Of a stretch of DNA of 64,000 nt, positions 1-64,000 are shown one piece after another. How positions within the stretch are numbered: position 1 is the first letter of the stretch; the number at the start of each line of letters is the position of its first letter. Position numbers and translations under genes: made by a program. Source of the DNA: Pseudomonas synxantha BG33R (lineage in GTDB: Bacteria > Pseudomonadota > Gammaproteobacteria > Pseudomonadales > Pseudomonadaceae). A model generated the notes under the pieces. It was not told the origin of the DNA, ran no database searches, and saw only the letters and a program-made list of their open reading frames with translations. The stretch covers positions 6,014,498 through 6,078,497 of the forward strand of contig NZ_CM001514.1 in assembly GCF_000263715.2 (NCBI RefSeq), in the 5' to 3' direction.

Positions 1-27
1 ATCGCTGATACACGGGTGATCCAATCG

Positions 28-47
28 CAGGCAAGCCAGCTCCCACA
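28..47. repeat. REP half-site next to gcvH
   Basis: Short palindromic-repeat core (caggcaagccagctcccaca), the reverse complement of the tgtgggagctggcttgcctg arm seen at 17881 and 23318. It lies just past the 3' end of gcvH, the usual extragenic location of Pseudomonas REP elements. A partner arm may lie left of the window. Confidence 0.6.
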
Positions 48-75
48 TTGATGTGTGCTGTTGCAGCTATTGCGT

Positions 76-459
76 TTAGTCGCCGATAGCGGCTTTGTAG
101 CCGGCAGCGTCGAGTAGCTTGTCCAGTTCAGCCTTGTCGCTTGGCTTGAGCTTGAAGATCCAGGCGCCGTAAGGGTCAGAGTTCAGCAGCTCAGGGCTGC
201 CACTCAGCTCTTCGTTGACAGCAATCACTTCGCCGGCAATCGGCGAGTAGATATCCGAAGCAGCTTTCACCGACTCAACCACACCCGCCTGGCCTTGCGC
301 TTCAAAATTGGCACCCACCTCTGCCAACTCAACAAACACCACATCACCCAAAGCTTCCTGTGCATGGTCGGAGATGCCGACAGTCACGGTGCCATCAGCT
401 TCCAGACGGGCCCATTCGTGACTTTCGGCAAAACGCAGGTCGGCAGGGATATTGCTCAT
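76..459 (-). CDS. gcvH: Glycine cleavage system H protein
   Basis: Lipoyl carrier protein of the glycine cleavage complex. It shuttles the aminomethyl group between the P, T and L proteins in the cytoplasm. The protein is 127 residues when started at [10 protein letters not shown], the usual family length; an in-frame start five codons upstream is less likely. The lipoylation motif ESVKAASD places the lipoyl lysine at residue 64. It is the second gene after gcvT (53-bp gap) on the same strand, so probably an operon. gcvP is not in the window and may lie beyond the left edge. Confidence 0.96.
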
Positions 460-512
460 AGTCTGTGTCCTCAAGAAGAAATGTCAGCGGCCATTGGCCT
501 GCCGGAAAATAG

Positions 513-1595
513 TTAGATCAAGGTTTTGCCATGGCGTACGAAGGTCGGCTTGACCACTCGAACCGGGTACCACTTGCCGCGGATTTCCACTTCGGCCCGG
601 TCGGCAGTCGCCGCCGGTACGCGCGCCAGGGCAATGGATTTGCTTAGCGTAGGCGAGAAACTACCACTGGTGATCTCTCCTTCGCCAACATTGGCGATAC
701 GAACCACCTGGTGAGCGCGTAAAACTCCACGCTCTTCCAGCACCAGCCCGACCAATTTGAACTGCACACCGGCTGCCTTTTCCGCTTCCAGCGCAGCACG
801 ACCGATAAAATTGCGCCCGGCAGGTTCCCAGGCAATGCTCCAGGCCATATTGGCCGCCAGGGGCGATACCTGCTGATGGATATCCTGGCCGTACAGGTTC
901 ATGCCGGCCTCCAGGCGCAAGGTATCGCGGGCACCGAGGCCGATAGGTGAAATGCCCGCGCCCACCAGATCGTTGAAAAAACCCGGTGCCTGGTCGGCGG
1001 GCAGGACAATTTCCAGACCGTCTTCGCCGGTGTAGCCGGTACGGGCGATAAACCAGTCGCCGTCGGCGTGGCCTTCGAACGGCTTGAGCTGGTGGATCAG
1101 GATGCCACGGGACTGAGTGACCAGTTCGGCGATTTTATGCCGGGCGTGGGGCCCTTGGATGGCAAGCATGGCCAATTCGGACCGCTCATGCAGCTGCACC
1201 TGGTAATCGCCCAGTTGCGCCTGCATCCAGGCCATATCCTGATCGCGGGTGGCGGCATTGACCACCAACCGGTAACCGGTTTCGGTGCGGTAGACGATCA
1301 TGTCGTCCACCACTCCGCCTTGCTCGTTGAGCATGGCGCTGTACAGCGCACGGCCGCAGCCGTGCAATCGATCGACATCATTGGCCAGCAGGTGCTGAAG
1401 CCATTCCTTGGCCTGAGGGCCGGTGACATCGATTACGGTCATATGAGATACATCGAACACCCCACAGTCGCGCCGCACCTGATGGTGTTCTTCAACCTGC
1501 GAGCCGTAATGCAAAGGCATATCCCAACCGCCAAAATCGACCATTTTCGCGCCGAGGGCGAGATGCAGGTCATACAAAGGCGTACGCTGTCCCAT
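513..1595 (-). CDS. gcvT: Glycine cleavage system T protein (aminomethyltransferase)
   Basis: Transfers the methylene group from the H-protein-bound aminomethyl intermediate to tetrahydrofolate, releasing ammonia. The protein has 360 residues from ATG at 1595, chosen because a GGAG ribosome-binding site sits just upstream and because the protein then begins with the family-typical GQRTPLYDLHLALGAKMVDFG. The GWDMPLHYGSQVEEHHQVR and FDVSHM segments are T-protein hallmarks. It is the first gene of a gcvT-gcvH pair. I looked for a glycine riboswitch in the roughly 150 bases upstream and saw no convincing one. Confidence 0.96.
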   Translation of the reverse strand: MGQRTPLYDLHLALGAKMVDFGGWDMPLHYGSQVEEHHQVRRDCGVFDVSHMTVIDVTGPQAKEWLQHLLANDVDRLHGCGRALYSAMLNEQGGVVDDMIVYRTETGYRLVVNAATRDQDMAWMQAQLGDYQVQLHERSELAMLAIQGPHARHKIAELVTQSRGILIHQLKPFEGHADGDWFIARTGYTGEDGLEIVLPADQAPGFFNDLVGAGISPIGLGARDTLRLEAGMNLYGQDIHQQVSPLAANMAWSIAWEPAGRNFIGRAALEAEKAAGVQFKLVGLVLEERGVLRAHQVVRIANVGEGEITSGSFSPTLSKSIALARVPAATADRAEVEIRGKWYPVRVVKPTFVRHGKTLI

Positions 1596-1751
1596 GGGTT
1601 TCTCCTTCCGGGCTTGGCGAAGGTGCGCAGAGCTGCCACTTGCGCCGAACACCTTGATTTACAAGGCCCACAGCCACATACAGCAGGTCGATCCGAAAGA
1701 CGGAGCGCACCGAATGCCGCGCATTGTAGCCTCAAGCCGTAGGACTGGCAC

Positions 1752-3368
1752 CTAACCGATTTGCCGAGCAGAGCGACGGATCAGCCCGATGACCGGCAAC
1801 AACCCGACCAGCACCAGGGTCAACGCCGGCAAAGAAGCCCGCGCCCATTCACCTTCACTGGTCATCTCGAAGATCCGTACCGCCAGCGTGTCCCAGCCAA
1901 ACGGGCGCATCAGCAATGTCGCGGGCATTTCCTTGAGTACATCCACGAACACCAGCAGCGCCGCGCTCAAGGTGCCGGGCAACAACAACGGCAGATACAC
2001 TTTGCAAAACAGTCGTGGACCGCTCACCCCAAGGCTGCGTGCAGCTTCGGGCAATGACGGGCGAATGCGCGCCAGGCTGTTTTCCAAAGGCCCGTAGGCC
2101 ACTGCCAGGAACCGTACCAGGTAAGCCAGCACCAATGCCGACAGGCTGCCCAACAGCACGGGCCTGCCCGCGCCGCCCAGCCAGCCGGACAGTGGCACCA
2201 CCAGCTCGCGGTCCAGGTAACTGAACGCCAACATGATCGACACCGCCAGCACCGAGCCCGGCAAGGCATAACCGACATTGGCCAGGCTGATGCCGGAGCG
2301 AATCGCCCGGGTCGGCGCCAGGCGGTTGGCAAAGGCCAGGATCATCGCCACGCTGACCGTAATCAGCGCGGCAATACCGCCCAGGTAGAGGGTGTGGACG
2401 ATCAGGCCCGTATAGCGCTCATCCAGGTCGAAGCGCCCGCGCTGCCAGAACCAGGCCACCAGTTGCAGCATCGGGATCACAAACGCACAGGCAAATACCA
2501 GGCCGCACCAGGCGCTGGCCGCCACGGCCTTGAATCCGTGCAGGTGGTACAACGCCTTGCCGCGTGGCCGCTCATTGCTCGGTCGGCTGGCTCCACGCGC
2601 GCGCCGTTCGCCATACAGCACCAACATCACAACCAGCAGCAACAGGCTGGCCAGTTGCGCGGCGCTGGAAAGGCTGAAAAAGCCATACCAGGTTTTGTAG
2701 ATAGCCGTGGTGAAGGTGTCGAAATTGAACACCGAGACGGCGCCGAAATCTGCCAGGGTCTCCATCAACGCCAGGGCCACACCGGCACCAATCGCTGGTC
2801 GCGCCATCGGCAACGCCACGCGCCAGAATGCTTGCCATGGCGATTGTCCCAATACCCGCGCCGCTTCCATCAAGCCTTTGCCCTGGGCCAGAAACGCCGT
2901 GCGCGCCAGCAGGTAGACGTAAGGATAGAACACCAGCACCAACACGATGATCACGCCGCTGGTGGAGCGCACTCGCGGCAAACGCAGCCCATTGCCGAAC
3001 CATTCGCGCAGCAGAGTCTGCACGGGCCCTGCAAAATCCAGCAGACCGACGAACACGAAGGCCAGCACATAAGCCGGGATCGCAAAGGGCAGCATCAGCG
3101 CCCAATCGAGCCAACGTCGCCCGGGGAATTCGCAGAGGCTGGTCAGCCAGGCCAGGCTGACGCCCAACAGTGTCACGCCAAGACCGACGCCGAGCACCAG
3201 GGTCAAGGTGTTGCCCAGCAATCGAGGCATCTGGGTATCCCAGAGATGGGACCAGATCTGATGGTCGATGCTCTGCCAGGACAGCAGCAGCACGCTCAGC
3301 GGCAGCAGCACCAGGGCGGCGACGGTGAAGACCGGCAGGTACCAGCGGCGTTGGGCGGGGTGGGCCAA
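1752..3368 (-). CDS. Ferric iron ABC transporter, fused permease (FbpB/SfuB type)
   Basis: Inner-membrane permease of 538 residues with two homologous halves, about twelve hydrophobic segments in all. Each half carries an EAA-type cytoplasmic loop (EAARVLGQSPWQAFWRVALP and EAARSLGVSGPRLFCKVYLP), where the ATPase docks. This fused layout is typical of FbpB/SfuB/HitB iron(III) importers. The start appears to be TTG at 3368, about seven bases after an AGAGAG ribosome-binding site. The binding protein gene lies upstream, separated by a REPIN. No ATPase gene is adjacent, so the ATP-binding subunit must be encoded elsewhere. Confidence 0.9.
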   Translation of the reverse strand: MAHPAQRRWYLPVFTVAALVLLPLSVLLLSWQSIDHQIWSHLWDTQMPRLLGNTLTLVLGVGLGVTLLGVSLAWLTSLCEFPGRRWLDWALMLPFAIPAYVLAFVFVGLLDFAGPVQTLLREWFGNGLRLPRVRSTSGVIIVLVLVFYPYVYLLARTAFLAQGKGLMEAARVLGQSPWQAFWRVALPMARPAIGAGVALALMETLADFGAVSVFNFDTFTTAIYKTWYGFFSLSSAAQLASLLLLVVMLVLYGERRARGASRPSNERPRGKALYHLHGFKAVAASAWCGLVFACAFVIPMLQLVAWFWQRGRFDLDERYTGLIVHTLYLGGIAALITVSVAMILAFANRLAPTRAIRSGISLANVGYALPGSVLAVSIMLAFSYLDRELVVPLSGWLGGAGRPVLLGSLSALVLAYLVRFLAVAYGPLENSLARIRPSLPEAARSLGVSGPRLFCKVYLPLLLPGTLSAALLVFVDVLKEMPATLLMRPFGWDTLAVRIFEMTSEGEWARASLPALTLVLVGLLPVIGLIRRSARQIG

Positions 3369-3414
3369 GGAAAAGCTCTCTATAGAACAGACTATTTGAA
3401 GACAAACTCAAAAC

Positions 3415-3507
3415 AATGTGGGAGGGGGCTTGCTCCCGATAGCGGAGTGCCAGTCAATGATGATTAGACTGATACCCCGCTATCGGGGGCAAGCCCCCTC
3501 CCACATT
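3415..3507. repeat. REPIN (paired inverted REP sequences)
   Basis: Two inverted arms, aatgtgggagggggcttgc on the left and gcaagccccctcccacatt on the right (3489-3507), enclose about 55 bases. Inner parts also pair (gatagcgg with ccgctatc). This is the doublet form of Pseudomonas REP sequences, mobilised in trans by a RAYT transposase encoded elsewhere. It sits between the iron-binding protein gene and the permease gene, which are co-oriented, so it may act as an RNA hairpin that changes relative expression. Confidence 0.85.
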
Positions 3508-3530
3508 TAGATCTGTGGCAATTTACACAT

Positions 3531-4535
3531 TCAGTTCCAGCCAGCGCGATCCATCAGCCGGATTGCCTCAGCCTGGCGCTTGCCCGCCACTTCTACCGGT
3601 AAGGTATCGGCCACGAACTTGCCCCAGCTCGCCACTTCCGCCGATGGCGGTACCGCCGGGTTGGCCGGGAACTCCTGGTTCACGTCGGCAAAGATTTTCT
3701 GCGCCTCAGGCGTGGTCATCCACTCCACCAGCGCCTTGGCTGCTTGCGGGTGCGGCGCGTGCTTGGTCAGGCCTATGCCCGACAGGTTCACATGCACGCC
3801 ACGGTCGCCCTGGTTCGGCCAGAACAGTTTCACCGCCAGATCCGGCTTCTGCTTGTGCAGGCGGCCGTAGTAGTAGGTGTTGACGATACCCACGTCGCAC
3901 TGTCCGGCATTGATGGCTTCCAGCACGGCGATGTCATCGGAGAACACGTCGGTGGACAGGTTGTTGACCCAGCCCTTGACGATCTCTTCGGTCTTGGCCG
4001 CGCCATGGGTTTCGATCAACGTGGCGGTCAGTGACTGGTTGTAGACTTTTTTCGCGGTACGCAGGCACAGGCGGCCTTCCCATTGCTTGTCGGCCAGGGC
4101 TTCGTAGGTGGTCAGTTCGCCCGGTTCCACCCGCTCGGTGGAATAGGCGATAGTGCGCGCACGCAGGCTCAAGCCGGTCCAGGCGTGGGCCGATGAGCGA
4201 TATTGCAGCGGGATATTCTTGTCGATCACAGCGGAAGTGAACGGTTGCAGGATGCCCATTTGCTCGGCCTGCCAGAGGTTGCCGGCGTCGACGGTGAGCA
4301 GCAGATCGGCGGTGGCGTTCTCGCCCTCGGCCTTGATGCGCTGCATCAGCGGCGCTTCCTTGTCGGTGATGAACTTGACCTGCACCCCGGTCTTCTGGGT
4401 ATAGGCATCGAATACCGGCTTGATCAGCTCGTCAATGCGCGAGGAGTAGACCACGACTTCGTCGGCTGCCTGCACAGTGGTGCTGCCGATCAGGGTGAGT
4501 GCCAGGGCAGTCAGGAGGCGCTTGGGTGCCAACAT
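3531..4535 (-). CDS. Ferric iron ABC transporter, periplasmic binding protein (FbpA type)
   Basis: Periplasmic Fe(III)-binding protein of 334 residues. A signal peptide of about 23 residues ends at VQA. The mature start [10 protein letters not shown] and the tyrosine cluster NTYYYGRL (Tyr221-223) match the iron-ligand tyrosines of the FbpA/SfuA/HitA class. It delivers iron to the permease encoded downstream (same strand, about 160 bases away with a REPIN between). The upstream region contains an AT-rich stretch, but I could not identify a solid Fur box. Substrate assignment rests on family motifs only. Confidence 0.9.
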
Positions 4536-4587
4536 GGGTGCGGTCTCTCATTTGCAAATTGAGGGCAAATGATAAGGACTCACATTT

Positions 4588-4612
4588 GGTAACGCTCGGC
4601 GGAGGCGTTACC
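4588..4612. repeat. Inverted repeat ahead of the iron-binding protein gene
   Basis: Perfect 8-bp arms ggtaacgc and gcgttacc separated by nine bases, lying 53 bases upstream of the binding-protein start and downstream of the ubiI gene on the opposite side. No T-run follows, so it is not a standard terminator. It could be an operator or a transcript hairpin; function unknown. Confidence 0.4.
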
Positions 4613-4654
4613 AGATGTTGCACAGCCCGAATATGCGCGAGGGTTGAGGGCCTC

Positions 4655-4678
4655 ATCGGGGGCAAGCCCCCTCCCACA
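4655..4678. repeat. REP half-site
   Basis: Single REP core (atcgggggcaagccccctcccaca) of the same family as the right arm of the REPIN at 3415-3507, located between the ubiI 3' end and the iron-transport genes. Confidence 0.7.
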
Positions 4679-4695
4679 GGGGACTGTATTTCAAT

Positions 4696-5919
4696 TCAGG
4701 GTTTAGCGAGTTCTGGTAGATCGCCAGTCAAACCTAGCGCCTGGCGCACAAACACTGCCTTGGCTTCAGGCATCTGGTCGACGATTTTCAGGCCGGCATT
4801 ACGCAGCCAGCGCAGCGGCAGTTGATCGGCCTGGAACAAGCGCTCGAAGCCTTCCATCGCCGCCATCAGCGCCAGGTTGTGGGGCATGCGCCGCCGCTCG
4901 TAACGGCTCAGCACCTTCACATCCGCCAGGCGCTCGCCGCGCTCGGTGGCCGCCAACAACACCTCGGCCAGTACCGCCGCATCAAGAAAGCCCAGGTTTA
5001 CGCCCTGCCCCGCCAACGGGTGAATCACGTGGGCAGCATCACCGATCAGTGCCAGGCCCTCGGCCACGTAGCGTTTGGCATGGCGCTGGCGTAACGGCAC
5101 GCAAACGCGCGGGTCGGCACTGACCACAGTGCCCAGGCGCCCTTCGAAGGCGCACTCCAGCTCCCGGCAGAAGCGTTCATCATCCAGGGCCATCAGGCGC
5201 TCGGATTCAGCCGGCGTGGTCGACCAGACAATCGAACACCAATCTTCCTGCCCATCCCGTACCAGCGGCAGGAACGCCAGCGGGCCGGTATCGGTAAAGC
5301 GTTGCCAGGCCGTGCGCTGGTGCGGCTGGCTGCTGCGCACGCTGGTCACGATCGCGTTATGCAGGTAATCCCACTCGCGGGTCGGGGTGCCGGTCAGGCG
5401 GCGTACTGCGGAGTTGGCGCCATCGGCGGCCACCACCAGCGGCGCACGCAATTTGCGCCCATCAGCCAGGGTCAGCAGCCAGTCATCGCCGGAGCGGCGC
5501 ATCTGCTCAAGGCGCGCATTGGCCAGCAGGCCGAGGTCGCAGTCGTGCAAGCGCTCCAGCAAGGCATCCTGCACCACACGGTTTTCGACGATATGCCCGA
5601 GCACCTCGGCATGCACGCTGGCTGCCGAAAAGTGAATCTGCCCGGTACCGCTGCCGTCCCACACCTGCATCTCGCCGTAAGGGCTGGCGCGACGCGCGAC
5701 GATACCGTCCCACACGCCCAGGCGTTCGAGGATGCGCTGGCTGGCCGCCGACAACGCGCTCACCCGCGGCTCAAACGCCGCCTGCGGTTCAAACGGTTTG
5801 ACGCTTAGCGGGCTGCCGTCGAGCAGCAGCACCTGCAAGCCGCTGCCCTGCAATGCCAGCGCCAGGGCGCTTCCGACCATTCCGGCCCCGACAATCAGCA
5901 CATCTGCGCGCATGTCCAT
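4696..5919 (-). CDS. ubiI: Ubiquinone biosynthesis FAD-dependent hydroxylase (UbiI/VisC type)
   Basis: Flavoprotein monooxygenase of 407 residues in the UbiH/UbiF/VisC family, acting on polyprenyl-phenol intermediates of ubiquinone synthesis. The N-terminal FAD fold is VLIVGAGMVGSALALALQG. The second FAD motif is IGDAAHVIHPLAGQGVNLG near residue 295. The GDAAH form and position after ubiH fit UbiI (C5 hydroxylation) rather than UbiH. It lies 55 bases downstream of ubiH on the same strand, as in the pepP-ubiH-visC arrangement of other gammaproteobacteria. UbiF is an alternative label on sequence alone. Confidence 0.85.
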   Translation of the reverse strand: MDMRADVLIVGAGMVGSALALALQGSGLQVLLLDGSPLSVKPFEPQAAFEPRVSALSAASQRILERLGVWDGIVARRASPYGEMQVWDGSGTGQIHFSAASVHAEVLGHIVENRVVQDALLERLHDCDLGLLANARLEQMRRSGDDWLLTLADGRKLRAPLVVAADGANSAVRRLTGTPTREWDYLHNAIVTSVRSSQPHQRTAWQRFTDTGPLAFLPLVRDGQEDWCSIVWSTTPAESERLMALDDERFCRELECAFEGRLGTVVSADPRVCVPLRQRHAKRYVAEGLALIGDAAHVIHPLAGQGVNLGFLDAAVLAEVLLAATERGERLADVKVLSRYERRRMPHNLALMAAMEGFERLFQADQLPLRWLRNAGLKIVDQMPEAKAVFVRQALGLTGDLPELAKP

Positions 5920-5974
5920 GCTTTAAGCCTTGTCTCGTGTGCGGCACAGGCCGCCAATAAAGTGATGGGCCGGC

Positions 5975-7162
5975 TCAAACATCAGAGCGCACCCCCAGCC
6001 CCATTGCCTGGCGGGCGAACCAGCGTTTGGCCGGCGGCAACAGGTCCAGGCCGAGCAGGCCCAGGTTACGGCCCAGCGCCATTAGCGGCTGGCCGCTGCC
6101 AAACAAGCGTGTGACCTGATCGGAGAAGCCTACGGTCAGTTGTTGGTCCAGGCGCTGGCGATCCCGATAGCCTTGCAACGTCGCCAGGTCACCTGGCACT
6201 GCCGGGCCGGCCAACAAGGCTTCGGCCAAGGCATTGGCATCGCGCAGGGACAGGTTGAACCCCTGCCCGGCAATCGGGTGCAGGCTGTGGGCGGCATTGC
6301 CGAGGACCGCAAGATTCGAGCGCACTTGCTCTTCGGCTTCCACCAGGGTCAGCGGGTACAGATGACGGGCGCCCACTTGCTTGAGGGTGCCCAGGCGATA
6401 ACCGAATACGCCCTGCAACTCGCTCAGGAAGCTGCGCTCGTCAAGATCGGCCAGGCGCTGGGCGTCCATGCCGATGCGGGTCCAGACCAGCGCACAGCGG
6501 TTGTCCGGCAGCGGCAACAAGGCCATCGGCCCCTCATCGGTAAAGCGCTCGAACGCTTCGCCATTGTGGGCTTCGCTCGGGGTGATATTGGCGATCAGTG
6601 CGCTCTGGTTGTAGGGCCGGGTCTTCACGCCAATGCCCAGTTGCTCACGCAGGCCGGAGCGGCCGCCGTCGGCCAACACCGCGAGGTCGCATTCCAGCAC
6701 GGTTTCATCGTTGAGGGTCAGGCGATAGCCATCAGGCAGCGGCTCCATGCGCGTGACTTCCGCGGGGCAGCGCCAGCTGACGACGTCTTTATCCAGGCCT
6801 TGCCACAGGCATTGGCCCAGCCAGGCGTTTTCCACCACATAGCCCAGGGCCGGTACGCCCTCTTCCATGGCGGACAAGCGCGCGGTAGAGAAACGCCCGC
6901 GGTCCGATACGTGGATCTGCTTGATCGGCTCGGCGCGGCGGGCAATGTCCTGCCACAGGCCCAGACGCTGATAAATCTGCCGGGCACCAAAGGACAGCGC
7001 CGAAGAACGCGCATCGTAACTGGGCTGGTAGCTGTCGCCCGGGGCAAAGGGTTCGATCAGCACGATCTTCCAGCCACGTGCCTTGGCCCCGGCCTGCAAC
7101 GCCAGGGCCAGGCTGGCACCCACCAGGCCACCACCAATAATCGCCAGGTTGACCCGGCTCAT
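5975..7162 (-). CDS. ubiH: 2-octaprenyl-6-methoxyphenol hydroxylase
   Basis: FAD monooxygenase of 395 residues in aerobic ubiquinone synthesis (C1 hydroxylation). It shows AIIGGGLVGASLALAL at the N-terminus and LGNAAHSLHPIAGQGFNLSLRD near residue 290; the Asn in GNAAH is a typical UbiH feature. It overlaps the pepP stop by four bases (ATGA), indicating translational coupling in a pepP-ubiH-ubiI operon. Confidence 0.93.
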   Translation of the reverse strand: MSRVNLAIIGGGLVGASLALALQAGAKARGWKIVLIEPFAPGDSYQPSYDARSSALSFGARQIYQRLGLWQDIARRAEPIKQIHVSDRGRFSTARLSAMEEGVPALGYVVENAWLGQCLWQGLDKDVVSWRCPAEVTRMEPLPDGYRLTLNDETVLECDLAVLADGGRSGLREQLGIGVKTRPYNQSALIANITPSEAHNGEAFERFTDEGPMALLPLPDNRCALVWTRIGMDAQRLADLDERSFLSELQGVFGYRLGTLKQVGARHLYPLTLVEAEEQVRSNLAVLGNAAHSLHPIAGQGFNLSLRDANALAEALLAGPAVPGDLATLQGYRDRQRLDQQLTVGFSDQVTRLFGSGQPLMALGRNLGLLGLDLLPPAKRWFARQAMGLGVRSDV

Positions 7163-8481
7163 CGGGCAGCCGCCATCAGTGCTTCGATCTCGGCAACGGT
7201 CTTGGGCACCGCGCCGGTCAGGATTTCACAGCCTTGCTTGGTCACTATCACGTCATCCTCGATGCGTACGCCAATGCCACGCCATTTCTTTGCCACATTC
7301 TGGTTGTCCGGTGAAATATAGATCCCCGGCTCCACGGTCAAGGCCATGCCGACTTCCAGCACACGCCATTCACCGCCGACCTTGTACTCGCCCACATCAT
7401 GCACATCCATGCCCAGCCAGTGGCCGGCGCGGTGCATGTAGAAGGCGCGGTAGGCTTCGCTGGCGATCAGTTCGTCAACGTCACCTTGCAGCAACCCCAA
7501 CTTCACCAACCCGGCGGTGATGACCTGCACGGTAGCTTCATGGGCCTGGTTCCAATGCTTGTTCGGTGCGATCTGCGCAAAGGCGGCTTCCTGGGAGGCC
7601 AGCACAATTTCGTAGATCGCCTTTTGTTCGGGCGAAAACTTGCCGTTGACCGGCCAGGTGCGGGTGATGTCGCTGGCGTAGCAGTCGATCTCACAACCGG
7701 CGTCGATCAGCACCAAGTCGCCATCCTTGAGCAACGCGTCATTCTGCTGGTAATGCAGGATGCAGCTGTTGCGCCCGGCGGCGACGATGGAACCGTAGGC
7801 TGGCATTTTCGCACCGCCCTTACGGAACTCGTAATCCAGCTCGGCCTCCAGGCTGAACTCATGCAAACCCGCACGGCTGGCCTGCATCGCCCGCACATGG
7901 GCCGCGCAGGAAATGCGCGCCGCTTCGCGCATCACCCTCACCTCTGCCGCCGATTTATACAGGCGCATGTCGTGGAGCAGATGATCCAGGGCAACGAATT
8001 CGTTCGGCGGCTGGGCGCCCAAGTGCGCTTTGGAACGGATCACGTTGATCCACTCCATCACATGCCGGTCGAATTCGGCGTTGCTGCCCATGGCCGAATA
8101 TACCCGGTCGCGGCCTTCGATCAGGCCGGGCAGGATGTCGTCGATATCAGTGATAGGGAATGCGTCGTCGGCGCCAAAGTCGCGGATCGCGCCTTCAGTG
8201 CCGGCGCGCAGGCCGTCCCACAGCTCGCGCTCAGCGTTGCGCTCACGGCAGAACAACACGTATTCGCCATGCTGGCGACCGGGCATCAGCACGATCACCG
8301 CTTCGGGCTCGGGGAAACCGCTGAGGTACTGGAAGTCGCTGTCCTGGCGGTAGACATGCTCGACATCGCGGTTGCGGATCGCCACGGCGGCGGCCGGCAG
8401 GATCGCGATGCTGTTGGGTTCCATCTGCGCCATGAGCGCCTTGCGGCGACGGGTGTATTCCGCTTTGGGGATATGGATCAT
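7159..8481 (-). CDS. pepP: Xaa-Pro aminopeptidase (aminopeptidase P II)
   Basis: Cytoplasmic metallopeptidase of 440 residues that removes N-terminal residues preceding proline. The pita-bread metal ligands are visible in order: LIDAGCEIDCYASDITRT (Asp pair), HRAGHWLGMDVHD (His), LTVEPGIYI (Glu) and GVRIEDDVIV (Glu). The N-terminal AMP_N domain is also present. It is 20 bases downstream of the ygfB-like gene and overlaps ubiH, so the four genes probably share a transcript. Confidence 0.95.
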   Translation of the reverse strand: MIHIPKAEYTRRRKALMAQMEPNSIAILPAAAVAIRNRDVEHVYRQDSDFQYLSGFPEPEAVIVLMPGRQHGEYVLFCRERNAERELWDGLRAGTEGAIRDFGADDAFPITDIDDILPGLIEGRDRVYSAMGSNAEFDRHVMEWINVIRSKAHLGAQPPNEFVALDHLLHDMRLYKSAAEVRVMREAARISCAAHVRAMQASRAGLHEFSLEAELDYEFRKGGAKMPAYGSIVAAGRNSCILHYQQNDALLKDGDLVLIDAGCEIDCYASDITRTWPVNGKFSPEQKAIYEIVLASQEAAFAQIAPNKHWNQAHEATVQVITAGLVKLGLLQGDVDELIASEAYRAFYMHRAGHWLGMDVHDVGEYKVGGEWRVLEVGMALTVEPGIYISPDNQNVAKKWRGIGVRIEDDVIVTKQGCEILTGAVPKTVAEIEALMAAAR

Positions 8482-8501
8482 GGGCAGATGGGGTTCCTTT
8501 C

Positions 8502-9059
8502 TTAATGCAGCGAAGGCTTGGGTGCAGCAGGTTCAGCAGACTTTTTGGTCTCGGTGAACAGCAGCAACGGCGCGACGCGCAGGTATTCCATCACTTCCAT
8601 ATAGTCGCCTTCGCCGTCTTCGGACTCTTCCAGGGCATCTTGCACCTGGGAGATGGCCGCCAGGTCCTGCAGCACTTCCTTGGCGTCGTTGCTAAGCTCC
8701 AGGCCACCGGCGTTCACGCCGAAACCGTGGAGGAAACCCTGGCACCATTGACCCAGCGCGGCAGCGCGCTCAGTGAGCGGGGCGTCGTCGGTCGGCAGCA
8801 GCAGAACCACGGTGACGTCGTCACCGGTCAGCTCGCCCTTGACCATCTCTTGCAGGCCGATCAGCGCGTTACGCACGTTTTCGGTCGGTTCGGTTTCGAG
8901 CAGCTCGGCCACGTCGGCCAACCAGTTGTCGGCATCAAAGCCCACACCAGTGCAACTGCGGCCCAACAGCACGCCGTGCAGTTCGGCAGGCGAGCATGGG
9001 TGACCGCTGGTGCTCAGCAGTTTGGAAAAAGCGTCGTACGGGGAATTCTGAATGGGCAT
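8502..9059 (-). CDS. ygfB: YgfB/YecA family (UPF0149) protein
   Basis: Small acidic cytoplasmic protein of 185 residues. The [14 protein letters not shown] start region, QGFLHGFGV and the [17 protein letters not shown]-terminal segment identify the UPF0149 family. YgfB in P. aeruginosa has been linked to modulation of a transcriptional regulator (AlpA), but the molecular role of the family is not settled. It is the first gene of the leftward ygfB-pepP-ubiH-ubiI cluster and is divergent from the zapA genes. Confidence 0.88.
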
Positions 9060-9197
9060 GGTGAGCTAGGCGCCAGACGGCGCAATGTCTAGAATGGAGC
9101 GCTGTATCCTAGCACCGGCAGACGCACCAAGACTATCGAGGGCGTCAGATCGTTTATCCTGCAGTTGCCATTCATCAGACAAATCCAGTGGAACCCA

Positions 9198-9407
9198 ATG
9201 GAAGACACCGACCTGCAAGCGCTGATGGCCAGACTCGAACTGCTAATTGATCGGGTCGAGCAACTAAAGAGTCAAAACGGACTCCTATTAGCTCAGGAAA
9301 AGACCTGGCGCGAGGAACGCGCTCACCTCATTGAAAAAAACGAAATCGCCCGGCGTAAGGTCGAATCGATGATTTCGCGCCTGAAGGCCCTGGAGCAAGA
9401 CTCATGA
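9198..9407 (+). CDS. Small coiled-coil protein upstream of zapA (TIGR02449 type)
   Basis: A 69-residue protein made of one long heptad-rich helix (LQALMARLELLIDRVEQLKSQNGLLLAQEK, then a second helical stretch ending IEKNEIARRKVESMISRLKALE), quoted here only by its ends. The ATG at 9198 is favoured over an upstream start because the family begins MED/TDLQ. It overlaps zapA by four bases (ATGA), so translation is coupled. By size and coiled coil it resembles a ZapB-like division partner, an inference from context. Confidence 0.82.
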   Translation: MEDTDLQALMARLELLIDRVEQLKSQNGLLLAQEKTWREERAHLIEKNEIARRKVESMISRLKALEQDS

Positions 9408-9721
9408 GTTCAAGCAATAGCGTTACCGTGCAGATCCTCGACAAAGAATATTCGATCATCTGCCCCCAGGAAGAACGCAGCAATCTGGTGAGCGCTGCCC
9501 GTTACCTGGACGGCAAGATGCGCGAAATCCGCAGCAGCGGCAAAGTGATCGGCGCCGACCGCATCGCCGTGATGGCCGCGCTGAATATCACCCACGATCT
9601 GCTGCACAAGCAGGAACGCCCTGACGTGCAGGCCAGCGGCTCGACCCGCGAGCAAGTGCGTGACCTGCTCGAGCGCGTGGATCTGGTGCTTTCCACCGAT
9701 TCCGACGCACCCAAGGGCTGA
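9404..9721 (+). CDS. zapA: Cell division protein ZapA
   Basis: FtsZ-ring stabilising protein of 105 residues. The N-terminal beta strand VTVQILDKEYSIICPQEER, the following AARYLDGKMREIR helix and the RIAVMAALNITHDLL helix are typical ZapA. It acts at mid-cell by bundling FtsZ. It lies directly upstream of the 6S RNA gene, a conserved gammaproteobacterial arrangement (zapA-ssrS-fau). Confidence 0.94.
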   Translation: MSSSNSVTVQILDKEYSIICPQEERSNLVSAARYLDGKMREIRSSGKVIGADRIAVMAALNITHDLLHKQERPDVQASGSTREQVRDLLERVDLVLSTDSDAPKG

Positions 9722-9746
9722 TTGCCGAGTCTGTTTAAGGTATACT
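9718..9746 (+). promoter_or_regulatory. Promoter of the 6S RNA gene
   Basis: A strong -10 hexamer TATACT at 9741-9746 lies about six bases before the predicted 5' end of 6S RNA. The -35 at the proper spacing (near 9718, ctgatt) is weak. It overlaps the last bases of zapA. Confidence 0.55.
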
Positions 9747-9751
9747 CGCCC

Positions 9752-9932
9752 CACTCCCTGGCGTGTTTGCCAGTCGGCGATGTCCCTGAGCCGATTCGCA
9801 CTACCCTGGAAGTTGCACGTTGGGCTGGTGTGCATGTCCGCTAGACGGAAAGCCTTAAAGCCTACTGCTTCTTCCACCTTGAACTTTCGGGTTCAAGGGC
9901 TAAGTCGACAGCGGCTCTGTCGGGGAGCCTGA
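9752..9932 (+). ncRNA. ssrS: 6S RNA
   Basis: Regulatory RNA that binds the sigma-70 RNA polymerase holoenzyme in stationary phase. Conserved blocks shared with E. coli 6S are present: gtccctgagccgat near 9784, a central gccttaaa region, and the hairpin accttgaac...gggttcaagggc near 9880-9902. The ends pair (ctccc at 9754 with gggag at 9923), giving the long duplex with a central bulge. Length about 180 nt is typical. Its position between zapA and the 5-formyl-THF cyclo-ligase gene is the canonical locus. Exact ends are estimated. Confidence 0.93.
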
Positions 9933-9988
9933 ATTCCCAAACTCAATGCCAGTCCCAGGACTGGCATTGTTTTATGAGCCGATAAGCC

Positions 9989-10618
9989 ATGACCGAACCT
10001 GCGCCGCTGTCCCGTCCGCAACTTCGACGCATGTTGCGCAAGGCCCGCCGTGCCCTCACGCCGAGCGAGCAGCGCCAGGCCGCCCTTGGCCTGTACCGGC
10101 AACTGGCACAGCACCCGCTGTTTCGCCGGTCCAAACATATTTCCTTATACCTGCCGACGGACGGTGAAATCGATCCGCGCCTGCTGCTGCGCGCGGCGCA
10201 GCGCCGTGGCAAGGCCACCTATCTGCCGGTACTGAGTGCCTGGCCGCGCACCAAGATGGTGTTCCAGCGCGTGCGGCCTGGGGATAAGTTGTCGCCCAAC
10301 CGCTTTGGCATTCTTGAGCCGCGGGTCAATGTCCACCAGCAGCGCAAGGTCTGGGCGCTCGACCTGGTGCTGTTGCCGTTGGTGGGGTTCGATCGCGAAG
10401 GCGGGCGCCTGGGCATGGGTGGCGGATTCTACGACCGCAGCCTGGCTTACCTGGCCAGGCGCAAAAGCTGGCGCAAGCCGACCTTGCTGGGGTTGGCCCA
10501 TGAATGTCAGCAGGTAGAACGCTTGGCGCAGGCAAGTTGGGACGTGCCGCTGGCGGGCACTGTCACCGATAAGCACTGGTATGTTGCAGAAACGTCGCTG
10601 GAACCAGCGACGCCTTGA
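9989..10618 (+). CDS. fau: 5-formyltetrahydrofolate cyclo-ligase
   Basis: Cytoplasmic enzyme (ygfA/fau, MTHFS) converting 5-formyl-THF to 5,10-methenyl-THF using ATP; 209 residues. The C-terminal GMGGGFYDRSL motif and the N-terminal RRMLRKARRAL segment identify the family. It sits directly downstream of 6S RNA and may be co-transcribed with it, as in E. coli. Confidence 0.93.
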   Translation: MTEPAPLSRPQLRRMLRKARRALTPSEQRQAALGLYRQLAQHPLFRRSKHISLYLPTDGEIDPRLLLRAAQRRGKATYLPVLSAWPRTKMVFQRVRPGDKLSPNRFGILEPRVNVHQQRKVWALDLVLLPLVGFDREGGRLGMGGGFYDRSLAYLARRKSWRKPTLLGLAHECQQVERLAQASWDVPLAGTVTDKHWYVAETSLEPATP

Positions 10619-10625
10619 AGCCGTA

Positions 10626-10772
10626 TTAACGCTTGAATTGTTGCTGCACTGGCGAGAGTTCAACCGGTGCGTCGGCCTTGTTCGACCACAAGCTCTGGGC
10701 ATACCCGGTGGTCACAACGCCCAGACCAAACAAAATAACCAAAATCCATAGTAAATCCGGTTTACGTTGCAT
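10626..10772 (-). CDS. 48-residue single-pass membrane protein
   Basis: Short gene in the gap after fau, reading MQRKPDLLWILVILFGLG at its start, then a hydrophilic tail ending QQQFKR. A positively charged N-terminus followed by about 17 hydrophobic residues predicts an inner-membrane anchor with a short periplasmic tail. An AAGGGGGG ribosome-binding site precedes the ATG at 10772. It converges on fau with seven bases between the stop codons. I do not recognise a function. Confidence 0.7.
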   Translation of the reverse strand: MQRKPDLLWILVILFGLGVVTTGYAQSLWSNKADAPVELSPVQQQFKR

Positions 10773-10966
10773 CGATTGCCCCCCTTCAGGCACCTCGTAC
10801 ACGATGACAACAACGTTCCAAAGTAGTCCGTTGCAGCTGCGCCAAGCCTAAAAGCGCGCATTCTGCGGTAACGTGAACCAACACGCAAACCTTGACGCCA
10901 ACCGACTGTCGGTTTGTCATGCAATTGCCCGACAACTTGCCCAATGCCTTTTTCAGGAGCCCAAAA

Positions 10967-11416
10967 ATGGCCTACTGGCTGATGAAATCCGAGCCTGACG
11001 AATTGTCCATCAAGGATCTGGAAAAGCTCGGCGAAGCCCGCTGGGATGGGGTGCGCAACTATCAGGCGCGCAACTTTCTGCGCGCCATGGCGGTGGGCGA
11101 TGAGTTTTTCTTCTATCACTCCAGCTGTCCGGAGCCTGGCATTGCCGGCATCGGCAAAATCGTCGAGGCCGCCTACCCGGATCCTACAGCGCTGGAACCG
11201 GACAGCCACTACTTCGACGCCAAGGCCAGTGCGGAGAAAAATCCGTGGAGTGCCATCACCGTGGGCCACGCCAACACCTTCCCCAAGGTGCTGGGCCTGG
11301 GCTATCTAAAGCAGCAAACCGCTCTTGCCGAAATGCCGCTGGTGCAGAAAGGCAGCCGGCTTTCGGTCATGGCGGTCACGCCTGAACAATGGGCGGCCAT
11401 CCTTCAGCTGCTTTAA
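10967..11416 (+). CDS. EVE domain-containing protein
   Basis: 149-residue single-domain protein of the EVE/PUA-like superfamily, which binds modified nucleobases in several contexts. Signature MAYWLMKSEPDELSIKDL at the start, then GVRNYQARNFLR and DEFFFYHSS. The ATG at 10967 follows an AGGAG site and gives the family-typical N-terminus. It stands 68 bases before the efflux operon. Its target in this organism is unknown. Confidence 0.9.
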   Translation: MAYWLMKSEPDELSIKDLEKLGEARWDGVRNYQARNFLRAMAVGDEFFFYHSSCPEPGIAGIGKIVEAAYPDPTALEPDSHYFDAKASAEKNPWSAITVGHANTFPKVLGLGYLKQQTALAEMPLVQKGSRLSVMAVTPEQWAAILQLL

Positions 11417-11484
11417 CTGACCGATATCAAGACCCTCACGGGCCAAACCCATCACACTGGACGCTAACGCCGCAGGATGCAGCC

Positions 11485-12450
11485 ATGTCTACGAACCACC
11501 ATACGTCCCGTCTGTTCGCCATCGCCCTGATCGTCCTCCTGCTGGGGGCGGGGGCCTTTGGCTACTGGCGTTCGACCCAGGATCGCCTGCCCGAGGGCTT
11601 GAGCATGGGCAACGGGCGCCTGGAGTCCACCGAAGTACAAATCGCCGCCAAGATCCCCGGGCGCCTGGCCGAAGTGCACGTGGATGAAGGCGACAAAGTG
11701 CTCAAGGGCCAGTTGCTGGCACGCATGGACACCCGCACCCTGCAAGCCCAGCGTGCCCAGGCCGAAGCAGAGGTGTTACGTGCCAGGGAAAACTTCGCCT
11801 CTGCTGAAGCCAACGTGCAGTTGCGCCAAAGCGAGCAACTGCTGGCCAGCCAGGAACTCAAGCGCACCCAAGAGCTGTACCGGCGCGGCTTTGCCAGCAG
11901 CCAATTGATCGACCAGCAGCAAGCGCGCCAAAACACCGGCAACGCGGCAGTGATCGCCGCCCAAGCCCAGGTCAACGCGGTGAAGGCCGCCATCGGCGCA
12001 GCCCAGGCCCAGGTGGCCCAACTCACCAGCGAAATCGACGACAGCAGCCTGCGTGCGCCCATCGACGGCATCATCCAATTGCGCTTGGCCGAGCCGGGCG
12101 AAGTGCTCGGCGCGGGTGGGCGCGTGTTGCTGCTGATTGACCCCAATGACCAGTACATGAATCTCTACCTGCCCGCCTCCGTCACCGGCCGCCTGACCGT
12201 CGGCAGTGAAGCACGCATCCTGCTCGACGCCCTGCCCCAGCAAGCGCTACCGGCCAAAATCAGTTTTGTCGCGGCCAAATCGCAGTTCACTCCCAAGGAA
12301 GTCGAAACCCGCGATGAGCGACAGAAACTGGTGTTCCGCGTCAAATTGCGCCTGACTCAGCCCAGCGCCGTGCCACAAGCCAAACCGGGCATGCCCGGCG
12401 CGGGCTATGTACGCACGGCCGATGTCGACTGGCCGGCCCACCTGCAATGA
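11485..12450 (+). CDS. yhiI: HlyD-family periplasmic adaptor (YhiI type)
   Basis: Membrane-fusion protein of 321 residues. One N-terminal transmembrane anchor (residues about 10-28) is followed by a lipoyl half-motif (IPGRLAEVHVDEGDKVLKGQLLARMD), a long coiled-coil hairpin and the second lipoyl half (LRAPIDGIIQLRLAEPGEVL). It links the inner-membrane ABC exporter encoded next to an outer-membrane channel. Its stop overlaps the rbbA start (ATGA), so this is the first gene of a three-gene operon resembling E. coli yhiI-rbbA-yhhJ. Confidence 0.88.
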   Translation: MSTNHHTSRLFAIALIVLLLGAGAFGYWRSTQDRLPEGLSMGNGRLESTEVQIAAKIPGRLAEVHVDEGDKVLKGQLLARMDTRTLQAQRAQAEAEVLRARENFASAEANVQLRQSEQLLASQELKRTQELYRRGFASSQLIDQQQARQNTGNAAVIAAQAQVNAVKAAIGAAQAQVAQLTSEIDDSSLRAPIDGIIQLRLAEPGEVLGAGGRVLLLIDPNDQYMNLYLPASVTGRLTVGSEARILLDALPQQALPAKISFVAAKSQFTPKEVETRDERQKLVFRVKLRLTQPSAVPQAKPGMPGAGYVRTADVDWPAHLQ

Positions 12451-15164
12451 GCGGCCTGGCGCTGCACGCCACGGGGATCAACCACCGCTACGGCAAGCAA
12501 CAGGCACTGCTCGACATTGCCTTCAGCTTGCCAGCCGGTACCCGCTGCGGGTTGATAGGTCCGGACGGCGCCGGCAAGTCGAGCCTGCTGGGTCTGATCG
12601 CCGGGGTTAAAAAGCTGCAAAAGGGCCAGTTGCAGGTGCTCGGCGGTTCCATCCAGGACCGTCGCCACCGCAATAGCTTGTACCCGCGCATTGCCTTTAT
12701 GCCCCAGGGCCTGGGCGGCAATCTGTACCCCGAGCTGTCCATCAGCGAGAACATCCGTTTCTTCGCCACCTTGTTCGGCCTGTCGAAAGCCGATTGCGAC
12801 CAGCGCATGCACAACCTGCTGCTCGCCACCGACCTCGCACGCTTTGCCGAGCGCCCGGCAGGCAAGCTCTCTGGCGGGATGAAACAGAAGCTCGGCTTGT
12901 GCTGCGCACTGATCCATGATCCGGACCTGTTGATCCTCGACGAGCCCACCACCGGCGTCGACCCGCTGTCACGCCGGCGTTTCTGGGAGCTGGTAGACAG
13001 CGTACGCAGTGAGCGCCCGCAACTGACACTGCTGGTGGCCACCGCCTACATGGAAGAGGCCGAGCAATTCGAGCATTGCCTGATGCTCGACCGTGGCAGG
13101 TTGATCGCCGATGGACTGAGCCGCGAACTGGCGGCGATAACGCCCAGCGGCAAACTGGATGAGGCCTTCACGCACTTCCAGGGCGACAGTGCCCACGACA
13201 GCCAGCCGCTGGTAATTCCACCGCGCACAGGCGGCAACGCCGATATCGCTATCCAAGCCCACGACCTGACCCTGCGCTTTGGCGATTTCACCGCGGTGAA
13301 CAACGTCAGCTTTGCCATTGGCTGCGGCGAGATCTTCGGCTTCCTCGGTTCCAACGGCTGCGGCAAGACCACCACCATGAAAGTCCTGACCGGGCTGATG
13401 CCGGCCACCGAGGGCAGTGCAATCCTGCTGGGCAAACCGGTAGACGCCAAGGACCTGGCGACCCGCAAGCGCGTGGGCTTCATGTCGCAGAGCTTCTCGC
13501 TGTATGGCGAGCTGAGCGTGCGCCAGAACCTGGTGCTGCATGCGCAACTGTTCGACTTGCCCAAGGCCGACAGCGGTCCGCGCATTGATGAACTGATCCA
13601 ACGTTTCGACCTGGGTGAAGTGGCCGAACAGCCCTCCGGCGAGTTACCCCTTGGCCTGCGCCAGCGTTTGTCCTTGGCGGTTGCGGTGCTGCATCGCCCG
13701 GAAGTGCTGATCCTCGATGAGCCCACCTCGGGCGTCGACCCGGCGGCGCGGGATGATTTCTGGCGGTTGCTGATCGAGTTGTCGCGGCAACAAGGCGTGA
13801 CCATCTTCCTGTCCACCCACTTTATGAACGAAGCCCAGCGCTGCGACCGCATCTCCTTGATGCATGCCGGCAAGGTGCTGGCCTGCGACACGCCCGAGGC
13901 GCTGCAACAGCAGTTCCACGGCGATACCCTGGAGGCGGCTTTCGTCACCTGCCTGGAGCAGGCCCAGGGCGAACCCGAACCCAGCGCGCCCCGTGCAACG
14001 GTCAACGATGCCCACGCGCCGCCCGCGAGCACACACGGCTTCAGCCTGGCGCGGTGGTTAGCCGTGGCCAGCCGCGAAGGCAAGGAGCTGCTGCGCGACA
14101 AGGTACGCATGGCCTTCGCCCTGCTCGGGGCGATGTTCATGATGGTGATCTTCGGCTACGGCATTTCCCTGGACGTGGAAAACCTCGCCTTCGCCGTCTA
14201 CGACCAGGACCAGACCCCGCAAAGCCGCGCCTATCTAGAGGCATTTCGCAGTTCGCGCTATTTCGCCGAGCAAGCACCCATTCGCGACGCCAACGAATTG
14301 CACCGGCGCCTGCAACGTTCGGAAATCAAGCTGGCCCTGGAGATCCCACCCGGCTTTGGCCGTGACCTCTACGCCGGCCGCCAGCCCACCGTCGCGGCCT
14401 GGCTCGACGGCGGCATGCCGTTTCGCGCTGAAACCAGCCGCAACTACGTGGAGGCCGTGCACCAGGGCAACCTTGCGCAACTGGCTGAACTCAGTAGCTT
14501 ACCCTTGAACAACCGGGCCGCCGTCAAGCTTGAAACACGCTTTCGCTACAACCAGGACGTGGTCAGCGTGAATGCCATTGGCCCTGGCGTGATGGCGCTG
14601 ATCCTGGCGTTCATTCCGGCCATGCTCACCGCCCTCGGCATTGTGCGCGAGAAGGAGCTGGGGTCGATCACCAACTTCTATGCCACACCACTGACACGCC
14701 TGGAGTTTTTGTTGGGCAAACAGGCGCCCTACCTGGTCATCAGCCTGGTCAACCTGGCACTGTTGGTGGCGATGAACCGCTGGTTGTTCGGTGTACCGTT
14801 CAAAGGCAGCGGCCTGACCCTGGCTTTCGGTGGCCTGTTGTACGTGCTGGCGACCACGAGCATGGGCCTGCTGATCTCGGCGTTCACCCGCACCCAGATC
14901 GCGGCGATCCTCGGCACCATGATCATCACCAGCCTGCCGACCATCCAGTTTTCCGGGCTGATCGTGCCGCGTTCGTCCCTGGAAGGTGCGGCAGCGCTGA
15001 TGGGCATGCTGTTTCCGGCCGGGCACTTTCTGGATATCGCGGTGGGCACCTTCACCAAGGCCCTGGACCTGCGCCAGTTGTGGCCACAATGCCTGGCCTT
15101 GTTCGGATTTTTCGTCGGTTTTACCGGGCTGAGCCTGGTGATGCTCAAGAAGCAGGAGGCCTGA
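12447..15164 (+). CDS. rbbA: ABC exporter with two ATPase domains and a permease (RbbA type)
   Basis: 905-residue fusion. ATPase 1 (residues about 1-235) has Walker A GPDGAGKSS, signature LSGGMKQKL and Walker B LLILDEPTTGVDP. ATPase 2 (about 265-500) has GSNGCGKTT and VLILDEPTSGVDP, but its signature reads ELPLGLRQRL instead of LSGGQ. The C-terminal part (about 535-905) is an ABC-2 permease with six predicted membrane spans. The E. coli homologue RbbA was described as ribosome-associated, but operon context with a HlyD adaptor and a second permease points to export. Substrate unknown. Confidence 0.88.
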   Translation: MSGLALHATGINHRYGKQQALLDIAFSLPAGTRCGLIGPDGAGKSSLLGLIAGVKKLQKGQLQVLGGSIQDRRHRNSLYPRIAFMPQGLGGNLYPELSISENIRFFATLFGLSKADCDQRMHNLLLATDLARFAERPAGKLSGGMKQKLGLCCALIHDPDLLILDEPTTGVDPLSRRRFWELVDSVRSERPQLTLLVATAYMEEAEQFEHCLMLDRGRLIADGLSRELAAITPSGKLDEAFTHFQGDSAHDSQPLVIPPRTGGNADIAIQAHDLTLRFGDFTAVNNVSFAIGCGEIFGFLGSNGCGKTTTMKVLTGLMPATEGSAILLGKPVDAKDLATRKRVGFMSQSFSLYGELSVRQNLVLHAQLFDLPKADSGPRIDELIQRFDLGEVAEQPSGELPLGLRQRLSLAVAVLHRPEVLILDEPTSGVDPAARDDFWRLLIELSRQQGVTIFLSTHFMNEAQRCDRISLMHAGKVLACDTPEALQQQFHGDTLEAAFVTCLEQAQGEPEPSAPRATVNDAHAPPASTHGFSLARWLAVASREGKELLRDKVRMAFALLGAMFMMVIFGYGISLDVENLAFAVYDQDQTPQSRAYLEAFRSSRYFAEQAPIRDANELHRRLQRSEIKLALEIPPGFGRDLYAGRQPTVAAWLDGGMPFRAETSRNYVEAVHQGNLAQLAELSSLPLNNRAAVKLETRFRYNQDVVSVNAIGPGVMALILAFIPAMLTALGIVREKELGSITNFYATPLTRLEFLLGKQAPYLVISLVNLALLVAMNRWLFGVPFKGSGLTLAFGGLLYVLATTSMGLLISAFTRTQIAAILGTMIITSLPTIQFSGLIVPRSSLEGAAALMGMLFPAGHFLDIAVGTFTKALDLRQLWPQCLALFGFFVGFTGLSLVMLKKQEA

Positions 15165-16282
15165 TGCACAAGCTCGCCCATATCCTGCGCCTGGGGCTCA
15201 AGGAACTCACCAGCCTGCGCCACGACAGCGTGTTGCTGCTGTTTCTGGCCTACGCCTTCACCGTGGCGATCTACATGCCCGCTGCCGGTTCGGTGATTGG
15301 CGTGCACAACGCCAGCGTGGCCTTTGTCGATGAAGATCACAGCGCGCTCTCGCGGCAAATGGCCGAGGCCCTGCAACCACCGGAATTCCAGGCGCCGGCG
15401 CCACTGGCCTACGACCAGCTGGACAGGGTCATGGACAGCGGCCAATACACTTTCGTCGTCAATGTACCGGCGAATTTCCAGGCCGACCTGTTGGCGGGGC
15501 GCCAGCCGGGAGTGCAGGTGAACATCGATGCCACGGCGATGAGCCAGGCATTCATGGGCGCGGGTTACATCGGGCGGATTTTCCAACGCGAACTGCTGAC
15601 CTACAGCGGCCAGGCCGACGCTGCCGGCAAAGCTCCGGCCCTGCTGACTACTCGGGCGTTGTTCAATACCAACCTGGAAGGTGGCTGGTTCCTGGCGGTG
15701 ATCCAGATCGTCAACAACATCACCATCCTCGCCATCGTGCTGACCGGTACGGCCCTGCTGCGTGAACGCGAGCACGGCACCCTCGACCATCTGCTGGTGC
15801 TGCCCCTGACCGCGCTGGAGATCATGCTGGCAAAAATCTGGAGCAACATGCTGGTGGTGGTGTTGTGTACGTGGCTGTCCCTGGAACTGGTGGTCAAAGG
15901 CTTGCTCGGCGTGCCATTGGCCGGGTCGTTGAGCCTGTTCCTGTTGGTGACGGCCCTGTATTTATTTGCGAGTACTGCGTTGGGGATCTTCCTCGCCACT
16001 CTCGCCCGCTCGACGCCGCAGTTCGGCCTGCTGGCGATCCCGGTGATCATTCCCATGCTGTTGCTCTCTGGCGGCAGTACACCGCTGGATAGCATGCCCG
16101 AATGGTTGCAGTGGGTGATGCAGGGCTCGCCATCGACGCATTTTGTGAGCTTGAGTGCCGCGATTCTATTCAGGGATGCGGGGTTGAGCGTGGTGTGGCC
16201 AGACTTGCTGGCCCTGACGGGAATTGGCTTGGTATTTTTTGCGGTGGCGTTGGCGCGGTTTCGCAAGAGCCTGGCTTCCTGA
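15164..16282 (+). CDS. yhhJ: ABC-2 type permease (YhhJ type)
   Basis: Inner-membrane permease of 372 residues: one N-terminal span, a large periplasmic domain (about 45-170), then five spans. The conserved EREHGTLDHLLVLPL loop is typical of ABC-2 permeases. The ATG at 15164 shares a base with the rbbA stop (TGATG), giving tight coupling, and a longer upstream reading is not needed. Together with the permease half of RbbA it probably forms the transport pore. Confidence 0.88.
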   Translation: MHKLAHILRLGLKELTSLRHDSVLLLFLAYAFTVAIYMPAAGSVIGVHNASVAFVDEDHSALSRQMAEALQPPEFQAPAPLAYDQLDRVMDSGQYTFVVNVPANFQADLLAGRQPGVQVNIDATAMSQAFMGAGYIGRIFQRELLTYSGQADAAGKAPALLTTRALFNTNLEGGWFLAVIQIVNNITILAIVLTGTALLREREHGTLDHLLVLPLTALEIMLAKIWSNMLVVVLCTWLSLELVVKGLLGVPLAGSLSLFLLVTALYLFASTALGIFLATLARSTPQFGLLAIPVIIPMLLLSGGSTPLDSMPEWLQWVMQGSPSTHFVSLSAAILFRDAGLSVVWPDLLALTGIGLVFFAVALARFRKSLAS

Positions 16283-16323
16283 GGCGCCTGGCAGGACCTC
16301 GCGAATGGCGCTAAGCGCCGGCT

Positions 16324-16731
16324 TCACTGGATGATCAGATTGTTGAAGAGCAAATCTTCCACCATCGGCTTGCCGGTCTCGTCATTCATCACTTGCTGGG
16401 TTTGTTTCAGGGCTTCCTGACGCAGCTTTTCCTTGCCTTCGACCGTACTCATGGCCTCGCTGGTCTGCTGGGTAAACAGCGCCACCAGCTGGTTGCGGAT
16501 CAACGGATCGTTGGCTTTGACCGCCGCGGCTGCTTCGGTGCCGGTCACGCGCAGGGCGATATCGGCCTTGTAAACCTTGAGCTTGGCCGTGCCATCCAGG
16601 CCGTAGTTGCCCACAAACGGCGGGGTCAGGCTGATATAGCTGACTTTCGGTGCCTCGCCTTCCTTGGCCTCTTCGGCCTGGACGGCCATCGGCAACGTCA
16701 GGGCCAGCATCAACAGGATCCACGCTTTCAC
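16324..16731 (-). CDS. FliL-like exported protein
   Basis: 135 residues with a signal peptide (MKAWILLMLALTLPMAVQAE) and a FliL-type periplasmic domain (VSYISLTPPFVGNYG, KADIALRV, LRQEALKQ, VEDLLFNNLIIQ). The start is GTG at 16731 after a GAGGAATG site. FliL proteins associate with the flagellar stator or with membrane scaffolds, but there are no flagellar genes nearby, so this is a stand-alone paralogue of unknown role. Confidence 0.82.
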   Translation of the reverse strand: MKAWILLMLALTLPMAVQAEEAKEGEAPKVSYISLTPPFVGNYGLDGTAKLKVYKADIALRVTGTEAAAAVKANDPLIRNQLVALFTQQTSEAMSTVEGKEKLRQEALKQTQQVMNDETGKPMVEDLLFNNLIIQ

Positions 16732-16881
16732 AGTTCATTCCTCGAATTCGTTTGCCCGGTAGCATAACGCTAGCAAGGCTGAGCACAAGCTTATGGGGGC
16801 TTATCAGGCGCGGGTATGCTCGTTGACCCACGGGCGCACCCTCCTACACTTATCGGCCACGATGCCAAAAGGAATAGTCCG

Positions 16882-17859
16882 ATGAAAGCTGTGCTGTGCA
16901 AAGCCTTCGGCCCCGCCGAAACCCTGGTGCTGGAAGAGATCGCCAGCCCTGCGATCAAGAAGAACGAAATCCTGCTGGACGTGCACGCGGCCGGGGTGAA
17001 CTTCCCGGATACCCTGATCATCGAGGGCAAGTACCAGTTCAAGCCGCCCTTTCCATTCTCACCCGGTGGCGAAGCGGCAGGCGTGGTCAGCGAGGTGGGT
17101 GAGAAAGTCAGCCACTTGAAGGTCGGTGACCGCGTAATGGCGTTGACCGGCTGGGGCAGCTTTGCCGAGCAGGTCGCGGTGCCTGGCTATAACGTGCTGC
17201 CGATTCCGCCGAGCATGGACTTCAACATCGCCGCCGCCTTCAGCATGACCTACGGCACCTCGATGCACGCGCTTAAACAGCGCGCCAACCTACAACCCGG
17301 TGAGACCCTGCTGGTGCTAGGCGCCTCCGGCGGTGTGGGCCTGGCCGCGGTGGAAATCGGCAAGGCCATGGGCGCACGTGTGATCGCCGCCGCCAGCAGC
17401 GCCGACAAACTCGCGGTGGCCAAGGCGGCCGGGGCTGATGAGTTGATCAACTACAGCGAAACCAGCCTCAAGGACGAGATCAAGCGCCTGACCGATGGCA
17501 ACGGCGCTGACGTGATTTACGACCCGGTGGGTGGCGACCTGTTTGACCAGGCCGTGCGCGCCATCGCCTGGAACGGCCGCCTGCTGGTAGTGGGGTTTGC
17601 CAGCGGGCGCATTCCCGAATTGCCGGTGAACCTGGCGTTGCTCAAGGGCGCGGCGGTAGTCGGGGTGTTCTGGGGCTCGTTTGCCCAGCGCCAGCCGCAG
17701 GATAACGCGGCGAATTTTCAGCAGTTGTTCACGTGGTATGCCGAGGGCAAGTTGAAGCCGTTGGTGTCGCAGGTGTATCCGCTGGAGCAGGCTGCCCAGG
17801 CGATTAATGATCTGGGGCAGCGCAAGGCAGTGGGTAAGGTCGTCGTACAACCCCGCTGA
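16882..17859 (+). CDS. NADPH:quinone oxidoreductase family protein (zinc-free MDR)
   Basis: 325-residue medium-chain reductase. The N-terminal catalytic domain has VNFPDTLIIEGKYQ and FSPGGEAAGVVSEVG. The nucleotide-binding fold has LLVLGASGGVGLAAVEIGKA around residues 140-160. The structural zinc cysteines are absent, as in quinone reductases. The ATG at 16882 follows an AGGAA site. It is a single gene with a REP just after it; physiological substrate unknown. Confidence 0.88.
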   Translation: MKAVLCKAFGPAETLVLEEIASPAIKKNEILLDVHAAGVNFPDTLIIEGKYQFKPPFPFSPGGEAAGVVSEVGEKVSHLKVGDRVMALTGWGSFAEQVAVPGYNVLPIPPSMDFNIAAAFSMTYGTSMHALKQRANLQPGETLLVLGASGGVGLAAVEIGKAMGARVIAAASSADKLAVAKAAGADELINYSETSLKDEIKRLTDGNGADVIYDPVGGDLFDQAVRAIAWNGRLLVVGFASGRIPELPVNLALLKGAAVVGVFWGSFAQRQPQDNAANFQQLFTWYAEGKLKPLVSQVYPLEQAAQAINDLGQRKAVGKVVVQPR

Positions 17860-17880
17860 CCGAAGTGAAATGCGATCCTT

Positions 17881-17906
17881 GTGGGAGCTGGCTTGCCTGC
17901 TCCCAC
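17881..17906. repeat. REP hairpin after the quinone reductase gene
   Basis: Perfect 8-bp arms gtgggagc and gctcccac around tggcttgcct. An identical 26-bp copy is at 23318-23343. It can fold as an RNA hairpin at the end of the upstream gene. Confidence 0.8.
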
Positions 17907-17963
17907 AGTTGATCTCTGCGGGCTCTGAGGAATTCGTTACGACCACAACTTATCTATTTACGA

Positions 17964-17983
17964 CATGTTCGTAAAAGAACATG
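17964..17983. promoter_or_regulatory. Candidate GlpR operator 1 (glpT promoter)
   Basis: CATGTTCGTAAAAGAACATG agrees with the E. coli GlpR operator consensus WATGTTCGWTAWCGAACATW at 16 of 20 positions. The 7-bp arms (catgttc/gaacatg) are perfect. It lies 108 bases upstream of glpT. GlpR would relieve repression when glycerol-3-phosphate accumulates. The glpR gene itself is not in the window. Confidence 0.6.
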
Positions 17984-18025
17984 CAATTGCTCTCGTTTCC
18001 TGTGTTTGCAGATAAGAGGCGATGC

Positions 18026-18045
18026 TATTTTCGGTAACGAAACTG
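18026..18045. promoter_or_regulatory. Candidate GlpR operator 2 (glpT promoter)
   Basis: TATTTTCGGTAACGAAACTG matches the same GlpR consensus at about 15 of 20 positions, with inner palindrome tttcg-gtaa-cgaaa. It starts 62 bases after operator 1, a spacing compatible with cooperative or looped repression. Confidence 0.45.
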
Positions 18046-18090
18046 TAACATTCGCATCCGCAGTCAAAACAAGAAATTTGGAGCTCTTGA

Positions 18091-19428
18091 ATGTTTGCTT
18101 TCTTTCGACCTGCCGCACACCAGGCGCCCCTGCCTGAAGAAAAAATAGACAGTACCTACCGACGCCTGCGCTGGCAGATCTTCGCTGGTATTTTCTTCGG
18201 TTACGCCGGCTACTACCTGCTGCGCAAAAACTTCTCCCTGGCCATGCCCTACTTGATCGACGAGGGTTACACCCGTGGTGAACTGGGCCTGGCGATGTCG
18301 GCGATTGCGATTGCCTACGGTTTGTCCAAGTTCCTCATGGGGCTGGTGTCCGACCGTTCCAATCCACGTTACTTCCTGCCGTTCGGCCTGCTGGTTTCAG
18401 CGGGGGTGATGTTCATTTTCGGTTTCGCACCTTGGGCAACCTCCAGCGTGACCATGATGTTCATTCTGCTGTTCATCAACGGCTGGGCCCAGGGCATGGG
18501 GTGGCCGCCGAGTGGGCGGACCATGGTGCACTGGTGGTCGCAGAAAGAGCGCGGCGGCGTGGTGTCGGTGTGGAATGTGGCGCACAACGTCGGCGGTGGT
18601 CTGATCGGCCCGCTGTTCCTGCTGGGCATGGCGTGGTTCAACGACTGGCATGCTGCCTTCTACGTGCCGGCCACCGTGGCCCTGGCGGTCGCGGCGTTCG
18701 CCTTCATCACCATGCGCGACACCCCGCAATCGGTGGGCTTGCCGCCTATCGAGAAGTACAAGAACGATTACCCGGAAGGCTACGACGCCAGCCACGAAGA
18801 CGAATTCAGCGCCAAGGAAATCTTCGTCAAGTACGTGCTGCGCAACAAGATGCTCTGGTACATCGCCTTCGCCAACGTATTTGTCTATCTGCTGCGCTAC
18901 GGCGTCCTGGACTGGGCGCCGACCTATTTGAAAGAAGCCAAACACTTCACGGTCGACAAGTCGTCCTGGGCGTATTTCTTCTACGAGTGGGCAGGCATCC
19001 CGGGCACGCTGCTGTGCGGCTGGATGTCGGACAAGATCTTCCGTGGCAATCGCGGCCTGACCGGCATCGTGTTCATGGCTCTGGTGACGGTGGCAACACT
19101 GGTTTACTGGCTCAACCCGCCGGGCAACCCGATGGTCGACATGATTGCGCTGTTCTCAATCGGCTTCCTGATCTACGGCCCGGTCATGCTGATCGGCCTG
19201 CAGGCGCTGGAGCTGGCACCGAAAAAAGCCGCCGGCACTGCCGCGGGTTTCACCGGCTTGTTCGGTTACCTGGGAGGTTCGGTAGCAGCCAGTGCGGCCA
19301 TGGGTTATACGGTTGACCATTTCGGCTGGGACGGTGGGTTCGTACTGCTGATTGGTGCCTGTGTACTGGCGATCGCGTTCCTGATCCCCACGCTGTGGCA
19401 CACCAACAGCGTCAGCTCGGCGCGTTAA
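18091..19428 (+). CDS. glpT: Glycerol-3-phosphate:phosphate antiporter
   Basis: Major-facilitator protein of 445 residues with twelve membrane spans. The substrate-binding residues of E. coli GlpT align in number as well as in context: Arg45 ([15 protein letters not shown]), His165 (NVAHNVGGG) and Arg269 (VFVYLLRYG). It imports glycerol-3-phosphate in exchange for phosphate and is also a route of fosfomycin entry in this family. Two GlpR-like operators precede it. Its stop codon overlaps the stop of the convergent cyclotransferase gene through a shared TTAA. Confidence 0.95.
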
Positions 19429-20078
19429 TCGGCAGAGCAATCTTTGGCACAACGCTTGAGCCGCGCCTCCAGGTTTTTATCTGGCATGGCGTGGCTACGC
19501 AGGGCGTTCACGGTCTGCTCGGCATAATCGCGAGTCGTGCCGTAACGCCCGCAAGCGCTTTGCAGCACATGATTAAGCACAATGTCGGGCAAGTTGCCGG
19601 CATAGCTAGGCAAGTGCCGCTCCAGAACAAACCCCAACGCCTGCACGGTGCTGCCATCTTCCAATCGGCAACTGAGCCAGTGCGGCCGGTACGAGGGGTA
19701 AGGCATCTCACGTTGCCATAAAGCGTAAAGCGAGGCCTCCAACTGGTCTTCCGGCAAGCGGTAGGCAAACCCGCTGCAGGAACCACCGCGATCCAACCCA
19801 AACACCAACCCCGGCAGCTCCGGCGTACCGCGATGCTCGTGTGACCACAAATACAGGCCACGGTGATAACCGTGAACCCGTGCCCGCACCCGCTCGGTCG
19901 ACGAGCACTCAGGGCGCCAGATCAGCGAACCATACGCAAACAGCCACACCGGCCCCCCCTTGTGCCGAGCCATGGTGGCTTGCATCGAGCTCATCAATTG
20001 TTCGTGAGTGAGTTGCGGCCCCAGATCGAGCCGCGGAGGGTAAGCCAATTGCAGAAGATCGGTTTCAATGGCGGTCAT
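19425..20078 (-). CDS. ChaC-like gamma-glutamylcyclotransferase
   Basis: 217-residue cytoplasmic enzyme predicted to split glutathione into 5-oxoproline and Cys-Gly. The fold-defining [14 protein letters not shown] and the catalytic-region [21 protein letters not shown] are present; the Glu in GTPELPG is the expected acid/base. It begins 28 bases downstream of the TonB receptor gene on the same strand, so it may be its operon partner. Convergent with glpT. Confidence 0.87.
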
Positions 20079-20105
20079 GGCGAAAAGCGGTGCGCCTCCT
20101 GTGTG

Positions 20106-22493
20106 TTACCAGTTGTAAGCGACTTTACCGTAATAGAACGCGCCGCTGTAACCGTACGGCGAAAAAGTGCTGTAGGCGAGATTGCCGCCGCTGCTGGCGT
20201 AAGCATTAACCTTCTCTGGGTATTTGTCGGTAACGTTGTCGCCACCCAGAGTGAAGGTCCAGTTCTTGAGCTTGTAGTCGGCTGACAGGTCCAGCACCCA
20301 GGCGGCCTTGAAGGTCTGGTCGTTGACCTTGTCCGCCTGATAACTGGTGAACTCACCATAGCGCACCAGGTTAGTGTGCAGCGCCCAATTACCGAAGGTG
20401 AAGTCGTTGCCCAGGCTCAGCTTGTGCTGGGGCGTGGTATCGCCCAGCAAACCGATACGCTCGCGGCGGTCCACCCGCACCAGGTTGGCCCCCAGGCTGT
20501 CGAGAATCGCGGGGTTGGCTTTCACGTCGGTGACTTTGGTGTGGTTGTAGTTGTAGCCCACGGTACTGTTCCAGCGAATGCCGTTATCGAACTGGTAGCG
20601 ATAATTGGCCACCAGGTCGACCCCATCGGTGCTGGTGTCCGTGGCGTTGGTGAAGTACCGGGCCGTGGTGTAGTTGATATTGCCGACGCCATTGGCTTGC
20701 AGGTAAGCCACCGTGGCCGGGTTGAGATTGAGGTTAGACGACAGGCTGATGCGGTCGCGGATGTCGATGCGGTATACATCGAGCGTGACGGTCAGGTCAT
20801 CGGCCGGCTCCAGCACCAGGCCGAGGCTGTAGTTGCGCGACTTTTCCGCCTTGAGGTCTTCGGCACCGAGCAGGCGCGCCACCTGACTGTTGGCCGGGAA
20901 GGTGCCGGCTTCCTGGATGGTGCTGCCGATCAACTGCGATGAGGTGTAGGCAAAATTCTGCTGGGCCAGGGATGGCGCACGGAAACCGTTGGAGATGCTG
21001 CCGCGCAAGGCCACCTGGGGGGTGAAGTCGTAGCGGGCCGACAGCGAGCCGCTGACGTTGGAGCCAAAGTCACTGTAATCCTCATGGCGCACGGCGGCCG
21101 AGGCGCTGAGTTTTTCGGTGAAGTTGGTTTCCAGGTCCAGGTACTGTGCCCAGTTATGCCGCGTGCTGGTGCCGGCATCGGCATCGCGGAAACCGCCCAG
21201 GCCGGAGCTGCCGGTCTGGTAATAGGACGCAGGCTCGCCCGCCTCGATTTCATAGCCCTGATGCAGGTATTCACCGCCGAACGCCACGGAGACCGGATAC
21301 GGCAGAAAGCCCACATCGAACTCACGGGACAGATCCAGGCTGACTTGCTTCTGATCGTTGCTCAGGGTGCCGTTGTTGAATTTACGCGGCGTTGCCAGGC
21401 CCAATGAGGTGTTGATGGTTTCAGTCCCCAGTTCGTACTGGTTCTTGCCGTAGTTGGCCGACAAGTCGTAATGCCAGTTGTAGGCCAGCAGGCCGCGCAG
21501 GCCCACCACCAGAGAAGTGTCTTCCAGGTTGCCCTTGATCAGCGGTAGGTAGCCGTTGGGGTTGAGTGCGGCAATGTTATTGGAGGCGTTGCTGGCCCGG
21601 TAGAACGCCGCTGTTTCACCGCGGCGCTTGCTGTAGCCACCGAAGGTGTAGAACTCGGCGGCATCGCTGAAGGAATATTCCGAGTTGAACTGGAACTTGC
21701 CTTCATTGGTGGCCGGCTCACCTTGGCGGAACACACGCTGGCCGTAGGTGGTAGAGCCGATGCTGCCGGGGCGGTAGTCGTTGCCGGCGCGGTTGGTGTA
21801 GTCGTTGTCGGCGCCTTCGGCAGACAGGTTGATAAAGCCATTGTCGCCCAATGCCAGGCCCGTATTACCACTGACATTACGCTGGATACCATCACCCTTT
21901 TTGTACTCGCCAAACTTGCTGGACACCGAGCCGCCATGGTCGGCGTTTTTGAGGATCACGTTGATCACCCCGGCGATCGCATCGGAGCCGTAACGTGCAG
22001 AAGCACCGTCGCGCAGCACTTCGATATGGTCCACCGCCGACAGCGGAATGGCATTCAAGTCTGCCGGGGCCGAACCGCGCCCAACCGCACCGCCCAGGTT
22101 GACGAAGGCGCTGGTATGTCGACGCTTGCCGTTGACCAGCACCAACACCTGGTCCGGCGACAAGCCGCGCAACTGCGCCGGACGCACCAGTTCGGCGCCG
22201 TCCACCAGGCTTGGCCGGGGGAAGTTGATCGACGGTATCAGCCGCGCCAATACGGCACCCAGCTCATCGGAGCCGGTACTGCGCAGGTTTTCACCGGAGA
22301 TTACGTCGATTGGCGACAGCGATGCACTGGCGGTGCGCTCTTGGGCGCGGGTTCCGGTGACGATCACAGTGTCGAGTTTAGGTGCATCAACCGCAGAAGT
22401 TTCGTCTGCCAGAACTGGATTGAATCCCACAACGGTCAGCAAATTGGCCGACAAAATCGCCGTGTATAGCGCGTGTTTCCTGTAGCTCCCCAT
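20106..22493 (-). CDS. TonB-dependent outer-membrane receptor
   Basis: 795 residues. A signal peptide of about 29 residues ends near VLA. The TonB-box-like DTVIVTGT follows. The plug domain contains VNGKRRHTSAFVNLGG and IEVLRDGASARYGSDAIAGVINVILK-type motifs (quoted in part). A 22-strand barrel is expected, ending in aromatic VAYNW. It transports a ligand I cannot identify; the plug resembles the broad Pseudomonas/Xanthomonas receptor group not restricted to siderophores. No sigma/anti-sigma pair adjoins it, and there is no N-terminal signalling extension. No clear Fur box was seen upstream. Confidence 0.9.
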   Translation of the reverse strand: MGSYRKHALYTAILSANLLTVVGFNPVLADETSAVDAPKLDTVIVTGTRAQERTASASLSPIDVISGENLRSTGSDELGAVLARLIPSINFPRPSLVDGAELVRPAQLRGLSPDQVLVLVNGKRRHTSAFVNLGGAVGRGSAPADLNAIPLSAVDHIEVLRDGASARYGSDAIAGVINVILKNADHGGSVSSKFGEYKKGDGIQRNVSGNTGLALGDNGFINLSAEGADNDYTNRAGNDYRPGSIGSTTYGQRVFRQGEPATNEGKFQFNSEYSFSDAAEFYTFGGYSKRRGETAAFYRASNASNNIAALNPNGYLPLIKGNLEDTSLVVGLRGLLAYNWHYDLSANYGKNQYELGTETINTSLGLATPRKFNNGTLSNDQKQVSLDLSREFDVGFLPYPVSVAFGGEYLHQGYEIEAGEPASYYQTGSSGLGGFRDADAGTSTRHNWAQYLDLETNFTEKLSASAAVRHEDYSDFGSNVSGSLSARYDFTPQVALRGSISNGFRAPSLAQQNFAYTSSQLIGSTIQEAGTFPANSQVARLLGAEDLKAEKSRNYSLGLVLEPADDLTVTLDVYRIDIRDRISLSSNLNLNPATVAYLQANGVGNINYTTARYFTNATDTSTDGVDLVANYRYQFDNGIRWNSTVGYNYNHTKVTDVKANPAILDSLGANLVRVDRRERIGLLGDTTPQHKLSLGNDFTFGNWALHTNLVRYGEFTSYQADKVNDQTFKAAWVLDLSADYKLKNWTFTLGGDNVTDKYPEKVNAYASSGGNLAYSTFSPYGYSGAFYYGKVAYNW

Positions 22494-22818
22494 ACCGCTC
22501 CCCTTTGAATCAAAAATAGAACTGCAATGCGCGAAGTTCGTACGATCGATCCGGCTGGCGGGCGGTGGCGGTCAGTATCTGGTTATGGTCGGTGAAGTCG
22601 GTAGTCCGTTGCGATATAGCTTAAAGATATTCATCAACCAGAATAAATACCTTAAAAGAATAAGCAAAAGCATAAGCACGCTCGCCCATTCGTCAGGATC
22701 CACACGGCTAATCCCGGTACTTTCAGCCCCGGTTCAGCCTGGGCGCGTGCCAAGCCGTCAAACTGCGCGCCTGTAACGACCCACTTAGCCGTTCATCAAA
22801 TCGACTACCGAGGTCGCC
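22494..22818. other. Divergent intergenic region, TonB receptor / PagP-like gene
   Basis: 325 bases with no gene. Bases about 22600-22680 are markedly AT-rich (several ataagc/aaaag elements) and probably hold the divergent promoters. I saw no convincing operator, terminator or REP element. Confidence 0.5.
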
Positions 22819-23301
22819 ATGAAAAAATTCCGATTGCCTGGCCTGTTATTGCTTGCCCAGGCCACCACTGCACTGGCGAGCGAAACGCCAACGGCGACTG
22901 ACGACAAAGGCTTCTGGTACGCCCAGACAAGCGTCTACACCCGGCACTTTGCACCCGACCCGCAACACAACAACAAACAGGACCTGATCGGCCTGGAGCG
23001 CAATGAGGCGTCGGGCCTGGTGTATGGCGGGGTGACCTTTCGCAACTCGTTTCGCCAACGCTCGTACTATGCCTATGCGGGCAAGCGCTACGACATGGCC
23101 GACTACCCGGTGTATGCGAAGTTGACTGGTGGATTGATCCAGGGCTATCGCGGCGAGTATCGCGACAAGATTCCGTTGAATCGATTCGGGGTGGCGCCAG
23201 TGATCATTCCGTCTGTGGGTACCCACTACGGACCGGTCGCGGCGGAGCTGGTGTTGCTGGGGTTCAATGCAGCGATGGTGACGACTGGCTTACGCTTCTG
23301 A
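22819..23301 (+). CDS. PagP-like outer-membrane beta-barrel protein (putative lipid A acyltransferase)
   Basis: 160 residues with a signal peptide ending near ALA-S (residue 20) and a small barrel ending in aromatic TTGLRF. Several blocks recall PagP: TRHFAPDPQHNN (His43, candidate catalytic His), FRNSFRQRS (Asn76-Ser77, where E. coli PagP has Asp-Ser) and PVIIPSVGTHYGPVAAEL, resembling the PagP segment with GYGPVTFQ. PagP palmitoylates lipid A in the outer membrane. The P. aeruginosa enzyme is known to be highly divergent, so this is plausible but unproved. Homologues may carry a mistaken glycerol-3-phosphate transporter label because of the nearby glpT. Confidence 0.6.
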   Translation: MKKFRLPGLLLLAQATTALASETPTATDDKGFWYAQTSVYTRHFAPDPQHNNKQDLIGLERNEASGLVYGGVTFRNSFRQRSYYAYAGKRYDMADYPVYAKLTGGLIQGYRGEYRDKIPLNRFGVAPVIIPSVGTHYGPVAAELVLLGFNAAMVTTGLRF

Positions 23302-23317
23302 CACGACACTGTCCCCT

Positions 23318-23343
23318 GTGGGAGCTGGCTTGCCTGCTCCCAC
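23318..23343. repeat. REP hairpin
   Basis: Identical in sequence to the hairpin at 17881-17906 (arms gtgggagc/gctcccac). It lies between the convergent PagP-like gene and the reductase gene. Confidence 0.8.
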
Positions 23344-23361
23344 ATTATTCAGCGCAACACT

Positions 23362-24330
23362 TCAGGGCCGTGGGGCGTAGGCAAACACGTCAGCGCGCAT
23401 CCGGTGAGCATCCATACCGGCGTCGACCAATGCATCCAGGGTGCCATAAATCATCGCCGGTGAGCCGCTGGCGTAGACATGTACCGTGTTGAGATCGGCA
23501 ATGTCCTCGCACACCACCTCGTGCAGCAAACCGCAGCGCCCTTCCCAGCCACAGAGGTCGCTGACCACTTTGTGCAGGAACAGATTGGGCAGTTGCAGCC
23601 ACTGATCCCAGTGCTCGATCTGGTAGAAATCTTCCGGGCGCCGTACGCCCCAGTACAGGTGCACCGGGTGCTTGAAGCCCGAAGCGCGACAGTGCTCGAT
23701 CAGACTGTGCATCTGCGCCATACCGGTACCGGCGGCCATCAGCACCAGTGGCCCGTCCGGCAACTCGGCCAGGTGGGTGTCACCGAACGGCAGTTCCACA
23801 CGGGCCATCTGGTTGCGCTGCAATTGTTCGATAAGGTTGCGCGCACTGTCCTCGCGCACCAGCACATGCAGCTCCAACTCACGCCCGGCATGGGGTGCAG
23901 AAGCCAGGGAAAACGCCGACTTCTCGCCGTTCTCCCGTTCGAGCATCAAGTATTGCCCGGCGTGGTAACGCACCGCTTTACCGGCCGGGGCGCGCAGGCG
24001 CACACGCCAGACATCGCCGCCGACTTCCACGCACTCGATCAATTGGCATGACAATTTGCGCAACGGCAACTCTCCTGGCGCGAGTACGCCATCCCACAAC
24101 ACAATGCAGTCTTCCAGCGGCTCGGCGATGCAGGTATAGAACTCGCCATGGTCGCGCACTTCACCGGCCTGGCTTACCCGGCCCTCCACCAGCAACGCCG
24201 CACACACATGGCACACGCCATTGCGGCAGGCCTGGGGGCATTCGTACCCCAGGCGGCGTGCACCTTCGAGGATTCGTTCGCCAGGGACCAGCTCCAGTAC
24301 AGCGCCGGAAGGTTGCAGGGTTACACGCAT
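23362..24330 (-). CDS. 2Fe-2S ferredoxin/flavin reductase (CDP-glucoseen-reductase-like)
   Basis: 322-residue electron-transfer protein. An N-terminal plant-type ferredoxin domain has C35-x4-C40-x2-C43 and a fourth Cys in FYTCIAEP. It is followed by an FAD domain (YHAGQYLMLERENGEKSAFSLAS) and an NAD(P)H domain (LVLMAAGTGMAQMHSLIEH, VYASGSPAMI). The start is ATG at 24330, sharing one base with the ubiD stop (TGATG). The pairing with ubiD parallels ubiD-fre of E. coli, so it may supply reduced flavin for UbiX/UbiD cofactor chemistry; that is inference. Confidence 0.87.
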   Translation of the reverse strand: MRVTLQPSGAVLELVPGERILEGARRLGYECPQACRNGVCHVCAALLVEGRVSQAGEVRDHGEFYTCIAEPLEDCIVLWDGVLAPGELPLRKLSCQLIECVEVGGDVWRVRLRAPAGKAVRYHAGQYLMLERENGEKSAFSLASAPHAGRELELHVLVREDSARNLIEQLQRNQMARVELPFGDTHLAELPDGPLVLMAAGTGMAQMHSLIEHCRASGFKHPVHLYWGVRRPEDFYQIEHWDQWLQLPNLFLHKVVSDLCGWEGRCGLLHEVVCEDIADLNTVHVYASGSPAMIYGTLDALVDAGMDAHRMRADVFAYAPRP

Positions 24331-25796
24331 CAATCTATTCCCAATTCTTTCCAGATCGCATCGACACGCGCGGTGACGGCTTCATCCTTGACGATCACCC
24401 GGCCCCACTCGCGAGTGGTTTCACCCGGCCATTTGTGGGTGGCATCCAAGCCCATTTTCGAACCCAGGCCCGATACCGGCGAGGCAAAGTCGAGGTAGTC
24501 GATCGGCGTGTTATCGATCATCACCGTATCGCGCTTGGGGTCCATGCGCGTGGTAATGGCCCAGATCACGTCGTTCCAGTCCCGCGCATTGATGTCGTCG
24601 TCGGTCACGATAACGAACTTGGTGTACATGAACTGTCGCAAAAACGACCACACACCCAACATGACGCGCTTGGCATGGCCCGGATACGACTTCTTCATGG
24701 TCACGATGGCCATGCGGTACGAACAGCCCTCGGGCGGCAGGTAGAAGTCGGTGATTTCCGGAAATTGCTTCTGCAGGATCGGTACGAACACTTCGTTGAG
24801 CGCCACACCGAGAATGGCCGGCTCATCGGGTGGACGACCCGTGTAGGTACTGTGGTAGATCGGTTTGACCCGATGGGTGATGCGCTCGACGGTGAACACC
24901 GGGAAGCTGTCGACTTCGTTGTAATAGCCGGTGTGGTCGCCGTAAGGGCCTTCATCGGCCATCTCACCCGGGTGAATCACGCCCTCAAGGATAATTTCGG
25001 CGGTAGCCGGCACCTGCAAGTCGTTACCGCGGCACTTGACCAATTCGGTGCGATTACCGCGCAACAGGCCGGCGAAGGCGTATTCGGACAAGCTATCGGG
25101 CACAGGTGTCACGGCGCCGAGAATGGTCGCCGGGTCGGCCCCCAGGGCCACGGACACCGGGAACGGCTTGCCCGGGTGTTTTTCACACCACTCTCTGAAG
25201 TCGAGTGCCCCGCCACGGTGGCTCAGCCAGCGCATGATCACCTTGTTGCGGCCAATGACTTGCTGACGGTAGATGCCGAGGTTCTGGCGATCCTTGTTCG
25301 GGCCTTTGGTGACCGTCAGGCCCCACGTGATCAGCGGGCCGACATCGCCCGGCCAGCAGGTCTGCACCGGCAGCATGGCCAGGTCGACATCATCGCCTTC
25401 GATGACCACTTCCTGGCACACCGCGTCCTTGACCACCTTGGGGGCCATGGCAATGATCTTGCGGAAGATCGGCAGCTTCGACCAGGCGTCCTTCAAGCCC
25501 TTGGGCGGCTCGGGCTCCTTGAGAAACGCCAGCAACTTGCCGATCTCACGCAGCTCGCTGACCGACTCGGCACCCATGCCGAAGGCTACGCGCTCGGGCG
25601 TACCGAACAGGTTGCCCAGCACCGGAATATCAAAGCCGGTCGGGTTTTCGAACAGCAGCGCCGGGCCCTTGTTGCGCAAGGTGCGGTCGCAAATCTCAGT
25701 CATTTCCAGTACCGGAGAAATCGGCATCTGGATACGTTTCAACTCTCCGCGCTGCTCAAGTTGCTGCACGAAATCCCGAAGATCCTTGAATTTCAT
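24330..25796 (-). CDS. ubiD: 3-polyprenyl-4-hydroxybenzoate decarboxylase
   Basis: 488-residue UbiD enzyme, which uses prenylated FMN to decarboxylate the ubiquinone precursor. The start [19 protein letters not shown] is typical and an extra four-codon extension is unnecessary. The conserved [20 protein letters not shown] and the [21 protein letters not shown]-terminal segment are present. It is coupled to the reductase gene by a one-base overlap. Confidence 0.95.
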
Positions 25797-25855
25797 TAAA
25801 CATGCCACCCGTAAAATAGGCGTACATCCTACCTGCTCTGAGGGCGGCTGGCAGC

Positions 25856-27838
25856 TTAATTGGCCGTCACGCCGCGTGATTGCAACGAACTGAACAATGG
25901 CTCAAGGAAGGCTTCAATGTGTCGCGCCCCCACGTCTGACAGATGGTTATCGTCGGTATACAGCGCGCGACCATTGAGTTCGACCCGGCACAAACCATCG
26001 ACGCCGCACAGCAGGGGCGCAGGGTCCAGCACCGCGACACCACTGTCGGCAGCCGCCAGTTCGTCAAACAATTGCGTGATGAACGCCTGGCGCTTCACAT
26101 GCTCGGCCACGGCCAGCCCTTCACCACTCACGGGCCGGTTCATCATCGCCAATCGGCTGAGACGGTAAGGCACGATGATTTCCTGCAGCGGCACTTCCTT
26201 GACCAGCCAGACCTTATGGCCGGCAGCACGCAAACCCTGGATGCGTTCGCGCAAGCCTTGGGCGAAGCGTTGCTCGGCGACGGCACGCACGTACTGGCCA
26301 GTGCCGGGGTCCTTGAGCGCATGTTCCTTGTCACCCGACATTTGCCCGTACACATACAGGCTCCAGCGGGCGGCCAACACCACATCGCTGAATGCCTGCT
26401 CGGCCATGGCCTTTTCGACGCGATGGTTGAAATGTGCGCACCGGGCAATATTCTCCAAGCCATCGAGCGGTATACAGCCGGCAAAACTGGCCTCAACCAG
26501 GCTGATATCGTGGCGATCAGCACCCTCTTTGAGCGCGGGTATCAGCGCCGTAGCGTGACTATCACCCCATACCAGCGCTGAAACCGATTGGCCTTTCGGG
26601 CCGAAATGGCAGAACAGGCGCTCATCGGGCGTATCTTTGTCGGCCATGCACGCCAGCAGGTCCGGGCTCCACTTCTTGGCTTGGGCAAAGCGCAACGCCT
26701 GCTCGGACAAGCGCGAAGGCACGCCGTCAGCTTCGCGTATCGCAAGGCCAGTGAAACCCAGGCCCAAGATGCCGACGACCGCTGCCGCCAGGATCGCCTT
26801 GCGCGGAGCCAGCAAGCGCTTTTCCCGGAACGGCGTTTCCACAAAACGCCAGGACAGATAGCCCAGCACCAACGAAAGCAGCATCAGCCCGGCAAGCTCC
26901 AGGGGGCTCAAGCCATCCACCGCGGCATAGTTGGCATACACGAACACCGGCCAGTGCCAGAGGTACCAGGAATAGGAAATCAGCCCAATCCCTACCATCA
27001 GCCGGGTGCTCAACAGGCGCCCAACCCAGGTGTGTTGCTGCCCGTTGGCCCAGATCAGACCGACCACACCCAACACGGGCAACAGCGCGGTGGCCCCCGG
27101 AAAGGGCGTTTTCGCGTCGTAACCCAATACGGCAATCAGGATCAGCGCCATTGAGGCCAGACTGACACCTTGCGCCAAGGCCGGTGAGGCCCGCCATTCA
27201 CGCATGGGCAGCACCGCCAGCATGGCACCGGCCAGCAACTCCCAGGCTCGCAGATGCAAGAGGAAGAAGGCTTTCTGCGGTTCATGCTGAACCGCCCAGA
27301 CGCTCATGCCAAAAGACCCGAGCAACACCGCAAACAGCGCCAAGCGCCAGTGCTTCAAGCGGCTCGAGAGTAATGTCAGCAGCAGCGGGAAGAAAATGTA
27401 GAACTGCTCTTCTACCGCCAGCGACCAGGTATGCAACAAGGGTTTGATGTCTGAAGAGACATCGAAATAGCCATGCTGACGCGAGAACAGCAGGTTGGAG
27501 GTAAACGTCACCTGATAGTGCGCCGAACGCCCCAACTCCTCATAGTCCTTGGGCGCCAACAGAAACCAACCCACTGCCAGTGTCGCGGCGATCATCACAA
27601 ACAGCGCAGGCAAGATGCGCCGGGCACGGCGAGCCCAGAAGTCGATGAAACTGAAGCGTCCAGCTTGACGCTCACGCCAGATGATTGACGTAATCAGGAA
27701 GCCCGAGATGACGAAGAAGACGTCAACGCCAACAAAACCGCCAGTAATGCCAGGGACACCAAAGTGGAACAACACGACTGCAAGGACAGCGATGGCACGC
27801 AGGCCATCGATGTCTCTGCGGTAAGCAAGGGTGGTCAT
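25856..27838 (-). CDS. OafA/YrhL-type acyltransferase with C-terminal SGNH domain
   Basis: 660-residue integral membrane protein. The N-terminal acyltransferase-3 domain (about 1-350) starts [22 protein letters not shown] and has about ten spans. The periplasmic C-terminal part (about 400-650) has an SGNH-like block [16 protein letters not shown] with a C-terminal DDNHLSD supplying the Asp/His. Such proteins O-acetylate surface polysaccharides. There is no polysaccharide cluster next to it, so its acceptor is unknown. The same class of gene lies beside rho in other pseudomonads, as I recall. Confidence 0.9.
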
Positions 27839-27940
27839 AAGAATGTGGTCAGTCTGCGACGAAAGGGATGAGCGAAGTCACGCGTCAATTTTTGTTACTT
27901 AACGGATACTTATGCCACAAAAATCGCAGAATCTCGACGC

Positions 27941-27977
27941 AAAAAAAATGGCGCCCCATTAAGGGCGCCATTTTTTT
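27941..27977. terminator. Rho-independent terminator downstream of rho
   Basis: An A-run, the perfect arms atggcgccc and gggcgccat around a short loop, then a T-run. Because both flanks are homopolymeric it can terminate in either direction, here mainly the leftward rho transcript. Confidence 0.9.
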
Positions 27978-27994
27978 GGACCTGAAACGCTGTA

Positions 27995-29254
27995 TTACTT
28001 GCGTTTCATCGACAGGAAAAACTCGTCGTTGGTCTTGGTGGTTTTCAGCTTGTCGATCAGGAACTCGATGGCAGCCACTTCGTCCATCGGGTGCAGCAGC
28101 TTGCGCAGGATCCACATACGCTGCAGCTCGTCGTCAGCGGTCAGCAACTCTTCGCGGCGAGTGCCGGAGCGGTTGATGTTGATCGCCGGGAACACACGCT
28201 TTTCAGCAATGCGACGGTCCAGGGGCAGCTCCATGTTGCCGGTACCCTTGAACTCTTCGTAGATCACTTCGTCCATCTTCGAGCCGGTTTCAACCAGCGC
28301 GGTGGCGATAATGGTCAGCGAGCCGCCTTCTTCGATGTTGCGCGCGGCGCCGAAGAAACGTTTCGGTTTCTCCAGGGCGTGGGCATCGACACCACCGGTC
28401 AATACCTTGCCGGAGCTCGGGATCACAGTGTTGTAGGCACGGGCCAGACGGGTGATGGAGTCGAGCAGGATCACCACGTCCTTCTTGTGTTCGACCAGGC
28501 GCTTGGCCTTTTCGATCACCATTTCGGCAACCTGCACGTGGCGGGTTGGCGGCTCATCGAACGTCGAGGCAACCACTTCGCCGCGCACGGTGCGCTGCAT
28601 CTCGGTCACTTCTTCCGGACGCTCATCGATCAACAGTACGATCAGGTGAACTTCAGGATTGTTACGCGCGATGTTCGCTGCAATGTTCTGCAGCATGATC
28701 GTTTTACCGGCTTTCGGCGGCGCGACGATCAGGCCACGCTGGCCTTTGCCGATCGGGGCGCACAGGTCGATCACACGACCGGTCAAGTCTTCGGTTGAAC
28801 CGTTACCGGCTTCCATCTTCATGCGCACGGTCGGGAACAGCGGGGTCAGGTTCTCGAAGAGAATCTTGTTTTTCGCGTTCTCGGGGCGATCGAAGTTGAT
28901 CGTGTCGACCTTGAGCAGGGCGAAATACCGCTCGCCCTCCTTCGGAGGACGGATCTTGCCAACGATGGTGTCACCGGTGCGCAAGTTGAAGCGACGGATC
29001 TGGCTCGGCGAGACATAGATATCGTCTGGGCCGGCGAGATAGGAAGCGTCTGCGGAGCGGAGGAAGCCGAAGCCGTCCTGGAGAATCTCCAGCACGCCAT
29101 CACCGGAGATTTCCTCGCCGCTTTTCGCGTGCTTCTTGAGCAGGGAGAAAATCACGTCCTGCTTGCGCGAACGGGCCATATTTTCTATGCCCATTTCTTC
29201 GGCCAGTTGGAGCAGGTCGGTAATCGGCTTTTGCTTGAGTTCAGTCAGATTCAT
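27995..29254 (-). CDS. rho: Transcription termination factor Rho
   Basis: 419 residues, the usual length for gamma-proteobacteria. The N-terminal RNA-binding domain starts [20 protein letters not shown] and includes the cold-shock-like region with [12 protein letters not shown]. The ATPase core has the P-loop VAPPKAGKT (near residue 180), Walker [16 protein letters not shown] and the R-loop/C-terminal [18 protein letters not shown]. It acts as a hexameric RNA helicase. It lies downstream of trxA with a terminator between, so it probably has its own promoter in the gap 29255-29450. Confidence 0.98.
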
Positions 29255-29450
29255 ATAGGAATGACGTAATCATTTATGGAGGGGGGAAATTAAGCTTTTG
29301 GCTTAATGAGGCCGCGCCGCAGAGAAGGCGACAGGATCGCGTACTAATCGAAAAGGAATGCGTCGGCGACGGCTTGCAGGGGGCAGTGGAGAAACCAGTG
29401 CGGGGCCGAATGTACCACCTGAATTTCGGAGCGTCTAGCCCTGTATTACG

Positions 29451-29480
29451 AAAAAGCCCCGAGATTTTCGGGGCTTTTTT
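29451..29480. terminator. Rho-independent terminator downstream of trxA
   Basis: Arms agccccga and tcggggct with A-run on the left and T-run on the right. It ends eight bases past the trxA stop codon in the direction of transcription and separates trxA from rho. Confidence 0.9.
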
Positions 29481-29488
29481 GACGACGC

Positions 29489-29818
29489 TTAGATGTTCGC
29501 GTCGAGGAATGCAGCCAGTTGCGACTTGGACAGCGCGCCAACCTTGGTGGCCTCGACGTTGCCGTTCTTGAACAGCATCAGGGTCGGAATACCACGCACG
29601 CCGTGCTTGGCCGGGGTTTCCTGGTTTTCGTCGATGTTCAGTTTGGCAATGGTCAGTTTGCCTTTGTAGGTCTCGGCGATTTCGTCCAGAACCGGAGCGA
29701 TCATCTTGCATGGGCCGCACCACTCAGCCCAGTAGTCGACCAGTACAGCACCGTCGGCCTTGAGTACGTCAGCTTCGAAGCTAGCGTCGCTAACGTGTTT
29801 GATAAGATCGCTGCTCAT
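29489..29818 (-). CDS. trxA: Thioredoxin 1
   Basis: 109-residue cytoplasmic disulfide reductase with the active site [11 protein letters not shown] and conserved cis-Pro segment RGIPTLMLF. The start [11 protein letters not shown] at 29818 is the normal N-terminus; the upstream in-frame extension is not. It is the gene before rho, a conserved arrangement. In PAO1, as I recall, ppx is its next neighbour, whereas here 8.8 kb of other genes intervenes. Confidence 0.97.
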
Positions 29819-29937
29819 GGAAGTCTCCAGGTTGTAAGCAAAAAAAACGTTGCCCATCATAGCCGCCCTTCCTTCGTTCAGGAAGCCGCCTCTGATTGAG
29901 TCTTGCTATGGCGTTGCATGAGTGGGGATATAGCTAC

Positions 29938-30633
29938 TCATGGCGTCACGGCAGTCACAAACACGATGCCTGTTCGCAACGCCGCATTGCGAACGTGTTC
30001 CTGCATGGTTTTCTGCGCTGCCGCACTGCTGCGCCGGGCCAAGGAGCGCAGGATTTTGCGATGTTCCTGCCAGGTCTCCATGGCTCGGTCCGGCCGGATG
30101 AACGGTAGTTTCTGGCTCTCCAGAAACACCTCGGCGCTGGCACTGAGAATACTCACCATGGCCTGGTTGCCGCTGGCCAGCAGGATGCGCTGGTGAAATT
30201 CGAAGTCCAGCCGGGCGGCGGCTTCGAAGTCACCCACTTTGAGGACCTTGCGCATCGCCTCGACATTGTCTTCCAGGCTGTCGAGTTCGTCCGTGGTCAA
30301 TGTGACTGCCGCCAAACCCGCAGCGAACCCTTCAAGCGCGTAACGCAGCTGGAAGATGTCCAGCGGTGTGGCCTGCGCCGCAAACGGCCAGGCGAGCTCG
30401 GATGGCGGGTCCGGCGCCAGCACGAAAACGCCCTTGCCCGCCTGCACACTGACCACACCCAATGCGCTCAAGGAAGATAAGGCCTCGCGCAACGACGCCC
30501 GGCTCACACCCAAGCGTATCGCCAAATCGCGCTGAGATGGCAATGCATCGCCCGGCCCAAAGCCTTGTTCCTTGATCAGTTTGCGGATGGCTTGCAAGGC
30601 CGCTTCCGGTACGGCTTGGGCGATGGAATTCAT
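29938..30633 (-). CDS. FadR-subfamily GntR transcriptional regulator
   Basis: 231-residue regulator. The N-terminal winged helix (LPSQRDLAIRLGVSRASLREALSSL, quoted in part) is followed by an FCD ligand-binding domain with metal-ligand histidines in DFEFHQRI, QEHRKIL and MQEHVRNA. It is divergent from the ABC importer at 30889-33728, and a FadR-type palindrome lies between them, so it most likely controls that operon and itself. Effector unknown; FCD regulators commonly sense carboxylic acids, amino acids or sugar acids. Confidence 0.88.
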   Translation of the reverse strand: MNSIAQAVPEAALQAIRKLIKEQGFGPGDALPSQRDLAIRLGVSRASLREALSSLSALGVVSVQAGKGVFVLAPDPPSELAWPFAAQATPLDIFQLRYALEGFAAGLAAVTLTTDELDSLEDNVEAMRKVLKVGDFEAAARLDFEFHQRILLASGNQAMVSILSASAEVFLESQKLPFIRPDRAMETWQEHRKILRSLARRSSAAAQKTMQEHVRNAALRTGIVFVTAVTP

Positions 30634-30697
30634 AAAAAACTCAAGGTTCCCGTCAGCTGAAGCGCTAGTTGTAAAGCTATTGAAGTCTGGCGGCAAG

Positions 30698-30728
30698 CCA
30701 CGCCCCAAAGGGGCTCGTGCGTTTTTTA
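30698..30728 (+). terminator. Terminator-like hairpin in the divergent region
   Basis: cacg-cccc-aaa-gggg-(ct)-cgtg followed by gttttttacg, a bulged stem with a U-run on the + strand. It lies upstream of the ABC operon, between the regulator start and the FadR-like site. It could be an attenuator if a promoter lies to its left, or the relic of a former gene end. Confidence 0.4.
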
Positions 30729-30759
30729 CGGTGCTCGAAAAGGGTGCGAAAAATCCCGC

Positions 30760-30776
30760 AACTGTTCAGACCAGTA
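30760..30776. promoter_or_regulatory. FadR-type operator
   Basis: AACTGTTCAGACCAGTA is a near-perfect dyad (ACTG-K-TC-N-GA-M-CAGT) and resembles the E. coli FadR site ANCTGGTCNGACCNGNT. It lies between the divergent regulator and importer genes, 113 bases before the importer start. Confidence 0.55.
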
Positions 30777-30888
30777 AGACCATGGCACTTCAACGAATCC
30801 GTGCCTTACAGACCATTACGAGAGGGCTGGCATGGGCTGTGCACTGAGCAAACTCAGAAAATTCCTTCGCCTTTTTCGGAGAGTTGCC

Positions 30889-31674
30889 ATGACCAAGCGC
30901 TACAGCGCCCTGCTAACTGCCCTGTTTGCCAGCCTGATGCTGAGCCAGGCACCCGCCCAGGCTGATGGTCTGGACGATATCGTCGCCCGTGGCACCCTCA
31001 AGGTCGCCGTGCCCCAGGACTTCCCGCCGTTTGGTTCGGTCGGCCCCAACATGCAGCCACGTGGCCTGGACATCGACACCGCCAAGCTGCTGGCCGACCA
31101 GCTCAAGGTCAAGCTGGAACTGACCCCGGTCAACAGCACCAACCGCATTCCGTTCCTTACCACCGGCAAGGTGGACCTGGTGATCTCCAGCCTGGGCAAA
31201 AACCCCGAGCGCGAAAAGGTCATTGATTTCTCCAAGGCTTACGCGCCGTTCTACCTCGCGGTGTTCGGCCCACCCGAGGCGGCAATCAGCACCACCGACG
31301 ACCTCAAGGGCAAGACTATCAGCGTGACCCGCGGCGCCATCGAGGATATCGAGCTGACCGCCGTGGCGCCCAAGGAAGCCACGATCAAGCGCTTTGAGGA
31401 CAACAACTCAACCATCGCCGCTTACCTTGCCGGCCAGGTCGACCTGATCGCCAGCGGCAACGTGGTCATGGTCGCAATCAGCGAACGCAACCCCAAACGC
31501 GTCCCCGCGCTGAAGGTCAAGCTCAAGGATTCGCCGGTGTACGTAGGCGTAAACAAGAACGAGCCGGCGCTGCTGCAGAAGGTCAACCAGATCCTGGTTG
31601 CGGCCAAGGCAGACGGCAGCCTGGAAAAAAACGCACTGCAGTGGCTCAAAGAACCGCTGCCTGCTGACCTCTGA
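30889..31674 (+). CDS. Polar amino-acid-type ABC transporter, periplasmic binding protein
   Basis: 261-residue family-3 solute-binding protein. A signal peptide (MTKRYSALLTALFASLM...AQA) is followed by the GTLKVAVPQDFPPFGSVG first strand, PRGLDIDTAKLLAD and a KVDLVISSLGKNPERE ligand loop. The ATG at 30889 gives the signal peptide directly. First of four genes (binding protein, two permeases, ATPase). The ligand cannot be read from the sequence: amino acids are most common for the family, but amino sugars and other polar solutes also occur. Confidence 0.88.
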   Translation: MTKRYSALLTALFASLMLSQAPAQADGLDDIVARGTLKVAVPQDFPPFGSVGPNMQPRGLDIDTAKLLADQLKVKLELTPVNSTNRIPFLTTGKVDLVISSLGKNPEREKVIDFSKAYAPFYLAVFGPPEAAISTTDDLKGKTISVTRGAIEDIELTAVAPKEATIKRFEDNNSTIAAYLAGQVDLIASGNVVMVAISERNPKRVPALKVKLKDSPVYVGVNKNEPALLQKVNQILVAAKADGSLEKNALQWLKEPLPADL

Positions 31675-31688
31675 AGCGGAGTTGAACG

Positions 31689-32357
31689 ATGGCCTATCAA
31701 TTCGACTTTGTGCCGGTGCTGGCCAATACCGACCTGCTGCTGCGCGGTGCGTTGTTTACCCTTGAACTGACGGCCATCGGCGCCCTCCTTGGGGTTGCAC
31801 TGGGCACCGTCGGTGCCGTGGTGCGGGCCTGGAAGATTCAGCCGTTTGCATGGATCTTTGGTGTGTATGTCGAATTGATCCGCAACACGCCGTTTCTGGT
31901 GCAGTTGTTCTTTATTTTCTTCGGCCTGCCGTCCCTGGGGTTGAAAATCACTGAGTGGCAAGCCGCTGTGCTGGCAATGGTGATCAACCTGGGGGCGTAC
32001 TCCACCGAGATCATCCGCGCCGGGATCCAGGCCATCCCGCGCGGTCAGTTGGAAGCCGCCGCCGCGCTGGCGATGACGCGCTTCGAAGCGTTCCGTCACG
32101 TGGTACTGCTACCGGCGCTGGGCAAGGTGTGGCCGGCCCTGAGCAGCCAGATCATCATCGTGATGCTCGGTTCGGCGGTGTGTTCGCAGATCGCCACCGA
32201 AGAATTGAGCTTTGCCGCCAACTTTATCCAGTCGCGTAATTTCCGTGCCTTTGAAACCTATGCCCTGACCACCCTGGTGTACCTGTGCATGGCGCTGATG
32301 ATTCGCCAACTGCTCAACTGGATCGGCCGGCGGTTTGTGATGAGGAACAGTCGATGA
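31689..32357 (+). CDS. ABC transporter permease, His/Glu/Gln type (1)
   Basis: 222-residue inner-membrane protein with about five spans and the HEQM signature: VELIRNTPFLVQLFFIFFGLP and the EAA loop QLEAAAALAMTRFEAFRHVVLLP. It starts 14 bases after the binding-protein gene and overlaps the next permease by four bases (ATGA). Confidence 0.9.
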   Translation: MAYQFDFVPVLANTDLLLRGALFTLELTAIGALLGVALGTVGAVVRAWKIQPFAWIFGVYVELIRNTPFLVQLFFIFFGLPSLGLKITEWQAAVLAMVINLGAYSTEIIRAGIQAIPRGQLEAAAALAMTRFEAFRHVVLLPALGKVWPALSSQIIIVMLGSAVCSQIATEELSFAANFIQSRNFRAFETYALTTLVYLCMALMIRQLLNWIGRRFVMRNSR

Positions 32358-33004
32358 GTGAGTTCACCTTCTGGGACATCGTGCGCAACTTGCTTACTGG
32401 CCTGCAGTGGACCCTGCTGCTGTCACTGGTAGCATTTGTGGGCGGTGGCCTGATCGGCCTGCTGGTGATGACGATGCGCATCAGCCGCAAAGCTTTCCCA
32501 CGCAATATTGCCCGCACCTATATCGAACTGTTCCAGGGCACGCCCTTGCTGATGCAGTTGTTCCTGGTGTTTTTCGGCGTTGCCCTGCTTGGCGTGGACA
32601 TATCGCCCTGGCTGGCCGCTGCAATCGCATTGACCCTGTTCACCAGCGCTTACCTGGCCGAAATCTGGCGCGGTTGCGTGGACTCCATCGCCCATGGCCA
32701 ATGGGAAGCCTCGGCCAGTCTGGCCCTGAACCCTTTTGAGCAACTGCGTTTTGTGATCCTGCCCCAAGCGCTGCGCATTGCCGTCGCGCCAACGGTGGGT
32801 TTCTCGGTGCAGGTGGTCAAAGGCACCGCCGTGACCTCGATCATCGGTTTCACCGAACTGACCAAGACCGGCGGCATGCTCGCCAACGCCACCTTCGAGC
32901 CGTTTATGGTCTACGGCTTGGTGGCCCTCGGTTATTTCCTGCTCTGCTACCCCTTATCCCTCAGTGCGCGCTACCTGGAAAGGAGACTGCATGCCTCTGC
33001 TTAG
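32354..33004 (+). CDS. ABC transporter permease, His/Glu/Gln type (2)
   Basis: 216-residue partner permease with YIELFQGTPLLMQLFLVFFGV and the EAA loop QWEASASLALNPFEQLRFVILP. The two different permeases probably form a heterodimer as in HisQ/HisM. The start at 32354 is fixed by the ATGA overlap; its 3' end overlaps the ATPase start by 14 bases. Confidence 0.9.
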   Translation: MSEFTFWDIVRNLLTGLQWTLLLSLVAFVGGGLIGLLVMTMRISRKAFPRNIARTYIELFQGTPLLMQLFLVFFGVALLGVDISPWLAAAIALTLFTSAYLAEIWRGCVDSIAHGQWEASASLALNPFEQLRFVILPQALRIAVAPTVGFSVQVVKGTAVTSIIGFTELTKTGGMLANATFEPFMVYGLVALGYFLLCYPLSLSARYLERRLHASA

Positions 33005-33728
33005 AATTTCCGCCCTGCATAAGTATTACGGCGATCATCACGTCCTCAAGGGCATCGACCTGACGGTGGAAGAGGGCCAGGTTGTGGCGATCATCGGCCG
33101 TAGCGGCTCGGGCAAGTCCACCTTGCTGCGTACCCTCAATGGCCTGGAGTCGATCAATGACGGTGTGATCGAAGTCGATGGCGAATACCTTGATGCCGCC
33201 CGCGCCGACCTGCGCAGCCTGAGGCAGAAAGTCGGCATGGTGTTCCAGCAGTTCAACCTGTTCCCGCACCTGAGCGTCGGCGAAAACGTGATGCTGGCAC
33301 CGCAAGTGGTGCAAAAAGTGCCCAAGGCCAAAGCGGCACAGTTGGCCAGGCAAATGCTCGAACGCGTTGGGCTGGGCGAGAAGTTCGACGCCTTCCCCGA
33401 TCGGCTGTCCGGTGGTCAGCAGCAACGAGTCGCCATTGCCCGCGCGCTGGCCATGTCACCCAAGGTGCTGTTGTGCGATGAGATCACCTCGGCCCTGGAC
33501 CCGGAGTTGGTCAATGAGGTGCTCAGCGTGGTGCGTCAACTGGCCAAGGACGGCATGACGCTGATCATGGTCACCCACGAAATGCGCTTTGCCCGGGAAG
33601 TTGGCGACAAGCTGGTGTTCATGCACCAGGGCAAGGTGCATGAAGTCGGCGACCCGAAGGTGCTGTTCGCCAGTCCGCAAACCCCCGAGCTCGCCAACTT
33701 CATCGGCTCGGTTGAACAGCCGGGCTGA
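32991..33728 (+). CDS. ABC transporter ATP-binding protein
   Basis: 245-residue ATPase of the HisP/GlnQ class: Walker A GRSGSGKSTLLR, Q-loop VFQQFNLFPHLSV, signature LSGGQQQRVAIARAL and Walker B VLLCDEITSALDPE. The ATG at 32991 follows an AGGAGA site. It is last in the importer operon. Its 3' end overlaps the convergent pilus gene by 29 bases. Confidence 0.93.
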   Translation: MPLLRISALHKYYGDHHVLKGIDLTVEEGQVVAIIGRSGSGKSTLLRTLNGLESINDGVIEVDGEYLDAARADLRSLRQKVGMVFQQFNLFPHLSVGENVMLAPQVVQKVPKAKAAQLARQMLERVGLGEKFDAFPDRLSGGQQQRVAIARALAMSPKVLLCDEITSALDPELVNEVLSVVRQLAKDGMTLIMVTHEMRFAREVGDKLVFMHQGKVHEVGDPKVLFASPQTPELANFIGSVEQPG

Positions 33729-34233
33729 CCAGCTCGAAGCTGCCCTGTCCGTCCAGTACCGTCTGATTGCGTACCTGCAGGGCGGCTGGGGAAAGGTCGG
33801 TGTCGATGTCGACCTGGGCAGTCAATTGCTTTCCAGCCGTTTGCGCCACCAGGACCTGGCCCGGTAACAACTGCCCGCTGGCACTCTCACCGGGCACGTG
33901 TGACAGCGCCCACCCAACGGCACGCCCGTCCACTTGGGCATGCTTGAGCGTCAGGCGAAAACGCCCCTCACGCCCAAAACGAAAGCCCTGGCCATCCGCT
34001 GCTCCGGTAAATCGTAATGCCATTGCCGAAGGCTCTGCGCAAAGTACGCTCAGGTGCACCGTGCGCGTACCCAGCACGACTGAGGGGCTTTCGTCCAATG
34101 CCTCCTGGCGAATAACGCCATAGTCGATACGCGGCTGGCTTATAGACAGTCGGCAGTTTTCAGCGCGCACGCCCTCAGCCAGCAATACGCCACAGAGCAG
34201 TACGAACCCCATGCTTTTCAGCTTAGCGATCAT
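33700..34233 (-). CDS. Minor pilus subunit of the chaperone-usher operon
   Basis: 177 residues from ATG at 34233, which overlaps the usher stop. A signal peptide (MIAKLKSMGFVLLCGVLLAEGVRA) precedes a Cys-containing fimbrial domain (CRLSISQPRIDYGVI, second Cys in LSVLCAEP), giving the usual N-terminal disulfide of pilus subunits. As the last gene after the usher it could be a tip or terminator subunit; it lacks an obvious two-domain lectin adhesin layout. Confidence 0.72.
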   Translation of the reverse strand: MIAKLKSMGFVLLCGVLLAEGVRAENCRLSISQPRIDYGVIRQEALDESPSVVLGTRTVHLSVLCAEPSAMALRFTGAADGQGFRFGREGRFRLTLKHAQVDGRAVGWALSHVPGESASGQLLPGQVLVAQTAGKQLTAQVDIDTDLSPAALQVRNQTVLDGQGSFELVSPAVQPSR

Positions 34234-36724
34234 GGCACACCGCCGATGTTGTCTCATAGAACTTGTCATTGTCGGGTTGAGTCTCGGCGGTAAGGCTTAG
34301 CAGGCAGGAGGAAGAGTCCGGCAATGAAACACGCAGGGTTTGCGAGTCGTTGAGGTCGTTCAGGAAAATCATGCCCTCACCCACCACACTGGTCAGGAAA
34401 CGATTGTCCTTGCCGAACACCGAGGCGCCCTGAGGCAACGGCCGCCCTTGCTGATCGTGGACGGTGAGCAGCACACGGCGCACTTTGACCACATCGAATG
34501 CCACGGTATTGAAAGACCCCCGGCCGGCGGCGAGCACATGGGTACCGTTTTTCAGGTCAACACGCTTTGGCAGCGACTGGGTCTGCACTTCGATGCGACT
34601 GTTGGTGTACGCGGGCAAGCCAGGTATAACGGCCTGCCCGCTGAAATCGGTCCACACCGGGCCTTGCGGGGTGTCGATTCTTGCAGCGCCGATATCCCCT
34701 ACCGAGGCAATACCAAACGTGTCCTGCACGGCATACGGCGAAAAGGTTACTCCGCCTCCGTGCGCCACCACGCCGCCTTGCAACTGCCCCGTGTAGTTGG
34801 TGCTCAGCGGATCGCGACTAATCCCCAGGCCGATCCGGGTATAACGAGGCATCAGATCCACCTGGCCACGTACCGATTGCTCGCGGGCACTGAGATCGCG
34901 CTCGATACCCACCTCGTAATTCACATACTCATTGACCCGCTCACTCAACGCCGTACCGGCACGAGACTGATCCCCGCGACGACGGATATAGCTGTTCACG
35001 CGACGATCACCGCCCAGGGGCACGCTGACCTGCAGGCGCACGGACAACTCATTGTCCCGGGCCGTTTCGCGCCGGCTGCCGACACCGTTGGCGTCGCGGC
35101 GCGAATGAGTACCGCCCACCTGCGAGTCGGCGACCAACGCGACATCGACACGATTGAACGATTTATTCCATGACGCAAACACGTGCTCAGCCGTTTGCCC
35201 GTCGACTTGAGAACTGCGTGTATAGCCCAGGGAAAATGCGCCCAGCGTGGTGTCGACCCAGCTAACGCCCGCCGTGTACTGATTCTTGAAGCGCGAGTCC
35301 AGCACGTCGGCCTTGGTCGGCCGGCCCGCTTCAAGTACCTCGCGATACCCTCGGGTCTGCGTGGTTGCGCTGAGGTTAAGATCTATATCGGCGTACACAG
35401 GACTGCTGACGGACACGCTGCTGCGTGACCCGGATACGGCATTACGACTATCCCGAGACACGTTATGGCGTGCACCTACAGAAACCCGCTGGAAAAACAC
35501 GCTGCTCAGGGTACCGCCTGCCGACCAGTATTCATCGGTGTTCAACAAGCCAAAGCCGGCCGAGGAGTCACGGCCCAGGCCCCACGTGCCGCTGGCCATG
35601 GCGACTACCGGCGACGGGGCTTGCTCATGCTCGTTCTCACGCACCTTGCCAAGGGAGAAATAATAGCCTGGTACCGCTGGCGCAGCCCCTGCGAAGGAGG
35701 CCGCCGGCACCACGAAACTGCGCCTGGCGCCCCGCACATCGATGACGCTGACCTCCAGGTCGCTGGTGCCGTTGAGCAACGACAAGCCCGTCAGCCGGAA
35801 GGGTCCTTCGGGCACCAGCGTGCTGTGGATCAACACGCCTGACTGGCGCACTTCAATCCGCGACTGGCTCTGGGCCAACCCCTCTACCACCGCATTGTTG
35901 CTGCCCGCCGGTGCACGCGATTGGCCATCGGGGGAAAACTGCACTCCAGACAGCTGGATGCCGCTGAACAGCGGGTTATTGCTGGAGAGCTGACCCACTT
36001 GAAAAGTCGATTGCAACGCGGCGATATCCCGCTGGGCATAGGCATACAGGTGCTCGGTACGGGCCGTCCCATTGTCAGAGACATAGAATTGGCGACTGCG
36101 AACAATCCAATCACCCAGGTTGAAACCCGCCTCGGTATTGGCCGAAACGAACCGGCTGGGCCCACTGCTCGAATGGCTGTCAAAACCCTGCACGTCATAG
36201 TTGAACAGCGCCGCCGCGCCACCCCGGGCGAACTCCCCGGCCTCCCATTGCGGCTCACGCAGGGCCGCGGTCGGCACCACCAGCGCTACCTCATCGCTGC
36301 CGGGCCGCAGCCGCACCATCGTCGTCGGGAAAACCCCGAGGAAGTCGTGGCAGGCCTGATCCTTGGTGGCTGCTTCGCCAACGATGCCAGCGGGTTTCAC
36401 CAACCCGGCTTTTTCCAGCAGCCCAGGGGTAAAACACAATTGTCCTTGCGAGTCGAACCTCGCATCCACAAGCCCGAGCGGGTTTCCGTTGACCCGCAAC
36501 CCCACCACATGAACACCTTCGCGAAAACGCGCGGCTGTGCGGAAGTAATCAGAGACTTTCGGGTCAATGCCGTGCGTGGTCAATGCCGCAAGGTCGAAGC
36601 CTTCGCCCAACTCCAACGCAGGAACAGCGCCAGGCAAGCTCCACAATGTCGCAACGCCCATGAGCAGCGAGGGTCGACGGGACCAAAACGAGGTCATTAA
36701 TGGTTTACGCGACAGGTTTGTCAT
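34223..36724 (-). CDS. Fimbrial outer-membrane usher protein
   Basis: 833-residue FimD/PapC-type usher that accepts chaperone-subunit complexes and assembles the pilus through a 24-strand barrel. It has a signal peptide, an N-terminal chaperone-binding domain (VGLRVNGNPLGLVDARFDSQG), a plug/barrel core (LEVSVIDVRGARRSFVVPAASF) and C-terminal domains (GRPLPQGASVFGKDNRFLTSVVGEG). The ATG at 36724 lies seven bases after the chaperone stop. Convergent with the ABC operon. Confidence 0.92.
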   Translation of the reverse strand: MTNLSRKPLMTSFWSRRPSLLMGVATLWSLPGAVPALELGEGFDLAALTTHGIDPKVSDYFRTAARFREGVHVVGLRVNGNPLGLVDARFDSQGQLCFTPGLLEKAGLVKPAGIVGEAATKDQACHDFLGVFPTTMVRLRPGSDEVALVVPTAALREPQWEAGEFARGGAAALFNYDVQGFDSHSSSGPSRFVSANTEAGFNLGDWIVRSRQFYVSDNGTARTEHLYAYAQRDIAALQSTFQVGQLSSNNPLFSGIQLSGVQFSPDGQSRAPAGSNNAVVEGLAQSQSRIEVRQSGVLIHSTLVPEGPFRLTGLSLLNGTSDLEVSVIDVRGARRSFVVPAASFAGAAPAVPGYYFSLGKVRENEHEQAPSPVVAMASGTWGLGRDSSAGFGLLNTDEYWSAGGTLSSVFFQRVSVGARHNVSRDSRNAVSGSRSSVSVSSPVYADIDLNLSATTQTRGYREVLEAGRPTKADVLDSRFKNQYTAGVSWVDTTLGAFSLGYTRSSQVDGQTAEHVFASWNKSFNRVDVALVADSQVGGTHSRRDANGVGSRRETARDNELSVRLQVSVPLGGDRRVNSYIRRRGDQSRAGTALSERVNEYVNYEVGIERDLSAREQSVRGQVDLMPRYTRIGLGISRDPLSTNYTGQLQGGVVAHGGGVTFSPYAVQDTFGIASVGDIGAARIDTPQGPVWTDFSGQAVIPGLPAYTNSRIEVQTQSLPKRVDLKNGTHVLAAGRGSFNTVAFDVVKVRRVLLTVHDQQGRPLPQGASVFGKDNRFLTSVVGEGMIFLNDLNDSQTLRVSLPDSSSCLLSLTAETQPDNDKFYETTSAVCHDR

Positions 36725-36731
36725 GGGTCGA

Positions 36732-37448
36732 TCAACCCCTATCGGTATTGATCGAGGCCCGATAGCTGCCCGCCGAAAAGCCGTAGACCGTGGCTGGCTG
36801 CATCTCAACTGCAGTCATACCCTCCAATAGCCCTTCAACCGTCAATGCCAACGTTTCACCTGGCAAAACGTATGCACGCGGCAAAGTAGCTGGGGTTCCT
36901 TGCGGAAGTATCTGCACCTGCGGCGCCAGGCGCACTACGTATGCACTGTCGTTGTGAACCATGAGACGCTCTCCCACACGCCTCCACTCCAGCAGTTCCC
37001 ATGGAGAATGATGCTCAGGCAGGCCGCGTGGGTGCAGGATCAGCGGCAAACTCTGCCGAAGGGTGATACCAATGGTCGCAGCGCCAGCCGCACGCGCCTG
37101 GGGGATACCCTCGAAAGTCACGCGTTTCAACCGCTGGATCTTCAATGGTTCCTTCAAGGTGCTGATGAAACGGACCAACTGGGTTTCACCCGCCTCTACT
37201 CGCGTAATGGGAGGTGTCACAATCAATAGCGGCTCCACATCCTCGGGCATGTTGTGCACGACGGAATGAAGCAGCGCGGGCGCCGCATCAGTATTTTTGA
37301 TATTCATCGTGGCCTCCCCTTGTTCTTCGTAGAGCAAGACCACTGTTGTTTCCGGCAACATTCCATCCGCCGCCGCAATGGGGATAAAACACAACCCCAC
37401 ACTTGCACAAAATACAAAAGCACAATTTTTTACTGAAAGGCCATTCAC
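36732..37448 (-). CDS. Periplasmic pilus chaperone (PapD-like)
   Basis: 238-residue chaperone donating a strand to pilus subunits in the periplasm. It has a signal peptide (to AAADG), the first Ig domain with ITRVEAGETQLVRFIS and the G1-type RLKRVTFEGIPQ region, and a second domain from about residue 140. The start is GTG at 37448 after a GGGGGAAA site. The two-domain layout is right for PapD, though the EEQG strand and subunit-cleft residues are divergent from type 1 chaperones. Confidence 0.85.
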   Translation of the reverse strand: MNGLSVKNCAFVFCASVGLCFIPIAAADGMLPETTVVLLYEEQGEATMNIKNTDAAPALLHSVVHNMPEDVEPLLIVTPPITRVEAGETQLVRFISTLKEPLKIQRLKRVTFEGIPQARAAGAATIGITLRQSLPLILHPRGLPEHHSPWELLEWRRVGERLMVHNDSAYVVRLAPQVQILPQGTPATLPRAYVLPGETLALTVEGLLEGMTAVEMQPATVYGFSAGSYRASINTDRG

Positions 37449-37543
37449 TCAGTTTCCCCCAAACTTGAAACTGACTACTTGTTGTAGCCAGAAAAAACAG
37501 CCGATAAGAAACGGACACTTTCTAACCAGCTGTATTTTATTTC

Positions 37544-38206
37544 TTAGAGTTCGATGTAGCTCAATTCAAGGGTTGCGCGCCCATCAAGGGTAATCTCACG
37601 GCCCAAGTCCAATTTCGTGCTTTTGTTAATAACCGGCCTCACCGCGATAGTGCCGGTCAGTTGAGTAATGGAGGCCGGAGTGTTGGCCGTACTGCTGCGC
37701 CACGAATGCTGACTAGGCGATTGGGCGACTTTACCGTCACCGCTCTGCCAGGCACCTGACCCGACACGCATGATGGGATACAGGGTTGTGGTCGGCGACC
37801 GAAGGTTTTTGAGAGTGATCGCAAATCCACCGGTCTTACGACCGGATACAGCGCCCAAGCCATAGTTGTGTGCCTCGGTGTAGCCTCCTCCAAGCACATT
37901 GAGAATGCCCGGCACCTTACTGCCGGACTGCAGGTCAACAAACTTCAGCCCGAAACGAGCGGCCGTGGTTCCGCAACTGACGGTCAGGGGCGTGGTCTTT
38001 TCCGCCAGCGGAGTGAACGCTGTAGGAGACAGCTGCCCAGAGGGAATGTCGCCATAGTTGATAATACCGCCACCGGTCATACTGAGGCTGCACGCGGCGG
38101 GCTTGATGGTACCCCTGACGATCAATTCGGCACTGGTGGATGCATGGGCGTTGAGAGCTGCAGCGAGATAAGCAATACCAAGAGTCAAACCAACAATTTT
38201 TTTCAT
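37544..38206 (-). CDS. Major pilus subunit, DUF1120 family
   Basis: 220-residue exported protein. A signal peptide ends near HAS; then AELIVRGTIKPAACSLSMTGGG, with a second Cys in TVSCGTTAARFGLKF, forms the fimbrial disulfide. The C-terminal strand ATLELSYIEL fits the penultimate-aromatic pilin pattern. The ATG at 38206 is preferred over an in-frame TTG two codons upstream. First gene of the operon subunit-chaperone-usher-minor subunit. DUF1120 assignment is by recall of the pattern. Confidence 0.8.
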   Translation of the reverse strand: MKKIVGLTLGIAYLAAALNAHASTSAELIVRGTIKPAACSLSMTGGGIINYGDIPSGQLSPTAFTPLAEKTTPLTVSCGTTAARFGLKFVDLQSGSKVPGILNVLGGGYTEAHNYGLGAVSGRKTGGFAITLKNLRSPTTTLYPIMRVGSGAWQSGDGKVAQSPSQHSWRSSTANTPASITQLTGTIAVRPVINKSTKLDLGREITLDGRATLELSYIEL

Positions 38207-38654
38207 ATTCAACCTGTCACTGAAATTTATCAGGCATGTTTATTTCGGCCTTGAAGATACAAGGTCATAAATAAATAACACCACGGCAAAATTGCCGAGT
38301 GACAGTCTGTCGCTTTGGCACTTCACTGAAGAATAAGACGACACTCCAATTATCGTGGGATCGATAAAAACAAACTGTGGGCCAAGCCTCTCCCAGCAGT
38401 AGTCTTAAACAAAAAAACAAATAGAATATCGAAGCTTAGTTTGTAGGCGAAATCATAATCGGCGATAAAACAGCTCTAAGTTAAAAACTCCTACAGCCCT
38501 CACGTATACACCAACAGAAGCCCGGAACGGCAACCTACCTTTCCGTCAGGGATTGCTTACAGACAACCTCAGAGAGCTTCCCGAAGCACTACGCGTTGGC
38601 GTCAGCGGTCGATCGTGGCACGATGGCAAGGTTATCGACCGAGATCCCCAAACC
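38207..38654. other. Intergenic region between pilus operon and ppx
   Basis: About 450 bases, clearly AT-richer than the flanks, containing the divergent promoters of the pilus operon and ppx. A small inverted repeat cggcaa-aa-ttgccg lies at 38284-38297. No gene, REP or terminator was found. Confidence 0.5.
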
Positions 38655-40157
38655 ATGCCGCAATCCCAAGCCAAGAATCTGTCCTTGATCGCCGCCATCG
38701 ACCTGGGCTCCAACAGCTTTCACATGGTCGTGGCCAAGGCCCAGAACGGTGAGATCCGCATCCTTGAGCGGCTCGGCGAAAAAGTGCAACTGGCCGCCGG
38801 GATCGACGACGAGCGCAAGCTCAATGAAGAATCCATGCAGCGCGGGCTCGACTGCCTCAAGCGATTTGCGCAATTGATCAATGGCATGCCGCCTGGCGCC
38901 GTGCGCATCGTCGGCACCAACGCGTTGCGCGAAGCCCGAAACCGCAATGAGTTTATCCATCGTGCCGAGGAAATCCTCGGGCACCCGGTGGAAGTTATCT
39001 CTGGCCGTGAAGAGGCGCGCCTGATCTACCTCGGCGTTTCCCACACACTGGCCGACACGCCCGGCAAACGCCTGGTGGCGGACATTGGTGGCGGCAGTAC
39101 CGAGTTCATCATCGGCCAGCGTTTCGAGCCACTGCTGCGTGAAAGCCTGCAGATGGGATGCGTGAGCTTCACTCAACGTTACTTCAAGGACGGCAAGATC
39201 ACGCCGGCGCGCTATGCCCAGGCTTACACGGCGGCGCGGCTGGAGATCATGAGCATTGAACATGCCCTGCACCGCCTGACCTGGGATGAAGCCATCGGCT
39301 CGTCCGGCACCATCCGCGCCATCGGTCTGGCCTTGAAGGCTGGCGGCCATGGCACTGGCGAGGTGAATGCCGAAGGTCTGGCGTGGCTCAAGCGCAAGCT
39401 GTTCAAGCTGGGGGATGCGGAGAAAATCGACTTCGACGGCATCAAACCTGATCGCCGCGCCATTTTCCCTGCGGGCCTGGCGATTCTCGAAGCCATCTTC
39501 GACGCCCTAGAACTGCAACGCATGGACCACTGTGACGGCGCCCTGCGCGAAGGCGTGCTCTATGACCTACTGGGCCGTCATCACCACGAAGACGTGCGCG
39601 AGCGCACCCTCAGCTCGCTGATGGAGCGCTACCACGTCGACCTGGAACAAGCCGCCCGTGTGGAGCGTAAAGCCTTGCACGCTTTCGACCAGGTGGCCGC
39701 CGATTGGGACCTGGAAGACGGCGTCTGGCGCGAGCTGCTGGGCTGGGCTGCCAAGGTGCATGAAGTGGGCCTGGACATCGCCCACTACCATTACCACAAG
39801 CACGGCGCCTACCTGATCGAGCACTCGGACCTGGCTGGGTTCTCCCGCGAAGACCAACAGATGCTCGCGCTGCTGGTGCGCGGCCATCGCCGCAATATTC
39901 CCAAGGACAAATTTGCCGAATTCGGCAAAGACGGCATCAAGCTGATTCGCCTGTGCGCGCTGTTGCGCTTTGCAATCCTGTTCCACCACATTCGTGGCAC
40001 CCAGGAAATGCCCCAGGTAAAACTGCGCGCTGCTGATGACAGCCTGGAAGTGATCTTCCCCAAGGGCTGGCTGGATGAAAACCAGCTGACCCAGGCGGAC
40101 TTCGCCCAGGAAGCGGAATGGCTGACGCGGGTGGGGTTCAGCCTGAACCTGCGCTGA
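38655..40157 (+). CDS. ppx: Exopolyphosphatase
   Basis: 500-residue Ppx/GppA phosphatase that releases phosphate from the ends of polyphosphate. The actin-like ATPase motifs are [16 protein letters not shown] at the start and [15 protein letters not shown] near residue 140. The C-terminal HD-like half contains [20 protein letters not shown]. The start [10 protein letters not shown] at 38655 matches the family, and the long upstream in-frame extension looks non-coding. Its partner ppk lies convergent beyond a 2.2-kb insertion; the last 37 bases are duplicated at 42357. Confidence 0.95.
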
Positions 40158-40180
40158 ATCGAATCTAAAGCACACCGCAA
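40121..40180 (+). repeat. Left copy of a 60-bp direct repeat (ppx 3' end)
   Basis: The final 37 bases of ppx plus 23 bases downstream. About 51 of 60 positions match the copy at 42357-42415. It marks the left border of the inserted block between ppx and ppk. Confidence 0.85.
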
Positions 40181-40725
40181 CAGGCGCTAGTACCGACCGG
40201 CACCGTTTCTATTCGCCGCAGGCGCCTGCCGGCCAAGCGTATCGTATGGTTGGGTGCGGGTGGCTGGCTTATACGGCTGACCGTTTCCCGGACTACGCTC
40301 AAGCAGCGCCCGGATCTTCCCGCCCATTGGTATGCATGCCTGATCGAGTATTCGATAGACGACAAGCCCCACACCTGTCAGACCTCATTGATTGACGCCA
40401 AACGTTACCCTGTCCATCAGGTGGCACGGCATACGGGTTGCGCCGCAAGGCCTAATCGTCCTCTGGTGGCTCAAGCGATGACCAACGCGCTACGGATCTG
40501 CCCGCTGAAACACTAGGTACTATTCCTAAGCGGCTGGTAGAACTGCGTACCCAGGCCCAACACTTCATGTTGCCGTCCTCTGCGTGCCAATCAGTGGTAC
40601 ATACCTGTCAATTATGACAGTTGTACACGTCTGCGGATTAAGTTCCACTGCGTCTTAGACCTCATGCGTAACAGGTAGTAGCGCAGAGAACCTACATACC
40701 GTACCGCTCCAGGGAAGGGTTCACG
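40158..40725. other. Region after ppx without a clear gene
   Basis: 568 bases. An open stretch on the + strand (about 40250-40516, ending CPLKH) and another on the minus strand (40165-40374) give no recognisable protein and lack good ribosome-binding sites. The right part holds the lux-box-like palindrome at 40603 and the probable promoter of the secreted repeat protein. I consider the left part non-coding or gene debris. Confidence 0.45.
40603..40622. promoter_or_regulatory. lux-box-like palindrome
   Basis: ACCTGTCAATTATGACAGTT has perfect inner arms CTGTCA/TGACAG with a 4-base centre and fits the CT-N12-AG frame of LuxR-type (las/rhl) operators. It lies 104 bases before the start of the secreted repeat protein, a distance compatible with overlap of the -35 region. 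Confidence 0.5.
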
Positions 40726-41967
40726 ATGAAATCATCCGTTATGATCATTCTAGGATTTGGCCTCTACGCTACTGGCTTGAGCGTTGCTCATGCAGCTGCA
40801 TGGGTGCCGTTTTCCGCAACCGCAGGTGCGCAATGCGCACCGGTCGACATCAATAATACCGGCATTACAGCGGGTAATTGCCGACCGGCCAGCACTACCG
40901 CCAACAATGTCGCATGGGTAGCCGACGGTGCCGCACACGGCGCTCAGAGCGCACTGACCTCATTGGCGAGCGGGCAACCTTGTAGTGCTTCTGCATTGTC
41001 CAATAACGGAAAAGTGATGGGTAACTGTAACGACGCCAGCAACTCTAATTTTGGAGTGGTCTGGACTGCGACATCCCCAGCCGTCGCGCCCATAAAGCTG
41101 GATTCGCTACCCGCAACGCTGTTAATACCCCTGCTGCGCCCCAAAGATGTCGCCACCAATGCCGTAGCGATCAACGATCGAGGCGACGTGGCAGGTTCAA
41201 GCCTGGATGCCGACAACCAGGGAACCGCAGTATTTTATGCCAATGGCAGCGGCACCCCTGAACGCGTGTCCAATTGGGGGGACAATTGCGCCGTTGCGGA
41301 TGTTAACTTGCCCACTACTGGCACCCCGCAGCTCGCTCTCAATTGCCCTAACAATGCTGGTAACACCACTGCTCGGGTCGCGGAAAAAAATGGGGCGTCC
41401 TATAGCATGACTGATCTGGCACTGCCCACCGGCGCCAGCTATTGCACGGTCACCCGTGCTATTAATGCCTCCAGCTTCGTCGGAACATGCATTTATCCCA
41501 ACTCGGCAGTGAACGTGACGAAAAGTGCATTCTGGAGCAACAAGACTGCTGCGCCGGCAGTCCTGTCGCTCTCTTCTGGTTCCAAAAACATGGCCCTCGG
41601 TATTAACGAGGCCGGCCGAGTGTTGGTCTCCCAATCCACCGTAGATGGCCGAAATCAGTACATGATGTGGCTGCCTTCGCCGTTACCCATCCCGATCATC
41701 GCGATCATTCCTTTACCAACTGGTAGCGCATGGGGAGAAGCAGGCGCGATTACCAGTGGTGAAATCGTCGGGCTGAATGTTCTCAATAGTGACCAATACT
41801 CACAGGGTTGCACGTGGACGCAATCGGCAGGAACCGTCTGCTTGCTACCGATTAGCGGAGGCAAAAACAGCGAAATTAGAGCCGTTTCCAAAAACGGTGC
41901 CTACATGACGGGCATGGTCCTGAACGCCACGCAAACTGCAATCGCTGTTACTACGACGTTACCCTGA
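40726..41967 (+). CDS. Secreted protein with about eight HAF-like repeats
   Basis: 413 residues with a signal peptide ending near AHA. The mature part consists of about eight units of 40-50 residues with the pattern (C)..v.dIN..G.v.G.(C)....a.vW: VDINNTGITAGNC, SALSNNGKVMGNC, VAINDRGDVAGSS, TRAINASSFVGTC, LGINEAGRVLVSQ, GAITSGEIVGLN and RAVSKNGAYMTGM. In several units two cysteines bracket the turn, suggesting disulfide-pinned beta-propeller blades. This resembles the HAF extracellular-repeat group, whose function is unknown. Codon use and GC are lower than in neighbours, consistent with transfer. A GGGAAGGG site precedes the ATG. Confidence 0.75.
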   Translation: MKSSVMIILGFGLYATGLSVAHAAAWVPFSATAGAQCAPVDINNTGITAGNCRPASTTANNVAWVADGAAHGAQSALTSLASGQPCSASALSNNGKVMGNCNDASNSNFGVVWTATSPAVAPIKLDSLPATLLIPLLRPKDVATNAVAINDRGDVAGSSLDADNQGTAVFYANGSGTPERVSNWGDNCAVADVNLPTTGTPQLALNCPNNAGNTTARVAEKNGASYSMTDLALPTGASYCTVTRAINASSFVGTCIYPNSAVNVTKSAFWSNKTAAPAVLSLSSGSKNMALGINEAGRVLVSQSTVDGRNQYMMWLPSPLPIPIIAIIPLPTGSAWGEAGAITSGEIVGLNVLNSDQYSQGCTWTQSAGTVCLLPISGGKNSEIRAVSKNGAYMTGMVLNATQTAIAVTTTLP

Positions 41968-42029
41968 TAGCAACGATGGTGAGTAAACGAAATCTTTGCA
42001 CTGCTGGTTGCACTAAAAGGAGTTCACAG

Positions 42030-42329
42030 ATGAAACACACAATGGTAATCACCGGTTTCCTATGCAGCTGGGTTGTTTTCCTGGCTGTTATGCCAGACGC
42101 TGCGCAGGCCAGAGGATTTCACAGCGGCACATTTTACCCAGGCGGCAGTTGGAGCGATGACCCAGGCCCGCGCTTTATAGAAAATTGGTTCGCACCGAAA
42201 GAAAAAGAACCAACCCCTGTGAATGCCACTTCTGTTAAAGAAGCCAACGGAACTACCCCCGATTGTCAATATGGATATCGATGGGCACGCGCGCGTCCTG
42301 ATGACCCCATCACAAAGATTTCTTGCTAA
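42030..42329 (+). CDS. Small secreted protein (99 residues)
   Basis: The signal peptide MKHTMVITGFLCSWVVFLAV...AQA is followed by a mature part of about 70 residues. It is rich in Gly/Pro/aromatics at its start (GFHSGTFYPGGSWSDDPGP), charged in the middle, and has two cysteines near the end (PDCQYGYRWARARP and terminal SC) that could form a disulfide. The ATG at 42030 has a good AAAAGGAG site; an upstream in-frame reading without a signal peptide is less likely. It is 62 bases after the repeat protein and probably co-transcribed. No recognised family. Notably AT-rich. Confidence 0.7.
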   Translation: MKHTMVITGFLCSWVVFLAVMPDAAQARGFHSGTFYPGGSWSDDPGPRFIENWFAPKEKEPTPVNATSVKEANGTTPDCQYGYRWARARPDDPITKISC

Positions 42330-42356
42330 GTCTCACTAACCACGAAGGGCCGAGGG

Positions 42357-42415
42357 GCTGACGCGCATGGGATTCGGCCTGAACCTGCGCTGAGCCGATC
42401 TAAAGAACACCGAAA
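42357..42415 (+). repeat. Right copy of the ppx 3'-end direct repeat
   Basis: Encodes LTRMGFGLNLR and stop, against [11 protein letters not shown] and stop in ppx, followed by the same downstream bases (atctaaag.acaccg). It carries no ppx upstream sequence, so it is a tail fragment. It marks the right border of the insertion, four bases before a REP. Confidence 0.85.
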
Positions 42416-42418
42416 TAC

Positions 42419-42452
42419 AAATGTGGGAGGGGGCAAGCCCCTCCCACATTTT
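42419..42452. repeat. REP hairpin before the ppk 3' end
   Basis: Arms aatgtgggagggg and cccctcccacatt around gcaag, followed by a short T-run. Just 17 bases from the ppk stop, it may serve as the ppk transcript end. Confidence 0.8.
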
Positions 42453-42468
42453 TAGACTTTGCCGGGTT

Positions 42469-44691
42469 TTAGTTCACCGCAAGAATCGGGCTACCCAACT
42501 TCTCCAGCAACGTCGCCTGCGCGCTGCGCGGGTTCTGGTTGCCGGTCGGGGTGTTGCGTACATAACGCCCGTCCGATTGCAGGCTCCAGCTGTGGGTGTT
42601 GTCGGTGAGGTAGCTTTCCAGCTCCTTCTTGACCCGCATGATCAGCTTCTTGCCTTCCACCGGGAAGCAGGTCTCCACACGCTTATCGAGGTTGCGCTCC
42701 ATCCAGTCGGCGCTGGAGAGGAACATCTGCTCTTCACCGCCGTTGAGGAAGTAGAACACGCGGGTGTGCTCCAGGAAGCGGCCGATGATCGAGCGCACGT
42801 GGATGTTATGCGACACGCCGACAATACCCGGGCGCAGGCAGCACATGCCACGCACCACCAGATCGATGCGCACGCCCGACTGGCTGGCCTTGTACAGCGC
42901 GCGGATGATCTTCGGATCGGTCAGCGAGTTGAACTTGGCGATGATGTGCGCCGGCTTGCCATCGAGGGCAAACTGGGTCTCGCGGGCAATCATGTCGAGC
43001 ATGCCCTTCTTGAGGGTGAACGGCGCGTGCAGCAGCTTTTTCATGCGCAAGGTCTTGCCCATGCCGATGAGCTGGCTGAACAACTTGCCGACGTCTTCGC
43101 ACAGTGCGTCGTCGGATGTCAGCAGGCTGTAGTCGGTGTAGAGCTTGGCGTTGCCGGCGTGGTAGTTCCCGGTGCCCAGGTGGGCGTAGCGCACGATCTC
43201 CCCGGCCTCGCGGCGCAGGATCAACATCATCTTGGCGTGGGTCTTGAAGCCGACCACGCCGTAGATCACCACCGCACCGGCTGCTTGCAGACGGCTGGCC
43301 AGTTGCAGGTTGGACTCTTCGTCAAAGCGCGCGCGCAACTCGATCACCGCGGTGACTTCCTTGCCGTTACGCGCAGCATCCACCAACGCATCGACGATTT
43401 CCGAGTTGGCGCCACTGCGGTAGAGGGTCTGGCGCACGGCCAGAACATGCGGGTCCTTGGCGGCCTGGCGCAGCAGATCGACCACCGGGGTGAACGACTC
43501 GAAGGGGTGCAGCAACAGAATGTCCTGCTTGCTCACCACGCTGAAGATGTTCTCGCTGTTTTGCAGCAGTTTCGGGATCTGTGGCGTGAATGGCTTGTAT
43601 TGCAGCTCCGGATGGCTGTCCAGGCCGGTAATGCTGAACAGGCGCGTCAGGTTCACCGGGCCGTTGACCTGGTACAACTCGGATTCGGCAAGGTTGAACT
43701 GCTTGAGCAGGTAGTCCGACAGATGTTTGGGGCAGGTATCCGCCACTTCCAGACGCACCGCATCGCCATAACGCCGCGAGAACAGCTCGCCACGCAGGGC
43801 ACGAGCCAAGTCTTCGACGTCTTCGGAATCCAGCGCCAGGTCGGCGTTACGGGTCAGGCGGAACTGGTAGCAGCCCTTGACCTTCATGCCCTGGAACAGG
43901 TCATCGGCGTGGGCATGGATCATCGACGACAGGAATACATAATTGTCGCCAGCGCCCCCTACCTCTTCCGGTACCTTGATGATACGTGGCAACAGGCGCG
44001 GGGCCGGGATGATCGCCAGGCCCGAATCGCGACCGAAGGCATCGATACCTTCAAGCTCGACGATGAAGTTCAGGCTCTTGTTCACCAGCAGTGGGAACGG
44101 GTGCGTAGGGTCCAGGCCGATGGGGGTGATGATCGGCGAAATCTCGTCCCGGAAGTAACGGCGCACCCAGGTCTTGATCTTGGCGGTCCAGTGACGACGA
44201 CGAATGAAGCGGACCTGATGCTTTTCCAGTTCCGGCAGCAGGATGTCGTTGAGGATTGCGTACTGGCGGTCCACATGGCCATGTACCAGCTCACTGATGC
44301 GCGCCAACGCCTGGTGCGGTTGCAGTCCGTCGGCCCCGGCTTGTTCGCGGGCGAAGGTGATCTGCTTCTTGAGGCCGGCAACGCGAATCTCGAAGAACTC
44401 ATCCAGGTTGCTGGAGAAAATCAGCAGGAATTTCAGCCGCTCCAGCAACGGGTAGGACTCATCCAGCGCCTGTTCCAGCACACGGATGTTGAATTGCAGT
44501 TGTGACAACTCGCGATGGATGTACAGGCTGCTGTCATCCAGGTTGGTGACCACGGCCACCGGTGCCGGCGCAGGTGCTTCGGCAACCACCGCTGGCGGGG
44601 CAGGCTCCAGCTCCGGTGGGGTCTGGGAAACTTGTTCAACCACCGGGTGAGCGTCTTTTACGGCAACTTCGGAGAGTCCTTCGGTATTCAT
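42469..44691 (-). CDS. ppk: Polyphosphate kinase 1
   Basis: 740-residue PPK1, which polymerises the terminal phosphate of ATP into polyphosphate. The N-terminal domain has [19 protein letters not shown] and the head domain [12 protein letters not shown]. The catalytic region [20 protein letters not shown] contains the autophosphorylated His. The PLD-like C-terminal domains include [27 protein letters not shown], quoted in part. The first 60 residues are an Ala/Pro/Val-rich extension before the conserved start. It is 18 bases downstream of hemB. Confidence 0.96.
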
Positions 44692-44709
44692 CGAGTGTTC
44701 CTGTGAGGG

Positions 44710-45744
<1,035 letters not shown>

Positions 45745-45808
45745 TTACGGGCGAGCGTTGCAGTTATAAGCGGCCATTATGACGAAGGAATGACAGTTGT
45801 GCTTATCG

Positions 45809-45827
45809 ATGCGACCTGTAGTCGCAT
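45809..45827. promoter_or_regulatory. Inverted repeat between hemB and dedA
   Basis: Perfect 7-bp arms atgcgac and gtcgcat around ctgta in the divergent hemB/dedA region, so an operator is possible. No regulator gene adjoins it. Confidence 0.35.
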
Positions 45828-45931
45828 TCGTCATTTATGTAGGAATTGTTCACTTCGTGACACATCTCGATACTTTCATGAATCTTCGTGAAGGCGTAGG
45901 CTGCGCGTTCATTTCGCCAGCACCCCAGACC

Positions 45932-46567
45932 ATGCTTCAACAATTTCTGCATGACTTCGGCTACTTTGCCCTCTTCCTCGGCACGTTTTTCGAAGGCGAG
46001 ACCATCCTCGTACTCGCAGGCTTCCTGGCGTTTCGTGGCTACATGGATATCAACCTGGTGGTGGTGGTTGCCTTTTTTGGCAGCTATGCCGGCGACCAGC
46101 TTTGGTACTACATGGGGCGCAAGCACGGCCGCAAGCTGCTGGCACGCAAGCCGCGCTGGCAGTTGATGGGCGACAAGGCACTGGAGCATATCCGCAAGCA
46201 CCCGGATATCTGGGTACTGAGCTTTCGCTTCGTCTACGGATTGCGCACGGTGATGCCCGTGGCGATCGGCCTGTCCGGTTACCCGCCGATGCGCTACCTG
46301 ATCCTCAACGGTATTGGTGCGGCGATCTGGGCCGCTGCACTGGGGGCTGCGGCCTATCATTTCGGTGCGGTGCTGGAAGGTATGCTCGGCAGCGTCAAGA
46401 AGTACGAGCTATGGGTACTGGGCGCCTTGCTGTTGCTGGGCTTTGGCCTGTGGCTGCGACGTCGCTTCAAGAATGCCCGCATCGCCCGCCAAGCGTGTGC
46501 CGAGGCCAAGGCTCGGCTGGCTAACCAGCCAGCCCCGGTCGAAACGCCTAAGACGCCAACCGAGTAA
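45932..46567 (+). CDS. DedA family membrane protein
   Basis: 211-residue inner-membrane protein of the DedA/VTT group, thought to act in lipid carrier or phospholipid flipping. Conserved FLGTFFEGETILVLAGFLA and the FVYGLRTVMPVAIGLSGYP re-entrant motif with its essential Arg are visible. The start at 45932 (MLQQFLHDFG) is chosen by family alignment; no strong ribosome-binding site is visible there or at upstream in-frame starts. Its 3' end overlaps the convergent desaturase-like gene by 20 bases. Confidence 0.88.
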   Translation: MLQQFLHDFGYFALFLGTFFEGETILVLAGFLAFRGYMDINLVVVVAFFGSYAGDQLWYYMGRKHGRKLLARKPRWQLMGDKALEHIRKHPDIWVLSFRFVYGLRTVMPVAIGLSGYPPMRYLILNGIGAAIWAAALGAAAYHFGAVLEGMLGSVKKYELWVLGALLLLGFGLWLRRRFKNARIARQACAEAKARLANQPAPVETPKTPTE

Positions 46568-47783
46568 AACGGCCTCTGCAACAGTAGAGACCAATCAGGC
46601 TGAGCAGGCTGTAGCTCGCCAGGCCCAGCCAGGCGAGAGGGCTGGCAGGCCACAAGCCGACCAGCGGCGCCAGCCATACCAACGGCAGGCTCAGCGCCAG
46701 GCGCGCCAGCTCGGCCTTCAACGCCCATGGGCGATTCTCCAGCGCCACCCCCAACGTAAACAGGCCCAGCGCCATCGCGCCCCAGCCGAGCACCAACGCC
46801 GCCGTAGGCAAGCCCTCACCGAAATTCATCAGATAACTGCCAAAGCCCACATAAGCAGCAAATTGCAAGGCGATGTAGACCTGCTGCCGCGCATCCAAAG
46901 GCACTTCGAATTTGCGAAACTGGCTCAGGTCCGGCTTGGCTATCGGGTATTTGGCTTTGACGTCCGCCGGGCGCCAGCCGGTGCGCATGAACCAGATGCG
47001 CAACTTGTCCCACCAGCTTTCGGCGCGCCGGGCGTCACTCCATAATTGCGCATAAAACTGCAGGTTGGCCCACAGCGGGTTCCAACTGGCCAGAGGTGTG
47101 GTTACCCCAAAAATCACCGGCTCGTTGTCGTCTTCCTCTTGAAAAGTACCGAACAGCCGGTCCCAAATAATGAACACCCCGCCGTAGTTACGATCCATGT
47201 AGAGAGCATTCTGTGCGTGGTGGGCCCGATGATTGGACGGCGTCACGAAGCACCACTCAAACCAGCCCAGCTTGGGAACGTGGCGGGTATGGACCCAGAA
47301 TTGATACAACAGGTTGAGCGAAGCCACGCTGATAAACACCACCAGCGGCACGCCGACCACAGCCAGAGGCAGGTAGAAGATCCAGCTCAGCAGAAAACCG
47401 GTGCTGGTCTGGCGCAAGGCGGTGGTGAGGTTGTAGTCCTCGCTCTGGTGATGCACCGAATGCGCGGCCCAGAGAATATTGCGCTCATGGCCCATGCGAT
47501 GCAGCCAGTAATAGCAGAAGTCATAGAACACAAAGGCGAACACCCAGGTCCAGGCACTCTGGGCCGACAACTCGATGAGCGCCAGGTGTTTGAGGGCGAA
47601 CGCGTAGGTCAGCAGGCCCACGCCCTTGGTCAGCAAACCGGTCGTGGTGGACAGCACACCGGTGCTGAGGCTGTTGATGGCGTCCGCTACTCGGTAGTTG
47701 CGTGCACCGCGCCAACGGTCGGCCAGCAGCTCCACAACGATCAGGGCGATAAAAAACGGTACTGCGTAAGGCACAAAGTCCAT
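46548..47783 (-). CDS. Sterol desaturase / fatty acid hydroxylase superfamily protein
   Basis: 411-residue membrane di-iron protein. The histidine clusters are HRMGHE, HSVHHQSEDYN and NHRAHHAQN, with the intervening spans typical of the family. The C-terminal third (about 290-411) adds four to five extra membrane helices. It may hydroxylate or desaturate a lipid, possibly an ether-lipid or lipid A precursor; substrate unknown. Single-gene unit convergent with dedA. Confidence 0.88.
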   Translation of the reverse strand: MDFVPYAVPFFIALIVVELLADRWRGARNYRVADAINSLSTGVLSTTTGLLTKGVGLLTYAFALKHLALIELSAQSAWTWVFAFVFYDFCYYWLHRMGHERNILWAAHSVHHQSEDYNLTTALRQTSTGFLLSWIFYLPLAVVGVPLVVFISVASLNLLYQFWVHTRHVPKLGWFEWCFVTPSNHRAHHAQNALYMDRNYGGVFIIWDRLFGTFQEEDDNEPVIFGVTTPLASWNPLWANLQFYAQLWSDARRAESWWDKLRIWFMRTGWRPADVKAKYPIAKPDLSQFRKFEVPLDARQQVYIALQFAAYVGFGSYLMNFGEGLPTAALVLGWGAMALGLFTLGVALENRPWALKAELARLALSLPLVWLAPLVGLWPASPLAWLGLASYSLLSLIGLYCCRGRFTRLAS

Positions 47784-47898
47784 GGGCTAGTCCGGTCTAT
47801 TTTTGTTACATCAAGATTAGGTGCAGCGACGTGAGATCCCATTGGCAACAGGTTACAAATTAGTAGACATTTAACGCCATGAATCAGGAGAAATGCCC

Positions 47899-48564
47899 AT
47901 GAGCAAAAAGATTGCAGTGATCCTTTCCGGCTGTGGCGTATACGACGGCGCAGAGATCCACGAGAGCGTGATCACCCTGCTGCGCCTGGACCAGCGCGGC
48001 GCTCAAGTGGAATGCTTTGCACCCGACATTGCGCAATTGCACGTGATCAACCACCTCACCGGCGAAGAAATGCCCGAGTCGCGCAATGTGCTGGTGGAGT
48101 CTGCGCGTATCGCCCGGGGCGCAGTGAAGGATATTGGCCAAGCCAACGCCGCCGACTTCGACGCCCTGATCGTGCCCGGCGGGTTTGGCGCAGCGAAGAA
48201 CCTGTCGAACTTCGCCGTGGAGGGCGCCGGCTGCAGCGTCAACCCGCAGGTGCTGGAGCTGGCTGAAGCGTTTGCCGAAGCAGGCAAGCCGGTGGGGTTG
48301 ATCTGCATCTCTCCGGCCCTGGCCGCGAAGATCTACGGCCCTGGCGTGACCTGCACCATCGGTAACGATGCCGACACAGCCGCTGCCCTGGACAAGATGG
48401 GCGCCACGCATCACGAATGCACGGTGGAAGATATCGTCGAGGACAAAGCGCGCAAGCTGGTCAGTACGCCGGCGTATATGCTCGGCAAGAACATCAGTGA
48501 AGTGGCGTCAGGGATCAACAAGTTGGTGGATCGGGTGCTTGAACTGACCCACGAAAATGACTGA
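47899..48564 (+). CDS. elbB: ElbB, DJ-1/PfpI-type glyoxalase-like protein
   Basis: 221-residue cytoplasmic protein of the ElbB group, previously called an isoprenoid-biosynthesis enhancer and shown in E. coli to have weak glyoxalase activity. The start MSKKIAVILSGCGVYDGAEIHE, IVPGGFGAAKNLS and the nucleophile Cys in GLICISPALA identify it. The ATG at 47899 is preferred over 47893 because the AGGAG site is eight bases upstream of the former. Ends 10 bases before a REPIN. Confidence 0.92.
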   Translation: MSKKIAVILSGCGVYDGAEIHESVITLLRLDQRGAQVECFAPDIAQLHVINHLTGEEMPESRNVLVESARIARGAVKDIGQANAADFDALIVPGGFGAAKNLSNFAVEGAGCSVNPQVLELAEAFAEAGKPVGLICISPALAAKIYGPGVTCTIGNDADTAAALDKMGATHHECTVEDIVEDKARKLVSTPAYMLGKNISEVASGINKLVDRVLELTHEND

Positions 48565-48574
48565 CACCCTCTTA

Positions 48575-48676
48575 CTGTAGGAGCGAGCTTGCTCGCGAAG
48601 AACCTGAGAGCGCCGCGCTCATCCAGAGCCCCCGCGTTATCGTTGACGTTCTTCGCGAGCAAGCTCGCTCCTACAG
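48575..48676. repeat. REPIN with perfect 29-bp arms
   Basis: The arms at 48575-48603 and 48648-48676 are perfect reverse complements over 29 bases (core gtaggagcgagcttgctcgc) around a 44-base centre. This is a different REP family from the gtgggag type at 3415. The right arm runs into the yaiI coding region and supplies its stop codon. Confidence 0.9.
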
Positions 48677-49126
48677 AGGCTTCATCAAGCGGGTAAGAAT
48701 TCGGTCCAGGGCATTGGCAAATGCCTGCTTGTCCTTTTCCCCATGGGGCGGTGGTCCGCCGCCCATCTGACCTTGCTCACGCAGATCGGTGAACAGGTTA
48801 CGCACCGCCAGGCGTTCGCTCATGTTCGCCGGGCTGAACTCCTTGCCTCGCGGATCGAGGGCCGTGACGCCCTTCTTCACCAGTCGATCGGCCAAGGGCA
48901 CGTCACTGCAAATCACCAGTTCGCCGGGGACGGCGTGCTCAACCAGGTAGTCATCGGCCGCGTCGGGGCCACTGGGCACCACGATCAGCTTCACACAGGA
49001 AAAGCTCGGTTTGCTCTGGCTCTGCCCGGCCACCAGCACCACCTCGAACTGGCGCTTGAGGGCAAACTTCACTACCTGGTCCTTGGCCGCCCGAGGGCAG
49101 GCGTCGGCGTCGATCCATACCCGCAT
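48671..49126 (-). CDS. yaiI: YaiI/YqxD family protein (UPF0178)
   Basis: 151 residues of the PIN-like UPF0178 family, with MRVWIDADACPRAAKDQVV, VICSDVPLADRLVKKG and the conserved GGPPPHGEKDKQAF. Function in the cell is not established; the Asp-rich start suggests metal-dependent nuclease chemistry. Its stop codon lies inside the right arm of the REPIN. It directly follows the FTR1 gene (one-base gap), so it is probably co-transcribed with it. Confidence 0.9.
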   Translation of the reverse strand: MRVWIDADACPRAAKDQVVKFALKRQFEVVLVAGQSQSKPSFSCVKLIVVPSGPDAADDYLVEHAVPGELVICSDVPLADRLVKKGVTALDPRGKEFSPANMSERLAVRNLFTDLREQGQMGGGPPPHGEKDKQAFANALDRILTRLMKPL

Positions 49127-49127
49127 G

Positions 49128-51023
49128 CTACGCCGCCGCCCGGTGCTTTTCGGTCAGCCGGCTACGGCCATACAGCACCACAATCGCCAGGATCGCCACA
49201 GCCTGCGCACCCAACGAATACGCATCGGCATGAATGCCCAGCCAGTCGAAGTCAAAGAACGCCACCGGCCGCGTGCCGAAGATGCCCGCCTCCTGCAAGG
49301 CCTTGACACCGTGCCCGGCGAATACCACCGACAGCGCGCACAGCAACGCAGCGTTGATGCCGAAGAACAGCGCCAACGGCAACTTCGCCGAGCCACGCAG
49401 GATCACCCAGGCCAGACCCACCAGCAGCACCAGCGCAGTGGCACCACCGGCCAGCACCGCGTTGTGCCCGGCAGGGCCGGCCTGCAGCCACAGGGTTTCG
49501 TAGAACAGGATCACTTCGAACAGCTCGCGATAAACCGAGAAGAACGCCAGCACGGCAAAACCGAAACGGCCGCCGCCGCCCACCAGGCTGCTCTTGATGT
49601 AATCCTGCCAGGCCGCTGCGTGACGCCGGTCGTGCATCCACACGCCGAGCCATAGCACCATCACGCTGGCGAACAGCGCCGTGCAGCCTTCGAGCAGTTC
49701 TCGCTGGGCTCCGCTGACGTCAATCACATACGCCGCCAAGGCCCACGTAGCCAAGCCTGCCAACAGCGCCAGGCCCCAGCCGACGTTGACGCTGCGCACC
49801 GCCGACTGCTGGCCGGTGTTACGCAGGAAGGCGAGGATCGCCGCCAGCACCAGAATCGCTTCCAAGCCTTCGCGCAACAGGATCAGCAGGCCAGAGATAT
49901 AGCTCAATGACCAGCTCAGGCCATCGCCGCCCAGCAAGCCGGCGGATTCAGTGAGTTTGCCTTTGGCAACGTCCAGACGCTGCTGCACCTGCTCGACAGG
50001 CAAACCATCCTGCAACGATTGCCGATAGGCCATCAGGGCCTTCTCGGTGTCTTTGCGCACATTGGCATCGACGTTATCCAGGGAGCTTTCCACCAGCTCG
50101 AAGCCTTCCAGGTAGGCAGCGACGGACAAATCATAGGCCTGCTCGTGGTCGCCGTTGCGGAAGGCCGCGAGGCTCTTGTCCAGCGTGGCGGCCGTGTAGT
50201 CGAGCAACTGCGCGGGACCACGTTGAACCTGTGGCGGCTGTGCACGCTGGGCGCGGAACGTCGCCGCAGCGCCAGGGCCGTCAGCGGCGAGCACTTCATT
50301 GGGGGTCTGGCGCGCCAGGTCGGCGAGGTTGAACGCCTGCTCACCTTTGGCGGCAGCCGGGTCGGCGGTGAAACCGGCGATATAGGTCGCCAGGTCCCAG
50401 CGCTGGCGATCGTCCAGTTGGTCAGCGAACGATGGCATATCAGTGCCTTCGACACCCAGGCCGAGGGTGTTGTAGATCGCATACAGGCTCAAGCGATCCA
50501 GGCGCGTGGCGTCACGCAGGTTAGCGGGGGGCGGCGTCATGCCCATGCCAGCCGGACCATCACCGGCGCCGGCAGTGCCGTGGCACACCGAACAATGCTG
50601 GGCATAGAGCGGCGCGCCGCGTGTCGGGTCCGGCGTGATGGCCGGGGCTTGGCTGACTTCATACGCCACGGCCAGCTTGGCGCCCAACTGACGAGCCTGG
50701 CGGGCCACGCTCGCGCCGTCCTGATGGGCGGTGACCGCCGCCAGCAATTCATTAACGCCACTTATCAACTCAGCGCGCTCGGGTTTGTCGGGCAGATCAG
50801 CCACCAAACCCTGCAGCACTCCGAGGAACTCCACCTGCTCGCGGTATTCCGAGTCGTCCACCACCTTGCCTGCCTCTACCGTAGGTGGGTAGTCGGCGCC
50901 GATGTAATCCAGCAAATGCAGGGCCTGTGGCGCGCCTTCGGCGGTCGCGGCCAAGAGATTGAAGCTGCACGACATCAGCGCCGGCAACAGCAGCCACGCA
51001 AGAAAGCGGAAAGGGGCAGTCAT
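49128..51023 (-). CDS. Cytochrome c / FTR1 family iron permease
   Basis: 631-residue fusion. A signal peptide precedes a periplasmic cytochrome c domain with CSVCH haem motif (near residue 144) and MPSFADQLDD (Met ligand region). The C-terminal half has about seven spans with the two FTR1 iron-binding motifs REGLE (LLREGLEAILV) and RELFE (YRELFEVILF). It probably couples Fe(II) oxidation or electron transfer with iron passage across the inner membrane. No multicopper oxidase or P19 gene adjoins it, unlike EfeUOB or FetMP systems. Confidence 0.9.
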   Translation of the reverse strand: MTAPFRFLAWLLLPALMSCSFNLLAATAEGAPQALHLLDYIGADYPPTVEAGKVVDDSEYREQVEFLGVLQGLVADLPDKPERAELISGVNELLAAVTAHQDGASVARQARQLGAKLAVAYEVSQAPAITPDPTRGAPLYAQHCSVCHGTAGAGDGPAGMGMTPPPANLRDATRLDRLSLYAIYNTLGLGVEGTDMPSFADQLDDRQRWDLATYIAGFTADPAAAKGEQAFNLADLARQTPNEVLAADGPGAAATFRAQRAQPPQVQRGPAQLLDYTAATLDKSLAAFRNGDHEQAYDLSVAAYLEGFELVESSLDNVDANVRKDTEKALMAYRQSLQDGLPVEQVQQRLDVAKGKLTESAGLLGGDGLSWSLSYISGLLILLREGLEAILVLAAILAFLRNTGQQSAVRSVNVGWGLALLAGLATWALAAYVIDVSGAQRELLEGCTALFASVMVLWLGVWMHDRRHAAAWQDYIKSSLVGGGGRFGFAVLAFFSVYRELFEVILFYETLWLQAGPAGHNAVLAGGATALVLLVGLAWVILRGSAKLPLALFFGINAALLCALSVVFAGHGVKALQEAGIFGTRPVAFFDFDWLGIHADAYSLGAQAVAILAIVVLYGRSRLTEKHRAAA

Positions 51024-51114
51024 GAATGAATCTCAAGTGGAAATACGAAGTAACACTATTGTTGAGCTTTAATGAATTCGACTCAAGGTGTTATTTCATA
51101 TCACCCCTAAATCC

Positions 51115-51141
51115 AATGTGGGAGGGAGCCCCTCCCACATT
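51115..51141. repeat. REP hairpin between lysE-like and FTR1 genes
   Basis: Arms aatgtgggagg and cctcccacatt around gagccc: a shortened member of the gtgggagg family, missing most of the central core. Confidence 0.75.
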
Positions 51142-51159
51142 TCGATTCGGTTTCGGCAA

Positions 51160-51792
51160 TTACGCCGTAGCGCGATGCAGGCTGGCGAGAAATCCGGCAG
51201 CGCCGACAAACAAGCCGGCGAATGTACGGTTTACGCGCTTCTGTTGTTTAGGCGTACGCAACAGACGCAAGACTTTCGACGCCAACCCCGTGTAACCCGC
51301 CATCACGATCATATCGACGCTGATCATGGTCGCACCGAGGATCAGGTACTGAATCAACAGCGGCGCCTGCGGGTTCACGAATTGCGGCAACACCGCCAAC
51401 ATGAACACCAGGGCCTTGGGGTTGCTGGCGTTGACCAAAAAGCCGCGGAACATCATCGCCATCGGCTTGCCGATCGGGCGCACGGCGGCGTCATCGGTCA
51501 TGTCCATGGGCAGGGCGCGCCATTGCTTGATGGCCAGGTACACCAGGTAGGCCACGCCAAACCATTTGATCGCATAGAATGCGGTAGACGACGCCGCCAG
51601 AATGGCCCCCAGGCCACCCGCGACCACGGCAATCTGCATCGCCAGGCCCAGTTGCAGGCCAATGGCGTTCCAGTAGCCCCGGACAAAACCGTATTGCAGG
51701 CCGCTGGACATCGAGGCGATGGCACCGGCGCCAGGAGAAAGGGAGATGATCCAACTGGCCAGGAAAAAGGCCAGCCATGTGTCGAGAGCCAT
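51160..51792 (-). CDS. LysE/RhtB family amino acid exporter
   Basis: 210-residue inner-membrane protein with about six spans. The family signature SLSPGAGAIASMSSGLQYG occurs near the N-terminus, followed by GVAYLVYLAIKQWR and FLVNASNPKALVFMLAVLPQFV. It exports amino acids or derivatives; substrate cannot be assigned. Single gene, no adjacent LysR-type regulator. Confidence 0.9.
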   Translation of the reverse strand: MALDTWLAFFLASWIISLSPGAGAIASMSSGLQYGFVRGYWNAIGLQLGLAMQIAVVAGGLGAILAASSTAFYAIKWFGVAYLVYLAIKQWRALPMDMTDDAAVRPIGKPMAMMFRGFLVNASNPKALVFMLAVLPQFVNPQAPLLIQYLILGATMISVDMIVMAGYTGLASKVLRLLRTPKQQKRVNRTFAGLFVGAAGFLASLHRATA

Positions 51793-51881
51793 TGCGCACC
51801 TCAGAAGGGAGTCAGCGATTGTGCCTTTAAGCTAACTCTACCGACCGAAGGCTGGCTATAGATTTTTACAAGATGTAAACG

Positions 51882-52454
51882 CTAGCGGTCGCCCGGAAAT
51901 ACATGGGTGCCAGGCCAACGGCGCACCGAGCGCTGAAAGAACAAGCTGTTAGGCACTTGCACCATCGCGCTGCTGGTCCCGGCTTCTTCTACTTCGATCA
52001 ATGTGGTGTAAAGCAGGTTGATCGCCACGACCCTGCCCTTCACGCCGGGTTTGTCGACGGTGTCCACCAACTCGACAATATCCCCAAGGCGGAACGGCCC
52101 GACGGTGAAGATCAGAATTGCGCACAACAGGTTGGACAGCACCGACCACATGGCGAAGAACGCCACTGCCGCTACCGCGACAAACCCTGACAGCGCCGTC
52201 CACAGCACCGTGGCAGACACTCCCAGGCGCCCCAGCACAAAGATCAGCGCACTGCCCATGATCAGCCAGCGCAAGCCGCCGCGCAGGGGCATCAGCAGTT
52301 GCGGCGGGAACGGGTAACGCTCACCCAGGCGCGTCAGGCCCTTGGCGACGAAGCGCTGGGCCAGGTAGCCGGCCAGCAGGATCAGCAGGATTTGCACGCC
52401 GATCCATACGGGCTCGACCCATTGCGCCGGTACCGGCAGTTGCAACGCTTCCAT
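51882..52454 (-). CDS. Small MscS-type mechanosensitive channel
   Basis: 190-residue inner-membrane protein with about four spans and a compact MscS beta domain (FRLGDIVELVDTVDKPGVKGRVVAINLLYTTL, quoted by its ends). It is shorter than E. coli MscS (286) and lacks most of the cytoplasmic cage, ending soon after PNSLFFQRSVRRWP. It overlaps the yheS stop by one base (TGATG). Confidence 0.85.
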   Translation of the reverse strand: MEALQLPVPAQWVEPVWIGVQILLILLAGYLAQRFVAKGLTRLGERYPFPPQLLMPLRGGLRWLIMGSALIFVLGRLGVSATVLWTALSGFVAVAAVAFFAMWSVLSNLLCAILIFTVGPFRLGDIVELVDTVDKPGVKGRVVAINLLYTTLIEVEEAGTSSAMVQVPNSLFFQRSVRRWPGTHVFPGDR

Positions 52455-54364
52455 CAGGACAGCGCCTCCAGCTCCGCTTGCAAGGTTTCGAGCAGTTCGA
52501 GGGCCTCCATCCAGGTTTCCTCCAATTGCCCTTCGCGCACCTTGAGCTTGGCCTGTTCGGCCAGCAGGTCACGCAGCTCATCCTTGCGCGCCGCCTCGTA
52601 CACGGCGCTATCACCCAGGCTGGTTTCGATCTTGGCCAGGCGCTCGTGCACCTTGCCCAGCTCGGCTTCCAGCTTGTCGGCCTCACGCTTGTGCGGCGCC
52701 AGTTGCTGGCGCAGCGCGGCGGCGGCCTGGCGCTGGGCTTTCTTGTCAGTCTTGTCCGGGTTGACCGGGGTGTTGCTGGCCGGCGCATTGCGCAGGCGGT
52801 AATCGGTCAGCCAACGTGCGTAGTCGTCCAGGTCGCCGTCGAATTCTTCGACCTTGCCGTCGGCCACCAGCAGGAAGTTGTCGGTGGTGCTCTTGAGCAG
52901 GTGGCGATCGTGAGACACCACCAGTACCGCACCGCTGAACTCCTGCAGGGCCATGGTCAGTGCCAGGCGCATCTCCAGGTCCAGGTGGTTGGTCGGTTCG
53001 TCGAGCAGCAGCAGGTTTGGACGGTCCCAGGCGATCAGGGCCAGGGCCAGTCGGGCTTTTTCGCCACCGGAGAAATTCAGCACTGGCTCGTCGATCCGTG
53101 CGCCACGGAAGTCGAAACCGCCGAGGAAGTCGCGCAGGGTTTGCTCGCGCTCGGTGGGCGCCAGGCGCTGCAGGTGCAACAGCGGGCTGGCCTTGGCATC
53201 AAGCGAATCCAGTTGGTGCTGGGCGAAGTAGCCCACCACCGTGTTCTCGCCACGGGTCAGGCGGCCAGCCAGTGGCTCAAGCTCACCCGACAGGTTCTTG
53301 ATCAGCGTCGACTTGCCCGCTCCGTTGGGGCCAAGCAAACCGATGCGCGCGCCGGGCGTGAGCTGCAGCTTGACCTTCTCCAGGATGGTCTTGTCGCCGT
53401 AGCCCAAGCGAGCGTCCGACAGATCGAGCAGAGGGCTTGAGATCTTCACCGACTCACGGAACACGAAATCGAACGGCGAATCGACGTGGGCCGCCGACAG
53501 TTCTTCCATGCGCTCCAGCGCCTTGATGCGGCTCTGGGCCTGACGGGCCTTGGTGGCCTGGGCCTTGAAGCGGGCAATGTAGCTTTCCATGTGCGCACGT
53601 TGCGCCTGTTGCTTTTCAAAGGCCTGTTGCTGCTGGGCCAGGCGTTCGGCGCGTGCGCGTTCGAACGCGGTGTAGCCGCCACGGTAGAGGGTGATTTTCT
53701 TCTGCTCGACGTGGGCGATGTTGTCGACCACGGCGTCGAGGAAATCCCGGTCGTGGGAAATCAGCAGCAAGGTGCCCTGGTAGCTCTTGAGGAAATCTTC
53801 CAGCCACAGGATCGCATCGAGGTCCAAGTGGTTGGTCGGCTCGTCGAGCAGCAACAGGTCCGAGGGGCACATCAGTGCCTGGGCCAGGTTCAGGCGCATG
53901 CGCCAGCCGCCGGAGAAGTCGGCGACCGGGCGGTCCATCTGTTCGTTGGTAAAGCCAAGGCCAGCGAGCATTTTGCGGGCACGGGCGTCGGCGGTGTAGC
54001 CGTCGGCACTGTCCAGCTCGGCGTGCAGGCGGGCCTGGGCGGCACCGTCCTGGGCTTTTTCGGCTTCGGCGAGGTCGTGTTGCACCTGGCGCAGGCGCAG
54101 GTCGCCATCGAGCACGTAGTCGATCGCGATGCGGTCCAGGGTGTCGATCTCCTGGCGCATATGGGCGATGCGCCAGTCGGCCGGCAGCAGGCAGTCCCCG
54201 GAATCCGGGGTCAGCTCACCGAGCAGCAAGGCGAACAACGTGGATTTGCCGGCGCCATTGGCACCGATCAGGCCGGCTTTGTGACCGGCGTGCAGGGTCA
54301 GCTCGGCGTCTTCGAGAAGACGTTGCGGGCCACGCTGTAATGTTAGGCTTTGAAGTCGGATCAT
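52454..54364 (-). CDS. yheS: ABC-F family ATPase (YheS type)
   Basis: 636-residue soluble protein with two ABC domains: GANGAGKSTLFA / DFSGGWRMRLNLAQAL / LLLLDEPTNHLDLDAI, then GPNGAGKSTLIK / NFSGGEKARLALALI / LLLLDEPTNHLDLEM. They are joined by a linker with helical arm (about 240-310) and followed by a C-terminal coiled coil. Without membrane domains, ABC-F proteins act on the ribosome. Length and start (MIRLQSLTLQRGPQRLLEDA) fit YheS. Divergent from the TIGR02444 gene. Confidence 0.93.
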   Translation of the reverse strand: MIRLQSLTLQRGPQRLLEDAELTLHAGHKAGLIGANGAGKSTLFALLLGELTPDSGDCLLPADWRIAHMRQEIDTLDRIAIDYVLDGDLRLRQVQHDLAEAEKAQDGAAQARLHAELDSADGYTADARARKMLAGLGFTNEQMDRPVADFSGGWRMRLNLAQALMCPSDLLLLDEPTNHLDLDAILWLEDFLKSYQGTLLLISHDRDFLDAVVDNIAHVEQKKITLYRGGYTAFERARAERLAQQQQAFEKQQAQRAHMESYIARFKAQATKARQAQSRIKALERMEELSAAHVDSPFDFVFRESVKISSPLLDLSDARLGYGDKTILEKVKLQLTPGARIGLLGPNGAGKSTLIKNLSGELEPLAGRLTRGENTVVGYFAQHQLDSLDAKASPLLHLQRLAPTEREQTLRDFLGGFDFRGARIDEPVLNFSGGEKARLALALIAWDRPNLLLLDEPTNHLDLEMRLALTMALQEFSGAVLVVSHDRHLLKSTTDNFLLVADGKVEEFDGDLDDYARWLTDYRLRNAPASNTPVNPDKTDKKAQRQAAAALRQQLAPHKREADKLEAELGKVHERLAKIETSLGDSAVYEAARKDELRDLLAEQAKLKVREGQLEETWMEALELLETLQAELEALS

Positions 54365-54414
54365 AATGGCGGCGGAGTCTACCAGCTTCGTTGGCCGCTG
54401 GCTTGGGTGTGAAT

Positions 54415-54879
54415 ATGTGCGCTGACCTGTGGAGCTTTGCCCTTTCTACCTACGCTCGCCCGGGTGTAGAGGCCGCTTGCCTGCGTTTGCAGGAACATGG
54501 CGCGGATGTATGCCTGCTGCTGTGTGGTGCGTGGCTGGAGCGGCGCGGTGTGGCACATACACCTGAGCGGGTGCAGGCGCTGCAACAGCTTGCCCGTCCG
54601 TGGCGGGTGCAGGTTGTCGAACCGTTGCGATACCTGCGCGTGCAATGGCGAGCCCTGGCGCAGCAGGATACGCAGCTGGCATCGTTGCGCGAGCGGGTGA
54701 AAGCCGTGGAGCTGGAGGCTGAACGAACACTGCTGGCGCGCCTGGAAACCTTGGCGCAGGCATGGCCGATCAATGAGGTGGTGGGTCAGTACGAATGGCT
54801 TGAAGGCGTGGCGACCGAAGCCGCCAACCTTGACCACGACGCGCTGCAGGCGCTGCGCGTCGCGGCCACCGACGCTTAG
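54415..54879 (+). CDS. TIGR02444 family protein
   Basis: 154-residue all-helical cytoplasmic protein of unknown function: LWSFALSTYARPGVEAACLRLQE, LLLCGAWLERRGV, PWRVQVVEPLRYLR. The ATG at 54415 is used; upstream in-frame GTG/TTG codons exist. Divergent from yheS (50 bases) and convergent with algP through overlapping stop codons. Conserved in pseudomonads beside the ABC-F gene. Confidence 0.82.
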   Translation: MCADLWSFALSTYARPGVEAACLRLQEHGADVCLLLCGAWLERRGVAHTPERVQALQQLARPWRVQVVEPLRYLRVQWRALAQQDTQLASLRERVKAVELEAERTLLARLETLAQAWPINEVVGQYEWLEGVATEAANLDHDALQALRVAATDA

Positions 54880-56096
54880 GAAGCGTTGGTTGGGGTGGTG
54901 CTTGGCGCTACCGGTGCAGGCGTGGTGCTGGCCGATGCGGTTGGAGCGGTGGATGCTGTCGGTGCCGGTGGAGTGGCTGGCTTGGCGACTGCTGGTTTGG
55001 CAGCAGCAGGTTTAGCGGCTGGCTTGGCTGCTGGTTTCGCGGCAGCAGGTTTGGCGGCTGGCTTGGCTGCTGGTTTCGCGGCTGCAGGTTTAGCGGCTGG
55101 CTTGGCTGCTGGTTTCGCGGCTGCAGTTTTGGCGGTTGGCTTGGCTGCTGGTTTCGCGGCTGCAGTTTTAGCGGCTGGCTTGGCTGCTGGTTTCGCGGCT
55201 GCAGTTTTAGCGGCTGGCTTGGCTGCTGGTTTCGCGGCTGCAGTTTTAGCGGCTGGCTTGGCTGCTGGTTTCGCGGCTGCAGTTTTAGCGGCTGGCTTGG
55301 CTGCTGGTTTCGCGGCTGCAGTTTTAGCGGCTGGCTTGGCTGCTGGTTTCGCGGCTGCAGTTTTAGCGGCTGGCTTGGCTGCTGGTTTCGCGGCTGCAGT
55401 TTTAGCGGCTGGCTTGGCTGCTGGTTTCGCGGCTGCAGTTTTAGCGGCTGGCTTGGCTGCTGGTTTCGCGGCTGCAGTTTTAGCGGCTGGCTTGGCTGCT
55501 GGTTTCGCGGCTGCAGTTTTAGCGGCTGGCTTGGCTGCCGGTTTGGCAGCTGCAGTTTTAGCGGCTGGCTTGGCTGCCGGTTTGGCAGCTGCAGTTTTAG
55601 CGGCTGGCTTGGCTGCCGGTTTGGCAGCTGCAGTTTTAGCAACTGGCTTGGCAGCAGCGGTTTTGGCAGCGGGCTTGGCTGCAACTTTTGCGGGTGTACG
55701 AGCCCCCAGCGCTTTAGCTACGGCTTCCTTCACACGACCAACGCCTTGGGCCAGCTTCAGGCTTTCTTGAGCGTCTTTTTTGAGTTGGGAAATGTAGCTG
55801 CGGGTTTCAGCTTGACGATCCTTGAGGGCGTCCAGCAGGTCCTCAAGTTCTTTGACAGCGCCCTTGGCTTTGGCTTGCGCCTTGGACTTGCCGGCAGTAG
55901 CGGCGTCTTGCAGTTTGGTACGGGACTTGTGCAGCTTTTCTTGCGCTTTACCGCGTTGTTTTTCCAGTTTGGCGAGCAGTTTTTCTGCATCGGCCAACGC
56001 CTGGGAACATGCGCTTTCCAGATGTTCGAGCAGGCTGCCCGAAAGTTGTTGGAGCAAGTGCAACGGGGTATTTACAGGCTTCTGTTTGGCCGACAT
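54876..56096 (-). CDS. algP: Histone H1-like regulator AlgP (AlgR3)
   Basis: 406 residues. The N-terminal 125 residues are helical and charged (LSGSLLEHLESACSQALADAEKLLAKLEKQR, quoted in part; TRSYISQLKKDAQESLKLAQGVG). The rest is Ala/Lys/Pro repeats, unit KPAAKPAAKTAAA, ending in a Pro/Thr/Ala tail. AlgP binds DNA like eukaryotic histone H1 tails and was linked to alginate gene control in P. aeruginosa. The repeat is encoded by a 39-bp tandem array, so copy number, and hence protein length, is expected to vary between strains. Confidence 0.93.
   Translation of the reverse strand: MSAKQKPVNTPLHLLQQLSGSLLEHLESACSQALADAEKLLAKLEKQRGKAQEKLHKSRTKLQDAATAGKSKAQAKAKGAVKELEDLLDALKDRQAETRSYISQLKKDAQESLKLAQGVGRVKEAVAKALGARTPAKVAAKPAAKTAAAKPVAKTAAAKPAAKPAAKTAAAKPAAKPAAKTAAAKPAAKPAAKTAAAKPAAKPAAKTAAAKPAAKPAAKTAAAKPAAKPAAKTAAAKPAAKPAAKTAAAKPAAKPAAKTAAAKPAAKPAAKTAAAKPAAKPAAKTAAAKPAAKPAAKTAAAKPAAKPAAKTAAAKPAAKPTAKTAAAKPAAKPAAKPAAAKPAAKPAAKPAAAKPAAKPAAKPAAAKPAVAKPATPPAPTASTAPTASASTTPAPVAPSTTPTNAS
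55006..55629. repeat. 39-bp tandem repeat array in algP, 16 units
   Basis: Period 39 is directly visible: the gcag anchor recurs at 55006, 55045, 55084, 55123, 55162 and onward every 39 bases to 55591. Units from 55162 to about 55500 are near-identical (gcagttttagcggctggctt...); those at both ends differ at a few positions (gcaggttt at the left, gccggtttggca at the right). Each unit encodes 13 residues. Confidence 0.95.
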
Positions 56097-56288
56097 GGTT
56101 TACCTCCTGGCTGACGTGGGTGCGGCTCATACTAGCCCTCTGCTCTTACCGCCGCTAGCGCATGTTGACAGTATCGTTGGGCTTGCGTTGCACGGTACGA
56201 AAATTCTTATCGATATAACGCAAATGCTCACCAGTTTTTACGCACTCACACTGGCATAATCCGTCGCACTTTCGCCGGGAGAATGTCC

Positions 56289-56966
56289 ATGTCGCGTTAT
56301 CTTTTTCTAGTGCTTGGCTTGGCGATCTTCGTGGCCGATGCGAGCGAGCAATCGCCGTCAAAAACCACTGCCACAGAGGCGCATGATCTAGCCTATAGCT
56401 TGGGCGCAAGCCTCGGCGAACGCTTGCGCCAGGAAGTCCCCGACCTGCAGATCCAGGCCCTGATCGACGGCCTCAAGCAAGCCTATCAAGGCAAGCCGCT
56501 GGCGCTCGACAACGCGCGCATCGAACAGATTCTTACCGCGCACGAAGCGCAAAACGCCGCCAACGCCCAGCTACCTCAAAGCGAAAAAGCACTGGCCGCC
56601 GAACAGCAATTTCTAACTCGGGAAAAAGCCGCCAGTGGTGTTCGTGAATTGGTAAATGGGATTCTGTTTACCGAGCTGGCACCGGGCACTGGCAACAAGC
56701 CGTTAGCCAGCGATGAAGTGCAGGTGAAATACGTGGGCCGACTGCCTGACGGAACTGTCTTCGACAAAAGTACGCAACCGCAATGGTTTCGCCTGAACAG
56801 CGTGATCAGCGGTTGGAGCAGTGCATTGCAACAGATGCCGGTGGGTGCGAAATGGCGTCTGGTGATTCCTTCAGCCCAGGCCTATGGCGCAGACGGCGCA
56901 GGTGAGTTGATCCCCCCCTATACGCCGCTGGTGTTCGAGGTCGAACTGCTCGGCACTCGCCACTGA
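56289..56966 (+). CDS. fklB: FKBP-type peptidyl-prolyl isomerase (FklB/FkpA-like)
   Basis: 225 residues with an N-terminal signal peptide (MSRYLFLVLGLAIFVADA), so probably periplasmic. A dimerisation domain (YSLGASLGERLRQEVPDLQIQ) precedes the C-terminal FKBP domain (QVKYVGRLPDGTVFDKS, VISGWSSALQQMPVGAKWRLVIPS, LVFEVELL). It catalyses proline isomerisation. The ATG at 56289 is seven bases after GGGAG and is preferred over 56283. Divergent from algP and convergent with rsd across a shared terminator. Confidence 0.9.
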   Translation: MSRYLFLVLGLAIFVADASEQSPSKTTATEAHDLAYSLGASLGERLRQEVPDLQIQALIDGLKQAYQGKPLALDNARIEQILTAHEAQNAANAQLPQSEKALAAEQQFLTREKAASGVRELVNGILFTELAPGTGNKPLASDEVQVKYVGRLPDGTVFDKSTQPQWFRLNSVISGWSSALQQMPVGAKWRLVIPSAQAYGADGAGELIPPYTPLVFEVELLGTRH

Positions 56967-56971
56967 CCCAT

Positions 56972-57002
56972 AAAAAACGGTGCGACATGCGCACCGTTTT
57001 TT
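56972..57002. terminator. Bidirectional terminator between fklB and rsd
   Basis: aaaaaacggtgcg-acat-gcgcaccgtttttt: a 7-8-bp GC-rich stem flanked by A-run and T-run, between convergent genes, able to end both transcripts. Confidence 0.92.
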
Positions 57003-57018
57003 ATCTCGCCGCCAAGGA

Positions 57019-57477
57019 TCAGGCCTGGACAGCAGCCTTTTGTTTGTGGGCCGTGTGCAACACTTCGATCAGGCAATCTTCCAATTCGAAACGCTCATGG
57101 AGCAGACCGCCGAGCTCCTTGAATTTTTCAGCAACACACTTGCCTTCATCACACAGATCATTGAAGGCCAGCAGCTTCTCGGTGATCACATCAATGCGCG
57201 GGTAAAGGGTTTCGGCCAATTCCAATCCGCGTTTGTCATTGAAGGCTTTCGCTTCGCCGGTCAGCTGCTCATAAACCTCAAAATGACCCGCAGATACGTA
57301 ATCCACCAAAGACCCGCAGAATTCTTGCAGAGGCTTTTGCTTCTCAGCCAATGCATCGGGATGGGCACCAAGAGTGTCATAGGCCTGAATCAGTTCGCGG
57401 CGCTCCAACAGCCATCTATCGATCAGCTTGTGCACCCCACCCCAACGTTCCTGAGCATTCTGACAACTTTCCAGCAT
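57019..57477 (-). CDS. algQ: Sigma-70 regulator Rsd/AlgQ
   Basis: 152-residue helical protein that binds RpoD region 4 as an anti-sigma factor; in Pseudomonas it is called AlgQ or PfrA and affects alginate and siderophore genes. The start [23 protein letters not shown] and the LIQAYDTLG and [20 protein letters not shown] segments are diagnostic. Own promoter candidate upstream. Conserved neighbour of dsbB and algP. Confidence 0.94.
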
Positions 57478-57594
57478 GATGATCTCTCTTCCCTATAGGG
57501 GCGCTGCTGCTCTGTACCTGCGCAACACTTGAAGGATTAAGCAGCAGTCGAACAAAGCCGCTTCTGACAAATGGTTTGGATACGCGTGCGGGCC

Positions 57595-57623
57595 AGATTA
57601 TGCCCGCATGACTATGGCTTCAA
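57595..57623 (-). promoter_or_regulatory. Putative algQ promoter overlapped by an inverted repeat
   Basis: On the minus strand TTGAAG (57618-57623) and TAATCT (57595-57600) are spaced by 17 bases. The perfect inverted repeat tgcgggc-cagattat-gcccgca (57587-57608) covers the -10, so a repressor could act here. The start codon is about 110 bases downstream. Confidence 0.4.
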
Positions 57624-57685
57624 GGTACGCAGGAGAGAATGTTCATACAAGTGTTTAATCCACTCCTACAACGCGCGTCCCGTTT

Positions 57686-58207
57686 TCATGACGTTGTGAT
57701 GCGCAAATGCTTACTGAACAACAGCCGCGAGCATTGCATGACACCCAGGATCAACATCGCCACAAAGAACAACAGGCTCCACTCCGGCAGGCTCAGGTCA
57801 AATAGCGTCCAGTTGATTTCAACGCAATCGACAGTCCCGTTGAACACTGACCTCGCCGCCTGCCAGAACGACAGGTTTTCGATCATGTAGTGCAAGCTGG
57901 GCCAGCAATCCCGGCCCGCACCTGACGGAATATTCTGCAATAGCACTTGGCGCCCGGCAGTGATGGCGCCCAATAATGCACACACGGTGCTCGCCAGCCC
58001 ATACAGACAAAGGCCGGAGCGCCCGGGATTATGAAGGGCGGCCATCAGGTTGATCAGCGCAAAAGTGGCCAGAAACAGACGTTGTACCTGGCACAGAAAG
58101 CAAGGCCGTAGCAACGCGCCGTATTCCAGATAGAAGGACGCGCCCAACGTCAGCGCACCCGCCATGAACGCCAGCAAAAACAAGGAGCGTAAAGGGGCCA
58201 AAGACAT
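57686..58207 (-). CDS. dsbB: Disulfide bond formation protein B (DsbB/DsbH)
   Basis: 173-residue inner-membrane quinone-linked oxidase of DsbA, with four spans. The two periplasmic cysteine pairs are visible: CFLC (residues 36-39) and the later pair in RDCWPSLHYM and VDCVEINW. This copy between hemY and algQ corresponds to the one called dsbH in P. aeruginosa. Upstream, bases 58208-58444 hold no gene; a perfect hairpin ttccgcc/ggcggaa lies at 58309-58329, possibly the end of the hem transcript. Confidence 0.9.
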   Translation of the reverse strand: MSLAPLRSLFLLAFMAGALTLGASFYLEYGALLRPCFLCQVQRLFLATFALINLMAALHNPGRSGLCLYGLASTVCALLGAITAGRQVLLQNIPSGAGRDCWPSLHYMIENLSFWQAARSVFNGTVDCVEINWTLFDLSLPEWSLLFFVAMLILGVMQCSRLLFSKHLRITTS

Positions 58208-58444
58208 TGTTTATCCGCACTGCAAGAGATAGGTCGCTACGGTAGAGGAAAGGCCCGACCCCTTTCAAGACGCCCCGGAGCAGACAATTCCGCGAAGAAG
58301 CAAGGACATTCCGCCAAGGCATGGCGGAAATCCAGTTACAACAAGTAGGAATTAGTCATCACGTCAGTTATACCGAGTGTTTATTGGGGTTTTAAGGATC
58401 GGGTGTCGGATAGATCCGAGCCAATCCATTCACCCTTTCCTACT

Positions 58445-59686
58445 TCAAATACGCGCGGGTACTGGCAGAGGCGAGGACAACAGACGATTGTCGAGCAGCC
58501 CCAGACCTTCCTGAAACAGCTGGTTGCTGCGCTCGGTGTCGCCCAGTTGGGCCAGCAGGCGGGCCAATTCGGCACAGGCTTCGGGGTTGCGCTGAACTTG
58601 CAGGCTGCTTTCCAGATAGTCCCGCGCCTTGCCCCACAGGCTGTTTTGCAGGCACAGACGGCCAAGCGTCAGCAGCAAGCTGGCATCGCCCGGATGGTCC
58701 TTGAGCCAGCCTTCGGCAAACTTCAACTGGCGCGCCGGGTCACTGCCACGCAACAGGCCATACAGCCGAATCAGATGGCTGTCATAGTCGCGTTTGAGGG
58801 CACCACGCAGCACTTCCTCGGCCTTTGCATCCGCGCCTAGCCGACGCAGTTGGTCGGCATAAGCCAGCACCAATTGTGGCTGCTGGCGCTGGGCCGAGGT
58901 CAGTTGCTCCCAGGCCCGTTCCAGAGACTGCAAGCCCGCCTCGCCCTGCTCTTCACGCTGGGCAGCCAGGCTCAGGTTTTCGCCCCAGGCACGACGTTCC
59001 AGCTCGGCCAGCTCACTGGCGGGCAAGACTTTGTCCTTGCGCAGTTCAGGCAGCAGGCGAATCACCGAGGACCAATCGCCACGCTGCTGATGCAGGCGCT
59101 GTAGCTGCCTGAGTACCTGCGCGTTATGCGGGTGACGCTCGTGCATCGCCTGAAGCGTAACCAGGGCGCCTTCCGTATCGCCGCGGTCCATCTGCAGTTG
59201 CGCATGGCTCAGGGCTACGGCCAATTCCGCCTGGGGCTGGCGCTCCAGGGCGCGCTCCAGCAAGCCGTCGGATTCCTCATAGCGGCCCTGCTCATTGGCC
59301 GCACGGGCAGCACCGATGTAATAGAGCAGCGGCTGACGCTCTGCTTCGGCAGCGCGGTGCAAGTGGCGTTCGGCACTGGCCCAGCGGCCCTCGGCAAGGT
59401 CCATCTGGCCTTGCTCGATCGCGATCTGCACACGGCGGCTGCGGTTGCGTCGCGACCATGGATTGACCACGCCACCGGAGGTCGTGATCAGGCTCAGCAA
59501 CACACGAACCAGGTAGATCGCCAGGCCGATGGCAAACACCGCCACCAGGGTAGCCCACAGGCTTGACTCGTAATGCAGCAAATGCGGATAGGTAATCAGC
59601 ACGTAGCCGGTGTGTTTCGAAATACCCACGGCCAGTGCGAGGGCGACTGCAATCGCCAGCACCAGGATCACATAGAAACGCTTCAT
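58445..59686 (-). CDS. hemY: HemY protein (haem-operon TPR membrane protein)
   Basis: 413 residues with two N-terminal membrane spans (MKRFYVILVLAIAVALALAV; LWATLVAVFAIGLAIYLVRVLLS, the second quoted in full at under 25 but split by the Arg/Val turn) and a cytosolic or periplasmic TPR array (AERHLHRAAEAERQPLLYYI; AVALSHAQLQMDRGDTEGAL). This is the proteobacterial HemY, not the Bacillus protoporphyrinogen oxidase of the same name. Last gene of hemC-hemD-hemX-hemY; role in late haem synthesis remains poorly defined. Confidence 0.92.
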   Translation of the reverse strand: MKRFYVILVLAIAVALALAVGISKHTGYVLITYPHLLHYESSLWATLVAVFAIGLAIYLVRVLLSLITTSGGVVNPWSRRNRSRRVQIAIEQGQMDLAEGRWASAERHLHRAAEAERQPLLYYIGAARAANEQGRYEESDGLLERALERQPQAELAVALSHAQLQMDRGDTEGALVTLQAMHERHPHNAQVLRQLQRLHQQRGDWSSVIRLLPELRKDKVLPASELAELERRAWGENLSLAAQREEQGEAGLQSLERAWEQLTSAQRQQPQLVLAYADQLRRLGADAKAEEVLRGALKRDYDSHLIRLYGLLRGSDPARQLKFAEGWLKDHPGDASLLLTLGRLCLQNSLWGKARDYLESSLQVQRNPEACAELARLLAQLGDTERSNQLFQEGLGLLDNRLLSSPLPVPARI

Positions 59687-59691
59687 CAGCT

Positions 59692-60807
59692 CTACTCCTG
59701 GGTCGCCGGTTTGCCGGCCGCGGCCTTGGCTTCGTCGGCAGACAGATGACGACGTTCAAGGTAAGCCTGCACGGCGGCCAGGCTCGCAGCCAGGTCCGGC
59801 GTCACCACCGACACGGCCTTGGGCTCAAGTTCAGCTATACGCGCCAGCATCGCCTTGCTCTGCGGGTTGTCCTGATTGAAGTTGTCTTGCAATACGCTGC
59901 GCGCTTCGCCCAGCGAGCGGCTGTATACCGCCGACTCGCCGTTGAGCGCGGCCCACTGCGCCTGCTCCAGCGCCAGACTCAGGGCCAGGCGCACTTGGTT
60001 CAAGCCCTGGCCTGCCAACAATGGCCGGATATTGTCATCCGGGTTGAAGTCGATGCGGAAATAGCGGGAAATCTGTTCCCACCACTGGCTCAACTGGTTC
60101 TGCGTATCGCTTGTGGGGCGCCCTTGGGAAGCAGGCTCCGTAAGCTGATACTCCGGGGCAATCGCCGCCAGTTGCACGACCTGGTCACGCAAGGCCGCCA
60201 GTTGCAGGTACAGGCCGGTGCGGTCTGGTTGCTCAGTGCTGCGCAGTGCGGCAAGGCTCTTGGCCAGTTGCTCACGGGCGGTGAAAGCCCCTGGGTCGCT
60301 CTGCTCGCGAAGAATCTCGTCGGCGCCCTGGACCAGCGACTGCGCACTGTTGATGTCTTGCAAGGCAGACAAACGCAAGCTGGCCAGACGGATCAGATGC
60401 TCCGCCTCGGCCAGGCGCCAATCCTTGCGGCTGGCGCCCAACACCGTTTCGAGGCGCTGGCTCAGGCGTTGCTGATCGCCCTGCAACTGGGCAACCAGGC
60501 GGCGGCGCTCTTCCAGCTCGTCCGCACCCGGCAATTGTGCCAGGCGGGCGGCCAACTGTTGCTGGCTTTGCTTGAGGCTCTGGGATTGGTCATCCAGGGT
60601 CTGCACTTGGCTCAATTGATGTTGGTTGCTGGCTTGAAGGGCGCGGACCTGCCAGATCCCCCAGCCGCCAGCAGCTAAGCCAGCAGCCCCTAGCAGCAAG
60701 GCGACGACCGCCAGGCCATTGCCGCGGCGCGGCGCGGTGACCGGTGTCTCGACCGGCGCATCAAGCGCGGGCTGAGCTTCATCTTTAGGCAAGGCTGTTT
60801 CGCTCAC
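59692..60807 (-). CDS. hemX: HemX, membrane-anchored coiled-coil protein
   Basis: 371 residues with a Pro/Ala-rich cytosolic start, one transmembrane span (GLAVVALLLGAAGLAAGGWG near residue 31-50) and a long coiled coil then helical domain (QWWEQISRYFRIDFNPDD). Databases often name it uroporphyrinogen-III C-methyltransferase, but no SAM-methyltransferase motif is visible and the label is likely wrong. The start is GTG at 60807. Five bases before hemY. Confidence 0.9.
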   Translation of the reverse strand: MSETALPKDEAQPALDAPVETPVTAPRRGNGLAVVALLLGAAGLAAGGWGIWQVRALQASNQHQLSQVQTLDDQSQSLKQSQQQLAARLAQLPGADELEERRRLVAQLQGDQQRLSQRLETVLGASRKDWRLAEAEHLIRLASLRLSALQDINSAQSLVQGADEILREQSDPGAFTAREQLAKSLAALRSTEQPDRTGLYLQLAALRDQVVQLAAIAPEYQLTEPASQGRPTSDTQNQLSQWWEQISRYFRIDFNPDDNIRPLLAGQGLNQVRLALSLALEQAQWAALNGESAVYSRSLGEARSVLQDNFNQDNPQSKAMLARIAELEPKAVSVVTPDLAASLAAVQAYLERRHLSADEAKAAAGKPATQE

Positions 60808-60825
60808 GTATCCGTCCTTTGCGTA

Positions 60826-61584
60826 TCAGAGAGTGGGAACGGGATAGCTCCCCAACGCCACTAACAAAGCCGCGGCACTTGCGCCGCGACAATCCACAAC
60901 TTTTTTTGCGCCAGCGGCCCGCGCCATCTCATAGACGCGCGGGCTGGGCACGAACAACGGCAGCTTTGCCACCAGGGGCCAATCACGGCCGGCCAGGGCT
61001 TGCAGGTGTAAAAAACCCTGTCCACTGCTGACCACCAGGCCGTTCAAGCGTTCCAACCGGATGCGTTGCATCAGCGCACCCGTCTCGTAGACCGGGAGAA
61101 AACGCCGATACAATTCCAGATAGTCGACACTAGCACCTTGCTCGCGCAAACGCTCTGCCAGCAACTCGCGGCCGCCCTCGCCACGCAGGATCAGCACCTT
61201 GGCGCCCGGCTGTGCGATAGCCTCGCGCAATGCAGGCAATTGAAGCAAGGCCTCGCTGTCATCGCCAGTGGCGGGATAATGAACGTCGAGGCCATGACCG
61301 GCCAGGATCTGCGCCGTCGCCGCACCGACGCTGAACCACGGCATTGGTGGCACGGCATTCCCCAACCGTTGCAGCGCCAGGCGCGCGGCCGGCTTGCTCA
61401 CAACAATGACCGCGCAATAACGCTGCAACGCGTCAAACACCGCTTGTTGCTCAGCCGTAACCGCTAACGCTTGCGTCTCCAGCAACGGCAGACGGCTGCT
61501 GTATATACCGGCCTGGGACAATAACGCCGCCAGGGCTATCGACTCCTCGGCAGGCCGCGTCAGCAGCACTCGCCAGTCGGTCAC
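60826..61584 (-). CDS. hemD: Uroporphyrinogen-III synthase
   Basis: 252-residue cytosolic enzyme that closes and inverts ring D of hydroxymethylbilane. The start is GTG at 61584, overlapping the hemC stop by four bases (GTGA) and giving the typical [14 protein letters not shown]. The C-terminal half contains [20 protein letters not shown] and [15 protein letters not shown]. The longer upstream open frame only reads through hemC and is not used. Confidence 0.93.
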
Positions 61585-62522
61585 TGCGGACCGGCCTCGC
61601 CATAGACTTTTTGTAAAATGGCACCGGCGCCTTTGTCCAGCAACTCCTCGGCAACCTGAATCCCCAAGGCCGTGGCGTCTCGTTGCGGCCCACGCACCTG
61701 GGCAGTCAGCAGGGTACCGCCATCCGGATCCCCCACCAGGCCGCGCAGCCACAGGCTCTCACCTTCGAGTACGGCATAACAGGCGATGGGGACTTGGCAG
61801 CCGCCATTGAGGTGTTTGTTCAGGGCGCGCTCGGCGGTCACACGAACTTCGGTATCGGCGTGATCGAGGGGCTTGAGCAGTGCGTGGATTTCGCTGTCGA
61901 CGGTCCGACATTCGATGCCGACTGCGCCCTGCCCGCCGGCGGGCAGGCTGTCTTCGACGCTGATGGCCGATGTGATGCGATCTTCGAAGCCCAAGCGGAT
62001 CAAGCCGGCGGCGGCAAGAATGATCGCGTCATATTCGCCGGCATCCAGCTTGGCCAGGCGCGTGTTGACGTTGCCGCGCAAAAAGCGAATCTGCAAGTCG
62101 GGCCGACGTGTCAGCAACTGAGCCTGGCGACGCAGGCTGGAGGTGCCGACGATGCTGCCCAGCGGCAAGTCATCCAGGGACGCGTAGGTATTGGAAACAA
62201 AGGCATCACGCGGATCTTCGCGCTCGCAGATGCAAAAAAGGCCCAGGCCTTCAGGGAAGTCCATGGGCACGTCTTTCATCGAATGCACAGCGATGTCGGC
62301 TTCGTTTTCCAGCAGCGCAGTTTCCAGCTCCTTGACGAAAAGACCCTTGCCGCCGATTTTCGACAGGGGTGAGTCCAGCAGCTTGTCGCCGCGACTGACC
62401 ATGGGCACCAGGGATACCTTGAGGCCCGGATGAGCCTGCTCAAGGCGTGCTTTGACGTATTCGGCCTGCCACAAGGCCAAGGCGCTTTTACGGGTGGCGA
62501 TGCGGATTTCGCGAGAGGACAT
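61581..62522 (-). CDS. hemC: Porphobilinogen deaminase (hydroxymethylbilane synthase)
   Basis: 313 residues; polymerises four porphobilinogens. Cys242 in [12 protein letters not shown] carries the dipyrromethane cofactor. Active-site blocks [30 protein letters not shown] and [12 protein letters not shown] are intact. First gene of the leftward hemCDXY operon, with its promoter in the 138-base gap after algR. Confidence 0.97.
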
Positions 62523-62660
62523 GGATCAATCCGTACTGAATAGATACGGCGGATAATAACAGCTCAGGCAAATACGCTTTGATTTGAATCAGCAAGTGCG
62601 GGGCCTCCCTGGCCACATCGCACCGGGATAAGGAAGGCAGACCGCGCCCCAGCCCTTGGG

Positions 62661-63407
62661 CTAAAGCTGCTGCATCATCTTGCGCACGCCGGCGACATGG
62701 CGTCGGCTGACGATCAACGCATCGCCATTGAGCCCCTTCAGAAAGAGCTGAAAGTGCCCCAGGGGTGTGCGCTGCAAGCGCTCGATACGTTCGCGGGCTA
62801 CCAGCGCGTTGCGATGGATACGCACAAAACGGTCGCCGAATTCATCCTCAAGGGCCTTGAGCGGCTCATCCAGCAGCACTTCGCCGGCTTCATGGCGCAG
62901 GGTCACGTACTTGTGATCGGCAATAAAGTAGACCACCTGGTTGAGCGGGATCAGCTCGATGCCTTTGCGGGTGCGCGCACTGATGTGGCTGCGTGGCCCG
63001 TTACCACTTTGGGCCGCAGGCTGGGTCAGTGCGGCAAGTTGGGCACGGCTGGGACGCTCGGCTTTTTTCAAGGCTTTGAGCAAGGCCTCGGCGGTGACCG
63101 GCTTGACGAGAAAACTGACACCGCTGTCTTCCAGCGTCTGTGCAGAGAACTCTTCCTGGGCCGCGCACAACACCACGGCAGGTGGCGATTCGCGCTCGCT
63201 CAGGCGGGCAGCGACTTGCAGGCCATCAAAGCCCGGCATACGGATATCGAGCAGCACCACATCCGGCTTGAGGCTGTCGATCAGGGTCAACGCCTCCTCA
63301 CCGCTGGTGGCACTCGGTTCAAGGACTGTATAACCCTCGAGTTCACTGACAAGACGGCTCAGTCGCTCGCGGGCTTGGGGTTCGTCATCAACGATCAGGA
63401 CATTCAT
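62661..63407 (-). CDS. algR: LytTR-type response regulator AlgR
   Basis: 248 residues. The receiver domain has acidic pocket DDE (7-9), phosphoacceptor Asp54 (LLDIRMPGFDG) and Lys in LVKPVT. The LytTR DNA-binding domain spans about 140-240 (IPLNQVVYFIADHKYVTLRH; FVRIHRNALVARERIERLQ). AlgR controls alginate, twitching motility and other virulence-type functions in P. aeruginosa. The ATG overlaps the stop of a degenerate algZ/fimS fragment by four bases, the relic of a coupled kinase-regulator operon. Confidence 0.95.
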   Translation of the reverse strand: MNVLIVDDEPQARERLSRLVSELEGYTVLEPSATSGEEALTLIDSLKPDVVLLDIRMPGFDGLQVAARLSERESPPAVVLCAAQEEFSAQTLEDSGVSFLVKPVTAEALLKALKKAERPSRAQLAALTQPAAQSGNGPRSHISARTRKGIELIPLNQVVYFIADHKYVTLRHEAGEVLLDEPLKALEDEFGDRFVRIHRNALVARERIERLQRTPLGHFQLFLKGLNGDALIVSRRHVAGVRKMMQQL

Positions 63408-63797
63408 ATTGCGCTGGATTCCTGCGTGAGTCTCGCACAAGGATAGCGTAGACAGGTGCGGTGACTTGCGTCACAGCGATCCACGCTAAGACTAGCGCGA
63501 GCGGCAAAAAGTGCCCTGAGAGCGGCACCCAAATTTACCCGGACCTGTTCAATAGCGCCCAAGACCTGCTGCCTTCGGGCATCGTCGTAGGGTTCACTGA
63601 TACACAATCCGAATACCCCCCTGTTTAATGGATAGTCTGGTTATGACCGCATCACCAGACTTTGGTGCATTCACACACTAGCAGTCCAACTGTAGACGCT
63701 CACTGAGACGATATTGCTCAATCGTCAAATATCGTTTCAACAAGCACGTATCTCCAGTCTCGTCCCGGATGCGTTCGGCGGCAAGGCACTTAGCCAT
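63404..63797 (-). pseudogene. algZ: Remnant of sensor kinase gene algZ/fimS
   Basis: Two blocks on the minus strand in different frames resemble the C-terminal half of the LytS-type kinase AlgZ. Block 1 (63681-63797) contains KRYLTIEQYRLSERLQLDC and then a stop. Block 2 (63404-63640) contains GVFGLCISEPYDD, ASLSVDRCDASHRTCLRYP and CARLTQE, ending in a TGA that overlaps the algR start (ATGA). The segment expected between them, including the N box of the ATPase domain, is missing, as are the membrane domain and phosphorylated-His region (about 220 residues). An intact kinase would be about 350 residues. The match is from memory of AlgZ, not a computed alignment. Confidence 0.78.
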
Positions 63798-63908
63798 CTA
63801 CGACACAAATAAAATTGCCGATCACCCGCGGCACCGCCTTCACGGGCAACCCTGTTATTATCGCCGGTACACCTTCATGCCTCTTTCAAGCAGATCACGA
63901 GCGAATCC

Positions 63909-64000
63909 ATGAGCACCGACAAGACCAACCAGTCCTGGGGCGGCCGCTTCAGTGAACCCGTCGACGCCTTCGTCGCGCGCTTCACCGCCTCCGTCACCTT
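63909..64000 (+). CDS. argH: Argininosuccinate lyase (5' part, cut by window edge)
   Basis: Only 30 residues are in the window: [20 protein letters not shown] is the family N-terminus. The enzyme splits argininosuccinate into arginine and fumarate. It is divergent from algR. A possible -10 (tattat near 63855-63861) lies about 50 bases upstream of the ATG, in the gap left after decay of algZ. Confidence 0.92.

Follow-up and report, generated by a model that had tools for sequence, protein, structure and literature searches.

Insertion of an accessory module between ppx and ppk

In Pseudomonas synxantha BG33R, the spacer between ppx and ppk carries an accessory module (40183-42420) that was probably imported by recombination at a REP element, together with an old, decayed copy of the ppx tail, and whose two cargo genes would stand under a palindrome bound by a LuxR-type regulator. 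Coordinates refer to the window, the 64,000-nt stretch of P. synxantha BG33R DNA that was analyzed, unless prefixed by a genome identifier. The features of the locus are as follows.

38655..40157, plus strand: ppx (exopolyphosphatase), intact, its 3' end being the left repeat copy (ORF; start from the P. simiae homologue; name from the sequence-only reading)
40113..40182, plus strand: left tail and native linker, reaching up to the position of the REP in relatives (repeat and alignment to relatives)
40184..40429, plus strand: IS4-family transposase relic, an N-terminal piece beside a C-terminal piece, with internal deletion (tblastn)
40603..40622, plus strand: 20-base palindrome ACCTGTCAATTATGACAGTT, lux-box-like candidate operator, 104-123 nt ahead of the propeller start codon
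40726..41967, plus strand: predicted secreted beta-propeller-like protein, 413 aa, weakly HAF-repeat-like (ORF, profile search, AlphaFold2, Foldseek)
42030..42329, plus strand: predicted small secreted protein, 99 aa, last residue Cys (ORF)
42349..42420, plus strand: right repeat copy, consisting of a decayed ppx tail, stop and linker (repeat and comparison of tails)
42421..42454, no strand: REP element with inverted repeat (repeat and alignment to the closest relative)
42469..44691, minus strand: ppk (polyphosphate kinase), intact (ORF; name from the sequence-only reading)

The duplication of the ppx 3' end, first noticed in the sequence-only reading, is real. The ungapped match between 40113-40162 and 42349-42398 covers 41/50 bases (82%), and the gapped alignment of 42356-42415 to the left tail copy gives 85%, in agreement with the 51 of 60 matches given there. 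Chance, which that reading had named as a ground for refutation, does not account for the match, as the best of 200 sequences resampled with equal dinucleotide frequencies reached 29 of 50 bases (mean 25). The interior is AT-richer, as had been claimed, because the GC content of the insert (0.547 for 40183-42348; 0.537 for the module at 40600-42329) lies below that of ppx (0.616) and ppk (0.606).

Comparison with relatives supports the claim of an insertion, since a short one-tail spacer of 57-416 nt was found in 44 of the 48 relatives examined. The closest relative found, G237 (97% identity in ppx, 95% in ppk), has a spacer of 126 nt. The remaining four relatives, which form one clade (G032, G052, G142, and G190), carry an amidase gene instead, in a spacer of 1.6-1.7 kb. 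This second kind of cargo partly supports the earlier idea of an insertion hotspot, but only one tail is present there. Taken by itself, the insertion is an unremarkable though instructive example of a REP-containing spacer that has received accessory DNA. In P. simiae CCUG 50988 the same two genes occupy the ppx-ppk spacer with a single tail, the best candidate for a second one matching at 19/36 bases. A DNA search with the module in 144 relatives, our genome included, matched its own copy alone, and diverged copies would escape such a search.

The right tail is altered at conserved codons. A tryptophan conserved in 46/46 distinct tails is replaced by glycine, a codon that is valine in 45/46 reads methionine, and a serine is replaced by glycine at a codon that is never glycine among the 46. 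Its identity to G237 is 76% over 86 columns, whereas the left tail sits in a 97% stretch, and the two copies are 18% apart, against a ppx divergence of less than 3% between the window and the closest relative found. The proposed check for a strain whose ppx best matches the right-hand tail yielded no donor among 398 genomes, which weakens the case for a foreign origin of this tail.

The left junction coincides with the edge of a REP element, the native linker stopping at 40182, and on the right the alignment to G237 picks up again at 42432. In the part of ppk adjoining the insert there is no clear import tract, identity to G237 running at 94.8-97.5% without a step. The earlier statement that no integrase or transposase is visible was wrong, as a fragment of an IS4-family transposase lies at 40184-40429. 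In it, approximately residues 60-90 of intact transposases are joined to residues 281-320 (E 7e-10 for the best tblastn match, against the 568-base stretch alone), and it is 41% identical to plasmid transposases annotated as IS4 family (E 9e-4). The relic thus matches N- and C-terminal pieces of IS4-family transposases, but the internal deletion leaves no intact transposase; it is dead, and no ends were recognized. No inverted repeats of at least 16 bases, the lower limit of the search, bound the segment; the insert DNA matched no plasmid, and Rfam over 39900-42700 returned nothing. Because the left junction is a REP edge, an IS4-family fragment lies inside, and the right tail has a broken conserved tryptophan, the locus is not a clean target duplication.

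Origin of the module

We propose that recombination at the REP element of the spacer brought in 40183-42420, that is, the lux-box-like operator, the secreted beta-propeller gene and the small secreted-protein gene. The module would have arrived together with, or adjoining, the older decayed ppx tail copy, with the dead IS4-family fragment also inside. The crossover would have used REP or linker homology, and the right tail may already have been old and non-coding at arrival. Of the two origins offered previously, recombination leaving behind a foreign ppx tail is a better fit than an element duplicating its target, given the divergence of the copies, the altered conserved codons and the one-tail spacer of P. 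simiae.

A Campbell-type event is possible though unlikely. A donor module circularized with a ppx tail and REP would have entered by a single crossover at the recipient REP, giving the order tail-REP-module-tail-REP, and the left REP would then have been lost, perhaps to the IS4 fragment. Both junctions at REP agree with this, as do the REP-like repeats flanking the P. simiae module on both sides and the P. simiae left spacer, whose alignment to that of its closest neighbor in the tree, G120, spans the REP pair and extends ∼12 bases past it. However, the left REP is absent in the window, and the P. simiae right flank is only marginally like ppx linkers (shuffle fraction below 0.04 for 4/9 linkers and 0.06-0.66 for the other five). 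The value of 0.66 belongs to the left linker of P. simiae itself, and the reading of this right flank as a ppx linker was set aside as marginal.

Presence of the module at the same place in two species could also reflect an ancestral position there, followed by loss from most relatives, which we regard as quite improbable. In the ppk tree the rows nearest each of the two carriers have short spacers, so that approximately seven losses would be needed (counted by eye). Moreover, the operator and propeller gene of P. simiae and the window share 74% nucleotide identity, against 94% in ppk and 89% in ppx. A transposable element that duplicated ∼60 target bases on insertion, with later drift of the copies, is very improbable: in its favor are the direct repeats on both sides of the segment and the IS4-family relic within, but the transposase is a deleted fragment, bounding inverted repeats of at least 16 bases are lacking, the repeat is far longer than the usual target duplications of insertion sequences, the copies are 18% apart although ppx of the closest relative is less than 3% away, and P. 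simiae has one tail.

Cargo proteins

Signal-peptide-like N termini, recognized by eye in both ORFs, are consistent with the claim that the segment encodes two secreted proteins. Neither exceeded a Pfam family cut-off. The 413-aa protein resembles solved beta-propellers in its all-beta AlphaFold2 model (mean pLDDT 87.7), the top Foldseek matches being propeller structures; a sequence search of the PDB with alignment A2 as query gave no match. The Photorhabdus PLL/PHL lectins, themselves beta-propellers, are among these top matches, but at TM ∼0.45 and ∼10% identity the likeness extends to fold class only. With the HAF repeat proteins (TIGR02913) the protein shares a predicted secreted character and short AIN-x-x-G-x-VxG-like repeats (by eye), but its score of 12.4 bits is below the cut-off of 22.65. 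Of 27 loci, six (our own and that of P. simiae among them) have the small gene behind the propeller gene; relatives of the small protein occur in this position in P. simiae and at four further chromosomal loci.

A candidate operator

The palindrome ahead of the propeller gene has the form ACCTGTCA-N4-TGACAGTT (20 bases), and its core is found within 350 nt upstream in nearly all homologue loci (26/27, including our own and that of P. simiae; 20 exact and six with one mismatch), against 4/281 control windows. Our genome holds 14 such sites, and the reversed control none. As in lux-type boxes, a dyad of approximately 20 bases lies upstream of a candidate regulated gene in a genome that encodes a LuxR-family regulator. 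A simple scan gave no sigma-70-type promoter.

That the palindrome acts instead as an RNA hairpin, a terminator or a recombination site is improbable. At L044, L058, and L059 a terminator-like hairpin has the palindrome at its top; also at odds with an operator role, 12 of 56 palindromes lie inside ORFs of at least 100 aa. Against the hairpin, terminator or recombination-site reading, an ORF begins within 250 nt downstream of 38 of the 56 sites (control 375/2194), the four central bases vary, TTGT adjoins the palindrome on the gene side in 16/26 cases and on the far side in 1/26, and presence of the site follows the luxR gene, clean losses included.

Association with a putative LuxR solo

The genome of BG33R encodes a luxR of the PpoR type (subgroup A) between fpr and rlmG (G000:C1:5428986-5429693), whose product has Autoind_bind and GerE domains. 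Its position between ferredoxin-NADP reductase-like and methyltransferase genes agrees with the definition of subgroup A in the available part of PMC8546723. Across the genus, at least two palindrome sites were found in 94/94 genomes with the fpr-rlmG-type luxR and in 17/105 others, the class being set by an E cut-off of 1e-79 chosen after the data were seen, with gene position read in 8/94. Where the best LuxR match was weaker (E 1e-41 to 1e-78), 6/39 genomes had at least two sites, and two of these six carry frame-split true luxR copies. Five genomes in which fpr adjoins rlmG with no luxR between (G092, G061, G071, G073, and G023) have no site, and four genomes nested among carriers combine a clean luxR absence with no site. 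The 17 exceptions carry 2-9 sites each; a PsaR3-like LuxR was considered for them and rejected, as a strong match occurred in G183 alone, the source of the query. The link between luxR and palindrome is one of co-occurrence, from which we infer that the PpoR-type product of the fpr-rlmG luxR is the protein that binds the palindrome. Active PpoR-type LuxR would then lead to both cargo proteins being made and exported.

The available portions of the literature (PMC8546723, PMC2703642, PMC10134790) describe the neighborhood ferredoxin/flavodoxin reductase - luxR - rRNA methyltransferase for subgroup A LuxR solos, which, together with the Autoind_bind and GerE domains, is that of the fpr-rlmG LuxR. 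In the same portions no operator is given, PpoR targets appear as a microarray list only, and Ppu16R of P. putida 16A regulated neither its own promoter nor those of neighboring genes; the present analysis predicts a palindrome along with candidate targets. Nearly all of the fluorescent Pseudomonas species analyzed carry subgroup A solos, and their mechanism is reported as unknown (PMC8546723, available part). The afe-box of AfeR from Acidithiobacillus ferrooxidans, GCTGTCAA-NN-TTGACAGC, shares with the palindrome the core CTGTCA-N4-TGACAG, set within an 18-20-base dyad, although the bacterium is distant and the box precedes afeI, which encodes the signal synthase (PMC3759942, in the part available). 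In the literature searched, coverage of which was partial, no report of the palindrome site in Pseudomonas was found.

Implications for LuxR solos of Pseudomonas

The candidate operator matters more than the spacer insertion, as it predicts an operator and a regulon for LuxR solos of subgroup A. We lean slightly toward the view that Pseudomonas PpoR-type LuxR solos bind ACTGTCA-N4-TGACAGT and drive a scattered regulon with 2-26 sites in each genome, in which secreted orphan, repeat and beta-propeller proteins abound and whose modules move between loci and species with their own operator. A 20-base site, candidate promoters for each genome, and species that have neither regulator nor sites make the question testable. 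The palindrome would give candidate targets to a widespread subgroup of sensor proteins, and, if this view is true, new cargo would enter the regulon on arrival, as beside ppx.

Insertion in the ppx–ppk spacer

The window spans bases 6014498–6078497 of a Pseudomonas genome assembled as one contig of 6.3 Mb. As the sequence-only reading had proposed, the 3' end of ppx recurs between ppx and ppk, and the repeat proved genuine: the left tail (40113–40162) and the right tail (42349–42398) share 41 of 50 bases without gaps, against a top score of 29 among 200 resampled sequences, and a gapped comparison gave 85% over 60 query bases. The following features lie between the two copies:

40184–40429, decayed IS4-family transposase fragment
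40603–40622, lux-box-like palindrome
40726–41967, secreted protein, 413 aa
42030–42329, secreted protein, 99 aa

Our ppx–ppk query matched all 199 genomes searched (own included), and the spacer was inspected in 48 relatives, 46 with loci among the matches listed and two fetched later. In 44 of these the spacer is 57–416 nt and holds no second ppx tail (the 36-base tail of our strain scores at best 20/36 there vs. 32/36 in the window). In the remaining four (G032, G052, G142, and G190), which form one clade on the ppk tree, the spacer is 1,645–1,737 nt with one ppx tail each (second-tail scores 19–20/36) and a minus-strand gene of 499–501 aa; Pfam assigned Amidase to both copies scanned (two of the four) at 217.8 and 219.4 bits, with a cut-off of 27.

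Amidase gene between ppx and ppk, reading toward ppx
L272, 8250–9755, minus
L273, 8208–9707, minus
L274, 8752–10251, minus
L275, 8489–9991, minus

With the amidase in this clade and the palindrome and two secreted-protein genes (the module) in our strain, the ppx–ppk spacer has therefore taken up more than one kind of cargo. Of the relatives found, the closest is G237 (ppx 97.3% identical over 1,546 bases, ppk 95.5% over 1,410 bases), whose spacer is 126 nt long; judged against it, foreign sequence begins at 40183 and ends at about 42420–42432, so that both ends fall at REP, a repeat element of the spacer. Our confidence is very high that this is an insertion into a spacer that is normally short.

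To the left of ppx, at 33600–38500, lies an operon that appears fimbrial-like by eye and is 63–81% identical to that of the closest relative, with flanking genes at 93–97%. As its divergence from two other relatives is similar, it looks like a hypervariable locus.

Origin of the module and of the right tail

A pattern search of genome contigs matched 10 stretches, of which one locus was confirmed: Pseudomonas simiae CCUG 50988 carries both module genes in its ppx–ppk spacer, with 74% nucleotide identity over 1,370 bases spanning the candidate operator and the propeller gene (413 aa). Its spacer has a single ppx tail (second-tail score 19/36), a REP pair before the module, and a REP after it; the transposase relic has no match there. 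On the ppk tree (82 rows), the neighbors of our strain are G121 and G187 and that of P. simiae is G120; all three have short spacers. Two acquisitions, or one transfer, need fewer steps than the approximately seven losses counted by eye.

The left tail is an ordinary ppx tail. In the right tail, W is changed to G at a codon that is W in 46/46 distinct tails (our left tail and the P. simiae tail counted in), V to M where 45/46 have V, and S to G where 0/46 have G. Because conserved codons are broken, by changes present in none of the 46 tails read, the right tail looks like non-coding drift and not the end of a functional donor ppx. Its best DNA match among 398 genomes is G359, at 93% over 55 bases. 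We favor import of a segment whose right tail was already old over an arrangement that predated the split from G237 and was then lost in that relative. A copy made after the split should not differ by 18%, since ppx of G237 differs by less than 3%; import with an old tail, not a fresh duplication, is thus the reading toward which we lean.

Of 398 genomes of the genus, 22, ours among them, encode a relative of the 413-aa protein, and neither ppx nor ppk was found within ∼1.5 kb on each side of the 25 other homologue loci. At 6 of the 27 loci, the next gene after the propeller gene encodes the small protein (two such cases in L045). The protein model is all-beta (mean pLDDT 87.7) and its best PDB hits by Foldseek are beta-propellers, Photorhabdus lectins first, at a TM of about 0.45, which limits the support to fold class; binding of surface or host sugars would be a guess based on that fold.

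The palindrome as a candidate operator

CTGTCA-N4-TGACAG was found upstream of 26 of the 27 homologue loci, ours and P. simiae included (20 exact, six with one mismatch; L055 alone failed), and in 4/281 control windows. The proteins behind it are as little as 25% identical, and TTGT adjoins it on the gene side in 16/26 cases and on the far side in 1/26. Our genome holds 14 sites, with 0 control hits. Among 56 sites drawn from seven genomes, with ORFs called mechanically, 38 have an ORF start within the next 250 nt (control 375/2194) and 12 lie within ORFs (control 1989/2194). Of 10 site-adjacent proteins of our genome, Pfam identified one tyrosinase and one FKBP above cut-off; of 10 chosen site-linked proteins from other genomes, it recognized four (one M60-like peptidase, two DUF5122 propellers, one VRP1 protein) and assigned no family to the other six. 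The palindrome is probably an operator.

At three propeller homologues (L044, L058, and L059), the upstream palindrome forms the tip of a long hairpin that resembles a terminator, with runs of A and of T outside it; operator and terminator may be combined there. Three palindromes (L112–L114, G000:C1:4416349-4418092) fall within 1.8 kb of our genome, between an FKBP gene and the 3' end of a gene that is flhB-like by eye, and palindromes adjoin such a gene also in G124 (L144) and G196 (L139).

Proposed link to the fpr-linked LuxR

PMC3759942 describes an afe-box for AfeR, a LuxR protein, and the core of that box is identical to the core of our palindrome. Six PpoR-type (subgroup A) LuxR proteins encoded between fpr and rlmG (alignment A1) were searched against the same 199 genomes; 92 genomes have a match at E of at most 1e-79, and 92/92 have at least two sites, vs. 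19/107 of the others (Fisher value 5e-38, which ignores kinship and is not usable as a probability). Two of those 19, G088 (L268) and G177 (L267), hold a frame-split luxR between fpr and rlmG, either natural mutants or sequencing errors, and the table with at least two sites therefore becomes 94/94 vs. 17/105. For the other 92 genomes, the fpr–rlmG position was read directly in six loci only.

G092, G061, and the pair G071/G073 sit among LuxR carriers on the ppk tree, with weak support for precisely where G092 (87/33) and G061 attach; in all four, fpr adjoins rlmG, luxR is absent, and there are zero sites. The same was seen in G023, outside the carrier group. The luxR losses among carriers partly meet the kinship objection.

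Seventeen genomes (e.g., G068, G085, G151, G183, and G194) have 2–9 palindromes without this LuxR type. A PsaR3-like LuxR, examined there and in 26 other genomes, fails to cover them; in these genomes the box may serve a different LuxR.

LuxR solo subgroup A is defined by the same neighbor genes in PMC8546723, which describes how these regulators act as unknown and reports that no promoter depended on Ppu16R; the fprB-ppoR-rlmG context is listed in PMC10134790, and a microarray was reported for P. putida PpoR (PMC2703642). We consider it reasonably likely that the palindrome is the operator of the fpr-linked LuxR.
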